Shown here piece by piece: positions 1-64,000 of a DNA stretch of 64,000 nt. The notes under the pieces are model-generated. The model worked only from the letters and a program-made list of their open reading frames with translations, was not told where the DNA came from and searched no databases. Position 1 is the first letter of the stretch, and every line of letters starts with the position of its first letter. The translations under genes and the position numbers were made by a program. The stretch spans positions 36,781,001 through 36,845,000 of the forward strand of contig NC_091671.1 of the NCBI RefSeq assembly GCF_042453785.1. The letters are read 5' to 3'. The stretch is from Malus domestica. Its lineage: Eukaryota > Streptophyta > Magnoliopsida > Rosales > Rosaceae.

Positions 1-1700
1 GTTATACTGATGTGTAAAGAAGGCAGCATGCCAAAAAAAAAAAAGTACGTCTAGTACTCCAAAAATTATTCGGCAGCCTACCGTTATTATCACCAACCAG
101 GTGATCAAAAGTACATCCAGTACTCCAAAAATTATTCGGCAGCCTGCCGCTATTATCACCAACCAGGTGATCAAAAGTAAATCCAATACTCCAAAATTAT
201 TCGGCAGCCTGCCCCTATTATCACCCATTAGGTGATCAAAAGTACTCCAAAATTATTCGGCAGCCTGCCGCTATTATCACCCACTAGGTGATCAAAAGTA
301 CGTCCAGTACTCCAAAATTATACATGAACATCACTCATGTCAATCATACATAAACATTCATGAACATCACTCATGTCAACATTCATGAGCATCACTCATG
401 TCAACATATATGAGCATCACTCATGTCAATCAACATAAACATTCATGAGCATCACGCATGTCAATCAGCTTCGAAAGCTTCATTTACAGAGCTCCAGCTT
501 CGAGAGCTCCAACTTCAAAAGCTTCATTTACAAAAGTTCCCGCTTCAAAGCTTCACTTGCAAAGCTTCACCTACAAAGCTTCAATGCAGGGTATACAAAT
601 ACCGCCTCCAAACAACCGCCAATTCGGCTCATACATGGATTCAATTTGAAGTCTCCAACCAACAGACTCTATTGACTGAAGACTTGGGGGACTACACTAT
701 GTACCATATATTGGGCTTCTACAATTGGGCCTCATGAAAAATACTTGGAGGACTCTAACCCATTACTTATGTATTGAAGAGCGAGCCCTTATTCTATAAA
801 AGGGACTCCCTCACTTTCATTAAAGAGCACCCATTATTCATGTACTGAGAAGCGAGCCTTTATTTTATAAAAAGGACTCCCTCACCCTCATTAGAGAGCA
901 TCGCCACCAGCTGAGCAACCGCCTCGCTGCGAGCATCACTCCTAACCCATTATTTATGTACTGAGGAGCGCCCTTATTTTATAAAAGGGACTCCCTCACC
1001 ATCATTAGAGAGCATCGCCGCCTACTGAGCAACCGGCTCGCCGCGAGCATCAACTCTAGCCCATCATTTATGTATTAAGGAGCGAGCCTTTATTCTATAA
1101 AAGGGACTCCCTCACCTTCAACGCCACAAGCAGAGCCAACCAAGGCAACATAAGTCACAAGCAGAGCAGCCTCGCAACATGTTCTACTTCTAGTTGAGTA
1201 TCATTTCACATTGAGAAACGCCTCATATCGAGTATCAGTTCTAGACGACATCTAGTTACTTCGGCCCACATATGGACTGAATTTCAAGTCTCTAGCCAAA
1301 AGACTCTCTCGACTGAAGATTTGAGGGACTACTGTTTATACCATACTTAGGACCTCCATATTTAGACCTCGTATAAATATTCGGAGGACTCAAATGTAAT
1401 TATGTAATAGATGAAGGGGCAAATATGTAATAAGTGATGAGCTTTTATTCTATAAAAGGGTCTCCTCACCCTCACAAACCTCAAGCCTCACATCCCCTAA
1501 ATAGAGGTCTCATCCTCACCACAGTCCCTGCTCTCAAACTCTTTCATTCTCTGGGTAACTCCCCTTCACACTTGTAACCCATACATACAGTTAGAGAGAA
1601 ATACAATCAACATCAGTGTGGACGTAACCCAAACATTGGGGTGAACCACGATACATCTTGTGTTCTTTACTTTCTTGCAGATTCACCATCTATGAGCACT
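1..1700. repeat. LTR-like fossil with several tandem-repeat arrays
   Basis: No host gene is seen. Four copies of a roughly 61-bp unit (core ATTATTCGGCAGCCTGCC) fill about 45-315. Short repeats with CATCACTCATGTCAA follow at 325-465, then CTTCA-rich repeats at 470-590. From about 760 to 1130 a module of 110-130 bp recurs, each with CTATAAAAGGGACTCCCTCAC or a close variant. A further TATA-like CTATAAAAGGG lies near 1451. The tail at 1615-1690 (GTGAACCACG, then a CTTTACTTTCTTGCAG stretch) looks like the R-U5 part of a plant LTR. I read this as an old LTR whose promoter region expanded in tandem. No gag or pol is visible and the left end may lie outside the window. Confidence 0.5.
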
Positions 1701-2263
1701 AACTTGTTTTTCGAACTGAGCGTAATCGTCATGGAGCGACACCAAATGCCATAGTTATCACCGGTAGAGGCTTAGAAACAAGCATTATTCCGGTATGATT
1801 GGAATGATGGCGAAAAAGGGACCAAAGGAATCCTTGGAATCACTCTTAGCATCTGAACGTGTCTCCAATGTTTGAAAATGAGACATCCAACTTATAGGAG
1901 TAAGAAGGAGAAGAAAAAAAATTGTAAAGAATCAAAAGCCCAAGTAGAAGTGGAAAAGTTTACCATATTAACGTACCATATCAATTTTATGCTAAAATTT
2001 TGTACCAATTGGTAATGATATGGTAACTGTACCGTTTTGGGCTAAACGCTTCATTGAGTAGGAAAAATTATTTGAGCTTGGACTAGGTTTATTTTAATAA
2101 AAAACCAGGCTATAATTTTATTTAATGAAAAAGACTTAAATTTTAATGAAAAACTCTTAAATTTTAATAAAAAATGACAAAAAAAAAACTTATATTTTAA
2201 TGAAAAATACATAATTTTAATATTTTAAAAAAAAAACTGACGCGCGGACTGCGCGCCCTCATA
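1701..2263. other. AT-rich intergenic, no gene seen
   Basis: Low-complexity AT-rich DNA. The piece at 1960-2045 has ACCATAT/GTACCG motifs resembling DNA at 5590-5730 on the far side of the long LTR-like fossil. The two may be halves of one older repeat, but this is only a resemblance by eye. Confidence 0.4.
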
Positions 2264-2447
2264 CAAACTGTTTATGAAACTTACTATACTATTTATGAAC
2301 TCACTATATTGTTTATGAAACTTGCTACACTGTTTATGAAACTTATTACACTATTTATGAAACTTAACGGTACTACACTGTTTATAAAACTTAATGGTAC
2401 GACACTGTTTATGAAACTTTCTATACTGTTTATGAAACTTAACGGTA
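2264..2447. repeat. 24-bp tandem repeat array
   Basis: About eight imperfect copies of a unit close to CACTGTTTATGAAACTTA, with ACGGTA inserted in some copies. No coding potential. It looks like a minisatellite. Confidence 0.75.
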
Positions 2448-2620
2448 GATGCTCGTCCTAGATTTTCAAGTTCTTTCACCAAAATGCAATAAAAAGATAT
2501 ATATATATAATAAAAAATAAAAAATAAACATGATAGAAATCAATGTCCACGCCATTAAAGTCATGCATGGCTAATAGCTCAATACCATTACTAGAAAATG
2601 GGTGATGAGTCCAACGATGT

Positions 2621-5214
2621 TGTCACAGCCCGTCTCTGATTTTACGAAAATGCACTAGAGGTGAAGGGTTTTTTACTTTCGTTGACCAACGTATAGTGAG
2701 AAGTACGAAATTATTTCAGCGTATTCCTGAAATACTCGACAATACGAGCACAAGAGGATTTGGAGTTACGGTTAAAGTTTTTACGGAACTCTAACCTGAG
2801 AAGTACTTTTACTTTGGTTAATATATATATATATATTTATAAGTATTATTATTTTATTAGTTGTTATTAGAATGATTAGAATATGGGAAAGAAAGAGGGG
2901 AATCGGGAAGAAGAAAAATCAGGGAGAGAGACGTCGAATAGAGGAGGAAGAGCTCCGGGAGTGAGAGAGAGAGAGTTGGAGAATTAGGAGAGGAGAGAGG
3001 AAGGGCTGGCCAACCAGAGAAGAGAGCAGGAGGGAAAGGAGGAAGAAGAAGAACTAGCTAACTGGACTTACGACCCGGTTCCATATTACAACCCGGTTCT
3101 TAACCCGGTCGTATCTCCTTCGCCCGAGGTCCGTTAGAGGTGATTCCAGTGTCTATGGAATGTTCTCGACGAGCCCAACATCCCTGTGGTGGTAGATTAT
3201 CAACTTTCTTGTCAAATTTATTCGAATTGAAGCCGTACACCCACGGTGGTTCCGGCGGGTTTTTCCTTTCTCCGGTGAATTTTGAAATGATTCCTTCCAA
3301 TTACCACCACCATTATACTCCCTTAGAACCCAGGAACAAATCCCAGGCAGTGGTGGAGGCGTCAGAGCATGTTTGAAGGTCGAATCGAATCACACCAAAA
3401 ACTAGGGTTCCGACGGGTTTTGATGAAATTGGAGCCTTTCCAAGCCAAATTGGCTTTGGTCATAGGTATGAAAGTTGTTCTACTCTTTGAGATATTCAAT
3501 TATGTAATTTTTGAGAAATTTTAAAAATAGTTTAATTTTCGGGCGAGCCCGGGCGGCCCGTGCGGCGGCGCGTGGTCAGTGGCCCGCCAATGTCATTCTT
3601 AGCATGTGTTTAATTTTCTAGGTTCATTTTTTATAATTGATTGACGTAAATTGAGTAATTGAACCTAAGTTCGTTACGATTCGTGGTTAGGTGAAAATAT
3701 GAATTGACGATCCGACAGTTGGATCATCACCAATCTTTGATACGTTGTAATACGTTATATTTGAGGATTATAGGAACTTACGGATTGGGAATCCGATTTA
3801 CGGATCTTCCGGAATTGGAGTTGTAAGTTCATAAAATACAATGTTAAACGTCACTTGGTTTTGACAATTGACGGAGATCCGACCGTTGGATGTTAAGGAA
3901 ATTTTAGGATGTTGTTCTAGAGATATATTGTGGACCTCTGGAAGTTATGGATTGGAAATCTGAGTAGCAGATCTTCCGGATCGAAATTTTAGGATGTTGT
4001 TCTAGAGATATATTGTGGACCTCTGGAAGTTATGGATTGGAAATCTGAGTTGCAGATCTTCTGGATCGAACTACGTAGTGACATGTTTTATATAAGTTAT
4101 ATATTCTATGGATAAGAGTTCTGAGATATGGTTTGATAACTGTTTTAGGCACCGAGCGTTCAGGACGCCTTGGTTCTTATGTTAGGGAGTTGTAGCGCAG
4201 ACCCCAGGTGAGTGGGCAGTATTTTCTGTATATACCTATATATTATTGATTTTTCCCAGAAATTGAATTTAAATGAAAGTATGTTTTCAAATGCCATGCA
4301 TGCATATTATATGAAATATGTGAATTAGTATTTGATGTATATATGTTAAATGGTGTTGTGGACGCACAGGTGAGTATCAGGTGAGTTTATATTGTTCATA
4401 TGATTTATTGATGATGTGAATTGTGTTGAGAGCTCATAACCTGCACCTTTGGTGTTAGTGCTTATATTATTCACCCCGCACCACACGCTCACCTTGGATC
4501 CAAGTAGGTGCATGTCGTACAGACCATGAGAGGTGGTTCCGACATGTCGTACAGACCATTAGAGGTGGTTCCAACTTGTAGGTGACTTTAGATATTTATA
4601 CAGCTGTTGATGAGAGAAGCACTAGAGCGTATTCTTACACCATCCTTGTCGTACAGACTACTTCAGGTAGTTCCGATTTATGTGCAGAGTAGTGCCGTAC
4701 AGGTCACAGTTGGTGACTCCGGTTGGGTTGGATATTGAGCTATAGAATTAACAGTACATGATAGCTGCAGGGTCTCCGGTTGATTCCTTATTTCACTTGT
4801 TATATTGTTGCATCCTTATTATGTTTTGATGCATAGCATGACATACTTTCTGGTTTTGATAAAGATTTGTGAATTGAGCTATTTGAAGATTTATATACGT
4901 ATTATATATTATTTTTCTGGGAAAGTATACAGGTTTTACAGCGAGGGGTTAGAAATGTTATTAAATGAAATATTTTCGAAAAACTTTGTTTTACTGACCC
5001 ACTCAATCTTGTTTTGTGCCCCTTCAGGTTCTAGTTAGCAGTGTTGGTGGCTCACGAGGATTCTCACGGTGTTCTGACAGAATTCACAAAAGTAGGACTC
5101 ACCCTCGGGTGTTACATCTTAGTAATTGTATCTTTAAAGCTTCCGAACTGTGTAAATGGTTACGTCACTCTCACGTGACGGCCAACATGCCCTCCTTCGG
5201 GACGGGGTGTGTCA
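2621..5214. mobile_element. Long solo-LTR-like fossil, 2.6 kb
   Basis: The left end reads TGTCACAGCCCGTC and the reverse complement of the right end reads TGACACACCCCGTC, so the block starts TG and ends CA with short inverted ends. It is flanked by GATGT at 2616-2620 and 5215-5219, a 5-bp target duplication typical of LTR retrotransposons; the match runs on to GATGTTGTCA, which leaves a MULE-type reading open. Inside are a purine-rich stretch (2880-3050), a GC-rich patch (3540-3590) and short direct repeats with GTACAGACCAT near 4515-4580. No gag or pol is visible. Family is uncertain; Gypsy-type is a guess from the LTR length. Confidence 0.55.
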
Positions 5215-5224
5215 GATGTTGTCA

Positions 5225-6127
5225 ATAATGTTGCCCTACTCTACCCCCAACCATCCCAACCCACACCTGACCGACTTCTTCCCAACCATACTGCCCCAAA
5301 TGTGGTTTTGAATCGAATAGAATCCACTTCAATTTGAAATTTTAATTTTAGAGGAATAAAATATAATTGAATTATGTTAAAGGGTTATGCAACTAAGGGA
5401 TTGGTTGGGTGCTCTTTGTCTGCACCTTTAGTTAGGTTTTTTTTGTTTTTTGTTTTTTTGTTTTTATATTTCTCTTGTCATTATCATTAAATAAAGTTAT
5501 ATGATGATTTTTGGTTAAAACTCAAAGTTTTGAAGCGTTTTTCATTAGTTTTCCTTTAAAAGAATGACATTGCCATTACTATAACATGCCAACCGAAAAT
5601 TTTTGCATACCGAAATTTGATATACCCATATTTTAGCATGGTAATAGTAATGAATTTTGTCATATCAAAAACTTGGTATGGTAATTAATATAAGGGGTTT
5701 AGTACGATAACCGTACCGAACCCACATCTATGCCAAGGAGGGACTCTGATACCATCTTAAATGTAGGTTTGGAAGCTTTGAAATTTACTTCAATTGCATT
5801 AATTTTGATTGTACTAGAATTCCGGTGTATATAATTACAAGAATCCCTACTGCATAGCTAATTGGTAATTTGGTACAAATTAAGTAATCATCCCATGATG
5901 CTCTCCCTTATTGATGTTGATTGAAGTCTAACGAGGGAAAGTATCATAAGGAAATCATTTGAATTTCTCAATAAGTTTCCATCCTCTCTCTCACGTATAT
6001 ACAGACAAGACATATAAATATAGTAGAAATAAGAGATAAGGAGAAGATAGAAGAGTTTATAATCCCATTATCATTTCTTATAAACCCCTCTCTCTCACTC
6101 TCTCTTTCTCACTATAGAAAAGGACTC
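5225..6127. other. Upstream region of TBL-A with a repeat scrap
   Basis: Positions 5485-5562 match one arm of the foldback repeat around 11591-11750 and 15609-15766 (shared AAAACTCAAAGTTTT). The last 60 bases before the TBL-A start are pyrimidine-rich (CTCTCTCTCACTCTCTC), as in many plant 5' leaders. No other gene is seen. Confidence 0.5.
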
Positions 6128-7388
6128 ATGGGTTTCTGGGTTCATAGTAGTTTTTGCGCTAGGAGTGCAGCTGTTCTCCTCCTCCTTGTTGTTTGTGATT
6201 ACCAAGCGGTTGTATTAGCAAATGGTGCAAGAAGTGATGAATCAATATCATCGTCATCGTCGTGTGATTTCTTCAAAGGGAGATGGGTTTTGGACCAGTC
6301 CTACCCCCTCTACAATCCTTCCTCATGCCCCTTCATTGAGAACGAGTTTACCTGCCAAAAGAATGGCCGTCCCGACCAGATATACACCAAATACAGATGG
6401 CAACCACATGACTGTGATTTAGCAAGGTGCACACCTCTCTCTCTCTCTCTCAGTGATTTCTCTTGTTCTACTTATTATAATGCTTTCTGTTGCTGCAATA
6501 TTATTGCTTATTGTTTTCCTAGTTGTTGGCTTGGTTCATCCTATATATCTTTTTCCTATGTAAGTGCATTCATGAGATATGGACCAGTTTTACTCTTTTT
6601 GCCAGTGTGGCCCTGTAATTTCTGGTGGACCAAAACTAGGGGAAACTTTTTCACTAATTGGTATATAGCAATAATCCTTATGGAACAAGAGTAGAGATAT
6701 TAAGTTCAAATTTTATGTGACAAAAAATAGAAATACATGAAATTTATAAATTTTTCTGTTTATTTTGGAGACATGAATTACAATGTTTACATTTGAAAAT
6801 GACTTGTTTTGGTAATTTTTTCGAAATATGAAAAGTAAATTTAGATCTAGTTGTATGTGTCCCTTTTTTACATTTGAAACACATGAACTTAATTTATATA
6901 CTTCCTGGGGGGAAACATCCTGTGAACAGAGTAAATCAATGTTTTGTTTAAAACAAAATTTGTGGCAAAGGGACCGTGGCCCCTGTGAATACATAAAGCG
7001 ACTCTCCCCCAATGATTTTCCTGAGAAATATAATGTTTGGCTGCATGGAAATGTCGGTGGTTGCAGCCTTTCATCGGTGACACTTACACCTTTTGGTTTG
7101 TGTGAGCTGTGATTGTCTTGGCAATGCAATGGCACAGATGGTGATAGAATTATTAGATTATTTCTTTACTTTTCTAGTCCACCCACCCACTCATATGATA
7201 TGACCTCTACTCATGTGACAATTAATCAAATTATTTATTAAAGACGTGTTAGAGCTCACGGGATTCGGTGGTGCCATATTGTTGTCATGTGAGTTATTCG
7301 TGTTTGATATAAAATAAAATTATCATGTGATTAGGTTCAGAGAAAGAGCTAGGATGATTTTACTACAGCTTATTGTTTTGGACCTAAA

Positions 7389-7441
<53 letters not shown>

Positions 7442-10400
7442 GGGGAGGGAGATCTGATATAAAGAAAATGGGTGGAGAGCGGGAGTTCAGTAAACTCTTG
7501 GTGAAGAACTGCTTTTACTTTAGGCAAGGGAATTGATTTCAAACTCATGATCAGCGGAAACGAAATTTAAAATCTCTTATTTATAAATGAAGAGAATTAC
7601 AACTAGATTTTATACTAGAACTTCTATTAAAAAGATAAAAGTAACGATTTATTAAGAATGTTGATGATAACTACAAAACAATTTGGATTAATTTAAACAT
7701 TACTGTACCCTCAAAAAAATTTATTAGGGCATTTCCATGTAAACAGAAATCCTAATTCTTAATTCCGTGTTAATACATTTGGAATAAATAAATTTACACA
7801 TTTCATCACCTAGCCTGCTAGAAAGAAAACAATGCTAAATCTATATGCATTGAACCTGCAGCCTTCTGCCAGTTCACTGTCATTGAACTGTATGCCTATA
7901 TGGATTATGGGAGTTGTTATTAGTATATTGATAATGTGAATTGTTATTAGTATTTCAAAAGGGGTGTGATATCCACACACATTTTTTTTACTTCTCACAC
8001 ACTCTTCTAATTTTCGGCCGTCGGATCGGATGAAATGAAGAAGATCTAATTGATAGAAATTAACAAAGGTGTGTGAGAAGTAAAAATGGGTGTGTGGATA
8101 TCACACCTCATTTCAAAAATCTTATTTTACATTTCAAATTTTTTATAATTAAAAAAAATAATACACTTGTAAGGAGTGTAGAATAAAATTTTTAAAATAC
8201 TAATAATAAATCTCTTGTTGAATGCATAAGCATATTGTGTACTTAAAATGTCAATCGACACTGAACATAATTTTATACTGTAGTAATATAACATAACTAT
8301 TTGATAGGATGAAAACATTATTGATCTAGCATTTACATGTTTTGCCTGAATAATAGTTTATCCTATGGGAACCTAGCTTAAAGTTTGTGACTACTTTGTT
8401 TTCAGATTTGACGCGCTTGACTTCTTCGAAAGATTTAGAGGGAAGAGCATCATGTTCGTTGGAGATTCATTGAGCCGAAATCAATGGCAGTCCTTGACAT
8501 GCATGCTTCACTCAAATGTACCAACTGCTAAGTATAATGTGACAAGAGTAAACGATGTATCTATCTTCGAATTCATGGTACGTCAAGTTTACATTTTGTT
8601 TTGGCCATTGTTTTTTATTTGTATGAGAATAATTCTACTGTCAAATAGTCTGATACGTTGTTGTCAGGATATATGTAGAATTATTCAATAGTACATTTTT
8701 ATTTGTATATGTAGTCAAAACTGACAATTTATTAACATAATACGCTTAAATTTTTAGCAGAAGATGATAATAGCTGTTTAGTTGATAACCAACGTAATTT
8801 AAGTAAAGTCAAATCACACATAAATTTGGTAAGGTGAGTGCAAAGCATCAATCCTAACAGTTTAGGGGTGTAGTCATCTTGGATTTTAGAGGATTTTAAT
8901 AGACTTTTTTAAGTAACAAATTTTAAAAGATTTTAATAGATTCTACAATCTTACATGGATTTTGACAGATTTATATGGATTTCACTTATAGATTCCTATG
9001 GATTTTTTCATTAATTTCTTAGGACTTTTATCATGTCAATCAACGCGTAGCCTACATATGAATTCATCTCCAGTTTCTTCTCAACTACAAAACACTCCAC
9101 ACAAGTACCCAAACTCAAATCCCCCATGTCCCCACACACTCAAGAACTGTTGCCAAAGTCGTTTCATTAGGCTCAAATCCATCACCCCTTATTTCCCGGA
9201 ACAACCCCACTTCATCTCTAGCACACCCCATCTTGCAATACACAGAAATCAAGGAATTCCACGAAATCAAATCCCTCTTAATAATTTCATCAAACACTTT
9301 CCGTGCAAAAACCCACTCACCACACCTTGCATACATAGTAATCAAAGAGTGACTCACTTGTCCATCCTTATTCAATGGCATCCATGATTTGTATTGGATT
9401 CGAGTAACAACAAACACTCACAAGCTTTAATCGCAACCTTACCAGCAACGACATTGGATTGTTCATCCAATAAAGGCAAAGCACGAAAATCAAACCCATT
9501 TTGGCAGTGGGTGGGTGGGATTGTTCATCCAATATGGCAGTATGTGGGTCACCGGGGGGGGGGGTGAGGGGTGGTGAAAGCAAGTAAGAGAAATGCAGAT
9601 TTGGAAACCTGTTATGTATAGATGGTGAGCTGCTCACTGGGTTCTCAGGTAGGGCCAAAAATGGGGAAGACTATTCCTCTTCTACATATAGAATTCTTCG
9701 TTCTTGAAATGAAATCCTAGGGGTGAATGTTGGATTGTTTATGACATTTGTTATTTATACTTTCAAATCCATCAAAATCATTCACCCATTAAAATCCTAG
9801 CAAATTCTTGATATTTTCACTACACCTAGACTTTTGAGGACTTTTTAAAATCCTAATCAACTACCTATGAATTTGGATGTATTCTTTTAAATCCTTTAAA
9901 ATCCTAATTTGACTACACCATGATTTCAAAATCTTTTAAAATCTCATTGACTACTCCCGAATTTTAAAGTCTATTAAAATACTATCAAATCCTAATTTGA
10001 CTACAAACCCCCTTACACTTTTCATCACTTTCATTTCCACCAACTACTTCACGTGAAATTAATTAATTTGGTCTCGTTTGAAATTAATTTGACCTTTCAA
10101 TTCCCTTGGACAACTACTTGACATGAACTTTTGTCATGATCCTACCAAACACGGAGCACGTGATTCAGTCCCAATTTTCTTTCGGGTAAATGACATGGTG
10201 AAATTTGTAATCAATACCTGCAGGATTATGAAGTTAAAGTGATGCTAGACCGCAATGTATATCTAGTAGATATTGTAAGAGAAAATATTGGGAGGGTCTT
10301 GAAGCTTGATTCAATTGTGGGAGGCAAGTTATGGAAGGATATTGATATGCTCATCTTCAACACTTGGCATTGGTGGAATCGTAGAGGACCCTCGCAACCG

Positions 10401-11300
10401 TAAAGCCTATAACTATTATTTACTATAATATTTAATCATCTTTTGATTAAGTTTTAACTGTATTTAAAAGGTAAATACCAAATTAACTACTATAATTTTG
10501 CAGATGGGATTATGTTGAAGTAGGAGGTCAGAGGAGCAAAGACATTGACCGCATGCTTGCTTTTCAGAAGGCACTCGTGACTTGGGCTGCATGGGTGGAC
10601 TTAAACATTGATCCAGCGAAGTCTAGGGTTTTCTTCCAAGGAATTTCTCCCTCTCATTACAAGTGAGTTCCTTACCTAATATTACTAATCTAAGCTAATC
10701 ATCATTGCAGCACTCCAAAAAAGTTATCATATACTCGCAACACTCTTTCTACTGCAATTTCATTATATTTTCATTAACGAGGAGTGTACCTAGAATGATC
10801 AGTTTGAAGTGTCAAATAACAGCTTTATGAACTGAATTCAATCTTTGGGTGATATATAACACAATAGTTTTAACTTTTTTAATTAGTTGATATCACTGTT
10901 ATAATTTTCGAATAATTTGTTTTGAAAACTTGTTTATGAAGTTTGTTCCCAAGACATCAATCAAATTAATAGTTTCTTATTTTCTTTTCTTAATTGTGAT
11001 TTTAGTGGCAGTGAATGGCATGAACCATGGGCAAGAAATTGTGTAGGGCAGAAGGAGCCTTTGCTTGGGTCGATCTATCCAGGAGCTTTGCCACCAGCTC
11101 TGGGTGTGCTGAAGAATGTGTTAAGCACAATAAAAAAGCCCGTGACATTGCTAGATATAACAAACCTCTCACTCCTGCGCAAGGATGGACATCCTTCAAC
11201 TTATGGGTTGGCAGGCCGCACAGGAATGGATTGTAGTCATTGGTGTCTTTGTGGAGTACCAGACACTTGGAATGAGATTCTCTACAATTTTATTCTTTAA
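6128..11300 (+). CDS. TBL: Trichome birefringence-like (TBL) protein, copy A
   Basis: Five exons: 6128-6426, 8406-8577, 10224-10399, 10504-10662 and 11006-11300, all with GT-AG borders and one open frame of 366 residues. TBL/DUF231 proteins are Golgi enzymes that O-acetylate wall polysaccharides. Exon 1 has a hydrophobic leader (AAVLLLLVV) then the PMR5N region ([27 protein letters not shown]). Exon 2 has the catalytic GDS block ([16 protein letters not shown]). Exon 5 has the DxxH block (DCSHWCLCGVPDTWNE), where CLCG replaces the usual CLPG/CLAG. Length suits the short TBL36-43-type clade. Substrate cannot be read from sequence. Introns 1 and 2 hold a MITE and a PIF-type element, both outside exons. 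First gene of the array. Confidence 0.9.
7397..7438. repeat. (GA)n microsatellite in TBL-A intron 1
   Basis: An uninterrupted GA run of about 40 bases after a short GT run, within intron 1 (6427-8405). A likely length-variable marker. Confidence 0.95.
7961..8109. mobile_element. MULE-like MITE, 149 bp
   Basis: The ends are inverted repeats: GGGGTGTGATATCC at left, GAGGTGTGATATCC as reverse complement of the right end, and the arms continue as a near-perfect hairpin (TCTCACACA / TGTGTGAGA). It is flanked by a 9-bp direct duplication ATTTCAAAA at 7952-7960 and 8110-8118, which fits Mutator-type insertion. No coding capacity. It lies in TBL-A intron 1. Confidence 0.85.
8865..10012. mobile_element. 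PIF/Harbinger-like non-autonomous element with captured PPR fragment
   Basis: The left end GGGGTGTAGTCA pairs with the right end, whose reverse complement is GGGGGTTTGTAGTCA. Both arms continue in related sequence (GATTTTA / TAAAATC). TTA flanks both sides (8862-8864, 10013-10015), the PIF/Harbinger target. No transposase is present. The centre, about 9030-9640, is PPR-gene-derived DNA on the minus strand. The element lies wholly in TBL-A intron 2. Confidence 0.7.
9030..9460 (-). pseudogene. PPR protein fragment inside a transposon
   Basis: The minus frame at 9115-9417 reads QVSHSLITMYARCGE, ARKVFDEIIKRDLISWNSLI and EPNETTLATVL, the signature of consecutive L/S-type pentatricopeptide motifs from a PLS-class organelle RNA-editing protein. 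Beyond the stop at 9115, a neighbouring frame continues with FVVEKKLEMNSYVGYALI, as these proteins do. Upstream PPR-like sequence also lies in another frame near 9375-9440. So it holds about 3 motifs of a gene that would have ten or more, broken by frameshifts. It has no start, no C-terminal domain and transposon ends on both sides: a captured fragment, not a gene. Confidence 0.75.
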
Positions 11301-11590
11301 AACATTCATTATTGAAAACCATCGAAAGGATGGAGATTGGACAAGTTCTTAGAAGGAAATGATATGATTTTAAATGATATTCAAATTTTTACATCTCTTT
11401 GTTTTTAGTGTGGATCAAATTAAGAGTTTCTGCGGTCGTTTTCAAGTTAGAATTGCGATATGGAAAATCATGCTTGAGCTTAAATTATTGTGGACTAGTT
11501 TTGTCTGCACCGAGAAAATACACTTGTTTTTCATATATATATTTGCTGCCGACAATCATTGCAACTATTTACTTTTTTTTTTTTTTTTTA

Positions 11591-11750
11591 GGAAAACTAA
11601 TGAAAAAGGTTTGAAAACTTTGAGTTTTAACGATAAAGATAAAATAAAGGGTAAAGTGAATAGTACCATGATTGATTTTTTAGTGTAAAAATATGGATTT
11701 TTATTAAAGTGAACAGTACCGAGAACTTTTCATTAAAGTTCCCTTTTTTT
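11591..11750. repeat. Left arm of a foldback (long-TIR) element
   Basis: This 160-bp arm (AAAACTTTGAGTTTTAACGA, GTGAATAGTACC, GTGAACAGTACCGAG) is repeated in inverted order at 15609-15766. The two arms bracket the PIF/Harbinger element. A third, partial copy is at 5485-5562. Confidence 0.8.
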
Positions 11751-12376
11751 ATTTGGTACTAGATCATTTCCCTTCACACCGTTGGAAGCTGGAAAAAGAA
11801 CATTGTTTTCTACAAAAAAAAGACAAGGTTTTCTTTAGACCATCTCCAACCCTTGGGCTAAAAGCCAAATTTTTTAGCCCAGAAACATCTTTTCTGCTCC
11901 AACCCTTTTGGCCTAAAATTTTAGCCCGGAATTATTAAAAATGAATTTAGGCTATTTTTTTTTCTTAAATCAATTTTTTTTAAATAAATATGTAGATTAT
12001 TGTAAATTAATTTTATGAACATTTTAATCTAAAAAAATTTAAATTCCGATAAATATTGAAAAATCATTAAATTTTTCACAAAGCAAGCTACTTTCACTAA
12101 CCTTTCAACTTTCATCAACCGTTCATCTTTCACCAACCGTTCAACTCCAAACTTTCAACTTTCACCAACCGTTCAACACAAAACTTTCAACTTTCACCAA
12201 CCGTTCAACACAAAACTTTCAACTTTCACCAACCGTTCATCAATTATCCTCTATATAAACACAGGTCCAATATTAGTTGATCACAAAATCTTTCAACCTT
12301 CAATCATCCTCTATATTCACCAATCTTTCAACTTTCAAAGAGTTTTTGTTTCTTAAAAATTCTCAATATCTCATCA

Positions 12377-13729
12377 ATGGGTGATAGAAGAAGGCGTAAC
12401 AGGGCAATGGAGATGGCACAATACCAAGCAAGGCTTGACATTGAGGAATCAGAACTGATCAACGCCGAAGCTGAACTTGTAAACTCGTTTATGCAATATG
12501 AGCACCATGGCGAATCTAGCCATCGTGGTTCTGTCACGGGGCGTTCATTCGTGCAGCGTGATAGAGAAGAGTGTCATGACCAAATGATGAAAGATTATTT
12601 CATTGAGCGGCCGAGATTTCCTGCTCATAATTTTCGGAGGCGGTTTTGGATGAGGAGAGAGCTTTTTGAAGGCATCTTGAACGCAGTTGTCAATCATGAC
12701 CACTACTTTGCAAGGAAGATAGATGTCGTAGGCCGACAAAGTCTATCACCTCATCAAAAGCTTACATTTGCATTTCGAATGCTAGCTAATGGGTGCTCTG
12801 CTGACTCAACTGACGAATATTGCCGACTTGCGGAGAGTACTGCTATTGAGAACCTAAAGCGCTTCTGTCAAGCAATTCAAGCCATCTATGGAGCCACATA
12901 CCTCCGCAAGCCAACTCGTGAAGACTTGAAAAGGCTTCTACGCAAGGCAGACAAAAGAGGCTTCCCTGGCATGATAGAAAGTCTCGATTGTATGCATTGG
13001 GAGTGGAAGAATTGTCCTACTGGTTGGGCTGGCCAATTCAAGGGCCGTCATAACAAGCCAACCATCGTGTTGGAGGCTGTGGCATCTTACAACACATGGA
13101 TTTGGCATGCATTCTTCGGCTCTCCCGGATCAAACAACGATATCAACGTTCTTTGGTCTTCTCCTCTGTTCGATGAGGTTGTGAATGGATGGGCACCAGA
13201 ATTTCGATACAAGGTAAATGGTAATAGGTATGAGCTAGGTTACTACCTAACTGATGGTATTTATCCTAGTTGGTCTATCTTTGTCAAAAGTTTTTCTCAT
13301 CCCGATAGTGCAAAGAAGAAATTATTTTCGCAGAGGCAAGAGTCTTATAGGAAGGATGTAGAAAGAGCGTTTGGGATCTTACAAGCTCGATAGGTCATTG
13401 TTAGAGGGCCTGCACGACTTTGGCAACCCGAAGACCTCCATTCAATCATGATGACGTGCATAATTTTGCACAATATGATTGTGGAAGATGAGTACATCGA
13501 AATTGAAGAAGATTCAGACGAAGATGTGGATGATGACCAACCAACACATGCGAGAGCTATTGCAAGAGATGTTGAATATCTCGCTCCAACCACATATGAG
13601 ACCCGACATGATAGGGTCACCTTGGGTGAGTATATGAGACGTTTAAATAGAATTCAAGCTCCTCAAATTCATGACACACTCCGCAAGGATTTGGTTGAGC
13701 ATGTGTGGCGCCGAGAAGGTGAACATTGA
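12377..13729 (+). pseudogene. PIF/Harbinger transposase (DDE_Tnp_4), one in-frame stop
   Basis: Frame 12377-13393 (338 residues) and the same frame 13394-13729 are separated by one TAG at 13391-13393, where relatives have Phe in QAR-F-xIVRGPAR. The whole would be about 450 residues, normal for plant Harbinger transposases (also domesticated as ALP1). The N-terminus has an acidic helix (IEESELINAEAEL). The catalytic D, D and E are visible in ESLDCMHWEWKNC, GSNNDINVLWSSPLF and SYRKDVERAFGILQ. The C-terminus has MMTCIILHNMIVEDE and an acidic tail. It would cut and paste the element with help from the SANT-like partner. The stop could also be a sequencing or assembly artefact. Confidence 0.9.
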
Positions 13730-14059
13730 TGATGTTGGTTGAGCATTTATGTAATAATTTTAAGTGTACTATGTTGTTATTTGTCTACTACGTTGGATAA
13801 TTTATTGAATGGAGGTTGAATTATTGAATGGAGGTTGAAATAATAAGTACAATAATTATTGAAGACATCTAGATTAAATAGAAACAATAATTAATAAGAC
13901 ATAAATTTAATAAAGTACATAAACCACATAATAAACAACATAATAAACAACATAAACTTAATACAAACGACAATTAATAAACTTAATTAATAAAGCACAT
14001 AATTCATACACTACATAAACTTAACAATCATATCCACCATCTTCACTTGGTGATGAACT

Positions 14060-14966
14060 TCATTGAAATGTTGGGATATAGGGTTCAGAGGATTTATCAT
14101 CTTGAAACATACTCCTTGAGGCAGACTTTCGCATAATTTCCTTTTGCTTATCACGTAAGAACTTCTTCCTCTCTGGAGTGTATTTGCTAAGGTCCTTCAT
14201 CATGAATTCAATTTCAAACCTATTTTCCTCCCTATCCGAGATTTCTTTCATTTGCAAACGCAATCGGGCCGCTTCTTCTTGGCAAGCGCTATGAGTTTCG
14301 TGCAATTTTGCAATTCCGGTAGCAAAGTCTCCACTCGTAGAATCTTGGGACTTCCCTTTTCTCTTTGCTTCCTTTTGCTTATCTCTTCTCGGGGGCCTTG
14401 CTAAAGAAGGAGATGGGGTCATTTCATCGACACCTTCATTTCTCGGTGCGGCTTCACGTTGAAATAATCTTCCCCATTGTTGGTCTGCATCGGTTGCCCA
14501 CCTTGGACAATCCTTGAGGACGTCCCAAGCACATTGCAACTTAAAAACTTGATTTTTTGGTGTTACTCTTGTCTTGTAAATCTCCATTGCTTTGTCACCC
14601 TATGCAATAAATACATAAAAATAATTAGTTGCAAAATAATATTATGTACATGACAAATAAAATATCAAGAAAAAAACTCACAATTTCTATGGCGCTCCTT
14701 CCACTAGGCATGCCAACTATGGCTCTCTCTAAGCTTCCCTTCCATAAAGTGCATGCTTTGTTGATAGTCTTCCACCGATCATAAACACCACCACCATCCC
14801 GCCCGCCGCCGTTGCAGTTTTCTTGAAACTTTGAAATGATTTTATCCCACAAAACCTTTTTATTTTGATTTGTGTCAACTGCTTCACTAACAGAAACCCA
14901 TGCCAAGCATAAAAAAACATCTTCCTCAAAGGTCTAATTACGACCTCTAACATGCTCTCTTGCCAT
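14060..14966 (-). pseudogene. PIF/Harbinger ORF2, Myb/SANT-like protein
   Basis: Two exons are inferred: 14682-14966 and 14060-14599, GT-AG bordered. It starts MAREHVRGRN, then a TAG where relatives have Trp, then TFEEDVFLCLAWVSVSE, the first SANT helix. The rest of the trihelix follows (VLWDKIISKF, YDRWKTINKA). Exon 2 gives FKLQCAWDVLKDCPRW, a nuclear-localisation-like RRDKQKEAKRKGKS stretch and a coiled coil (EEAARLRLQMKEISDREENR). These proteins are often misnamed 'glutathione S-transferase T3-like'. In the family this protein binds DNA and the transposase and takes it into the nucleus. The stop in the SANT domain breaks this copy. Confidence 0.8.
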
Positions 14967-15608
14967 GTTGAACAATTTGGAAATGGAAAGAAATGATAGA
15001 AAGATAAATTGGAAGAATTGTAGGAGAAAATTGAATTTTGTGTGGATGTTTGAACAAATACATAGGTATTTATAGAGTTTTTGGGTAAATTTTGTGTTAA
15101 ATAAATTTATTTAATTATTTTAGCCGTTGGATTTTAATTTGGGCCGTTAGATCTTTTTTTTTACCGTTAGATTTGAGTCTATTCAATCTCAACCGTTGGA
15201 TTCAATGTATTTTAAAATATCATATTTTTTAAAAATAAAATTTGAATCTGGACCGTTGGATCAACCAATGGTCCTTTCACGATGGCCGTCAGATGCGGAA
15301 AAGAGCCATTGGGCTCGGGCAACAGGCCGACAAGGCCTTGACGCTGGGTCCCACGCTGTCGGGAAAGGAAAGCGGGCGCCCTGCATGGGCGCACATTGGA
15401 GAGTGAACAGGCCGAAAGTGGCCCAAAGGCCAGCGAGTCCAGTCGCACTTGGGGGGGAAGCTGGGGGGGGGTATTTGGCCCAGAAATAACATTTAGCTTT
15501 TAGTCCAAAATTTTAACATGGGTTGGAGAGTGTTTGGGGGAGTAATTTGGCTTTTAGCCCAGGTTTGGAGATGGTCTTAGAAGGATCTGCCAATATTTAA
15601 AAATGAAA

Positions 15609-15766
15609 ACTTTAACGAAAAGTTCTCGGTACTGTTCACTTTAACGAAAAATCATATTTTTACATTAAAAAATCAATTCTGGTACTATTCACTTTATCTT
15701 TTATTTTGTCCTTATCGTTAAAACTCAAAGTTTTCAAACAATTTTCATTAATTTTTCTTTTAAAAA
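15609..15766. repeat. Right arm of the foldback element
   Basis: Inverted copy of 11591-11750 (CTCGGTACTGTTCAC, GGTACTATTCAC, CGTTAAAACTCAAAGTTTT). Only about 25 and 87 bases separate the arms from the Harbinger element, so the Harbinger entered the middle of a short hairpin element. Confidence 0.8.
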
Positions 15767-16521
15767 TTTGTTGGAAAATAATTCACGTCAAGAAAACGTC
15801 CAAACTAACAACAGCTATATCAAAAAAAATGGACAAGAAAGAAAAATGGGTATTTGTATCCAAGTAAACCCCACACGAAAAGAAAAAAAACACCCCACCC
15901 AACAAACTCAAATCGATGACATCCATACAGAAAGCACAGTAGCTAGCGTTTGTTTGCATCTTTCACTCTATCTGAAATTGAATTCCTAATCCATTTGCCA
16001 CCACACACAATGTATATATACACACACACACACACATAACACATACATCTTTATTTCTGTCTCTGTCAACTATGGGAAATATGTTGCAGGGCTTTGGCTT
16101 TTTTTCTTATGCCGCTCTACTCATTTTTCTATGCCTCCATTTGGAAGGCCAATATTATTCATATGCAAAAGGATGTGATTTTTTTCAAGGGAGTTGGGTT
16201 TATGATGATAGCTATCCACTCTATGACACATCGAGCTGCCCTTTCGTTGAGGAAGAGTTTGATTGCCAGAAAAATGGACGGCCAGACGATCAGTATCTCA
16301 AATATAGATGGAAGCCTGACGCATGTGCACTCCCAAGGTAACGATTTCCATGTTTTATATATGTAGAGCTCTACTGATACAGTTGAAGATTGACGTGATA
16401 TGAATTTCTTTAATCCTACATATATGTACATACGAGCTTTGTAAGTCGTTAGATTGTTTAGAGAGTAATGTTCTCTTGCCAGCATGGGTGGAGCCACATA
16501 CAAGCTTGAAGTAGTTGTGCC

Positions 16522-17594
16522 TAGGGATAGGCAAAATACCCATGAGTTTGGGTAATCGCGGTTATCTGCCAATCTTTCACAGTTACAGTTATGGGTAACC
16601 ATTTAGACGAATAAACGGTTATGGGTATAACCGTTTATCCGTAAAATTTAAATGGGCGGTTATGGGTATTACCCGTGGTTATAACGTGTATCCATCGGTT
16701 ATGGGTATTACCTGTGGGTATAACGGATATCCATTTACCCATTTAATTTAATATATGTAAAATTAAAAAAAAAATATTATAGGCCGTTGGATTGGTTATA
16801 CCCATTTAATTTAACATCGAAGTTATGTGGTTGAATTCGTATCTGATAGTTTTGTTTTTTCCCGTGTTTATATGTTTCTAAGGCTGGAAGAAGTTTGATG
16901 CTTTGTGTTGTCTGGTATATTACCTGGCAATGTACTGAAAAAATGCTTTCTACAATATTGAATGATGAATGTATTTGTCATTTTACTAGTATGGTGGTAT
17001 CCATCAGATAAACTTCTGTAGAATGGATCGATGGTTGAGTTACAGTAAGCAATTTCGGGATTCCCGATTTGTCCCAAAATTCTGAAACTATTTCGGAATT
17101 CTTGAAATTTTGGTATCGGTCTTGAAATTAAAGATTTGCTTGGGTGTAGCAGAAAAATATTGTTCGTAAACTATTATTTCAATTATTAGAATTGTATGAG
17201 GACTTAAATAATTAAAATAGGGAAATGCATGCTAAAATGCACCTATAATGGTGTTTAATTGTTAGAAAACAAAAAGCATTACAAAATTTTCTTTTGTAAT
17301 TTTCAAGTTGTTAAAAAAAAAAAAACATGTTGGCAGGTGAAAAAATGGGTAAATGGGTAAAAAAAGATAAATAGGTTCAAAAACGGGTAAATGCTTATGG
17401 TTAAATAGGTAAACGGTTATGGTTAAATGAGTACACGGTTATGGGTATGGTTAACCGTTTGTAAACAGTTATGGGTATAAGTATAACCGTTTATACAATT
17501 ATCCAACGGGTAAACGGTTATGTGGGTATGAACATAAATGGTTATGGGTAAATAACCGCGGTTACTCGTCCGCCATAACCGTTGCCCATCCCTA
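16522..17594. mobile_element. hAT non-autonomous element, 1.07 kb
   Basis: The ends TAGGGATAGGCAA and (reverse complement of right end) TAGGGATGGGCAA are inverted repeats. The 8-bp target duplication GTTGTGCC is perfect (16514-16521, 17595-17602), the hAT signature. The inner arms are tandem runs of CGGTTATGGGTA and its complement (16600-16745, 17395-17570), so the element can fold on itself. No transposase. It lies in TBL-B intron 1. Confidence 0.92.
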
Positions 17595-17812
17595 GTTGTG
17601 CCCCAACCCTCACAACCAGAATAGGCTAGCTCTGCGCTTAGTAGTATTGAGGCATTCAATTAAAATTTTCTTTAATCAAATGTTCAGGTTAACAGCCTTA
17701 TTAGACACCATTGGCCCCATAACTACTTATGTTGATAAAAGGAACCAATGTGTTGATAAATTAGTTGATAATATGAAAAATAACTCAATTTATAATTATA
17801 AGTACTTGCAAG

Positions 17813-19002
17813 CAGTGGCGGATCCAGGAATCTTACCTCAAGGGGTCGCAGTGTAAAAGTTCAAATAAAAATTTAGGATGGAAAAACATATTGAAAATGA
17901 AATCATAGTACTTTCATTCATAATTCATAGCGGAAACAATATTACAAACTATAATTGTCCACGACGAGATTTCATATTTTGAAAACGAAGCATTATAGCT
18001 TCATTTTCAATACAAGCAAAAATATCTCTCTCAATATAAACAAGCAAGCTATCACTCAACCATTGATCTCCCATTTTGTTCCTAAGTGGACCCTTAACAA
18101 TATTCATGACAGAAAATGCTCTCTCCACTGAAGCAGTTGCAACTGGTAAAACTAAAGACAATGTAATGAGCAAATATACATAATTGAATACTTGATGCAT
18201 CCTTGTCTCCACCATTTTTTTTGCAAGATCACCAATCCCTTCCAATTGAGAGAAATCACTACTGGAACACACATAACGAATAGAAATCACTACGTGTGCA
18301 GCCATGCGTGCCCATTTGTTCCCCATCTTGGCATGGAGTTCAACAATGAGACGTTCTTCTTCAGGAGTAAATGCCCCTTTCTTCAGGTTCGGCCTTAGGT
18401 TATTTGCCCATCGCAACCGGCAGCTTTTGCCACAACGGAACAGGCCTGAGTGCTTCTGAACGGCATTCCAGTTTCCCTCCCCATGCTTCTTAACATACTC
18501 CACCAAAATTGCATCTTCAGCCGAGGTCCATGGCCCTTTCTTTAGAACCATTCCACCATTTCCACTTCCTCCATTACTCTCATCCATCAACGGAGAATCA
18601 ATCTGATCCTTGGACAGCACTCCATCTTCACTCTCATTTGTTGTCCGACTCATCTCTTGATTTGTGATCAAAACTCATACCAAGAGCCAAGACCATGCAA
18701 AGAGCAGGCTGACAACCTGGAATAAAAAGAAAAATGAAAATGACAATAAACACAACCGTTGCAGTAGCTCTTGTTGCAGTAGCTCTTGTTGCTCATCAAC
18801 TTCAACTAGTTGTGTTTATTGTCACAAGCTCTTGCTGCTTCTTCTTCCTCTTCCTGCCGCTGCCGAGTCTTCTTCTTCCTCTTCCTGACGACGACCCCGA
18901 CGACCCCAGCTCTAAGAGGTCGCATATGGGAGCTTCAAGGTTGTTTCCATGGTTTCCAAGGGGTCGTGCGACCCCGACGACCCCACTGTGGATCCGCCCC
19001 TG
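17813..19002 (-). mobile_element. hAT element carrying a GAMYB gene fragment
   Basis: The left end CAGTGGCGGATCCAGG and the reverse complement of the right end CAGGGGCGGATCCACAG form the inverted repeat common to plant hAT elements. The 8-bp target duplication CTTGCAAG is perfect (17805-17812, 19003-19010). Inside, on minus, is one open frame (17949-18671) joining a MYB region to the hAT C-terminus. The rest of the transposase (BED finger, catalytic core) is absent, so it depends on another copy to move. It lies in TBL-B intron 1, 218 bases after another hAT. Confidence 0.93.
17949..18671 (-). CDS. R2R3-MYB (GAMYB type) fused to hAT dimerisation domain
   Basis: 240 residues, uninterrupted. 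Residues about 8-130 are GAMYB-like: start MSRTTNESEDG, linker ending LKKGPWTSAEDAILVEYVKK, R2 to KSCRLRWANNLRP, then most of R3 (KKGAFTPEEERLIVELHAKM to ARMAAH). The MYB sequence stops at AAH, where R2R3-MYB genes usually have their second intron; the recognition part of R3 (LPGRTDNEIKN) is missing. Residues about 131-240 are the hAT C-terminal dimerisation region: DFSQLEGIGDLAKKMVE, LVLPVATASVERAFSVMNIV, LRNKMGDQWL, RFQNMKSRRGQL. The join is near 18294. If made, it could bind DNA weakly through R2 and dimerise with hAT transposases. Whether it is transcribed is unknown; it is antisense to the TBL-B intron. Confidence 0.85.
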   Translation of the reverse strand: MITNQEMSRTTNESEDGVLSKDQIDSPLMDESNGGSGNGGMVLKKGPWTSAEDAILVEYVKKHGEGNWNAVQKHSGLFRCGKSCRLRWANNLRPNLKKGAFTPEEERLIVELHAKMGNKWARMAAHVVISIRYVCSSSDFSQLEGIGDLAKKMVETRMHQVFNYVYLLITLSLVLPVATASVERAFSVMNIVKGPLRNKMGDQWLSDSLLVYIERDIFACIENEAIMLRFQNMKSRRGQL

Positions 19003-19717
19003 CTTGCAAGGTTTCTCTTTTTATTGATGCGGGATTCTTTTACCTTCACATCCTAACATGCCCCCTCATGCATGACAAATTTTTAAACCAAACCTGTGGA
19101 CAATGCGAATTCAGTGACATGGAGCACGTGTGATCATTGAACCTATATTAGTTTCATGTACCACCTGAAACACCCACATATACACAATGCGACACAAACA
19201 CAAAATTTACAAATGTAAGGCACCGACACTTGCACCTTTTAATTCCCTTTTAAATAAGCATATGTAATTACTTGATAGAATTCGGATATATCACATATTT
19301 CTCATTTTTTTCAACATATATACATGGTACAGATTCAATGGGGAGGACATGCTGAGGAGGTTAAAGGGGAAAAAGATATTATTCGTAGGTGACTCTCTAA
19401 GCCTCAATCAGTGGCAATCGCTAACATGTATGTTGTATGCTGCAGTGCCGCAAACACATTATACTATAACAAGGAAAGAAGCCATCTCCACGTTTTCGTT
19501 GCCTGTGAGTTTTTCAGATATATCTATCTAGTTACAAAAGACTTTCTACCAACGATATATATGATTAGATATTAGGTTCCTAAACGAAGTGTTTATATGT
19601 AGCCTTTTGATCACTAACTGGTATACGTGGACAAGTACTATTGAACATTGATCTTAAAAGAGAATTGTTTTGTGCATTCAAAATAGTTATCATGCACTTT
19701 TCTTTAAAGAAAAAAAT

Positions 19718-20465
19718 TGTGAGAATGTGAAAGTAAAAGACTCCCACATCGGTAAAAGGAGAAACTTTGTAAGGGATTTAAGAAGTTCAACTACTTCCCA
19801 TATTACTAATTGGTTTTATGGTAGAACATCAACTTTTTTCATGGTATCAGAGCAGGCTGGTCCAAGTACGAAGCCCAACGGGCGCAAGTGCTCCACATTA
19901 CCTAATATGTATTGTTCACATGTTTGGCTTGAAAGGGTTTATAAAAGGTTGGGCTACTCCCCATGTTGTCAATTGGTTTTATGGTGGAACTTCAACTTTC
20001 TTCATCATCAGTGCAGGTTAACCCACATGTGAAGCTCAACGGCCACACATGCTCCATGTCATCCAATTTATGTTGTCCATTTGTTTGGCATGAAAAATCG
20101 TCACATGTGAATCGGTGTGAGGATGTGAAGGACAAAAAGTCTGGCATCATTTTAAAGGATAAACCTTGCAAGGGGCTTATAAGAGGGCTACTTCCCTTAT
20201 TGCCAAATGGTTTTCGGTAAACCCCAACTTTTTTCATGGTATCAGAGTATGTTGGCCTATATGTGAAGCCCAACGGCTACACATGCTCCCCTGTCACCAA
20301 TTCTTGTTGTCTACGTATTTGGCTTAAAAATTCGCACATCTGAGTGGGCGTTTAAGAATGTGAAGGTAAAAGAATCATACATTAGTGAAAGGAAAAATCT
20401 TTCAAGAACTTATAAGAAATTTGACTACTTTTTCCATATTGACAATTGATTTTATGGTGAAACCT
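19718..20465. repeat. Tandem repeat with primer-binding-site-like motif, TBL-B intron 2
   Basis: About three diverged units recur (starts near 19718, 20117 and 20348), each GA-x-GAATGTGAA-like, then a CCCACATCGG-like piece in the first, then TGGTTTTATGGT and, in two, ATGGTATCAGAG. TGGTATCAGAGC is complementary to the 3' end of initiator tRNA-Met, the usual LTR primer site. I take the array for amplified LTR-retrotransposon leader scraps; it is a non-coding fossil. Confidence 0.55.
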
Positions 20466-21853
20466 TTTTTTTTTTAAAAAAAAAAAAACAAATAATAAGA
20501 TTACCAAATGATTATTTTGGAGTGATCACAAAATTAACCCCCTGGATTTTGCAGGATTATGATGTTTCGGTTACGTTATCTCGCAATGCATTTTTGGTGG
20601 ACCTAGTGAATACAGTAGTAGGCAGGGTTCTAAAGCTGGACTCTATTGAGAATGGGGACGCATGGAGAGGATACGATATGCTTATCTTTAATACTTGGCA
20701 CTGGTGGCTGCATAAAGGAAGCAAACAACCGTGAGATATATGCTACATATAGAAACCTCAAAAAACAATAATTAAGCATTGCACCAAAATTATACAATTT
20801 AAACATAATTTGTCAGATTTCTATAATTAAGTACTATATACTACTTTAACAAGTTACTACTTTGAACAAGTTATAATATATTTTGGAAATTAAAAACCTC
20901 AATTTGCATGCACTAATGATACATTTTGGTATTACGAGTGTCAGATGGGACTACATTGAAGCAGGAGGTAAGATACTCAAGGATATGGATCGTTTAGTTG
21001 CTTTTAGGGAGGGATTAACTACTTGGTCAAAGTGGGTGGACTATAATGTTGATTTTAGCAACACCAAAGTTTTCTTTCAAGGGATTTCTCCGACCCACTA
21101 CAAGTATGTCCTCGATGTCTCTTTTATATCTTCTGGTAAGAAAATAATTAAAATATCACATCCAATAATGTTCGACCTAATAATTTTATCTACTAAATGA
21201 TGTGCCACAGTAAAATGGATGAATTTAATTTATACGAAGTCTCTCATATACTCAGTCAATTTATTTTAGTATTTTTTTTAGCAAACGATATTATATACTA
21301 TAGGAGATGGAGGAGTGAATTAAGCCTCACACTAAACTAATCATAATAATGTGGTTCAAATTATCTTTTGGCAATAATAAAACCTAAGACATCTCACTTA
21401 TAAGTGAAGAGGAATATCACTAGACCGTAGTACTAAGTATCTATTTATTTTAGTTTTTTCCTTTTATTTTTATTATATTTTGGTTTAATTTCACCCTGAA
21501 AAGGGTAAAAATTAAATTAATTAATTAGTAATACTAATGGTGGAACAGTGGAAAAGAGTGGAATGAGTCAGACTCAGCAACTTGCAATGGACAAACTCAA
21601 CCAGTAAGAGGTTCAATATATCCGGGAGGTTCACCACCGGCAGCAACTGTGGTAAACCAAGTGTTGACTGCCATGACATCCCCTAATTTTGCTTGACATA
21701 ACGTTGCTATCGCAGTTGAGAAAAGATGGACACCCATCTACATATGGCATCGATGGAAAGAAAGGAAATGATTGTAGTCACTGGTGCCTTGCTGCTGTGC
21801 CTGATACCTGGAACGAACTATTCTACGCAACTCTTGTGGCTACTGATCACTAG

Positions 21854-22166
21854 AGAAGGAAATATTCTACGCAACTCTTTTGGCTACCGAGCACGGAAGG
21901 CGGAGATACGCACATTAACTAAATTGTTTTAATTTGTTTTGATGATGACCATTATTGTTAATAGTAGCCATTTAAAACCTTATGATAATCGCGTTTGAAT
22001 GCAGATTCTTTCGCATGAGACTCGTTCTATTTGGTTATGAGATTTCTTTTCCAAGAGGGGTTATGGGATCTTGCGTCTGGTTTGCCCTGGGGGCTTGTAT
22101 ATCTTATAAATAAAAAACCATTTATAACACAACTTACACCATATTGGAGATCAAAAAGTACCAAAG
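21854..22166. other. Intergenic, 3' of TBL-B
   Basis: No gene seen. It includes a near copy of the last exon 5 sequence (ATTCTACGCAACTCTT at 21818 repeated near 21864), a short local duplication across the stop. Confidence 0.5.
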
Positions 22167-22757
22167 AGTGAGCCCTTGCGTTATCTTGGATCTATCTTGC
22201 AAAAGAACGGAAAATTTGATAAAGATCTCAACCATAGAATACAAGATGGATGGATGAAGTGGAATAGTGCATCAAATGTGTTCTACAATAGACGTATGCC
22301 ACTAAAGCTCAAGAAATTTTTTATAGACGGCAACAAAGCCAACAATGCTTTATGCACAGAATATTGGATGGTCAAGCATCAACACATGCAAAAAATGGGG
22401 CAGATGAGAATGTTTCTTTAGATGTGTTGGCACATGAGAAAAGACATGATTAGGAACGAGGATATCCGAGGTAAAGCATGAGTGACTGCAATTGAAATAA
22501 GATGATAATAAATCAGTTAACGTAGTTTGGACATGTAAACTGAAGACCTACGGATACTCCGGTTAGAAGATTCGATTATGAGACAAAGACTCAATGTAAA
22601 AAGGGTGAGAAAGACCTATAAAGATTTGGAAAGAGACTCTAAGAAAAAACATGAAGTACTTGGAGCTAAGAGAAAACTTGACACAAAATTGAGCGAAATG
22701 GCATTTTAAGATTCATATAGCCGACCTCACTTAATGTGATAAGATTTTATTGTTGTT
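22167..22757 (+). mobile_element. LINE fragment, RTE-like 3' end
   Basis: Broken plus-strand frames read RYLGSILQKNGKFDKDLNHRIQDGWMKW, a match to the region after the reverse transcriptase of plant RTE-type LINEs, then RRMPLKLK and EYWMVKHQHMQKM. The end reads GCCGACCTCACTTAATGTG and GTTGTTTTTG, like the simple-repeat tail of these elements. 5'-truncated and carrying several frameshifts, so long dead. Confidence 0.8.
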
Positions 22758-23032
22758 TTTGTGTTGATAATTACTTATTGATTATTTTATTTGAGTGCAT
22801 GTGCTTTATTATGGACTAGGCCAAATAATTAATGTACCTATGTGATTGGCTGCTATACATACATAATTTAATTATGGAGTTGAAACTTAAATAATGTGAT
22901 GTTGCATGTGTTCAATTCATTTTATATTTTTGGATTGTCATTTAAATAATGCTTGCATGCCTTCTCTCCTCTAAATTCTTAATTAAATGGGCTATACATA
23001 AAAATTATTTTGTAGCGAATTATTTATTAAGA
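22758..23032. other. AT-rich spacer, nothing recognised
   Basis: No gene, repeat ends or RNA motif visible. Confidence 0.4.
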
Positions 23033-24147
23033 ATGATTCTAACTCTGTACTTTCTAGATATTAATATCCTTACCAGCCAAATTTTGTTTTGACAAAATGA
23101 AAAAGCTAGATTTTGTTTGATGCTTTTTATGAATATGTTATTAAAACCCTATAAAGCTTAGAGGGAAATCTTCCAAAATCCTATATATATGGCATCCATT
23201 TCCTTTCTTCCCTTCAGTTTTGAAAAGTGGCAGATTTAGGAAATATTATTAGGGAGGTTAGTAACAATAGCACGCACAGTGTGTAAATTTTTTTAATCGA
23301 AATAGCATGCAAATCGTTAATTTATCGAGTTTTGGTAGGCCTTGAGTCATTTGCAAAAGCATATTGCACACCTATTAAGCCCTCAATTGCGTGGGTAACT
23401 AACATGTTCTAAGGTTGTTCCCATATAATGTTTAACAAAGGAGCACACTTATCTTGAACACACTAACAAATTGATTGATCTCATTGCATCTCATTAATAT
23501 GTTTGTCCAAGAATGATGATGCTTTGTTCATTCTATGAGATTACCATTTCATTTACTTTGCATTTTTGGATAGTCTTTTACTTCGTTCTTTCTTTTTTTT
23601 TCGTACAATTATAATAACAACCAACAAACAAACCAAAGGTAAATAATATTAGGACTAGACAGTAAATGTGCAACACCTCTCTAACATATTTTATCCAGTA
23701 GTTGGAAAGCATATATGAAGGGCAACTCCAACTTTCAAAGACACAACACCCAAGTCATCTATAGAGACTCACCGGAAGTCGAAGGTCAGCTGAACCCCAC
23801 CCCCCCGCGGCGACCTTTCGGTTCGCCCCTAGTTTTGAAATACATTAATAAATTTCTAGAATGGCTTCTTGTTTATTTTCATGATATCATTTGTTTCTCT
23901 TCTATCTCAGCTGGCTACGTAATGTGCATGGTAATGGTGATGGAGACGATGATAAATAACTAAAGTAATAAAATGGATGCGGTTATTTTGAAGGAAGTTG
24001 GATGATTGATAATTCATATTCACTTTACGATTCATCAAAATGTCCATTATTCATTAGTTGAGAATTCGATTGCCTGAAGAATGGTAGACCTCATAAAGAA
24101 TACCTCACATGTAGAGTGAAACCCAGTGAGTACTGTGACCTTCCAAG
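23033..24147 (+). pseudogene. TBL relic: duplicated promoter and exon 1
   Basis: Positions 23033-23224 match the upstream region of copy C (26290-26478), including the TATA-like CTATATATAT (23181-23190 against 26431-26440). After a 607-bp hAT insertion the match resumes (23832 on), with an ATG at 23861 and an exon 1 copy ending at 24147 before GTAAAC. A base lost near the start brings a stop after seven codons, and further stops follow. The PMR5N core is still readable (GCGYFEGSWMIDNSYSLYDSS, with the first residues in doubt). Exons 2-5 are absent: a Copia fossil follows. It looks like a partial duplication of copy C that decayed. Confidence 0.85.
23225..23831. mobile_element. hAT non-autonomous element, 0.6 kb
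   Basis: An 8-bp duplication GTTTTGAA flanks it (23217-23224, 23832-23839). The left end is AAGTGGCAGATTTAGGAA and the reverse complement of the right end is TAGGGGCGAACC, degenerate forms of CAGTGGCGGATCCAGG. It interrupts the relic just upstream of its start, where copy C is continuous. No coding capacity. Confidence 0.8.
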
Positions 24148-24269
24148 GTAAACAACTTGTTTTTTTATACAACAATTTGTTCTCTTTCCAAGGTAAACAA
24201 CTTATTTTATTATTTATTGATACGTATAAATTGCCAGCAAGATAAAATCGTGGTGTGATCCGGCAAGTT

Positions 24270-26144
24270 CTTTACAGAAGGAAAGGTGAAGTATCCAATT
24301 GCTAATTACGTATCAAATGAGCACTGTTTACCAAAACGTAGGGCACTGGTAAATCATATGGAATCAATTAAAATTTTAACTCAGGTCGAAGAAGCCCTGC
24401 GAGACTCTAAGTGGATATAAGCTATAGATGAAGAGATGTCTGTTTGCAGAAAACTAAAACCTAGGAGATAGTGCAGTTACCAAAAGGGAAGAAACCAGTT
24501 GGTTCTCTTTGGGTTTTTACAATCAAGTACAATGCTGGTGGATCTCTGGATAAGTACAAATCAAGGTTAGTGGCTAAGGGGTACACTTAAACGTACAGTG
24601 TAAATTATTAAGAAACTTCTTCTCCAGTAGCAAAGATGAATACAGTACATATTTTGATTTCCTTAGCTGCAAATATGGATTGGCCTCTTGAAGAATGAGG
24701 CAATCAAGAAAGTCTGACCCCTGAACTACAATTTGAATGAAGAATGCAATCCTTCATGGTAATTTGGAAGAGAAAGTGTATATGGTCTTTCCACTAGGAT
24801 ATGGTGCGAATGGTAATACTAGAATGTGCAGATTGCGTATGTCTCTTACGGACTCAAGCAAATGTCTTGTGCTTGGTTTGACAAGTTTACCCAAGCAACG
24901 AAGAATATAGATATCACCAGAATCATAGTCATTCAGATCATACTTTGTTTCTGAAGTGTAGGCTTAGCAAATTGACTACTTAATTATTTATATGGATGAT
25001 ATGATTCTTACAAGAGATGATTCAGAAGAAATCTAAAAATTATAGGCAAATCTTGCATCTGAATTTGAGATGAAAGATTTGGGAGAGTTGAAGTACTTCC
25101 TTGAGGTTGAGGTGGCCATTCAACTAAAGGTATTTTCTTATCTCAGTGGATATATGTGTTGGATTTGTTGAAAGAAACTGGTATGTTAGGGTGTAAACTG
25201 TTGATTTCCTATGATAGAAAAGCATCACTTGAGTATTTACTCTGATCAAATTCTTCTTGATAATGGTAGATATCAAAGACTTGTGGGGAGATTAATTTAT
25301 ATAGCTCATACTCGTTCTGATATTGCATATGTTGTAAGTGTTATGGATCAATTTATGTCCTCACCAGTGTAGACAACATGGCCGCTGTAATGCGAACTTT
25401 GGCATATCTGAAGTCTGCACTTGGTAAGGGAATACTGTATAAAAGACATGGGCACTTAAAATTTGAGGGATTTACAAATGCATATTAGGCTCGTAATGCT
25501 ACTAACAGGAGTTCTATTTTACGTTTGTTTGGGGGAACTTGGTTATGTGGCGTAGTAAAAAACAAAAAGCAATGTCAAAATCTATTGATGAGGCCGACTA
25601 TAGGGGTATGGCATAAGGAAATATGTGAACTCCTTTGCATACGTAAACTTTTAAGATGTCTTGTATTCGAACCATGTCTTGTCTTCGAACCAAAGGAAAC
25701 TATGAAATTATGTTGTGCCATAAGTCTGCAAGGGAAATAGCGAATAATTTGGTACAACATGATAGAACAAAGCATGTGGAGGTTGATAGACACTTTGATA
25801 AAGAGAATCTTGAAAGGAAGATTGTGTCTATACTGTTTGTGAATTTATGGGAGCAACTAGCTGATGTTTTTACTCATAGAGTATCAGGTAAAGCTTTACA
25901 ATGACTCACTTATCAAGTTGGATATGTATGATATCAATGCACCAACTTGATGCGGAGTGTTGACTTTATTGTAGATATTTTATGAGTCCTATATTTGGTA
26001 GGATTAGAATTTGTAATTGGTTGTAATCTTTAGGATTTAGTTTTCATATCTTTTGTAATTACGTTCTTTGTAAAATAAGGCATGTGTGCCTATATATGTA
26101 AATTCCAATAATGAATAAAGTAACACAGTATTCAATGTATTTCA
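24270..26144 (+). mobile_element. Ty1/Copia retrotransposon fossil, 3' part with LTR
   Basis: Plus-strand pieces match Copia reverse transcriptase (near 24380-25110), RNase H (near 25450-25900) and the end of pol, followed by a polypurine-like stretch and an LTR that begins TGTTGAC at 25958 and ends near 26144. Gag, integrase and the 5' LTR are missing. The copy is broken many times over and looks old. It lies between the TBL relic exon 1 and copy C. Confidence 0.85.
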
Positions 26145-26430
26145 CTCTTTGATAAGCCCCTTATTTATAGGCTTATGATAATGGGGTTATCCCATACGTT
26201 ACAAATGGTTGTATAATAATAGCACTTAAGAAATTAGTGGTCCATCCACCAGCACTAAGAAGCTACGAGTTCATCCACCCACATTTACAACAAATTCTGT
26301 AATTTCTAGATATTAATTCCTTACCAGCCTGATTTTGTTTTGACGAAAAAGAAAAAGCTAGATTCTGTTTGATGCTTGTTAAGAATATGTTATTAAAACC
26401 CTGTAAAGTTGAGGAAAATCTTCCAAAACC

Positions 26431-26440
26431 CTATATATAT
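26431..26440 (+). promoter_or_regulatory. TATA box of TBL-C
   Basis: CTATATATAT lies 52 bases before the chosen ATG at 26492 and is conserved in the relic (23181-23190). It argues against the in-frame upstream ATG at 26369, which would precede the TATA box. Confidence 0.6.
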
Positions 26441-26491
26441 GGTGTCCATTTCCTTTCTTCCCTCCAGTTTTCAATCACATTAATTTCTGGA

Positions 26492-29412
26492 ATGGCTTCG
26501 TGGTTTAGTTTCATGATCTCCTCTGTTTCTCTTCTATCTCAGCTGGTTATACTGCAACCTTGTAAAGTGCATGGTAATAGTGATGCAGGCGAAGATAAAC
26601 AACTAAAGCAATCAAATGGATGTGATTATTTTCAAGGAAGTTGGATAATTGATAATTCATATCCACTTTACGATTCATCAAAGTGTCCATTATTCATCGA
26701 TCGAGAATTCGATTGCCTGAAGAATGGTAGACCTGATAAAGAATACCTCAAATATAGATGGAAACCGGCCAGTGACTGTGACCTTCCAAGGTGAACAACT
26801 TGTTTTCTTATCTGCCAATTTTTTCTCCTTCGAGACTAGCTATTTGATAGTCTTCTTCATACATATAAAGTGATCCCCAAGATTGTCACGACTTCTCATT
26901 TTGGTCATTGAGATTTAAAATCGATAGAAGTGGTCTTTGAGATTCTCCACCGTCTATCATTTTGGTCATTCTGTGAAAAAAAATCTCTGTTGAATTGAAG
27001 AAAAAGCCAGTTCAAGGGGGTTGATTTGACAAAAAAAATACCGTCAATTTAATAGTGATTTCTCATAGAAGGACCAAAATAATTGACGGTGAACAATCTC
27101 ATGGACCACTTCTACCGATTTTAAAGCTCGGTAATCAAAATGGGAAGTCCATTTTGGATCAACAGCCTACATAAAACTATTTGCACTGCATTACTACTGA
27201 ACCCTTTATTATATATCTAAGCTTCTAGCTGAGGGTTTTTTTTGAATAAGTTTGTTTGAGGAACATTTTTGTAAGGCTCATGGATATTGTATTTGAAATC
27301 ATTCTTGTGAAAAATCACTCAAATTCAAAACTATTTAACCACTCAGTTAAATAATTATCATTTTAGTCTCTTTCTTATAACATTGTGTATGTCTATTTTC
27401 TTCATTAGAATTAGATGTCTGAATGAAATAAAATTCAGAGCAGACCCAAAGTGTCCTCAAATAAAATTATATAATTTTCAAATAAATATATCTCATTTAT
27501 GCAATATATGGTGCAGATTCAATGGTGAGGACATGCTGAGGAGGGTAAAGGGAAAGAAGATCTTACTCGTCGGGGACTCTCTAAGCTTCAACCAATGGCA
27601 GTCACTTACATGCATGTTGCACACTGCAGTGCCCCAATCAAATTATACTCTAGATGACCCCACATTTTCTTTGCCTGTGAGTTTTCTGCAAGCATACATG
27701 TCTACGATCTCTACTCTCAAAAAACTATGGGCGTTCATGAAGGCCATATCTTATACATTTCAATTACTTGGGTCTTTGAAGTATTAGATTACTAAATTTA
27801 ATTAATGAATTTTCTTATCTGTGACTGAGCAACAATTATTTAAAATTTACCGTTTCAATTAATAAAATTTGAATTAAAATTGATCTTAATGTGTCACTGA
27901 CCGGACTTTTATTTGTATCTTTGAATCGGGTGCTTTTAGGCTTATAAGATGTGAAGTAACAATTACTAAGAACTGGAGTTTGCAGGAATATGGAGTTTCT
28001 GTTACACTATCTCGAAATACATTTCTAGTGGATCTAGTCACGACAGAGATGGGCAAGGTTCTCAAGCTTGACTCCATTGAAAATGGCAAAGCATGGAAAG
28101 GATACGACATGCTTATCTTCAACACTTGGCATTGGTGGCTCCACACAGGAGGCAAGCAACCGTAAGATACTAAATTACTAATTTCAGAAATTAATATAGT
28201 TTTTAATATATTCATACTGTAAATTAGGATTGAACATTCGAATACGATTATAATTTATCAATGTTGATTCAATGCCTCATAACACATACATATACATACA
28301 TACATATATATATATATACACACACACATGGAAGATCTAAAAGATAAACGGTTCGGATCATGGAAAATATTAAGAAGTAGGCCTCACAAAAAAAAATAAA
28401 AAAAAACAAACAAACAAACAAACAAACTTATATAAAAATTGTATAAAAAATGATGTCACAAACCTGTCCCCTATGTTAAATATATAATCATGGTTTAGAA
28501 AAATTATTCGCATTTGTGGAAGTAGAACCTTACTTTGCATGCACTCTTTAGTATAAAAATAGTGATGTACTCAAAAGAAATAATTAATCTCTTGTTGTAT
28601 TGGAGTTTCAGATGGGACTACATTGAATCAGGAGGTAAAATACTCAAGGAAATTGACCGTTTGATTGCTTTTAGGGAGGGATTAACTACTTGGTCCAAGT
28701 GGGTGGACTCGAATGTTGATGCTAACAAGACCAAAGTTTTCTTTCAAGGCATTTCTCCAACCCATTACGAGTATGTTCTTATCATCTTTTTAAATCTCAC
28801 TGTCAGGTAAATTTTTTTTTAGAAATATCAAATATCACGTCCAATAGTGTTGGTGCCACATAATTTATCTAGCACATTTACTACATAATGTGACAGTGTC
28901 CATGTTAATTTTTTAGTAAACCTCAATGTATTAGTTTATGTGCTGCGAACAGGTCCTAGTACATTAACCATACTAATATGATTGATTGGAAATTTGAAAA
29001 AACAAATTTTTAAAAAAATATATTATAACACTTGATGTATCAAGTTATATTTCTAATCCAATGAAAAAAATGCAAAAGTAACTAATTATTTTTTGGATAC
29101 TGACGGGGCAGTGGAAATGAATGGGACGACCCAAAGTCAACTTGCAATGGACAAACTCAACCTGTTAGTGGATCAATCTATCCAGGAGGTCCACCACCAG
29201 CAACAACTGTGGTCAAGGATGTCTTGACTACAATGTCAACGCCAATAACTTTGTTGGACATAACGTTACTATCGCAATTGCGAAAGGACGGGCACCCATC
29301 TGTATACGGCCTCGATGGAAAACATGGAAATGATTGTAGTCACTGGTGCCTTGCTGGTGTCCCAGATTCATGGAATGAACTATTGTATGCTATTCTTGTG
29401 ACTACTGACTAG
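26492..29412 (+). CDS. TBL: Trichome birefringence-like (TBL) protein, copy C
   Basis: Exons 26492-26790, 27517-27676, 27986-28161, 28612-28770 and 29112-29412 give an open frame of 364 residues. The start at 26492 was chosen over 26369 because a TATA box lies between them and because it gives a normal leader ([20 protein letters not shown]). PMR5N region: [41 protein letters not shown] block: [17 protein letters not shown] in exon 2. DxxH block: [16 protein letters not shown] in exon 5. Exon 2 is 12 bases shorter than in the others, shortening the loop before the [10 protein letters not shown] strand. Closest by eye to copy B. As a TBL it would acetylate a wall polysaccharide in the Golgi; substrate unknown. 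Intron 1 holds a hairpin MITE. Confidence 0.92.
26876..27161. mobile_element. Hairpin MITE in TBL-C intron 1
   Basis: Arms of about 130 bases are imperfect inverted copies: ATAGAAGTGGTCTTTGAGATT on the left and (reverse complement) GTAGAAGTGGTCCATGAGATT on the right, with ATTTTGGTC motifs in both. Target duplication not clear. No coding capacity. Confidence 0.7.
28286..28330. repeat. TA/CA-rich microsatellite in TBL-C intron 3
   Basis: Alternating CATA, TATA and CACA runs. Confidence 0.8.
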
Positions 29413-30097
29413 AGAAGAACTTGGGCACGGCTTCACGGGATGTTATTGTGATTGGTGATGATGTCGAGTCATGGAAATTGTTCTCACTAGCTAGAGGAGA
29501 AGATATAATAATAAACTTAACCGTTAATTCAATTAGAACATGTAATAAAGTTCATATATGTAACAAAGTCTCAAAGTTTCCAACCATTGGGGTGCAGTTT
29601 GGGTTGATTGAATTTTGGGTCTAAATATTGCACCAAACCATATGTTATAGGTTGCCACAATTTAACCACAGTGCCTTGGAACCAATGTAATCAGTTCATC
29701 AATGTTGTGATTTAGTTTGGCTTGGTTTGTTTCGGTTTGTGATTTAACATGTACATAGATTTGATGAAAATTTCAGAGCTCTATCAAAATAAGTGCCCAG
29801 ATTGCCCAACGTTGGACTGCTTCTGGGTAGGAATTCGTATTTTCCAAGACCGCCCAGACCGTCCAACTTCTGTCTTGCCCGCCTAGCGTTCGTCTTCCCG
29901 CCTATGCATCCGCCTTACGCCACCTAATTGCCTTGCCGATTTAATTAACGATTTCGGGAGAATCGTGGCGGAACACTGCCGTCTAGCGCCTCGGCGGCCG
30001 CCTAGAGCGCGTTTTAGAACACTGATATATACGTACATATGAAATTATAAAATTGTCTCTTAAAAAATATAACAAATAATATGTAAATGAAAATCAC
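29413..30097. other. Intergenic with decayed repeat
   Basis: No gene seen. GC-rich pieces at 29870-30025 (CCGCCTAGCG, CGCCTCGGCGGCCGCCTAG) resemble a repeat often found near plant genes, ending TTTTAGAACACTG. It is not assigned to a family. Confidence 0.4.
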
Positions 30098-30102
30098 TAA
30101 GG

Positions 30103-30396
30103 TGTAACATCCCACATCGCCCAAGGGAGTGGATCATCTAAGCCTTATATGTATATTCTCATCTCTACCTAGCACAAGGCCTTTTCGGAGCTCACTGACT
30201 TCGGGTTCCGTAGGAACTCCTAAGTTAAGCGAGTTTGCGCAAGAGCAATCCCAGGATGGGTGACCCACTGGGAAGTTCTAATGTGAGTTCTCATAAACAA
30301 AACCGTGAGGGCGTGGTCGGGGCCCAAAACGAACAATATAGTGCTACGATGGAGTCGAGCCCGGGATATGGTGGGGGCCTGGGTCGGGATGTGACA
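30103..30396 (+). mobile_element. Cassandra TRIM solo LTR
   Basis: 294 bp, from TGTAACATCCCACATCG to GGGATGTGACA, with a perfect 5-bp target duplication TAAGG (30098-30102, 30397-30401). The centre (30190-30290) is 5S-rRNA-like: AGTTAAGCGAGTTTGCGCAAGAG... and CAGGATGGGTGACCCACTGG, matching the 5S internal promoter region. This is the hallmark of Cassandra, a non-coding LTR-retrotransposon relative. A solo LTR left by recombination; a fossil. Confidence 0.92.
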
Positions 30397-30401
30397 TAAG
30401 G

Positions 30402-31074
30402 TCTGCAAATTCAAATAGAAACAACAGAGGTATCCAAATTCAAAAGAATTTGACAACGACAAATTTAAAAATACAATGGACAAATTCAAATGACCTACAC
30501 ACAAATTATTCTTCTACTTTTTCAATGGAACCATAATCTTCTACCTCTTCTGTAGAAGCGTCATCTTCTACCTGGTCAATCAAAAAGTCATCTTCTAAGT
30601 CCATTACTACTTTTTTTACTTTCTCTTAATGAAAGGAGATGAAAATATGAGTTAGGGTTTAAAGTAGACAAATTGTCTCCCATGCCCAACCTTCTTTTTT
30701 TTTTAAATTAAGCAAAACAAAATAATTAATGTCCTTATCAGTCTTTTTGTAAATGGACAAATTTGTAATTAAAAAATTTATTAAAAGGTGGGTGGAAAGA
30801 TAAGACATTGGGGTGGGAATAACATCACTCAAAATAAAATATCTACACAACAAAAGAATGCTATTTGATTCAAAATTAATTTGCTTACAAAATAAAGCAA
30901 TATTATTTGATTCGAAGCTAATTTACCTATTATTTGTACATATATCTTATAATAATAAAATGTGTCAAATATATGTAATAATATATGAAAAATAAGTTAC
31001 CTACAGAATAAAATAATATTATTTGATTCACTATTAATTTACCTATAAAATATATATTATTTGCTAATCATAAA
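30402..31074. other. AT-rich spacer between two Cassandra copies
   Basis: No gene seen. Low-complexity, with repeated TATTTGATTC motifs at 30862-31030. Confidence 0.5.
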
Positions 31075-31484
31075 TGTCACATCCCGGCCGAGCCCCCACC
31101 ACATCCCGGGCTCGACTCCACCGTAGCGCGATATTGTCCGCTTTGGGCCCCGACCACACTCTCACGGTTTTGTTTCTGGGAATACCAAATTGTCACATCC
31201 TGGCCCGGGCCCCCACCACATCCTGAACTCGACTCCACCGTAGCACGATATTATCTGCTTTGGGCCCCGACCACGCCCTCACGGTTTTGTTTCTAGGAAT
31301 TCACGCGAGAACTTCCCAGTGGGTCACCCATCCTGGGATTGCTCTCGCGCAAACTCACTTAACTTCGGAGTTCCGATGGAACCCTAAGCCAGTGAACTCC
31401 CAAAAGGCCTCGTGCTAGGTAGAGATGAGAATATACATATAAAACTTACATGATCCACTCTCCTGGACGATGTGGAATGTTACA
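31075..31484 (-). mobile_element. Cassandra TRIM LTR, inverted, with an extra truncated copy
   Basis: Positions 31191-31484 form a full 294-bp Cassandra LTR on minus (5S-like core near 31310-31375). Positions 31075-31184 repeat its first third (CCACCACATCC, CTCGACTCCACCGTAGC, TTTGGGCCCCGACCAC). The flanks CAAAT and TAAAT are a 4-of-5 target-duplication match for the full copy. Opposite in orientation to 30103-30396. Non-coding fossil. Confidence 0.88.
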
Positions 31485-31572
31485 TAAATTTACATATAGG
31501 TAAATTAATTACTTTAACATATATGTTAGTACTGTGAACGTATAGTAATACTACATACATATAGTTAAATTA

Positions 31573-31573
<1 letters not shown>

Positions 31574-31612
<39 letters not shown>

Positions 31613-31651
31613 TGAACTTATGGTAGTATATATATGTGTGTGTGTGTGTGT
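31574..31651. repeat. (TA)n and (TG)n microsatellites
   Basis: A TA run at about 31574-31612 and a TG run at about 31634-31651, upstream of TBL-D. Confidence 0.9.
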
Positions 31652-32213
31652 TAGGGGTATTAGTATGTGCTATAATTATTTGTTCATTATAATTAAGATG
31701 AGTAATAACATTTATTGAATTGATTTGAATATTGCGGCATAAGGTGTAAACATTTTGTAATAATAGGTCAATTACTTTTCTACTTGACAGTCTTTTTCAA
31801 ATTTGGATTTTATTTAGATGTTTAGAATTAAATAGGTTTTTATCTAAACAAAGAGTTGTAAGAGTCTATATCTAAAGAACCCGTAATTCTTTTATCCAAA
31901 AAAAAAGTATAGTAATTCTTTTATCTTAGAAAAAAGTATAGTAATTCTTTTATGATTAGATACTATTCTATAAGACAAGGATTTGTTCTTTAATCTAGAT
32001 CGTTGAGGCATCAAATTTAAATACTCCCATGCAGAGAAGACAGAAACCCAGGGGAAGAAAAAGGAAATCAACAAATGGCAAACGGCAACTCCACTCATAA
32101 ATGCTACACAGCCAGAAAGATTTTCAAACATTAAAGGAAAAAAAAAAATCATTATAAAGAGCGTTTCAGTATTCTCTCTGCCAATTAATTTATCAGATTT
32201 CAGAGAATCTGAA
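31652..32213. other. Upstream region of TBL-D
   Basis: AT-rich, with a 29-base direct repeat around AGTATAGTAATTCTTTTAT (31907 and 31936). No gene recognised. It should hold the TBL-D promoter. Confidence 0.45.
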
Positions 32214-34882
32214 ATGGCACTGTGGGGTTTTCACCTTCTTCCTCTACTTCTTTCTTTTCTTTTACCGCCATCGTCATCGGCTGCCTGTGATTTTTTTCAA
32301 GGGCGTTGGGTTGTGGACGAGTTTTACCCACTTTACAATGGTTCAAGCTGTCCCTTCATTGGATTCAATTGCCTCAGCAATGGCAGACCTGACAAAGAGT
32401 ACCTCAAATATAGATGGAAGCCCACTGCTTGTGACCTTCCAAGGTAACTTTTTTCTCTGATTCTCAACTAAAATAAGCTTTTACGTTCCGGAAAATTATT
32501 TCTGCACATTTTTTTTTCCTTCTGCATAATCTTGTTTATATATGTTCGTTCATTTTTTTTTCTTAATTTCTTCAATCCACGGGAGTGTGTAAAAGAGAAA
32601 AAAGTGTGTAGAAATCACTGTACTTTTAGTCCGTGTTCCATGTAGTTTTTCCACAAAATTTTACTTTTGTTCTTGTATTTCGATTGTAAAGAGTTTGGTG
32701 CATGTAGTCTGCAACTTGTTCCATCGGACATAAGTTAATTTCTGTTAATTTCTTGTACAAAATCTGTCGAGCTAATCATCTCATGTGTCGTGTATGTGAC
32801 AATTTCAAACAAAAATTAACGAAATTGACGAAGGTTTTCGGAATAAAATAATCTACAAATCACAGAGAATAAATTAGGGACAGAAGAAAATTAAAGACGA
32901 AAGTGGAACCTTGTGAAGGCTGCAAAACCAAAAACGTGTTTAGGCCTTATCCTTTATTTTGGGTACTTTTTTGTTCTTCTGATTCCAATCAACGTTGATC
33001 ACTCATTCACATCGTAACAGCTCATGTGAAATTGACACAGATTCAATGGTCAGGATTTCATGGAGAGAAACAGAGGCAAAAAAATCATGTTTGTGGGGGA
33101 CTCACTAAGCAACAATATGTGGCAGTCATTGACATGCATGCTAAATGTTGCAGTCCCTAATTCTAAATACACCTTAACCCAAGCAGGGTCCCTCAACACA
33201 TTTTACCTTGAGGTAACTCTAGACCACTCAATTTCTTTTCACACCCGCAAGGGTTTTATAAAGCGTTTAGTTCTGCACCTGAGATTTAATGTTTAGATGA
33301 CTTTAAAACATTTGCTTTTATGAAAAACTTCAAATAAACTCTTTAGGTAGATCAATGACGGATCCATCTTGAGGCAAGGTGGGTTAGCTAATACCCCCCC
33401 CCCCCCCCAAAAAAAAAAAAGATCAGACATCTTTCATGGAAGAGCTGCCCTCCAATTGCTCGATGGATTGCTTCTATGGGCACTGGGCAGGTATCTGCTA
33501 GCCTCATGCCTTTGTAAACGTTGCTATAGGCATCTGTCTTTAAGCTCGCTTGGATAGCATACTCATTCAAAAGTTATTATCAAATGACATGCTCGCTCGA
33601 AAGTTGTCGGCATCTGTCAACAGGCGTGGAATATGACTTAGCAAATGACTCAGGCATCAATGAAATGCCAATTTGCATGACATTGAACATCCCCCCCCCC
33701 CCAACCCTCACAACCCTCACCCTCAGTAGTATTTCCTGGATCTGCCACTGAGGTAGATAGATTTTTTTTTCTGTTTCATGAATTATTTACCAATCAAATT
33801 AAATTTGTTTTATGTTTTGATAGGAATATGGAGTGTCGATTATGTTTCTGAAAAATGGGTTCTTGGTGGATTTGGCTTATGAAAAGATTGGCAAAGTCCT
33901 GAAATTGGACTCCATCAGTACTGGCGACCAATGGAAAGGAGTAGACATACTGATTTTCAACAGCTTTCATTGGTGGGCTCATACCGGGCGTGCTCAAACG
34001 TATGCTAATCTTCAACACATGCTATGTTTTTAGACTCTCAATTCAAATAGCATATTCATAGAATCGTATCAATGGTTTAATTTGGACAGACTGAAAAGAC
34101 GATGTACCAGACTATCTCCCAAAAGAACATTTCCATGGGCATACCAAATACAAGTTAAATTAATCAATCATAAAAATTAATTTAGAATTGAATGATTTAT
34201 GATTATTATTTTGTTGTTGCAGATGGGACTATTTTCAAGTGGGAGACAAGGTGGTGAAAGAGATGGATCACATGGAGGCCTACAAGATTGCATTAACAAC
34301 ATGGGGTAAATGGGTTGATTCCAGCATTGATATTTCAATTACCAAAGTCTTTTTTCAAGGAGTAGCCGCTGTTCATACTGAGTAAGTTCCATTTTCAGAG
34401 CAATTGTTACACCGATATTTGATGTTATCAATTTAATAATTTTGTAACACGTAAATTAGTAGTACGGTAATACCACTTGGTATTTTGACAATTGCACTGG
34501 ACGAATTTTCTATACAAACAAGAAATTGTGCAGATTTACTAACATTGTATATTCCATTTTGTGGGCATGAAATCAATCATGTTTTAGTGGCAAGGAATGG
34601 AAGGATCCAAAAGCAGGAAGTTGCCTAAGACAGACCCAACCAATTCTAGGACCAACTTATCCAGGACCAAGTCATCCGGGAGAAGCTATTGTAAAGAGTG
34701 TGTTAAGTGGCATGGAAAAGCCTGTGTATTTATTGGACATCACATTGCTCACGCAGCTCAGAAAAGATGGGCACCCCTCCATTTATGCAGGTGAAGGTCC
34801 CAAATATAATGACTGTAGTCACTGGTGTCTTCCTGGTGCTCCTGATACTTGGAATGAACTTTTGTACGCAGCTTTGCTCTAG
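32214..34882 (+). CDS. TBL: Trichome birefringence-like (TBL) protein, copy D
   Basis: Exons 32214-32443, 33041-33212, 33824-33999, 34223-34381 and 34588-34882 give 343 residues with no break. The leader is short and hydrophobic ([17 protein letters not shown]) and leads straight into PMR5N ([18 protein letters not shown]); it lacks the linker of A and C. GDS block: [16 protein letters not shown], with Met where the others have Gln. DxxH block: [16 protein letters not shown], the canonical CLPG form. It is the most diverged copy ([26 protein letters not shown]), so probably the oldest split or a different substrate. Same Golgi acetyltransferase family. Intron 2 holds a hAT element. Last gene of the array. 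Confidence 0.92.
33353..33750. mobile_element. hAT non-autonomous element in TBL-D intron 2
   Basis: The 8-bp duplication AGGTAGAT flanks it (33345-33352, 33751-33758). The left end CAATGACGGATCCA and the reverse complement of the right end CAGTGGCAGATCCAGG are inverted repeats of the same type as 17813-19002. Contains two poly-C runs and a poly-A run; no transposase. Confidence 0.88.
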
Positions 34883-35169
34883 GAATTTTCTTATTCTTCT
34901 TTATTTAAATAAAATTTTCTTATGGATTGTCTGATAATAATAATTCGTATTGTTATTATTATTATTATTGTACGACTGATCGCATTTCAGCCTTATTAAC
35001 TTACATCGTTCATTATTGTGCGCTATAAACTCTCTTAAATTAATCGTTTGTCAATTTTGTTTTTAAAAAAAAGAAAAAAAAACAAACGGATTACAAACTT
35101 CGAATATTATTCAACTAACTAAAAAGGAAACAACATTTTTTTTTTAAAAACAAAGAAAAATAATAATAA

Positions 35170-35372
35170 GAAAGGGAAAGGGATCCTCTCCGGATTCCTT
35201 CCACCAAATTCACCGAATCACCTAATATGGACCCTTGAAATTTGATCAAACGGCTAAAGTTATTATAATTTTTAAAGGAATCCCATGTTTGTAGCTGTTT
35301 GATCAAATTTCAAAGATCCAGATTGATTGATTTGATGGATTTAGTGGAAGGGATCCTGAGAGGATCCCTTTC
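35170..35372. mobile_element. MITE with GGATCCTCTC ends
   Basis: The ends AAAGGGATCCTCTCCGG and (reverse complement) AAAGGGATCCTCTCAGG form an inverted repeat. Inside, GATCAAACGGCTA and TAGCTGTTTGATCAAA also pair. Non-coding. Confidence 0.7.
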
Positions 35373-35429
35373 CATAAAATACATAAAAGTGCTAACTTTT
35401 CCAACAAGTTTGTCAACAACACATAAAAT

Positions 35430-35612
35430 AGGGAATTGGATCCTCTCCGAGGCAAAGCCTTGGGATCCTCCTGACCGAATAACACGGACCGTTGGATTTT
35501 GATCCAACGGCTACAAACAGAGAGTCTCTTTAAAAGTTATAATAATTGTAGTCGTGTTAGTGGGTCAAGAGGATCCCGAGGCTTTGCCTCGGAGATGATC
35601 CAATTCCATAAA
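35430..35612. mobile_element. Second MITE with GGATC(C/A)TCTC ends
   Basis: The ends GGAATTGGATCCTCTCCGAG and (reverse complement) GGAATTGGATCATCTCCGAG are near-identical; GATCCAACGG lies in the loop. Related to the MITE 60 bases upstream. Confidence 0.75.
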
Positions 35613-35785
35613 ATGGAAGGCAAAGTCTCCCTTTTTATTTCTTTATTTAAACAATTAATCACAAGTACATCATATTAGTTGCCAGAATTTATTCATCAAT
35701 AATTAAGATTAAAGGAACTCATCGGCTCCATTATTATAATATACTGTATATTCATGATGAACCAATGCCAATGAAACCCTAAACC

Positions 35786-36430
35786 CTAATCAATAATATG
35801 CCTTTCAAACTCAACAGGAAGCGCAGAGCCATCCAATGCCAGCAACCTCTTCCCGTTCTCAACCAAAACACCAACCCACGTCGCTCTACAATCAAATTTG
35901 CAAATGGGACACGCCTCATAAGGACACCAAAACAGACTGTAGAGACCATTCCCTTCTCTAACAATCTTAAAGTAGTTTCCAGTCGGATACCTTTCATTTT
36001 CGTCTTCTCCAATCACAATTAGTCTCCTTTCGGTCTCTTGGCCCGTCTCATTGCTTCGCTTCCACGCAGTTGACTGCACACAAATTGTGGACACCGCAAA
36101 CGTGATTTTTATGTCCCTACCCTCCTTCACCACTGTTTCACCTTCTGCGAATGGCGCAAAGGTCACCGGAAAGCCATCGGGACCTGAGAGGTTTTCTTGA
36201 CCTACGTAAAACGGGCATGTTCCGTTTCTATGGTCGATCAAAGTGAAACGGCCGCCATTTTCGGTAATGGCAGGCTTGATGTAGTACTCAACCCCACGTT
36301 GAAGAGGTTGTCCGGTTGTGTCGAGCACCGGAGAACCTGCTGTGTCATTTGATGTTTGGGCTAGGGTCGATATGGCCATCATTAGCAATGTGAAGCTGAG
36401 GAAGCTTGAAATAAACTTCATAGACATCAT
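35786..36430 (-). CDS. Kunitz (STI/miraculin-like) protease inhibitor 1
   Basis: One exon, 214 residues. Signal peptide to about residue 25 (FISSFLSFTLLMMAISTLAQ). The Kunitz STI signature follows: VLDTTGQPLQRGVEYYI. Then CPFYVGQENLSGPDGFPVTF, STICVQSTAW, and a cysteine-rich end (WCPYEACPICKFDC), six Cys in the mature part as in miraculin-like members, against four in classic STI. Family members are secreted or vacuolar inhibitors of serine proteases used in defence. The region matching the reactive loop (VTFAPFAEGETVV) has no Arg/Lys at the obvious position, so trypsin inhibition is doubtful. TATA-like box at 36524-36532. Paired with the next inhibitor gene at 38393. Confidence 0.92.
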   Translation of the reverse strand: MMSMKFISSFLSFTLLMMAISTLAQTSNDTAGSPVLDTTGQPLQRGVEYYIKPAITENGGRFTLIDHRNGTCPFYVGQENLSGPDGFPVTFAPFAEGETVVKEGRDIKITFAVSTICVQSTAWKRSNETGQETERRLIVIGEDENERYPTGNYFKIVREGNGLYSLFWCPYEACPICKFDCRATWVGVLVENGKRLLALDGSALPVEFERHIID

Positions 36431-36523
36431 TTCGATCGTTTTAATTCAATCGATCTTATACAATTGCAAAAGCAGAACCATTTATGCTTAGTAAGTTTTC
36501 CATATGTGTGGCTATTCCCAATG

Positions 36524-36532
36524 TATTTATAG
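36524..36532 (-). promoter_or_regulatory. TATA box of inhibitor gene 1
   Basis: CTATAAATA on minus, about 94 bases before the start codon; the second inhibitor gene has the same motif at a similar distance. Confidence 0.65.
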
Positions 36533-38392
36533 AGATGCAGTTGTGACGAGGAGTGACATGATCAAAAACCGAAAATGAAAGTCAATTAGTCTCATCTATT
36601 ACCATTAGCTAGGGTTTTGATTTACTTGTCTTCTGTCACAGCAAGGTTTTAAGTCTTGAACGATCTAGACTTTGATACCCTTGATTGGAAATTTGGCTGT
36701 AGGGAGAGAGAGGTAAGACTCCTGCATGCACTTGTGACACATATAGATAACTACGTACGTGGGTTTCTAAGGACAAAGTCAGAATTGTTAAATGACGTTT
36801 TGAGCAGTGAACATTGAACAAGAAAATATATAGCTAGACATAAACATTTTGGAATTTAACAAGTACAAGTACACACACGTAAATTGGCGGTGGGACACTT
36901 TGTTTGAACGTTTGGTTTTAAGCCTTACGTAATATATATGATTGTGTGTTATAAACTGAATGCTAGCATGTATATCTTGAATATATAATTCAAGATGGAA
37001 AAATACTTGCATCCACCATACATCATCCTATTTACTGCATGTAAAAAAAAAAGACGGTTCATTGAATATATTACTGATCATACTAAAATCATCGATTTGT
37101 TCAATGCATATGGATGATTAAACAGTCTTTGATGTGAATGATTATATATTTTATAAAGATTTTTAAGTAGAGGTGAAGAAAATAACAATTCTGATTATAA
37201 GGTTTATACAGTAAAAATACGCTAATCAATATGACTAGACAAAGTGGTGCAACCTCATGGCATCAATAATGCATGTTCATTAATTACAAGTTAATGTTGC
37301 GTGCTTGAAAGTTAGCTGCATAGATCTAATACTAATAAATAATAATAGTCAACTTTGATGAAAAATGCCATCGCTATGATGAAGATCAACCAAAAATCAT
37401 TACGTTTACCCTTAAACTTGAATTCAAAGTTCGGCGGGTTAGGTAGATTGGATACTTTCTTTCTATTCTTTTCTGTTATCCAACTTCTTGCCTTATATTT
37501 GTTGCTACAATTTCTTGCCCAATATATCCCAAAGTTAAAAATTAGGAGTTCACAAAACACTACATGCACAATTAAAAAGGCACGAAAATTCCTTAAACCC
37601 TTTGCACAAAAGATACATTAATCGGTGTTAAAGCGAGATTAAATAAAAAGATCGATGGGTACGAACTTTGTGCCCTAAACCAATTTTCTGAAAGCTTAAA
37701 CTCAATGAGTGTCTCTAGATAGGGTTTGGTTCTATGCTTTGATTGTCTAGTAAAAGACCAAAGTTTAAATCTCCTTTAAAAAAATAATAATAATAATTTG
37801 CGTCTTCATCCTTTGTACTGAAAACAACTCACAAGACTGATACATGTTAATACCATTATTTGAGTCTCGCTTAAATATATAAATTAAGGAGTGGATTTGT
37901 CTATTAAAGAGGCACATCACCTTAATCTGAAAACTGTCCCTTGAGCTTACTTTAGACTCGTTGAGGTAATTAACTCCATAATTCTTGTCTACAATATTAT
38001 GTTCGCTCATAGTTTACAAGAAATCTACTATACTCCGACACTTAGAGCTCTTAAATTCAATCAAATGACTAAACCAAATGAATATTGTAGATGTAGTCTG
38101 CCATGAGTGACCCACGTTAAGTTAGAGTGTAGTCTTTTGTTGGTATATAATTTTACTTTCTTCGTCTCAATCGCAAATTTTAACATATTCAGAAGAAAAT
38201 TTATAATGTACGTAAATCTCTTTTATTAATTTTTTCTTTATGATAAAAGTACTAATGGCAACTTACATATTACACATCAAATAAAAATTGTTACAAGAGT
38301 ATGTAAAATGGGAAGAGAAGGGTATACAGATCCCTGTTAATAAAACAATCAACCCTAAACAAGAGTGCAAATTATTTAAACAAATCGATCCC
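36533..38392. other. Intergenic between inhibitor genes
   Basis: AT-rich DNA with short open frames that resemble nothing known. No terminal repeats or RNA genes recognised. Confidence 0.45.
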
Positions 38393-39007
38393 TTAAGCCC
38401 TCCTCTCAAACACAACAGGAAGCCCAGAACCATCTAAGGCCACCAACCTCTTTCCATTCTCAACCAAAGCACCGATGGGCCCACAGTTGCTGAACCTACA
38501 AGTGGGGCACACTTCAGTGGGACACCACCTCAGACTGTAGACACCAGCTCTCTCTGGCTCCACCCTATTTATCATAAAATAGCTTCTAAGAGGCAGCCCT
38601 TCAGATGCAGGTGCTCCGGCGACAATCAACCGCCTTTGGGTGACTCTATCAGTCTCACCCACCTTCCATGCAGTCGAGGACACACATATTGTGGACGCAG
38701 AAAATGTGATCATTTGGTCACGGCTCTCCCTCACCACAGTTGCTCCCGCGGCAAATGGAGCAAAGGTCACGGGTAAGCCCTCGGGGCCTGAGACGTTTTC
38801 TTGACCTACAAAGAAGGGACAGGAATTGTTTCGGTTGATCAGAGTGAAACGGCCTCCGTTGTCGGTTATGGCGGGTTTGATGTAGTAGTCTACGCCGGGT
38901 TGAAGAGCCCGTCCGGCGGTGTCAAGCACCGGTTGGGCTACGGTTGCTATGGCCATGGCTAGACATATGCAGCTGATGAGGTTTCCAACCGACGTGGGGT
39001 ACATCAT
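38393..39007 (-). CDS. Kunitz (STI/miraculin-like) protease inhibitor 2
   Basis: One exon, 204 residues, roughly two-thirds identical by eye to inhibitor 1. Signal peptide MMYPTSVGNLISCICLAMAIATVAQ. Kunitz signature VLDTAGRALQPGVDYYI. Then CPFFVGQENVSGPEGLPVTF, STICVSSTAW, and four closing Cys in WCPTEVCPTCRFSNC. The mature N-terminus is shorter (no TSNDTAGS). The loop region FAPFAAGATVVRES again lacks a clear basic P1. Expected to be secreted; role probably defence against insects or pathogens, by family only. A tandem duplicate of the gene at 35786 that has diverged at the C-terminus. Confidence 0.92.
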   Translation of the reverse strand: MMYPTSVGNLISCICLAMAIATVAQPVLDTAGRALQPGVDYYIKPAITDNGGRFTLINRNNSCPFFVGQENVSGPEGLPVTFAPFAAGATVVRESRDQMITFSASTICVSSTAWKVGETDRVTQRRLIVAGAPASEGLPLRSYFMINRVEPERAGVYSLRWCPTEVCPTCRFSNCGPIGALVENGKRLVALDGSGLPVVFERRA

Positions 39008-39077
39008 GATGTGAGGAAACTAAGTTATTTGATGGATTTTATGAATTGTGAATGTTTGCTAAGGCATGTCACACATA

Positions 39078-39086
39078 GTATTTATA
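39078..39086 (-). promoter_or_regulatory. TATA box of inhibitor gene 2
   Basis: CTATAAATA on minus, about 71 bases before the start codon. Confidence 0.65.
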
Positions 39087-39717
39087 GAGCTGTGGTGAGG
39101 GTACGTACGTGTGAGATGATGACGTGGAAAACCAAAGTCAACTAGGCTCATCCAATACAATAGTATACTTGCATGCGTGAATATACAACTAAGCTTTATT
39201 AGTGGTGTCAAGGGGGTGGTTTTTTTTTTATTTTTTTTGGTGTAAACCGTCTCCTTAATCTTATTTTGCAAAAAAAATGTTTTCACGACTCGAACTCATG
39301 ATTTTTCGGTCATAAAGGAACAACCTTTCTTTGATCCAGAGCATGGCCCTTAAAGACCACGACTCTAACTCTCAACCTTTCGGTCACTAGACAATGAGGT
39401 TATTAATTAAACGTTAATAAGCATACTCATTTTTATTAATGACACATGGTACAAATAATTAATTATCAGCATTACTGACTCAATTGCTATTGGAAAAAGC
39501 TGTTGGGTTAATAGTTGGTGCTCGTATCCTAAACATGCGACAGAAGAAACGTTAATAGTTGACATCGAAGTATGAACTAGTTAATAAGAAAGCATCACAG
39601 GCTGCTACAGCCTACACTCATCAATTTGGAATTTGGTGAGCTCTACACGTCCGTGGCGGTGGGCTACTTTATTTGAATCCTTCTTACTCCTTAGGGTTTC
39701 TTGTTCAAGTATCTATG
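39087..39717. other. Upstream region of inhibitor 2
   Basis: AT-rich; no gene recognised. Confidence 0.4.
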
Positions 39718-42613
39718 TGTCACGCCCCGATCCTGACATACGTCCAGGATCGACACGTGACGACACCAGACCCGTATCTCTAACATACTCCGCCTCCTGA
39801 ATATAGACAAAGTATCATTCAAGATCCAGATGCACAATAATTTTTCGTATACTTTATGGCTGCATCTAACATCTTTGTTAGACTGCCTACGTACCCTCAT
39901 TAGGGATCAAGCCATTCGTAGTTCAACTTAGCTATAACTCGACATATAACACAGTCTGTTCAAGCCAAAATGCATAACATTCCTCAATCAAACATTTTGA
40001 CTTGACAAACATGAATTATTCGATACAAACTACATAACAACCCGCATGACAATCAAGGTTTCTATTTCATCCATCATATACATCATTATGTTTCAACATA
40101 AAATAGATATTCATATCATGTAATATATCAAAGAATCAATAAAGCATAATAGTATCCTCTAGTCGCATTGATCACTGATCTAATCATTTTAATAACGATC
40201 ATATTCAACATCCTTCTACAATCATCTCAAGTAACCCATTCCATGATATCAAGGAGGCATGATATTAACATTTAATTATGTTAATCAATCAATTAGATCA
40301 CACCTCAATGCACAAAATTAATAAAAGGCTTCTACATAATTCCCTGCCTGGATTTCAAGTAATAACTTGATAATTCTAATTTATATTCATAAGATCTATT
40401 GTGGGTAAATCTCATTCACTCGAATCCAGGGAACAAGTCTAACTTATGGAAATGAGCAAGAGTAGGGATTCCGGACCACTCAATGAAATCCAAATCAAGA
40501 CACTATTCCGGACCATCACTCAACAAAATCCGAGTGGATACGATTCCGGACCATCACTCAACGGAATCAAGCAAAGGGCCGAGGAATATAGCAACGGCTA
40601 GAAGAAGCAATACAAGGACCAAGTACTCATTTTAGAAAGCTGAACGACATGAAACAAGCGCAAGTACTAAGTTTATAGCGACTCAACGAAGCAAGATCTG
40701 AAACGATATTGAAACAACAAATCCCCATAATAGTGGGTTAACGGTCCACTGCTAGCCCTCACTTTTTATGACAGCAAAACAATTATGCCAATCAACCACA
40801 TTTCAAATATGCATGTCAATCACAGTACACAATTATCATCAGTAGACTCGTCAATTCACGTTTAATAACATAAATCAATGGCAAAATATATAGAAATCAC
40901 ATTTATAAAACCAAGCCACATTTACAAATGATATTAATATAAGAATTCAAGGTAATAACCATCTCACATATATTCAAGTCACTCTCTAATCAATGTAGGT
41001 CCACCGTACCTCACTTAGTATCCCGTAGTGCTTCTCAGATGCTTCATATATTTTGATTAAGATGCAACATCCAAACAAAGTTTCAAGACATAAGATCCGA
41101 ACAAATCTACAGAGAAAACATGACACACTCCTTCATAGTCTTGTGGGCAAATGCTATCACCATTCTAATCATAACACACACTTCCTAAGGCTAAAGATTA
41201 ATTTCCGAATATATCAAACATGATGCATCAACTTAAGCACAATCAATTAAGAAAACCATAATATTGACCCAAAATCCAAATTTGACAAAGTAATCGAACT
41301 TCACAAATTCCATAACAAAAATGCATCCCGAGACCCATAATACCATAACACCATTCCTACTCTTATTCACAAAGATTCAAAAGAAAGACAGTATTCTACT
41401 ATTCTTTGACTTCTCTATTGATTAAAGAATATGTTAGGCAAAACATAATTTTGTTTAGCACATTCACAGAACTTGACAAATCATACTGCTTTTGAGAACC
41501 GAAGTAGCAAATTACCAGAAGCTAACACCCAACACACCAAAGTACGTTAACGAAAATGTGGCCTCAAGCGGAAGCTACCCATTTATATTTCAGGCACCAA
41601 AAATATAGAATGCTTCACAACATCTCGGCTATTTAACCACAAACTGAACATCAAAACTGAATAATTTACGATTTGAGGATCGAAAATCACATTTTAGCTA
41701 AACATTGAACTGCCATCTCTTCTACACTTTGTACATTTACACCTAACACCCACCACCACATGAATTTTCATTAGAACTTTATTCCCGACGAAAACTATAG
41801 TAGCATACCACCATTCATACTCTTGTTAAAAAAATTCAGCTTCCAAACCCATCAAAATTCACATAAAACCACAATTTGAGATATGGGTATTATAGAGGAA
41901 GCAAACCAATCTAAAACCAATAAAATTTCACAAAGTTATCGAATTGGGTTGGATTTGGGGATTTGATTTGATCCAGTAGGAATCCAACATTGCTGGGTCA
42001 TCATAAAAATCAATACCAAAAAAAGAAAGAAAAAAATCAAAGAATTACAAAACTGAGAGATGGGAATGTAAGAGAAACTAACGTGGAAGAAGATGTTCTC
42101 CTTGAAACACTGAATCAGAGTCAACGGAATCGAGGGTACTTCTCTTTCTCTCGCCCTCCGTTTTTCTTTTTTTCCCATGGCAGCTTCTTCTTTTCTCTCC
42201 CCCTTTTCTTCTCGATAGTTCTCCCTTTTATTTATTTTTTTCTTTTGTGGGTGCACGCGTTGACAGAAATTGAGGGAGGGCCACTCCCGTGGCTTTCTTT
42301 ATGTTTTTTTTTTTTTTTTTAGAGCAACACAACTTCAAATGTCTGTAATTATACCGTTAAAACTCGGACTCGCAAACGGCTTTCACCTGTGCATTTATGG
42401 GTTCGAGATCTATTTAAAAACAGTAGTTAAAACTTTGAAAAGTCAACGAAAGATAAAGATTGATTTCGAAAATTCAAACCCGATAACTATTCGATTTAAT
42501 TCTCCAAATTTACAAAATTAAAATTAAATAATAAAAATAACGTAAACGTGAAATACGAACTTAAGTTACAAGATACATAATGAATAGTAAAATTCCGAGG
42601 ATGGGATTTTACA
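39718..42613. mobile_element. Long solo-LTR-like fossil, 2.9 kb
   Basis: Begins TGTCACGCCCCGATCC and ends in a sequence whose reverse complement is TGTAAAATCCCATCC, so TG...CA with weakly inverted ends. Flanks CTATG (39713-39717) and CTAGG (42614-42618) match at 4 of 5. Inside, three direct repeats of ATTCCGGACCA(TCA)CTCAA lie at 40468-40570. No gag or pol. The start resembles the inverted end of the 2621-5214 fossil, so the two may belong to related families in opposite orientation. Boundaries are tentative. Confidence 0.45.
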
Positions 42614-42672
42614 CTAGGCATTAATTTATCAAGAAAATAATTACAATTACCTTTAAATTTAAAATTTAAAAT

Positions 42673-42845
42673 TAGGGGATCCTGTAATTGCAGCCGTTCA
42701 TCGTACATCGTACGGTCATAAATCATTTGAAATTTTAAATTAAATATAAATAATACCTAATGAAAACTGACCGTACGATATACGATGAATAATTACGATC
42801 ACGGAACCCCAGGAAAAGAATCCGGTGAGGATCATTTTCCTTAAA
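42673..42845. mobile_element. MITE with TACGATGAA arms
   Basis: Arms GTTCATCGTACATCGTACGGTCA and, inverted, TGACCGTACGATATACGATGAA (42769-42790) pair well; the outer parts have GGGGATCCTG against a CAGG-like end. A relative lies at 55732-55940. Confidence 0.65.
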
Positions 42846-43768
42846 TGAACACCACCTCAATGAGTGATAAAAGGATGGCCCAATGTGGCTACTCGCATTG
42901 CGAGTTTCAAAATGAATGTTTACCATACGCAACTCTATTTTTGCTTTGCAAAGAGACTAGTTTCACAATTCGAAGATGTGACCTTTCAGTCATAAAGAAC
43001 CAACATTTCCGTTGCGCCAAAGCTCGCTTTCACCTCAATGAATGATGTTCCAAGGAGATTAGAATCCAAGGGGTGTCAATGTAATTTTATAAACTTAAAG
43101 GGTTATGTGAAAACACAATAAATCTCAAAAGATGTTACTGAAATTAATCCTCCCAAAGTTGCCATGTACAATGTACAACAACGTATCCTGCCCACCCTCC
43201 TCGTTATTCAGAATCCGGAACGAGACATTCCCACTGCAGGACCATCGTGATCCAAATTCTCTTCCATTTGCTATGAGCGTATGTAATCTCGCCACCTTTG
43301 TCTTTTCTTGTCATGAGTTTGGCACAGTTACTTGACCATATTCCACCACGAAAATCGGAAAATGCATTCTTAATTTTGTTTTAGCCAGACTACTCATTGC
43401 TAATAACTCTCAAACGTGTAGTTTGGCTATGGAACAGACTATTGATATCTCATCAATAATGTGTTAATATCATTGATGCCAATAAAACGCATCGATATTT
43501 TTTACAGCATCGATGCACATCTGTCATGCACACAGAATTTCTGCTGAAACGTGTTGTAACATAATTTCATCTTCGTGTTCAATTACATAAGAGCAAATGA
43601 AACCTATGGAAGCTTCCGACCAGATTCAAGCAAGCCTCTGATTGGAAACGACATCTACATGCAAAAAATATAAACATGAAAAAAGCCGGGTTCTAGCCAA
43701 TGATTTTAAGCATTAAACTCTGCCCAGGAAATGAAATAGATGAAGTGCTGCAGAATCCAGCTTCAAAT
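42846..43768. other. Intergenic, 3' of L13 gene
   Basis: No gene recognised. The part next to 43769 should hold the L13 3' untranslated region. Confidence 0.4.
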
Positions 43769-46700
43769 CTACTTCTGTTTTTGTATTCTTTTGTCCTTAA
43801 TCGGCAGCTCCACTGGCATCTGGGCTTCATGGGGATGATCTGGCCCCTTGTACACCTTTAGGTGGTTGAAAAGCGCTCTCCCGAGCTGCAAGAGCGAGTT
43901 TGTTTTAGAGGAAATATTCAAAACGGACAATGCAGAGCAGTAGCAGAGTGAAAAACAATAGTAAAGCCAAGCACAACAGTCATGCAGAGAGAAGAGAACC
44001 CCTAAACCACTTGCATATACTTTTATTATGAATGAGTTTTGTAGTTTCAATGAAATATATGCAAATGAAAGATATAGCTTTCTTTTGTGTATGTGTAGGC
44101 AATAGGCATGTAGGAAGATAACTTTGAGTACAAGAACTCACCCTCCCTTTCGGAAGCATGCCACGAACAGCATGTTCAATAATCCTCTCTGGGATTCTCT
44201 GCTGTAACTGGTCAAACGTTTCCACTGTCATACCACCTGGTCGTCCAGAATGCCTCCTGTAGAGTTTTTGGTTCCTTTTCTTGCCAGATACAGCAACCTT
44301 TTCAGCATTTACCTATAAATTTCAACACAATCATCCACCAAAGCATAGAAGTATTTGAAGCGAAAATAAGAGAAACATGAAAAGAAGTTAGTTAAGCAAA
44401 TTCCAGAACCTTGAGAACCAGAGAGAACAGCAATACAAGACTTGAAAACAAAAATGAAAAAAGGGTCTGCTAGAGACCCACAGCTTGAGAGAAGCATTTT
44501 TGGGCCTGCCCCACAGTAAAGCATATGCCCATCTGAGAATACAAAAATGATTTAACGCCAATTTTTTGGAACCAAAATGTTTTAAGACTGTTTCAGACTA
44601 CATTGAGAGTAGATAATATTTATTAGGATTCGTGCATTTCTTCTTTGCTCAATCCCTGGTTACCTTCTTTATCATTTGATTTGTATGTGTGATTGTGAGA
44701 TATTTTTTTGATGTTTGTCAGGACAAAGTATTATTAAAAAACACCAAGGGGATGTGAGACAAAGTACACAAAAATAGAAATGTAAAGATAACACAAAAAC
44801 ACTAATGGTGGAAAAGGATGAAGGAATATTTGGAGAACAGTCAAAAGCCTACACAGTAGAGAGTAAACGGTACATGAAAAGACCTTCCTTTCCTCTAGCA
44901 CAGGAAGGGTATAATGAAAGAGATAGGGAAGTGCACTGGAAGTGAACTGGAAGTCGACACGAAATACAACCTAAAATAACCAGAATTTTAATAACACAAC
45001 AGACAAATAAAAACATCACCCATTTTAACCCAAAGAATAACGACAAGCAGAGAAGAAAGCAAGGAACAATAATAGAAAAAGTGATTCTCACTAGAAATAT
45101 CATTCTTAGCCTTCTATGAAAACTGCACCATTAGCAGTTATAAAATAAAAATACTATTTCTAGCCTTCTATGAAAACCTGCACCATTAGCAGTTATAAAA
45201 TAAAAATACTAAATCTCGTATGTGCTTGAGTTCTTTATCAGTTTTATCATCACATTGTATGGTTGAAACCATACAAGTATAGTCACTAGACAATCATATA
45301 AATAGACTGGGAAACATTGGTAGCACCCCATTTTCTGGATTCTGGACCCACTTAGCTCCAAAACAATATCAATATCAGTAACCACAGCCAGTTCTCAGAA
45401 ATCACATGACATAGTCTCACTTGGAGCACCAGAGGCTTCAGATTGTGTGAATACTAATCTTCCAGACACCCATGGAGCACCTCCAAAAAAAATTTACCAA
45501 GCCCAAGTCTCGACAAAATGATGAAGGAACCAAACAATTCCAAATATAAAGGGATAAACTAGCAGATTAAAAATTGGGACAAAGACTAATCAACTTCAAG
45601 GTACGTAGGCACATGGAAGAGAGCATAAAGATGCAAGCAGATACACTGTTAAAGAAGATCTAATGAAATTCTCAGCACAACAAGAATTATATCATTTCAA
45701 TGGTCTCAAGTAAGGACCAGACATTGATCTAGAAATATCTAATTCCACACTAACCAAAACCTTAAGAACCACTCCCCAGCCAGAACCATACAAGTCAAGG
45801 AAGACTGTAATTTAGTCTGCATCTAGAGCAATGACAATGAAAAGAAGTATGTGCATAACTAATTAACTATACACTCCACATACCACAATGACAAATGCTC
45901 CCATGTCCACACTAGGGGTGTAGGTCACCAAATTCTTCCCACGGATGTAAATGGCGATTGTGGATGCCATTCGTCCAAGAATCTTGTCCGTGGCATCAAC
46001 GATGAACCATGGCTTGTCAGTATTCACATGGTCTGCAGCTTTTGGATACCACGTATTATTCCAAATGTCCTGGAAAAAAGGAGTGGAAAACCTGAGTAAG
46101 GACCTAAGTGCATATCGACATTGCCTTCAAAGAAAAGTAAATATTGACATCAATAACTTCTAGGATAGCGTATTTACACAATCTTTAATCAAAATGTATG
46201 TATATATTATTAGTAAACAGACCCAAGGCATATACTCAAACTCAATAACCATGTTTGAAGAAATCAATAGAAGTTTCCTCCACACAAAATACACCAAGTT
46301 TTCTTTAAAACTATCCATTGGTCACAATTTTTCACATTGAAGACTACATAAGTTACTGTTTAAGCTAAACAAGCTTAGCAAACCGGCGTTTCGTAGAAAT
46401 AAGCATAAAGAACAAGTCTTGAGCACACCCACCATTAAACTTCAAATCCTTTTTCTTCTTTGCTTTCTGGGTCCACATTTCTAACTCAAAATTTTCAGAA
46501 GCAAAATTGAAAAAGTACTTTTTTTGGCTACATTTTATCAAAAACCAAACACACCCCAATACACATACGTAATATATATGTAGAGATAGAGAGAGAGCGA
46601 GTGTGAGAGGACATACAGGGCCGTCGACTTCGTAGTCCTCGAACATCCATCGCTGATCCAAAGGGACCCGAACGAAGTCCTTAGTTTTACTGCTGAAGAC

Positions 46701-46922
46701 CTCGAAGCTCCGACGCGGGGAACCTCCATTGTTGAAGCTGAGGTCGGTGGTGGAGGGAATCCAGAGCTTCTGTGGTGGCGCCACCGAGAACCCAACAAAT
46801 GGGGTTTTAATGGGGGGTTTTGCGGAGGAGGAGAATGGGGGCTTTGGGGAAGAAGAGCAAGTGGAGGAGGATGAAAGCATGAAGGAAGAAGAAGATGAAG
46901 CTGCGAGCGAGAGTACGGACAT
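43769..46922 (-). CDS. RPL13: Plastid 50S ribosomal protein L13, apparent 1-base loss in exon 2
   Basis: Exons on minus: 46617-46922, 45885-46069, 44142-44312 and 43769-43885. Exon 1 is a Ser-rich plastid transit peptide ([16 protein letters not shown]...) running to [20 protein letters not shown]. Exon 2 has the L13 start: [32 protein letters not shown]. Exon 3: [37 protein letters not shown]. Exon 4: [23 protein letters not shown]13 is an early assembly protein of the large subunit. The exon lengths sum to 779, not a multiple of three: in exon 2 ATGGAGCATTT (about 45904-45894) has one G fewer than needed for MGAFVIVV, and downstream exons fit only after it. Sequencing error or a decaying duplicate. 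Arabidopsis orthologue (EMB1473) is embryo-essential, from memory. Confidence 0.88.
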
Positions 46923-47758
46923 TTTGATGTCTCAGAGTCTCACCCACTCCGCTGTGTTTCTGGGTTGGGTTTTGGGGAGTGTTTGTTGATAAAAAGAGGA
47001 TAAGATGCTCGACTGGCAGATGAACGTAGGTCTAAACGCACCGCATCGGTATGAATTTTAATTATTTTTCCAAGAAACATAACATTTGTTTTTTCATTTA
47101 AAATTCTTCCAAGCGAGCCGACAAGTCTTGAATTGGTGGAGAATTGCGATTTTCTCTTGTACAAACGATATTTTATATTAAATTGATTTACAAATTCAAA
47201 TTTTCAGAACAACTGAAATAATATATTTCTCTAATCAATATAGCTCAACCCTAAGTTTAATGTGATTTCAAGTATCGAACTTTTTTAATTTTCTAATTAA
47301 TAAGAGGGGTGATTCAAATTTAACATAGAAAAATGTTTAGACAATGTTCGAGTTGATTAATGTCTCAAGTTGTACTTCATAACTGGCTATTAGCATAGTG
47401 ATGTTTTTATGCGAATGATAAAAGATGTTTTCAATTTATATTTCTTTTTTCATTTCTTGTTGATGAAACAAGAGACTTTCTTTCGAGTTTGTCATTAAGT
47501 TTCATAATTCGAGTGATTTTGGAACCCAATTAAAACCTCAACTAAACTTCAAGTCATTAAATCGAAGATATTTTGAAATTGACTCCTTGTTAAATAAATT
47601 TGATATTTAATAAACAGATAATATTTTATAAAAAATAAAATAAAATAAAAAACATGGATGACCCAAATAACTTGATAATGACACGTCATATGGATTTTCC
47701 CCAAATACTTTACTTTTTTCTTCACACACTCACACCCACATTCAAAATACACAAAAAA
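46923..47758. promoter_or_regulatory. Bidirectional intergenic region of L13 and VTE6
   Basis: The two plastid-protein genes are divergent, with starts 837 bases apart. AT-rich; a pyrimidine-rich leader precedes VTE6 (47715-47745). No shared element can be named by eye. Confidence 0.4.
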
Positions 47759-50700
47759 ATGGCATTGTCAGCAGCTCCCCTCCTCCTGCACATCAAACCC
47801 CCTCCAATTCCTTCCTTATTCCAATCCCAATCCCAATCCCAATCCCACCGCGTCTCCTCCTCCTCCCTCCCCATCCTCCGCACAAAATTCCTAATCCCAA
47901 CCCACCCTCGCCACAGCAATCCCCCCAAACAAACAATGAACGGGCCTCCCGCAGCCAGTGTGCAGAGTGCTGTGTCCCAGGCAATGAGCCTGATCCAGTC
48001 GTCGCCTCCGACCTGGCAGTCCTCCGTCCTCAGCAACCTCCTGATCTTCCTGCTGGGTTCTCCAATTCTGGTCTCCGGACTCTCTGCCTCCGGCATTGGA
48101 GCTGCTTTCTTGCTCGGTACTCTCACTTGGCGCGCTTTTGGGTCTTCTGGGTTTCTCCTGGTGGCCGCATACTTCGTCCTTGTGAGTGAAAATTCTCTTG
48201 CTTTTATGTGTCAGAGTGTTTTTTTGGACATTAACTTTATCTGGGTTTTTATTTTTGTCTGTTTTCTGGTATAAATTGATTAATCTATTAGTTCCATAAA
48301 GCTTTCTGATAACTGGTATCGAACTCGTCATCCAGGAGAGTTCCTAAAACAAGAATATCGCTAGACCGAAATACTAAATGGCGATAATTGGTATTTGGTT
48401 TTATTTTCGTTATCAATTGCACTTTAAAGTTCTGTTCTTTTATAGATTTTGTTAAATTTCAGTTTATTTTTTTCTTTTTGAAATTTGAGTGAGGGATGCA
48501 AAAATTAAGGTGCTGAACCTTCATAGTGACAGTTGATAACTTGACTCAGTTCAAAGAGGATTTTCGTGAAATCTGTAACTTTGAGATTTAACAATTCCAT
48601 GCTATTATGCTCATTTAATGAATCTAATTTCCGAATGATTTCGATTTCTGATCTTTCGTCATGGGGTTTTGTCAAAATCTTATCAGGGCACGGCAGTGAC
48701 AAAGGTGAGGATGAAACAAAAGGAGGCTGAAGGGGTAGCCGAGAAGAGGAAAGGAAGGAGAGGCCCTGGCAGTGTCATTGGATCCAGTGCTGCTGGTTGT
48801 GTCTGTGCTTTCCTGTCAATACTTGGAATAGGAGGAAGCAGATATTCTCGGCTTTGGCAACTAGGGTTTGTTGCCAGCTTCTGCACTAAGTTAAGTGATA
48901 CTGTCTCGAGTGAGATGGGAAAGGCATATGGAAAAACAACGTAAGTTTCTGTATTTGTTTGAATTGAGATCTTCGTGTCCATGTTGTTATAACTTATAAC
49001 TGATCTTATGGGTCTAATATTGGTGTTTAATATTCAACAGCATCACATTTGGTTAATAAGTTTCATTTTTATTGGCATTACATAAATTAGCAACCCCAGA
49101 AGTTTCTAGATATACGGCATGTGATAGTCTATTGCTTGAAATTGTCATAGTTCATCTCTCTCTTCGTCTTTTCTTATTAGATTTTATACATCGTTCAGCT
49201 TTACATGCTCTGGTGATTTCTTACATAGCATTAGGTTTAAACCCTGTACACCATATGATTGACACATAAGGTTGCCTCAAATTCTGATGGGTGCCAAAAA
49301 GGAAGATAAATGGTTGTGCGTGGAACATTCCAGCAGTTTGGCCCAACCTAATGTCATGTGGCGCAACATTTTAAACATTAAAATAAGAAAAGTATGAATT
49401 ACTGATAACCCTTAAACCTTTTCAATTTATGATCTGTTGAAAGTTGAAACCTTCAGTCGTCAATTGAATCTTGTGATGGCTTGTAGGATTCTTTTTAGGT
49501 GACTGAGTTATTCGGGAACAGGCCTGCAAAACTTGGACACATAATGAGAAGATGGTTCTAGTAGTTTGTCTCATTGATTGTGGTCCTGTCCATCAGTAGA
49601 AGAATGGACAACCATTACTGAAACTATATTTTGTTAGGTTTAGTTAGGCAATAGAATTGAGTAGACCCATAGTGTTCAAATAAATATGTAATGGCTGATA
49701 CTATGAAAGTGCCTTAACCATGGTATGCTTGTAGTGGTTAATCTTTCATTGACAGTGTAACACTCTCGTAAAGTGGAACGAACATAAAATGCGTAATGAT
49801 TTAGCCTTCAGGTGAAGTGAAACTAACATAAAATGCATAATGCTTTAGCCTTCAGGTACAAAATCATTTTAGTCTATTCTGCAGTTTCTAATGCAGGATG
49901 ATTGCAGCATAGTGAAATTTGAAGCTTTAATTTTATCTTTTGAGTAGTTCTGGCGACATTCACCTCTCCCAGACCCTGCGTAAAGCGGGAGCCTTATGCA
50001 CTGGGTACGACCTTTTTTTTTAGTAGTTCTGGCAACATAAAGAAGCTAGGAATTAAAAGTATCAAATTGAGAATTTGGTTCTCCTGATATTAGGTCGAGT
50101 CACTTGCATCAAGAACTAAACTGATGTGTCTTTTTTTTTTTTTTTCTTTTTTCATGAAGAATCTTAGAGCTTACAATTGAAATCGCTTTTCTAATCCAAT
50201 TAGTTTTTTCTCAAGGATACACCTTGTAAATCTCTAGCTGCCTTATTTGCTACCAGAAATCCCAAACCCCCTAATATATACTGAAAGCTGCTGCCCCATA
50301 AAATTCTGCAACTCTCCCTTCCTAGGTCAGTTTTCTCGTTTGGGAAAGAATCCAACTAGTGTTGTCCTCATTTTTCTGCTAACTGGATAAATGTGTCTTT
50401 TTCCTTTTGGATTTTAGATAAGCAATGATTTGTTTGAGATCATAAAAAATTTAGTATTTTCTGTTACCCCAGATCCTGCGTAAAGCGGGAGCCTTGTGCA
50501 CTGGGTACGACCTTTTTCTGTTACCCCAGATCAATTTAAAATTCCAAGAACATAATTTTGCTTCTTGACCAGGTACTTAGTTACAACATTGAAGGTAGTT
50601 CCAAGGGGAACAGAGGGGGCTGTGAGTGTTGAGGGAACCTTTGCTGGACTTTTGGCCGCTATCCTTCTTGCGTTTGTTGGTTGTGCCATGGGTGAGGTGC

Positions 50701-51494
50701 TGTTTACTATATACCCTTCATTGTTTGTGTGTATTATATTTTTTGTCTGTCGCTTTAACTTCTATGCATATAACACTCCTTGTACTTTTTCTCAAACAGG
50801 TAAGTGCACCTGAAGCAATGATATGCGTAATAGCATCGCAAATAGCTAATCTTGGTGAGAGCATTATAGGTGCTGCTCTTCAAGACAAGGAAGGATTTAG
50901 ATGGGTAGGCAATCGTCCCAATCTTTGATTCTTTATATATCCTTTTTTAGTAACTTTTCTTGTGTATTATGTTCATTCTCTAATAAAGAATCAGTTTGGT
51001 ATGTTCGGCCATGGCCGTTGAGGGTTTGCTCTTAGCATATTTAGGAGAACCAATGGCCGGTTGAGCTCGATTCATGGGTTTCCCGAGCATTTTGGTGAAA
51101 TAATGTTGGATATGGGAAAGCATAGGGTTTTTTGTCCTGTTGAGGACCTGGTGATAGAATAGATGGGCAATCTGGGGAGCAACAGGAGGTTCCTCGAATA
51201 ATAACAATATCATGATACATTTTGAAAAGCACTAGTTTCTTTGTGCTTTAGTGGCACAAATTCCCCTTCAAAAGCATGGAGGGCCCTAGATGTTACAGCT
51301 CCATTGTATATAATTTTCCTTGTAGGTTGTTCTCGGCTTCAATTGTGTGCAACATATTTCCCTCTGTTCTTACACCATGTCCATGCTCTATTTTACAGCT
51401 CAACAACGATGCTGTGAACGTCATAAACATATCGATGGGCAGCATTTTGGCAGTCTTGATGCGGCGGGTTTTGCTCCAGAACTGGAGTATGTAA
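47759..51494 (+). CDS. VTE6: VTE6-like phytyl-phosphate kinase (DUF92/TMEM19)
   Basis: Exons 47759-48181, 48687-48940, 50573-50696, 50800-50904 and 51399-51494 give 333 residues, no break. The start at 47759 gives a plastid transit peptide (MALSAAPLLLHIKP, QSQSQSQS coded by a CCCAAT repeat). The DUF92 membrane domain follows: LLIFLLGSPILVSGLSASGIGAAFLLGTL, RRGPGSVIGSSAAGCVCAFL, FCTKLSDTVSSEMGKAYGKTT, VPRGTEGAVSVEGTFAGLL, SQIANLGESIIGA, NNDAVNVINISMGS. In Arabidopsis VTE6 makes phytyl diphosphate from phytyl phosphate at the plastid membrane, feeding tocopherol and phylloquinone synthesis from chlorophyll breakdown. Exon 3 ends at GAG before GTGCTG, chosen since it gives MGEVSAPEA in frame. 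Intron 2 holds two SINE-like scraps. Confidence 0.93.
49958..50018 (+). repeat. SINE-like 3' fragment in VTE6 intron 2
   Basis: CCTGCGTAAAGCGGGAGCC and GCACTGGGTACGACC followed by a T run. The same sequence recurs at 50468-50520. Resembles the 3' end of Rosaceae/Au-type SINEs, from memory. Confidence 0.6.
50468..50520 (+). repeat. Second SINE-like 3' fragment
   Basis: Near-identical to 49958-50018 (GCGTAAAGCGGGAGCC, GCACTGGGTACGACC, T-run). Same orientation. Confidence 0.6.
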
Positions 51495-52079
51495 ATTGTC
51501 AAATCCATTAAGGCTGAAGATGCTTCTCTGATGTGCCCACCAGCTATGCCAACAAAATCAAACATGACCCATATTTTTCACACTGGCGACCGAAAACAGA
51601 CCATTGCGCTCAACGTGGGAGACGGATTACAAGCATGTTATCTTATTTCTCAGATGGCGTGTTAACAATTTAGCGAGATTATGCTCATTGGAAAATATTT
51701 AGAAAATGCTTTGGTTCGATGTTGCCCTTCCCTAAAGAAAAAATGAAAGCTAGTTGAAATGTATTGGTGAACTATTTATCGTCGAAATGGTAAGGAATGT
51801 ATGTACTATGGAAATTAATCTTTGAAGTAGTGAGAAATAGGATTATTTTGCATCAAGAACATCTTCTCTCTTATAATAACTTCCGTCGCATGTATTGCAG
51901 GTCTAGAATATCTATTAACTTTATTAACCTTCCAAATGAGACCTAATCGTAGGGTCAAGTCAAAATGAATTGAACAAGATGGGTACCAGTCGAACAAATT
52001 TTTGTAACTGTCACATGGTGCTACTAATTCAGAAATCCGCCTTAATTGGGTTGGAATCTCACCATTTCTTGGCGGCCTT
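51495..52079. other. Intergenic, 3' of VTE6
   Basis: Should contain the VTE6 3' untranslated region. No gene recognised. Confidence 0.4.
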
Positions 52080-52292
52080 TCATGCAACCATGCCAAACCA
52101 AAACAAGAACTCAGACCAAACCATCCAATTTCCTCTAACAAAAACAGAAGCAGCCAAGTAGAAATTGAAGGCGCTGAAGGTGACAGCAAAGGATAGAAGC
52201 AGAGCGATCGATATGAGAGGCTCTTGGAACTCATCGTCAAGGAAGCCAAGAAAAGTGTCCACCTTCCTCGAGAAGAAGAAAACTAGATGCAA
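52080..52292 (-). CDS. Small membrane protein, hypothetical
   Basis: A 70-residue minus frame. It starts MHLVFFFSRKVDTFLGFLDDEF, has one clear membrane segment (ISIALLLSFAVTFSAFNFYL) and ends with an aromatic tail (WSEFLFWFGMVA). The charged-then-hydrophobic layout is more protein-like than other short frames nearby. An acceptor-like AG just before GAAGGTGG (near 52262) would allow an upstream exon. I recognise no family. It may equally be chance; expression data would decide. Confidence 0.25.
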   Translation of the reverse strand: MHLVFFFSRKVDTFLGFLDDEFQEPLISIALLLSFAVTFSAFNFYLAASVFVRGNWMVWSEFLFWFGMVA

Positions 52293-53674
52293 CGTTTACT
52301 GTTCGTTCTAACAGGCACCAACACAGAATTGGTAATGTTGCATTTATCCTATAGCGTTGATTCGAATGGAAATTCATCGGACAAAAATCATGTACACAGT
52401 TAAGGTGTAACAGACTAAAGGGAGGACAGAAAACCGCCTTAAACCATTCAAATCGACCAAAACCAAACCAATCCGAGCAGTTCAATTCGAATTTTACCCT
52501 AAAACAGTATAATCACAAACCGAACTGAACCATTCCTAAATAGTTGGTTTGGTTTGGCCTCTACATGAAAGCCACCAAAACCGAGTCCAACCCGTGAAAC
52601 AGACAATACAGGAAGCCTAATCAAGGGATATTATCCTCCATGGCAATCCTACTTCTGGCTGGTACTAGCAGGCCAACCATTGAAGTATTGATCCTGCCAT
52701 GTGAAATGTTTTGTCCCACAATTCAAACATGTAACATGTGCTCTTCTCCTATCTTTGTGCAAACAGGTTGTATATAATTCGAATAATAGAAGCAATTTGA
52801 TTTGAAACATTCCTAACATCAAAGGACATGAGGCACATTAACCCTTAATGTAAACAAAATTACAAATCAAGATTTGACAGTACATAGCATAATAAAGTAG
52901 TGGTAGGCATGGGGCTGGGGATTAAGAATATCATCAACAGGGAAGAAGCACAGAAATTTCTAGTCGATCATATCTGATATCAGTCAAACAGCACCGCAGG
53001 GTGCGGTATCTCAAACGTATCAGGATACCGCCACCTTAGCATCCGAGTTGCATAAGAAACTGAAATCATAATGCATCACAGTTTTAACAATAAGAAATGA
53101 ATGAACAAGCTAGGAGGTCCAGCCCTTGTGAGACTGCATGTGAAAGAGAGAAGCTATTGACATGACAAGAGAGGCAAAGAGTCATGGGCAGGTCATCAGT
53201 TGTTTAGATTGTTTAAGATAAGATGTCACATCAGCGGCTGAGTTTTTCCGATAGCACAAATGTACCTAAGGATATAGTAAGTAGCCATAGGTTCAATGTT
53301 TCTAAAACATTGACGAAGAACTAGTCTTGCCTAATCTCTCTATTTCTTAAAGAAGAAAACGTGTTTATGGACATTTTGAATTTCATGAGCAGGGTAACAA
53401 CTCTGGACTTTTCTATCCGACAAAGGAGAACCTTTTAAATCTAAATGGGTAAAAATCAAATTGAATCTATATGCAATAACCGAATACAACTTGTTTATTT
53501 TTATTTTGCAGATTGATGTTTACAAACATTACAAGAGATGATGGGAAGTGGTAAGTAAGACATTATGTTGGGAACGGTACACAAAAGTACAAGCAGAGAA
53601 AGAACGGTACACAAAAATACTACATTATAAACACAACAAACAAACCCAGCATATGGTAATTTTTGTAGCAGGAA
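52293..53674. other. Intergenic between VTE6 and BBX22-like
   Basis: No gene recognised. A stretch at 52490-52600 with AACCAAACC/GGTTTGG motifs looks repeat-derived. The part nearest 53675 should be the BBX22 3' untranslated region. Confidence 0.4.
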
Positions 53675-55166
53675 CTAGAATTGCCTACGACGTTTTGAGA
53701 TAGTACCATTATGTTGGGAACGAAGAGGGTTTTGCATTTGTGAGTGGCAAATGTCTGGAACAAACATTGTAGAAGAATCGGACGGATTCTGAAAACTTTT
53801 GGGCCAGTACAGTCCCGATGCTGTAGGTGGGGAAGGTACCTGTGGCACCATCCATGAGGTCTCTGGCACCTCACCTATGCACTCGTAGTCTACCAATTCC
53901 TCCTCAGATGATCTTAAAACTGGCGAGTCATACCCTCCGAGTTTACTGCAGTCAGCCTGGTATCACAAGAAAAAAGCAACATTATGCACTGCTATAAGTT
54001 AGAACGATAATGCTTAGAGAAATATGCCAAGGAGTAGGTCATCACTCATCACTCATCAGTCACAACCAAATTATTGAATTCTGTCAACTGCTTGCTGGCC
54101 TAACATTAGCGAGCGCTTCAATAATCACAAGGGCCTTGCAACACAACAGCAGTAAAAGCGGTTTACGATGATCTATAATACAAGCTTATAGGACATCTCC
54201 TTTTTGCAATTATGAAGTGCAATCTTATGAATCTCAAAATACTTGTCCATTGAAGAGTTTTAAGAACCAATTTGCAGTACTTCGCATTCAAATTTTCATG
54301 AAACCGAAAAATTGGCACCACAATTTCGAAAGGTTTCTCCAAAATAAATTGTTATTTGTTTAGTGTAATCAAAATAAAGAATGTATTTGCAACAATGCAA
54401 TAGGATAACGATTGTTAAATAAATGAATAATTACAAGATTAGCACTGAACACAATGAGGCAGGCACACACCTTTGAAGATCCATTATCAATGTAGTCAAA
54501 GCTCTGATCAAGATCAGAGAATCCAAGAAACTCATCTATATAACATTGTGGAACACTCCCAGCTGCAGAACCACCGGTAAACGATATCCCTCCACCGGGC
54601 GGCGCGGCCGCCTTGCACTCCACATGCAACGGGTTATGAGTTTCATATCTAGACACAGAGGCAGACCCAGAATGCAACTTCATAGTAGAAGAAGACGCCC
54701 CAACACAAACCCCATCACCTTCGCCGGAATCCGGCTCAGCTGGCTCCGGCCCAACTTTGATTCCGGTCAGCAAGAACCTCCGGTGAGCCGACACGAAGCT
54801 ATTAGCCGTGTGAACAGATACATCACATTTTCTACACAGCAAAGCTCGATCTTCTAAGCAGAAAAAGTACCCAACTGCCTCCTGCAATCATAAACTCAAA
54901 AATTCAAGCAAAACCCAATCCAAATTTCGTGTTTTTACGATCAAATTTCTCAACTTTTTCGATGTGGTATTCGAATCTTTGAAGTATACCTGGCAGATAT
55001 CGCACTTGGGCATGTGGGAGGAGCACAGAGGAACCCTCTGGTGTTTGCTCGCGAGCTTGTTCGCTTTGTGAACCTTCTCGTCGCACGCCCAGCACAGCGC
55101 CGCCTCGTCAGCGCAGCAGAGGACGTTGGCCTCCGCCGCCTCGCAAACGTTGCACTGTATCTTCAT
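53675..55166 (-). CDS. BBX22: B-box zinc finger transcription factor, BBX22-like
   Basis: Exons on minus: 54990-55166, 54471-54881 and 53675-53956; 289 residues, no break. Two B-boxes: first [40 protein letters not shown] (residues 5-44), second [21 protein letters not shown] with [17 protein letters not shown] (about 55-95), the zinc-binding C/H residues all present. No CCT domain, which places it in the two-B-box class IV with BBX18-25. First B-box wording and the end ([22 protein letters not shown]) fit BBX22/LZF1/STH3. It acts with HY5 to promote photomorphogenesis and anthocyanin, and is destroyed through COP1 in the dark (Arabidopsis knowledge). Upstream DNA holds two MITEs. Confidence 0.93.
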
Positions 55167-55506
55167 CTCTCTCTAAACCCTTCCAAAATCTCTTCTCTTG
55201 TGAGTTTTGTTGGTGTTTCTCTCTCTACAGTAGAAGAAGGGAGGAGCGAGTGAAAAACGAGTGATCTTCTCGGAGGACAGCAAGCAATTTGGAGGTGTTA
55301 CACGTGGAGGGATTTAACAAGTGTCGTGGCGTAGGAGGTCGCCGTTGCTTTGCAATTGTTAATTGCACGACTGTTTACAAATATCTTCGGGAGCGCAACT
55401 GACACTTCCTTCTGACAAACGAAAACTGACACAATGTAAACACCACAGGAACTCGCAAAAACCAAATGGCCTAGTTTCCGGACAAGGATTGTCTGCCCTT
55501 CGTAAG

Positions 55507-55713
55507 GATTGTCTGCCCTCCACTTCCAGTGCCCTTTCCATGCTCTTTTATTTTGTGTGATCACGGTTAAGTTATGTCAATATTTTATATTATTTTTTGT
55601 ATATATATAATAAGATAAAAATAAATAGTAATATAAAATGTTAACGTGGTTTAACCGTGACTGCACAAATAGGAGGGCACGAAAAGGGCACCGGAAGTGA
55701 AGGGCAGACAATC
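55507..55713. mobile_element. MITE upstream of BBX22-like
   Basis: Left end GGATTGTCTGCCCTCCACTT pairs with the right end, whose reverse complement is GATTGTCTGCCCTTCACTT. The left tip is also repeated just before (55486-55498). AT-rich loop. About 340 bases upstream of the BBX22 start. Confidence 0.8.
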
Positions 55714-55731
55714 ATTATCCCTAGTTTCCAA

Positions 55732-55940
55732 TAGGATCCTCTCCTGATCATTTTAGTGAGAATCTAAAAATTTTGTGAATTATATTCATTCATCGTATAT
55801 CGTGTGATCGGTTTTTGTCAAATATTGTTTGTGTTTAATTTTAAATAAAAATATTTAAAATAATTTCTAATCGCACAATATACGATAAACGAACATAATT
55901 TACGAATTCTTAAAATCCTCGTAAATAAAATCCGGTGAGG
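55732..55940. mobile_element. MITE related to 42673-42845
   Basis: TTCATCGTATATCGTGTGATCGG pairs, inverted, with CGCACAATATACGATAAACGAA; the outer ends GGATCCTCTCCTGATC and (reverse complement) CCTCACCGGATTTTATT bound it loosely. Confidence 0.65.
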
Positions 55941-57414
55941 GCCCGCATTCGCCTAGTTTTATAGTGGGCACGCCCGGAGCAACTGGGCATTATATGGAGG
56001 GTACCAAAATTAAAGAGAGGGCTCGTCCAAGGACTGGCATTGTTTGGTATGGGATGGTACACGTTCCTTGTTGAGGCTTTCAACTTATGTCACGTTTATT
56101 TAATGCGTTATCATATTAAAATAGATTGAATTGAAGATGAATTGAATTGAGAGAATATATTAGAATCGAACTTTTATGCAAGTTGTTTACTAAACTGTTT
56201 GGATGAAAATAGGAATAATATTGATTCCATAAAAATTGTTTGCCAAATAGTCCTGAATTGAAATTAAAACCAATTTAATTACTAAACTGCCCATTTAAGA
56301 ATAAGAAATAGAAAGGCAGCGGGATTTCATTTTTTTTTCTTTTGTCAAAGGGTGGGTGGGGGATGGTTAACAAATTCTTCAAGACCAGGACCACGAAATT
56401 GGGGGCCAAAAGTGGAAGATGAAAGATAGTAGCATAAGCTTCCAACTATATCTCTATTCAAGTTTTGATCTTCTCATATAATGAGTTTCGATTTGATCAT
56501 ACTGGTTTGTTACTGGGCAATGTTTTAAAAAATGTTAGACACTAGTCGAGCAGGGTTGGAGCCTAGTGCCTAAGCTGGGCTAGGCAGGATCTAGACGAAC
56601 TAAACAGTTTAGGCAAGTGACTTTTCTTAATTTTCAAATGCGTATGAATTAATGAGAGCAGTGACTAGTAGGAATTTTTAGAACAATCATTTTGATTGGA
56701 TAGTGCGGTAGTGGTCTGATGGTGGTCGTGGAGTTGATTCCCATTCCCGCCATTCCCAAATCCACCACCTCAATGAGGAATTGAATTCCTTCAAAAGTAC
56801 GAATCAGATTCCTTAATTTACATTGGGACCACATTAGTGTTCATTCCTGTTGGGAAGGTTAACGCAGGGTTGATCCGGAATCGGAATCATTCCCTCTGTA
56901 CTCATTCCGATTCCATGTATGTAAACACATTTGATCCGAAATTGGATTCATTCCCACTCTACTCATTCCGATTCCATGTACGTAAACCCGCGATTAATGG
57001 GATGAGATGTAGGAACTAATTGAGGGTAGGTGTCCCTTAATTGTAGGACTATTGAGGCTATAATGCCTTATTTAATCTGCCTTAAATATCATCAATTATC
57101 AACTTTTGCGGTTGGAAATGCTTTAATCTGATACGTTACTTGTATAATAACACAGTAGTGCAAATTTGTTATTTGTAAAACAAAAATGTTACTCTATCAG
57201 TAGGGTAAATTTGTTATTTGCACAACAAAAACACTATTCTTATCATATTTTTTTATTCGCATTTGTACCACGTTTCTAATAGAGATGAGACATACATGTG
57301 CTGGTGGGCTCCACCTTTATTACAAAAGTGGTACGAATGTGGTAAGTGTAGCATTACTCTTCGTATAATCATATAAAATAATCCACAAACAAACTAGCAA
57401 TTTAAATAAATTAT
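55941..57414. other. Intergenic with simple repeats
   Basis: No gene recognised. Two direct copies of a roughly 62-bp unit (CATTCCGATTCCATGTA) at 56870-56990 and repeated AAATTTGTTATTTG at 57152-57225 are repeat-derived. Confidence 0.45.
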
Positions 57415-57545
57415 GCATATCCATTTTTATCTCTCACATACTCCTCTCAATTTCCAACCATCAGATCAAACGTATTTAAGAAGTTTAATGGATAAAAATT
57501 AACAAAAATGTACCGAAAGTAAATAAATGAATGGCCCTAGAGATA
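57415..57545. mobile_element. Decayed MITE related to 7961-8109
   Basis: Shares the layout of the 7961 MITE: TTTTATCTCTCACATACTCCTCTCAATTT against TTTTACTTCTCACACACTCTTCTAATTTT, then an ATCAGATCAAACG core and GATAAAAATTAACAAA. The ends have decayed. Confidence 0.55.
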
Positions 57546-59350
57546 TGAACAGGATAACTAGTAGGAGGGTGTTCATTGAGGATGTCAAAGAGTGGGTTGT
57601 TGCCTATGGAGGCTCTTTTGGGCGCTACGTATTTCTCCTTCGCATGTTAAGGTTGTCTTGTTGCTTTCATCCAAGGATTTGAAGGCAGTTGTTGAGTTCC
57701 TTTTATAAGTGTTGTTTAAGTCAAGGTGCATTCAAAATAGTTGGTTTGAACATATTGTTGGGGAATGTTTGCTTACTTGAAATGAAAGTAAATAAATTAC
57801 GCTAATATATTTGAAATTTGGTTCGTGATGTTCTTACATTTGATCATAGAAATTAAAAACTAAAAATGAAATAGTGATGAACTAGTCCCTTGATTTTTGT
57901 TTAAAAATACCAATTACATTTGAAATTTGTGAAAAATGTCGATATTTGAAAAGTAACTGATTATTGAGTGATGGAGCGGAATTAAATCGTGGTCATTAAC
58001 TCGGTTACTTCTATGATGCGGTAGGACCGTAGAAGCTAGAACATGAACACGATCCATCATCTCGGCATGAATTTAGTTGGGGTCCAATTTTTCAAAATTT
58101 TTATTCTTTCGGTCCTACAAACATGAATTGGCAGAACAGCATTCGGATATAACTGCCGAACCATGGAGAAATGTTCGGTAGGTTCTGCCGACAGATATAA
58201 GGAACTTCGGTGCGGGGCTAAGAGAGAGTTGAGAGTTTGGGCTCGAGTCGGCCCATCACTAGATATTTATGTTAACCCGACCCATCACTAAATTCAAAGA
58301 GTCTCTCGTTCTCACACACAAATAAAGCTCAGCGAAGCACATTGTCCCCGCCATTTCTAATTCGAATCGGAAGCCGTACGCACCAATCTTCCAAGCACCA
58401 AGAACAGTTCCCGCCAAGTCCGTTTCCAAACTGCTAGGGTTTCTCATCAGTTCTCTCTCTGCGTCCTCTTCGAATAGCTGCTGTAACTTCATCTTTCCGA
58501 TTGGAAGAGGCAAAACGAACGAAGAATTTCAACTTTTGCGGTAAATCGCTTCAAAAGTATTACCACTTTGTATTTCGGATTTCAGCGCCAATCTTCTCCT
58601 CTTTTCATCTGTGATTTTCGATTACGTTTTACGTTTTGGCGTTTCAGGAAGTTTTTTGAACGAATCGGAGCACACTCCGAGAGACGGCCGAGTTGAGCGA
58701 GCGGAAAATCACAATCGGATGGTCTGTAAATTGATAGCTGAAGGATTTTCTTTGAAACCAACGGAATCAAAGCTTTGGAGCTGAATTTTGGTCAAAGTTC
58801 GGGTATACAAGTTTATAACTTCTCTTTTTACTGTTTGGTTGCTGAGAAAATGTTAAAAATCAAAGGATTTTGCGTTTATTAAGCATTGATTATTTGATAT
58901 TGATGAGGAATTAATTGATTTTTTCACTTCTTTGTTTTTCTTTTCAGAAATTATGTTGTCAATGAACATGAAGCTATTTTCTTCGTCTGTATTCCTTTGG
59001 ACGGATTTGATTTCAATATATTTCTCACATTTTTTATGTTCCAGTGGTTTCCTTTATTTTGATCTCAGAAAGTGGTAAAAAATGTTGAAAATGGAAAGAA
59101 AAAAAACCTATTTTCCATAGAATTTGTGTTAATATTTGCAAATGAACGCATGCCAATGATATTGCTCTTATAATTTGTAGCAAGTCTGCAATTTTTTATT
59201 ACGGCACTGGAAAAAGTTTATGTTTCCTTAGTTCGTTTTGCCACAAGCCTCCCTGGTTTCTCAATTGAAACCCATAACAGAAAGCATTTAACCCATGTTT
59301 TATATCCCCTAGGTATGCCAGTGCATTAGAGTTTGTCTTTGAAGGTTGAA
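57546..59350. other. Upstream and 5' leader region of HEI10
   Basis: No coding region recognised. Donor- and acceptor-like sites between 58500 and 59330 suggest HEI10 has an intron in its leader, as the exon 1 start lies 20 bases after CCCTAGG. This is inference. Confidence 0.35.
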
Positions 59351-61387
59351 ATGAGATGCAATGCATGTTGGCGAGAACTGGAAGGGCGAGCTGTTTCCAC
59401 CACCTGTGGCCACCTTTTGTGTATCCTACGGAGAGGAAAATTTTGCGTTAACATTCGTGTAAATTAACTTTCTTGTGGAAATAGGGTTGATTGGTATATA
59501 TGAATATAAATTTCCTTAACAGTTTGAAAAGGCACAGAGGATGCGGGCAAGATCCTTGGCAGTGATGGAGCGTGTCCCGTTTGTGATCAAGTGCTCTCTA
59601 AGAGGTAAGTGCCTCTAATGATCTTAGAATGTTAGCATTTTCTGGGAATCTGTATTCTTCTAGCCTTGCAATTAAGTGTGCAGGTGCACTATGCATACAT
59701 GAACATAAATGAGAGGGTGTCATCTTTTATTACTAATAAGTAATATGAGAGTAACTACAGATATGCGCTGTATGGGATAACTGCCGAATACCAAATTTAG
59801 TCTGTTTCTGGCATCAATGGTTGCTGCAGAATTCTTTTTCGTGCAGCAACCAGTAAAACCATAACATGACAGTTCCTGCCACCAATAAAACTTTGTGTTT
59901 TGAATAGAAGCACTGTGGCAAACTTATTTCCTACTTACATGTAGCATCGTGCCCATCTCATTTTGCTTTCCTCTTGGCAGTCATATGAAAGCTTTTGATA
60001 TCAATCCAAATGATGAATGGATAAATGTAAGCAAGTACTCACTGACTAGACCTAGCTTGTCTTCATATTTTATTTTACTTTTCCTTTTGCGTTTGTAGCT
60101 TCTGTATCCTTTTGATAATGATCGGAAGATATTCTGTTTCAGATGGCCATGATTGGAGTGTCTCCACAGATATGTATCCTTTTCTATTTTCTCTGCAATC
60201 TAATAATCTGATACGGTGATTGTTGCATTTCTTATGAGGGAGTGACGAAACTAGATTAGGTTTTTATTGCATTGTATTCAATGTTTTATAAAGGGCAGGA
60301 CATCTTTCCCTTGACAGTATTCCTAGTAATGAAGAGTGCACACAAAAGTGTCATGTTCTACATTGGCCAAAGGGAATTGGAAATGCAGTGCAAGATGAAC
60401 AGAATGCAAGCTCAGTATCGGCAGAAATTTGAAGCAATGCAAGAAAAGTTTGGTGAGAAAATGGAACAGTTGCATGCTGCATACCAGAAAATGGCAAAGA
60501 GGTGCCAAACAATGGCGCAAGAAATTGAGAGCTTGTCCAAGGATAAGCAGGAGCTGCAGGAGAAGTTTTCAGAGAAATCCAGGTCTTGTTTTCATACCTA
60601 CTGATACTAATTCCTGAGGCATATAGTCCCGTTATTGGGTCCCTCGTATAATGATTTTCTCTATTTATATACCAGACAGAAGAGAAAATTAGATGAAATG
60701 TATGATCAATTGAGGAGTGAGTACGATTCAGTTAAACGATCTGCCATCCAACCGTCGACGAATTTCTTTTCAAGAAATGAACCTGATATTTTCTCAAACC
60801 AAGCTAACATTATGATGGAAAACAGAGAAGCTGTTAGAAGAGGTAACTCTTTTCCTTCTAATGTTGCAGAAATAAATTTGTAAAGCAGTAAATAAAAACC
60901 ATATGCTAACTTTTCTTTTCGATAAACCTCCCAAGTTCTGGACGTTTGATGCTATAACGTGACTGATCTGAACATAATAGCTTTATTTTTTAATCTTTTG
61001 TCTCAAATATTTCCAAATCCAGTTGACTTATTTCTTGCAGATTGGTCCGTTCTTACTCCTGAAACTCCAGGGCCGAAGGAGGATATATGGCCAGCGAGAC
61101 AGAATAGTTCAAACTCCGGCGGTCCTTTTGACATCTCGCTTGGCTCACCGGCAAAACAAGCTGCTATTCCAGTTGATGCTGGGAACAGAAGGGCTGGTGC
61201 TCACCCTATGTTTGGAACCGGAGCTAGCAACCCCGCAATGACTTTACGGAACATGATACTCTCCCCAATAAAGAGGCCTCAGCTCTCCCGCCGTCCCCAG
61301 ATGTTCACGTAAGTTGCAATTTTAGTTCTGCCAAGTTTACTTAGCCATCCATTCCTGAATTCTCGTGACCTGGTTTTCAGGTTCTAG
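59351..61387 (+). CDS. HEI10: HEI10, RING-type E3 ligase for meiotic crossover
   Basis: Eight exons: 59351-59420, 59532-59604, 59981-60026, 60143-60173, 60327-60582, 60676-60842, 61041-61308 and 61381-61387; 305 residues, no break. The last exon codes only the final Phe and stop. RING C3HC4 at residues 3-47: CNACWRELEGRAVSTTCGHLLC, then CPVCDQVLS. Next NPNDEWINMAMIGVSPQILMKSA, a long coiled coil (about 85-180: RQKFEAMQEKFGEKMEQLHAAYQK, KDKQELQEKFSEKSRQKRKLDEM) and a basic tail (RNMILSPIKRPQLSRR). HEI10 (CCNB1IP1 homologue) accumulates at class I crossover sites on the synaptonemal complex, in a dose-sensitive way. Tail-to-tail with the NADH kinase gene. Confidence 0.95.
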
Positions 61388-61962
61388 GCTCGAAGTTGAG
61401 TGCTCGCTGTTTGCCGAAGGACATGCCGAATATGTTTACTATGACTGTAATTTTCTTTTTCGAAATGAAAAAGAGAATTCTCGCAGACCCTATTACGAAA
61501 CAATCATATGTTGTAACAGAAAAATGCATCACTTGCGGCATCATTTGGTGTAAATATTTTCGTTTTGGGGTGAAACAGCTTCCGGTGACATGGTTATGGG
61601 CATGGACGTTGCACCCCGGAAGCTGATTTGCCTCCAACTCTTCCCCCTTCCCTCCTTCACTTGATATATTTTCCTTAGCAGATATCAATAGTACGGAATG
61701 TTTCTGGCAGGACACGTTTGTTACTTATTCGACTACAACGGCACGGTTATTTACTTGGAATGGAGAAAGTTACTCGAGTGCTAGTAAACGCGGGGATGTC
61801 AGGGTTCCAAATAATTCCAATATCGTTTCAAGTCAAATGTGTCATGATTTCTGCTCGAAATCAAAGAATCAAAACTCTACAGCCCGAACGCATGTTTACA
61901 GAAGTTCCGCAATATTCACAGCTCGTACTTACAAAAATTTATTTCTATCCAAACATCCGTCC
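61388..61962. other. Convergent 3' region of HEI10 and NADK3-like
   Basis: 575 bases between the two stop codons; should hold both 3' untranslated regions. Short frames here resemble nothing known. Confidence 0.5.
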
Positions 61963-63702
61963 TTACGTTTCTTCACTAATGTTCTGTAAATGGTGAGGCA
62001 AAAAAACCTTCAAAACTGGGGCCTTGGGAGATATCTCTATGACATCGCCATCCTTTATAGAATAGCAAACATGAGAACCGTCAATGTATACGACGCCCTC
62101 TTTAGACAACCACGTAGCTTCCATGGACTGACGAGATTTGATTGATCCGTGCATTAAGCTTGAGGTGTTTCCTGGTGAAATGGGCTCTCTTACCATGTAC
62201 TGGAGATCCTGAGATAAGATGGGCATCGGAAATCCGCCTGCTGAGAGCATTGCAGCGGTTGATCCAGCAGCTGTTGAAACTCTGAGACCACTTGATCGAG
62301 AATGCACCAGTGGGGAACATGGCTGGTCATCCATTTTAATTCTGCTTGTAGGCGGGGAGGGAAAGTTAGATACATGTTAACTAGAGAGAAAGTTAGATAC
62401 ATGTTAACTACAGAAATAAGTTGAGCGTACAGCTGTGTGACCATGGAGGAAGCTTACTTGAATGAGAATCGTGAAACTGCTGCCGGACATGGATGTGCAA
62501 TTAAAATATCATTAAGAGCATAAGTTGGAATCACTTCTGAGTTTACACATATGGATATCCTTGTCAATTTGGAAGGATTAGCTCGACCCTCGAGGATATT
62601 GTCCAGAACCTAAGAAAAGAAGAGGAAATCTTCTCAGAAGTTACAATACTTCAAAAGGAATTGCTACTTCGTGCTGGAAATCACCAATTTTTCTACAAAT
62701 CCTTCACTCCGTATCTCCAAAACGTGTAATGATATCACATTTAAGTTGTGCGGAACAACTTCACAAGAAACGTACTTCTATGCAGCCCAACCCTAGATGC
62801 CTTCAACACCGTAGCAGGGCTTTGGCCGGCAAACAGATCTTTAAAGCGAGAGGTTACTTCGATAGAATATTCCTTACAACTAATAGGTTGATCACAGCAT
62901 AAAACTTGCATTAAAGATGAATGTCAACGTCTTTCGAAATGAATGTTAGATATTTTCTCTCCTTCCAGTACTGACTGATCTTAAAGACACCCTAGAATAG
63001 AGGAGCGAAACTAGGAACTAGTCTCCGATCATCTTTAGGTTAAAATTCAAGATCAGTCTTACCTGTTCAAAGTTGTTGACCGTTGCACCGCAAAGATAGC
63101 CTGTGCTTCTATTAGCATCAAACTCATTCCTGAGCTTCTCTACCTAACCAAGGCAAAATCAGGAAGAAAGAAACAAAATATGAACTGATTACAAGCCACG
63201 ATTAAGTGAAACTCAGTGAACTAATACGCCGATATAAAGACTGAACCTCTATGGCTTAGCCAAATTAAGAGACTAACCTCTTCAGGTTGTGTGGGGTCAG
63301 AATTCACTCCTAGAACTGGAACCGTGTCATCAATGAAATGGCTGCCTTGTAATAGAGTGCCATCACCCCCAACTGTAACAACAAGGTCCACATCACGGAT
63401 AGGCTGGGATAGATTAGTACGTACTATAGGTTTCCACTCAACAGGCTTCTGGCGCAAAATACTCTGACACAAGTTTATTGCATCCTTGTGCACTTTTCGC
63501 CTGTTCTCCAAGTAATGTAGTACCTGCAATATTTCCAAGGGAAACTGAATTACGAGGGTGCTTTGGAAAAAGCATAATATGATGAACTAAGAAAATATGA
63601 ATTACTTGTATGTCTTTGCAAAAGTTGTCAAAAGATGGAACCAAACCATCCTCCCGAAACAGCAAGACAATCAATGTCCGGAGCACTATGAGAAGAGCAA
63701 GC
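61963..63702 (-). CDS. NADK3: NADH/NAD kinase, NADK3-like (5' end outside window)
   Basis: Exons on minus: 63606-63702, 63278-63523, 63063-63143, 62458-62609 and 61963-62341; 317 residues in frame, entered mid-codon, so at least one upstream exon is missing, probably beyond 64000. It phosphorylates NADH (and NAD) with ATP to make NADPH. The nucleotide-binding motif is present: DVDLVVTVGGDGTLLQGSHFI; then VPVLGVNSDPTQPEE, GHLC-like GYLCGATVNNFEQ, LNDILIAHPCPAAVSRFSFK, RSSGLRVSTAAGSTAAMLSAGG. Arabidopsis NADK3 is peroxisomal and, from memory, ends in a SRY-type PTS1; this copy ends NISEET, so that signal is missing. The exon at 63606-63702 (LLFREDGLVPSFDNFCKDIQ) also differs from the usual N-terminus. 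Confidence 0.88.
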
Positions 63703-64000
63703 CTGTGACTCTCTGCTCTTCACTCGAGGCTCCATTTAAGGTGAAAATACAAAGTTTAAAGAAAATTCCCACAACCAAAGACATAGCTAGAATCGCGTTC
63801 TTGATTAATATACAAGTACAATCACAAAGCCAAACGTTATTGGTGAAACGATTTAATACCTTCAATTTCATCAACTTATTTGTCTTTTTGGGTATGGCAT
63901 TTTCTCATTTACCGGGTTTTACAAGTGAAATCACAGTTCACATAAATCTATCGCAAATTCCACTTATTCCAAGAGTTTCTCAAACATCAGTTCAGCTTGT
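63703..64000. other. Probable first intron of NADK3-like gene
   Basis: AT-rich, with an acceptor-like CACAG before 63702 on minus. No first exon could be found here. Confidence 0.35.

Follow-up and report, generated by a model that had tools for sequence, protein, structure and literature searches.

Introduction

The way in which cut-and-paste elements pick up pieces of genes is still debated, and the closest described cases come from maize and from animals. Pack-hATs have been described in maize as Pack-TYPE elements that are non-autonomous, possess hAT ends and an 8-bp target duplication (TSD), and carry captured host gene DNA; one such hAT Pack-TYPE element is reported to extend an exon and to supply a new splice donor (PMC8903248). 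The maize elements Ds-l4-354 and Ds2-22 are hAT (Ac/Ds) elements containing gene fragments together with intron sequence from another chromosome; Ds-l4-354 includes part of a MYB gene, ZmMybst1, and the capture by Ds elements has been argued to go via genomic DNA (PMC3260210). In animals, Pack-TIRs have been attributed to gap filling or template switching, with microhomology at the breakpoints, and the multi-copy cases transpose (PMC8277862). The apple locus described here belongs to this known kind: the gene capture is real and well resolved, and the element is a Pack-TYPE hAT transposon carrying one exon of a GAMYB gene. It has the hAT ends, 8-bp TSD and captured host DNA of the non-autonomous maize Pack-hATs, the intron-bearing gene fragment from another chromosome known from the Ds elements, and breakpoint marks and a multi-copy state like those of Pack-TIRs. 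Literature searches on GAMYB with hAT capture and on apple or Malus Pack elements, covering titles and the beginnings of abstracts, did not find this case.

The Element and Its Parent Family

The window is the whole 64-kb stretch of DNA analysed (C11:36781001-36845000), and the genome searched comprised 651 Mb in 19 contigs. The element is 1190 bp long and is read on the minus strand, with element base 1 (el 1) at position 19002 (Table 1). A sequence-only reading of the window had proposed a hAT element with a perfect 8-bp TSD and matched ends, and this description holds: CTTGCAAG stands on both sides, and the ends CAGTGGCGGATCCA and CAGGGGCGGATCCA have 13 of 14 bases alike, beyond which they diverge. 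The 21-mer made of TSD and TIR occurs once in the window, the mean across 100 shuffles being 0.00. The 8-bp TSD of hAT elements is perfect both here and in a second copy (GTCACGAG), and the short TIRs are common to a longer parent, since the same ends are found in eight elements of 3.3–3.6 kb. Between these ends lie 472 bp of GAMYB DNA from C2 and no complete transposase, as in Pack-TYPE elements, and movement after the capture is indicated by the same chimera standing at two sites with different TSDs. The MYB part could also have been a chance neighbouring gene; this was rejected, as el 241-712 sits between the hAT ends and the same chimera recurs elsewhere with another TSD.

Table 1. Features of the element in the window, in order of position (el numbers run along the minus strand).
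Feature	Position	Strand	Remark
Left 8-bp TSD, CTTGCAAG	17805..17812		Perfect copy of right TSD
Pack-type hAT element	17813..19002	-	Copy 2 = 98.6% over 1190/1190, TSD GTCACGAG
hAT 3' end with transposase C-terminus, el 715-1190	17813..18288	-	98-99% in 37/40 matches listed
Fused frame, 240 codons	17949..18671	-	MYB part + 112 hAT residues
Join 2, GTAGTGATTTCT, el 710-721	18282..18293	-	12-nt copy of hAT el 741-752, overlaps donor GTA
Captured GAMYB DNA, el 241-712	18291..18762	-	98.1% to C2 donor, L052:2718-3189
Captured exon, 423 nt	18294..18716	-	Acceptor TTATTCCAG (ending at 18717), donor site CAC|GTAGTG
Filler at join 1, el 170-243	18760..18833	-	Last 3 bases overlap donor match
hAT 5' end, el 1-169	18834..19002	-	Nearest relative C11:37106382-37106550, 98.2% ungapped
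Right 8-bp TSD, CTTGCAAG	19003..19010		Perfect copy of left TSD

A genome search with the whole element gave at least 40 matches. Of the 40 scored and listed, two are full-length (the element itself and C11:8873013-8874202, hereafter copy 2), one covers el 241-712 and is the C2 donor, and 37 cover the 3' end only, from el 715 or 716. Twelve stretches were taken, nine of them hAT loci besides copy 2; eight of these nine show both ends by BLAST, and the ninth (L057) the 3' end only. The eight are the parent elements mentioned above: an ATG-started transposase frame of 792 residues was found in 8/8 examined, and 8-bp duplications flank the ends of 8/8. In the one parent whose transposase was compared with Pfam, DUF4371 matched at 1e-70, and Dimer_Tnp_hAT reached 15.5 bits, or 17.5 for the last 250 residues, with a cut-off of 21.4. 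The 3' ends of the eight parents are 98.1–98.7% identical to the element; at the 5' end, three of them match over 111–114 bases at 96–99% and five over 66 bases at 89–91%. A search with el 1-241 did not find an exact parent copy; L063 (around C11:37106382-37106550), which gave the best 5' match, resembles the parent L058 over the first 483 bases of L058 only.

Further relatives were observed in the genome. Two more family matches at G000:C11:37090138-37106550, including the closest 5'-end relative, lie ~0.3 Mb from the window element, and local hopping is possible. At least eleven matches have a gapped 5' end (92–94% over el 1-158 or 1-169). One of them, L064 (G000:C16:23361230-23361700), has an inner sequence unlike the parent by eye, and matches of this type are perhaps another non-autonomous subfamily.

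The Donor Gene

The GAMYB part as genome query gave eight candidates, all scored: the two element copies, one gene on C2 (99%), its homologue on C7 (95%; 93.4% over el 245-712) and four distant loci (73–75%). The search for the donor and for other copies in the element's own genome gave the C2 gene (L052) and, among the matches listed, one other copy, in agreement with the GAMYB-type donor that had been proposed from the sequence. The C2 gene additionally matches the miR159 target site without any mismatch at L052:4753-4772, and the element locus (L001) has no such site even when up to 3 mismatches are allowed. In L052 the exon MSRTTNESEDG...AAH is followed by GTAAGT and then, after AG, by a frame starting LPGRTDNEIKNYWNT, also readable as MPGRTD... 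when TTG is taken as start.

The captured piece comprises the last 46 nt of the intron before the acceptor, all 423 nt of the exon and the first 3 nt of the intron that follows, the predicted exon limits being placed by splice signals, conserved frames and the donor gene. The intron sequence on both sides therefore indicates that genomic DNA was copied, which rules out capture from mRNA. As the 5' edge of the capture lies inside an intron, the captured DNA probably brought no known GAMYB promoter. The splice donor site changed from GTAAGT in the gene to GTAGTG in the element, with GT kept. The sequence-only reading had the MYB part end at AAH, an exon border; the border is correct, and the capture extends 3 nt beyond it, an overshoot of the breakpoint that may be coincidence. 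It had likewise noted the rest of R3 as missing, and the next donor exon, starting LPGRTDNEIKNYWNT, was indeed not captured.

Breakpoints and Filler

Both joins carry short copied pieces. In the filler of join 1, el 179-194 (16 nt) is an inverted copy of el 247-262, in the donor intron; set against the C2 gene instead, this piece shows a single mismatch, which falls on a base where donor and element disagree. It is followed by inverted pieces of the transposase gene, the longest in the filler being 21 nt (el 194-214), with two further ones of 13 nt each (el 211-223 and el 226-238). As a control, 0/2000 random 74-mers from 20–63 kb of the window had a 21-nt match to the parent, a result that covers the 21-nt piece and not those of 11–13 nt. 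Near join 2, both element copies differ at el 720 and el 726 from every family member in the comparison (28/28, taken from the 37 3' ends listed), and the 12-nt local copy at this join (Table 1) would also explain the difference at el 720. The inverted donor and parent pieces and the 12-nt local copy are consistent with a repair process that switched templates, the mechanism put forward for Pack-TIRs (PMC8277862).

The Fused Frame

The frame, which opens from TTG, is continuous across AAH-VVISIRY, confirming that the MYB half is joined in frame to the hATC end; its 112 C-terminal residues are the end of the hAT transposase, and the GAMYB start (MSRTTNESEDG) lies inside it as an ATG at el 350. 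Comparison of the 240 open codons with Pfam gave Myb_DNA-binding at 5.9e-27 in two stretches, and a weak match to Dimer_Tnp_hAT, at 20.7 bits with the whole fused frame (below the 21.4 cut-off) and 22.7 bits with the 112-residue hAT part alone (above it). The hATC match spans profile positions 31-83 in both the fused frame and the parent, and a shortening of this domain by the capture was rejected on these grounds.

The MYB half is not a complete R2R3 protein: R2 is complete, and R3 ends at AAH with its remainder in the uncaptured exon. Only residues 4-89 of 119 in the solved WER R2R3 chain and 1-34 of 54 in the solved WER R3 chain (7fdl_B) are covered by it, and therefore the end of R3 is missing. 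This end of R3 holds the third helix of the repeat, the recognition helix with the main base contacts. An AlphaFold model of the fused frame, built with no alignment, had a mean pLDDT of 42.5, uninformative either way, and a structure-based argument was dropped for this reason.

The Second Copy and Selection

Copy 2 (at 8.87 Mb on C11) is the only other copy among the matches listed; it keeps the full length and differs from the window copy at 17/1190 bases. At six bases of the GAMYB part (el 243, 256, 272, 310, 315 and 613) the two copies agree with each other and differ from the C2 donor, and at four of these sites (256, 310, 315 and 613) the element carries the C7 state; the present donor allele therefore changed after the capture, or differs from the captured one. 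Within the frame, copy 2 has a stop (Q72*), T156I, E183K, M189I and one silent change, and the window copy has H91N, at a histidine kept in the donor, C7 and copy 2. The sequence-only reading had held that absence of expression, together with other copies lacking the open frame, would mark a dead capture: the latter is the state of the one other copy found (1/1), and the window frame is intact.

The changes between copies amount to 5 nonsynonymous or nonsense against 1 synonymous, close to the ratio of sites (567 vs 153, ~3.7:1), whereas donor and C7 show constraint over the same exon (dN 0.025, dS 0.158). The MYB part of the window copy has one replacement only relative to the donor. The comparison gives no sign of selection on the fused frame, although so few changes would not reveal weak selection acting on the window copy.

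Genomic Setting

The element sits in intron 1 (16338-19332, GT/AG borders) of a TBL-type gene on the plus strand, whose PMR5N exon precedes the element and whose PC-Esterase exons follow it (Pfam matches). The minus-strand orientation of the element places the captured exon antisense to this gene, with splice sites wrongly oriented for use in it. The window also contains, at 12377-13390 on the plus strand, a 338-residue frame matching Pfam Plant_tran (7e-78), a transposon protein that we take to be of the PIF/Harbinger type.

Discussion

We favour, with a probability of roughly 0.9, a Pack-TYPE hAT transposon in which gap repair captured GAMYB DNA from C2, which was then moved in trans and in which the fusion is incidental and decaying. 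The trigger would have been a break or gap within a parent element of ~3.3–3.6 kb; its repair would have copied a stretch of the C2 GAMYB gene with several template switches at the joins, so that filler and a single GAMYB exon took the place of ~2.7–3.0 kb of the parent. The resulting short element, keeping both ends, would have been moved by transposase supplied in trans, and would thus have come to stand at its two C11 sites. The in-frame fusion is most likely incidental: between two frames that are each open by inheritance, a join would fall in phase ~1 time in 3. Against this origin speak the intact window frame, whose MYB part is only one replacement away from the donor, the search for an exact parent copy that did not find one, and the inverted donor piece of only 16 nt. 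The fused protein looks, from its sequence, like a young by-product and not like a new working gene.

Other readings of the locus can be set against this one. It could encode an expressed new protein, in which the hAT dimerisation end follows an incomplete GAMYB DNA-binding region and which would act as a regulator or a dominant negative; the 240 open codons with the donor's own ATG, the complete R2 and an hATC stretch as complete as in the parent would allow it, but R3 is cut, the donor DNA begins 46 nt before an intron acceptor and probably lacks any known promoter, copy 2 has a stop, and H91N alters a residue otherwise kept, so that we regard this reading as barely credible. The working fusion regulator suggested by the sequence-only reading is accordingly left without support by the absent R3 end, Q72*, the 5:1 changes and the lack of a known promoter, and a functional MYB-hAT regulator appears unlikely. 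There is a slim chance that the element instead gives rise to small or antisense RNA directed at GAMYB, through a TBL-type pre-mRNA with ~470 nt complementary to it: the antisense position in a gene intron and the 98% identity to the donor favour this, and any effect would be independent of miR159, as the element locus has no such site, but introns are normally spliced out and then degraded. In a more specific form, intron 1 of the TBL-type gene might be a GAMYB-antisense carrier, miR159-independent and varying with the insertion among accessions, which we consider very improbable; if true, it would link a cell-wall gene to the silencing of a hormone-pathway regulator.

The element might also be a mobile exon cassette, whose acceptor and donor sites could splice the exon into a gene upon sense insertion. 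The acceptor and the GT are retained, and the maize element with the lengthened exon offers a precedent (PMC8903248), but the element is antisense to its host gene at the window site and its donor site has changed as described, leaving this a very faint prospect.

The Pack-TYPE origin bears on how gene pieces are acquired, as the case is young and a single genome holds the donor, the family of the parent, the two breakpoints and another copy that has moved, with a filler that records template switches. It also illustrates how MYB and hAT sequences can come to be joined in frame although no evidence marks the product as a gene. Compared with the maize Pack-hATs (PMC8903248), this element belongs to another plant genome, its donor, parent family and both breakpoints are resolved, and the captured DNA is joined in frame to the transposase tail. 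Ds-l4-354 and Ds2-22 (PMC3260210) belong to the Ac/Ds family, whereas the parent transposase here matches DUF4371 and the captured MYB is GAMYB-type. Finally, in contrast with the animal Pack-TIRs (PMC8277862), this is a plant case, with a filler holding inverted pieces of both donor and parent.
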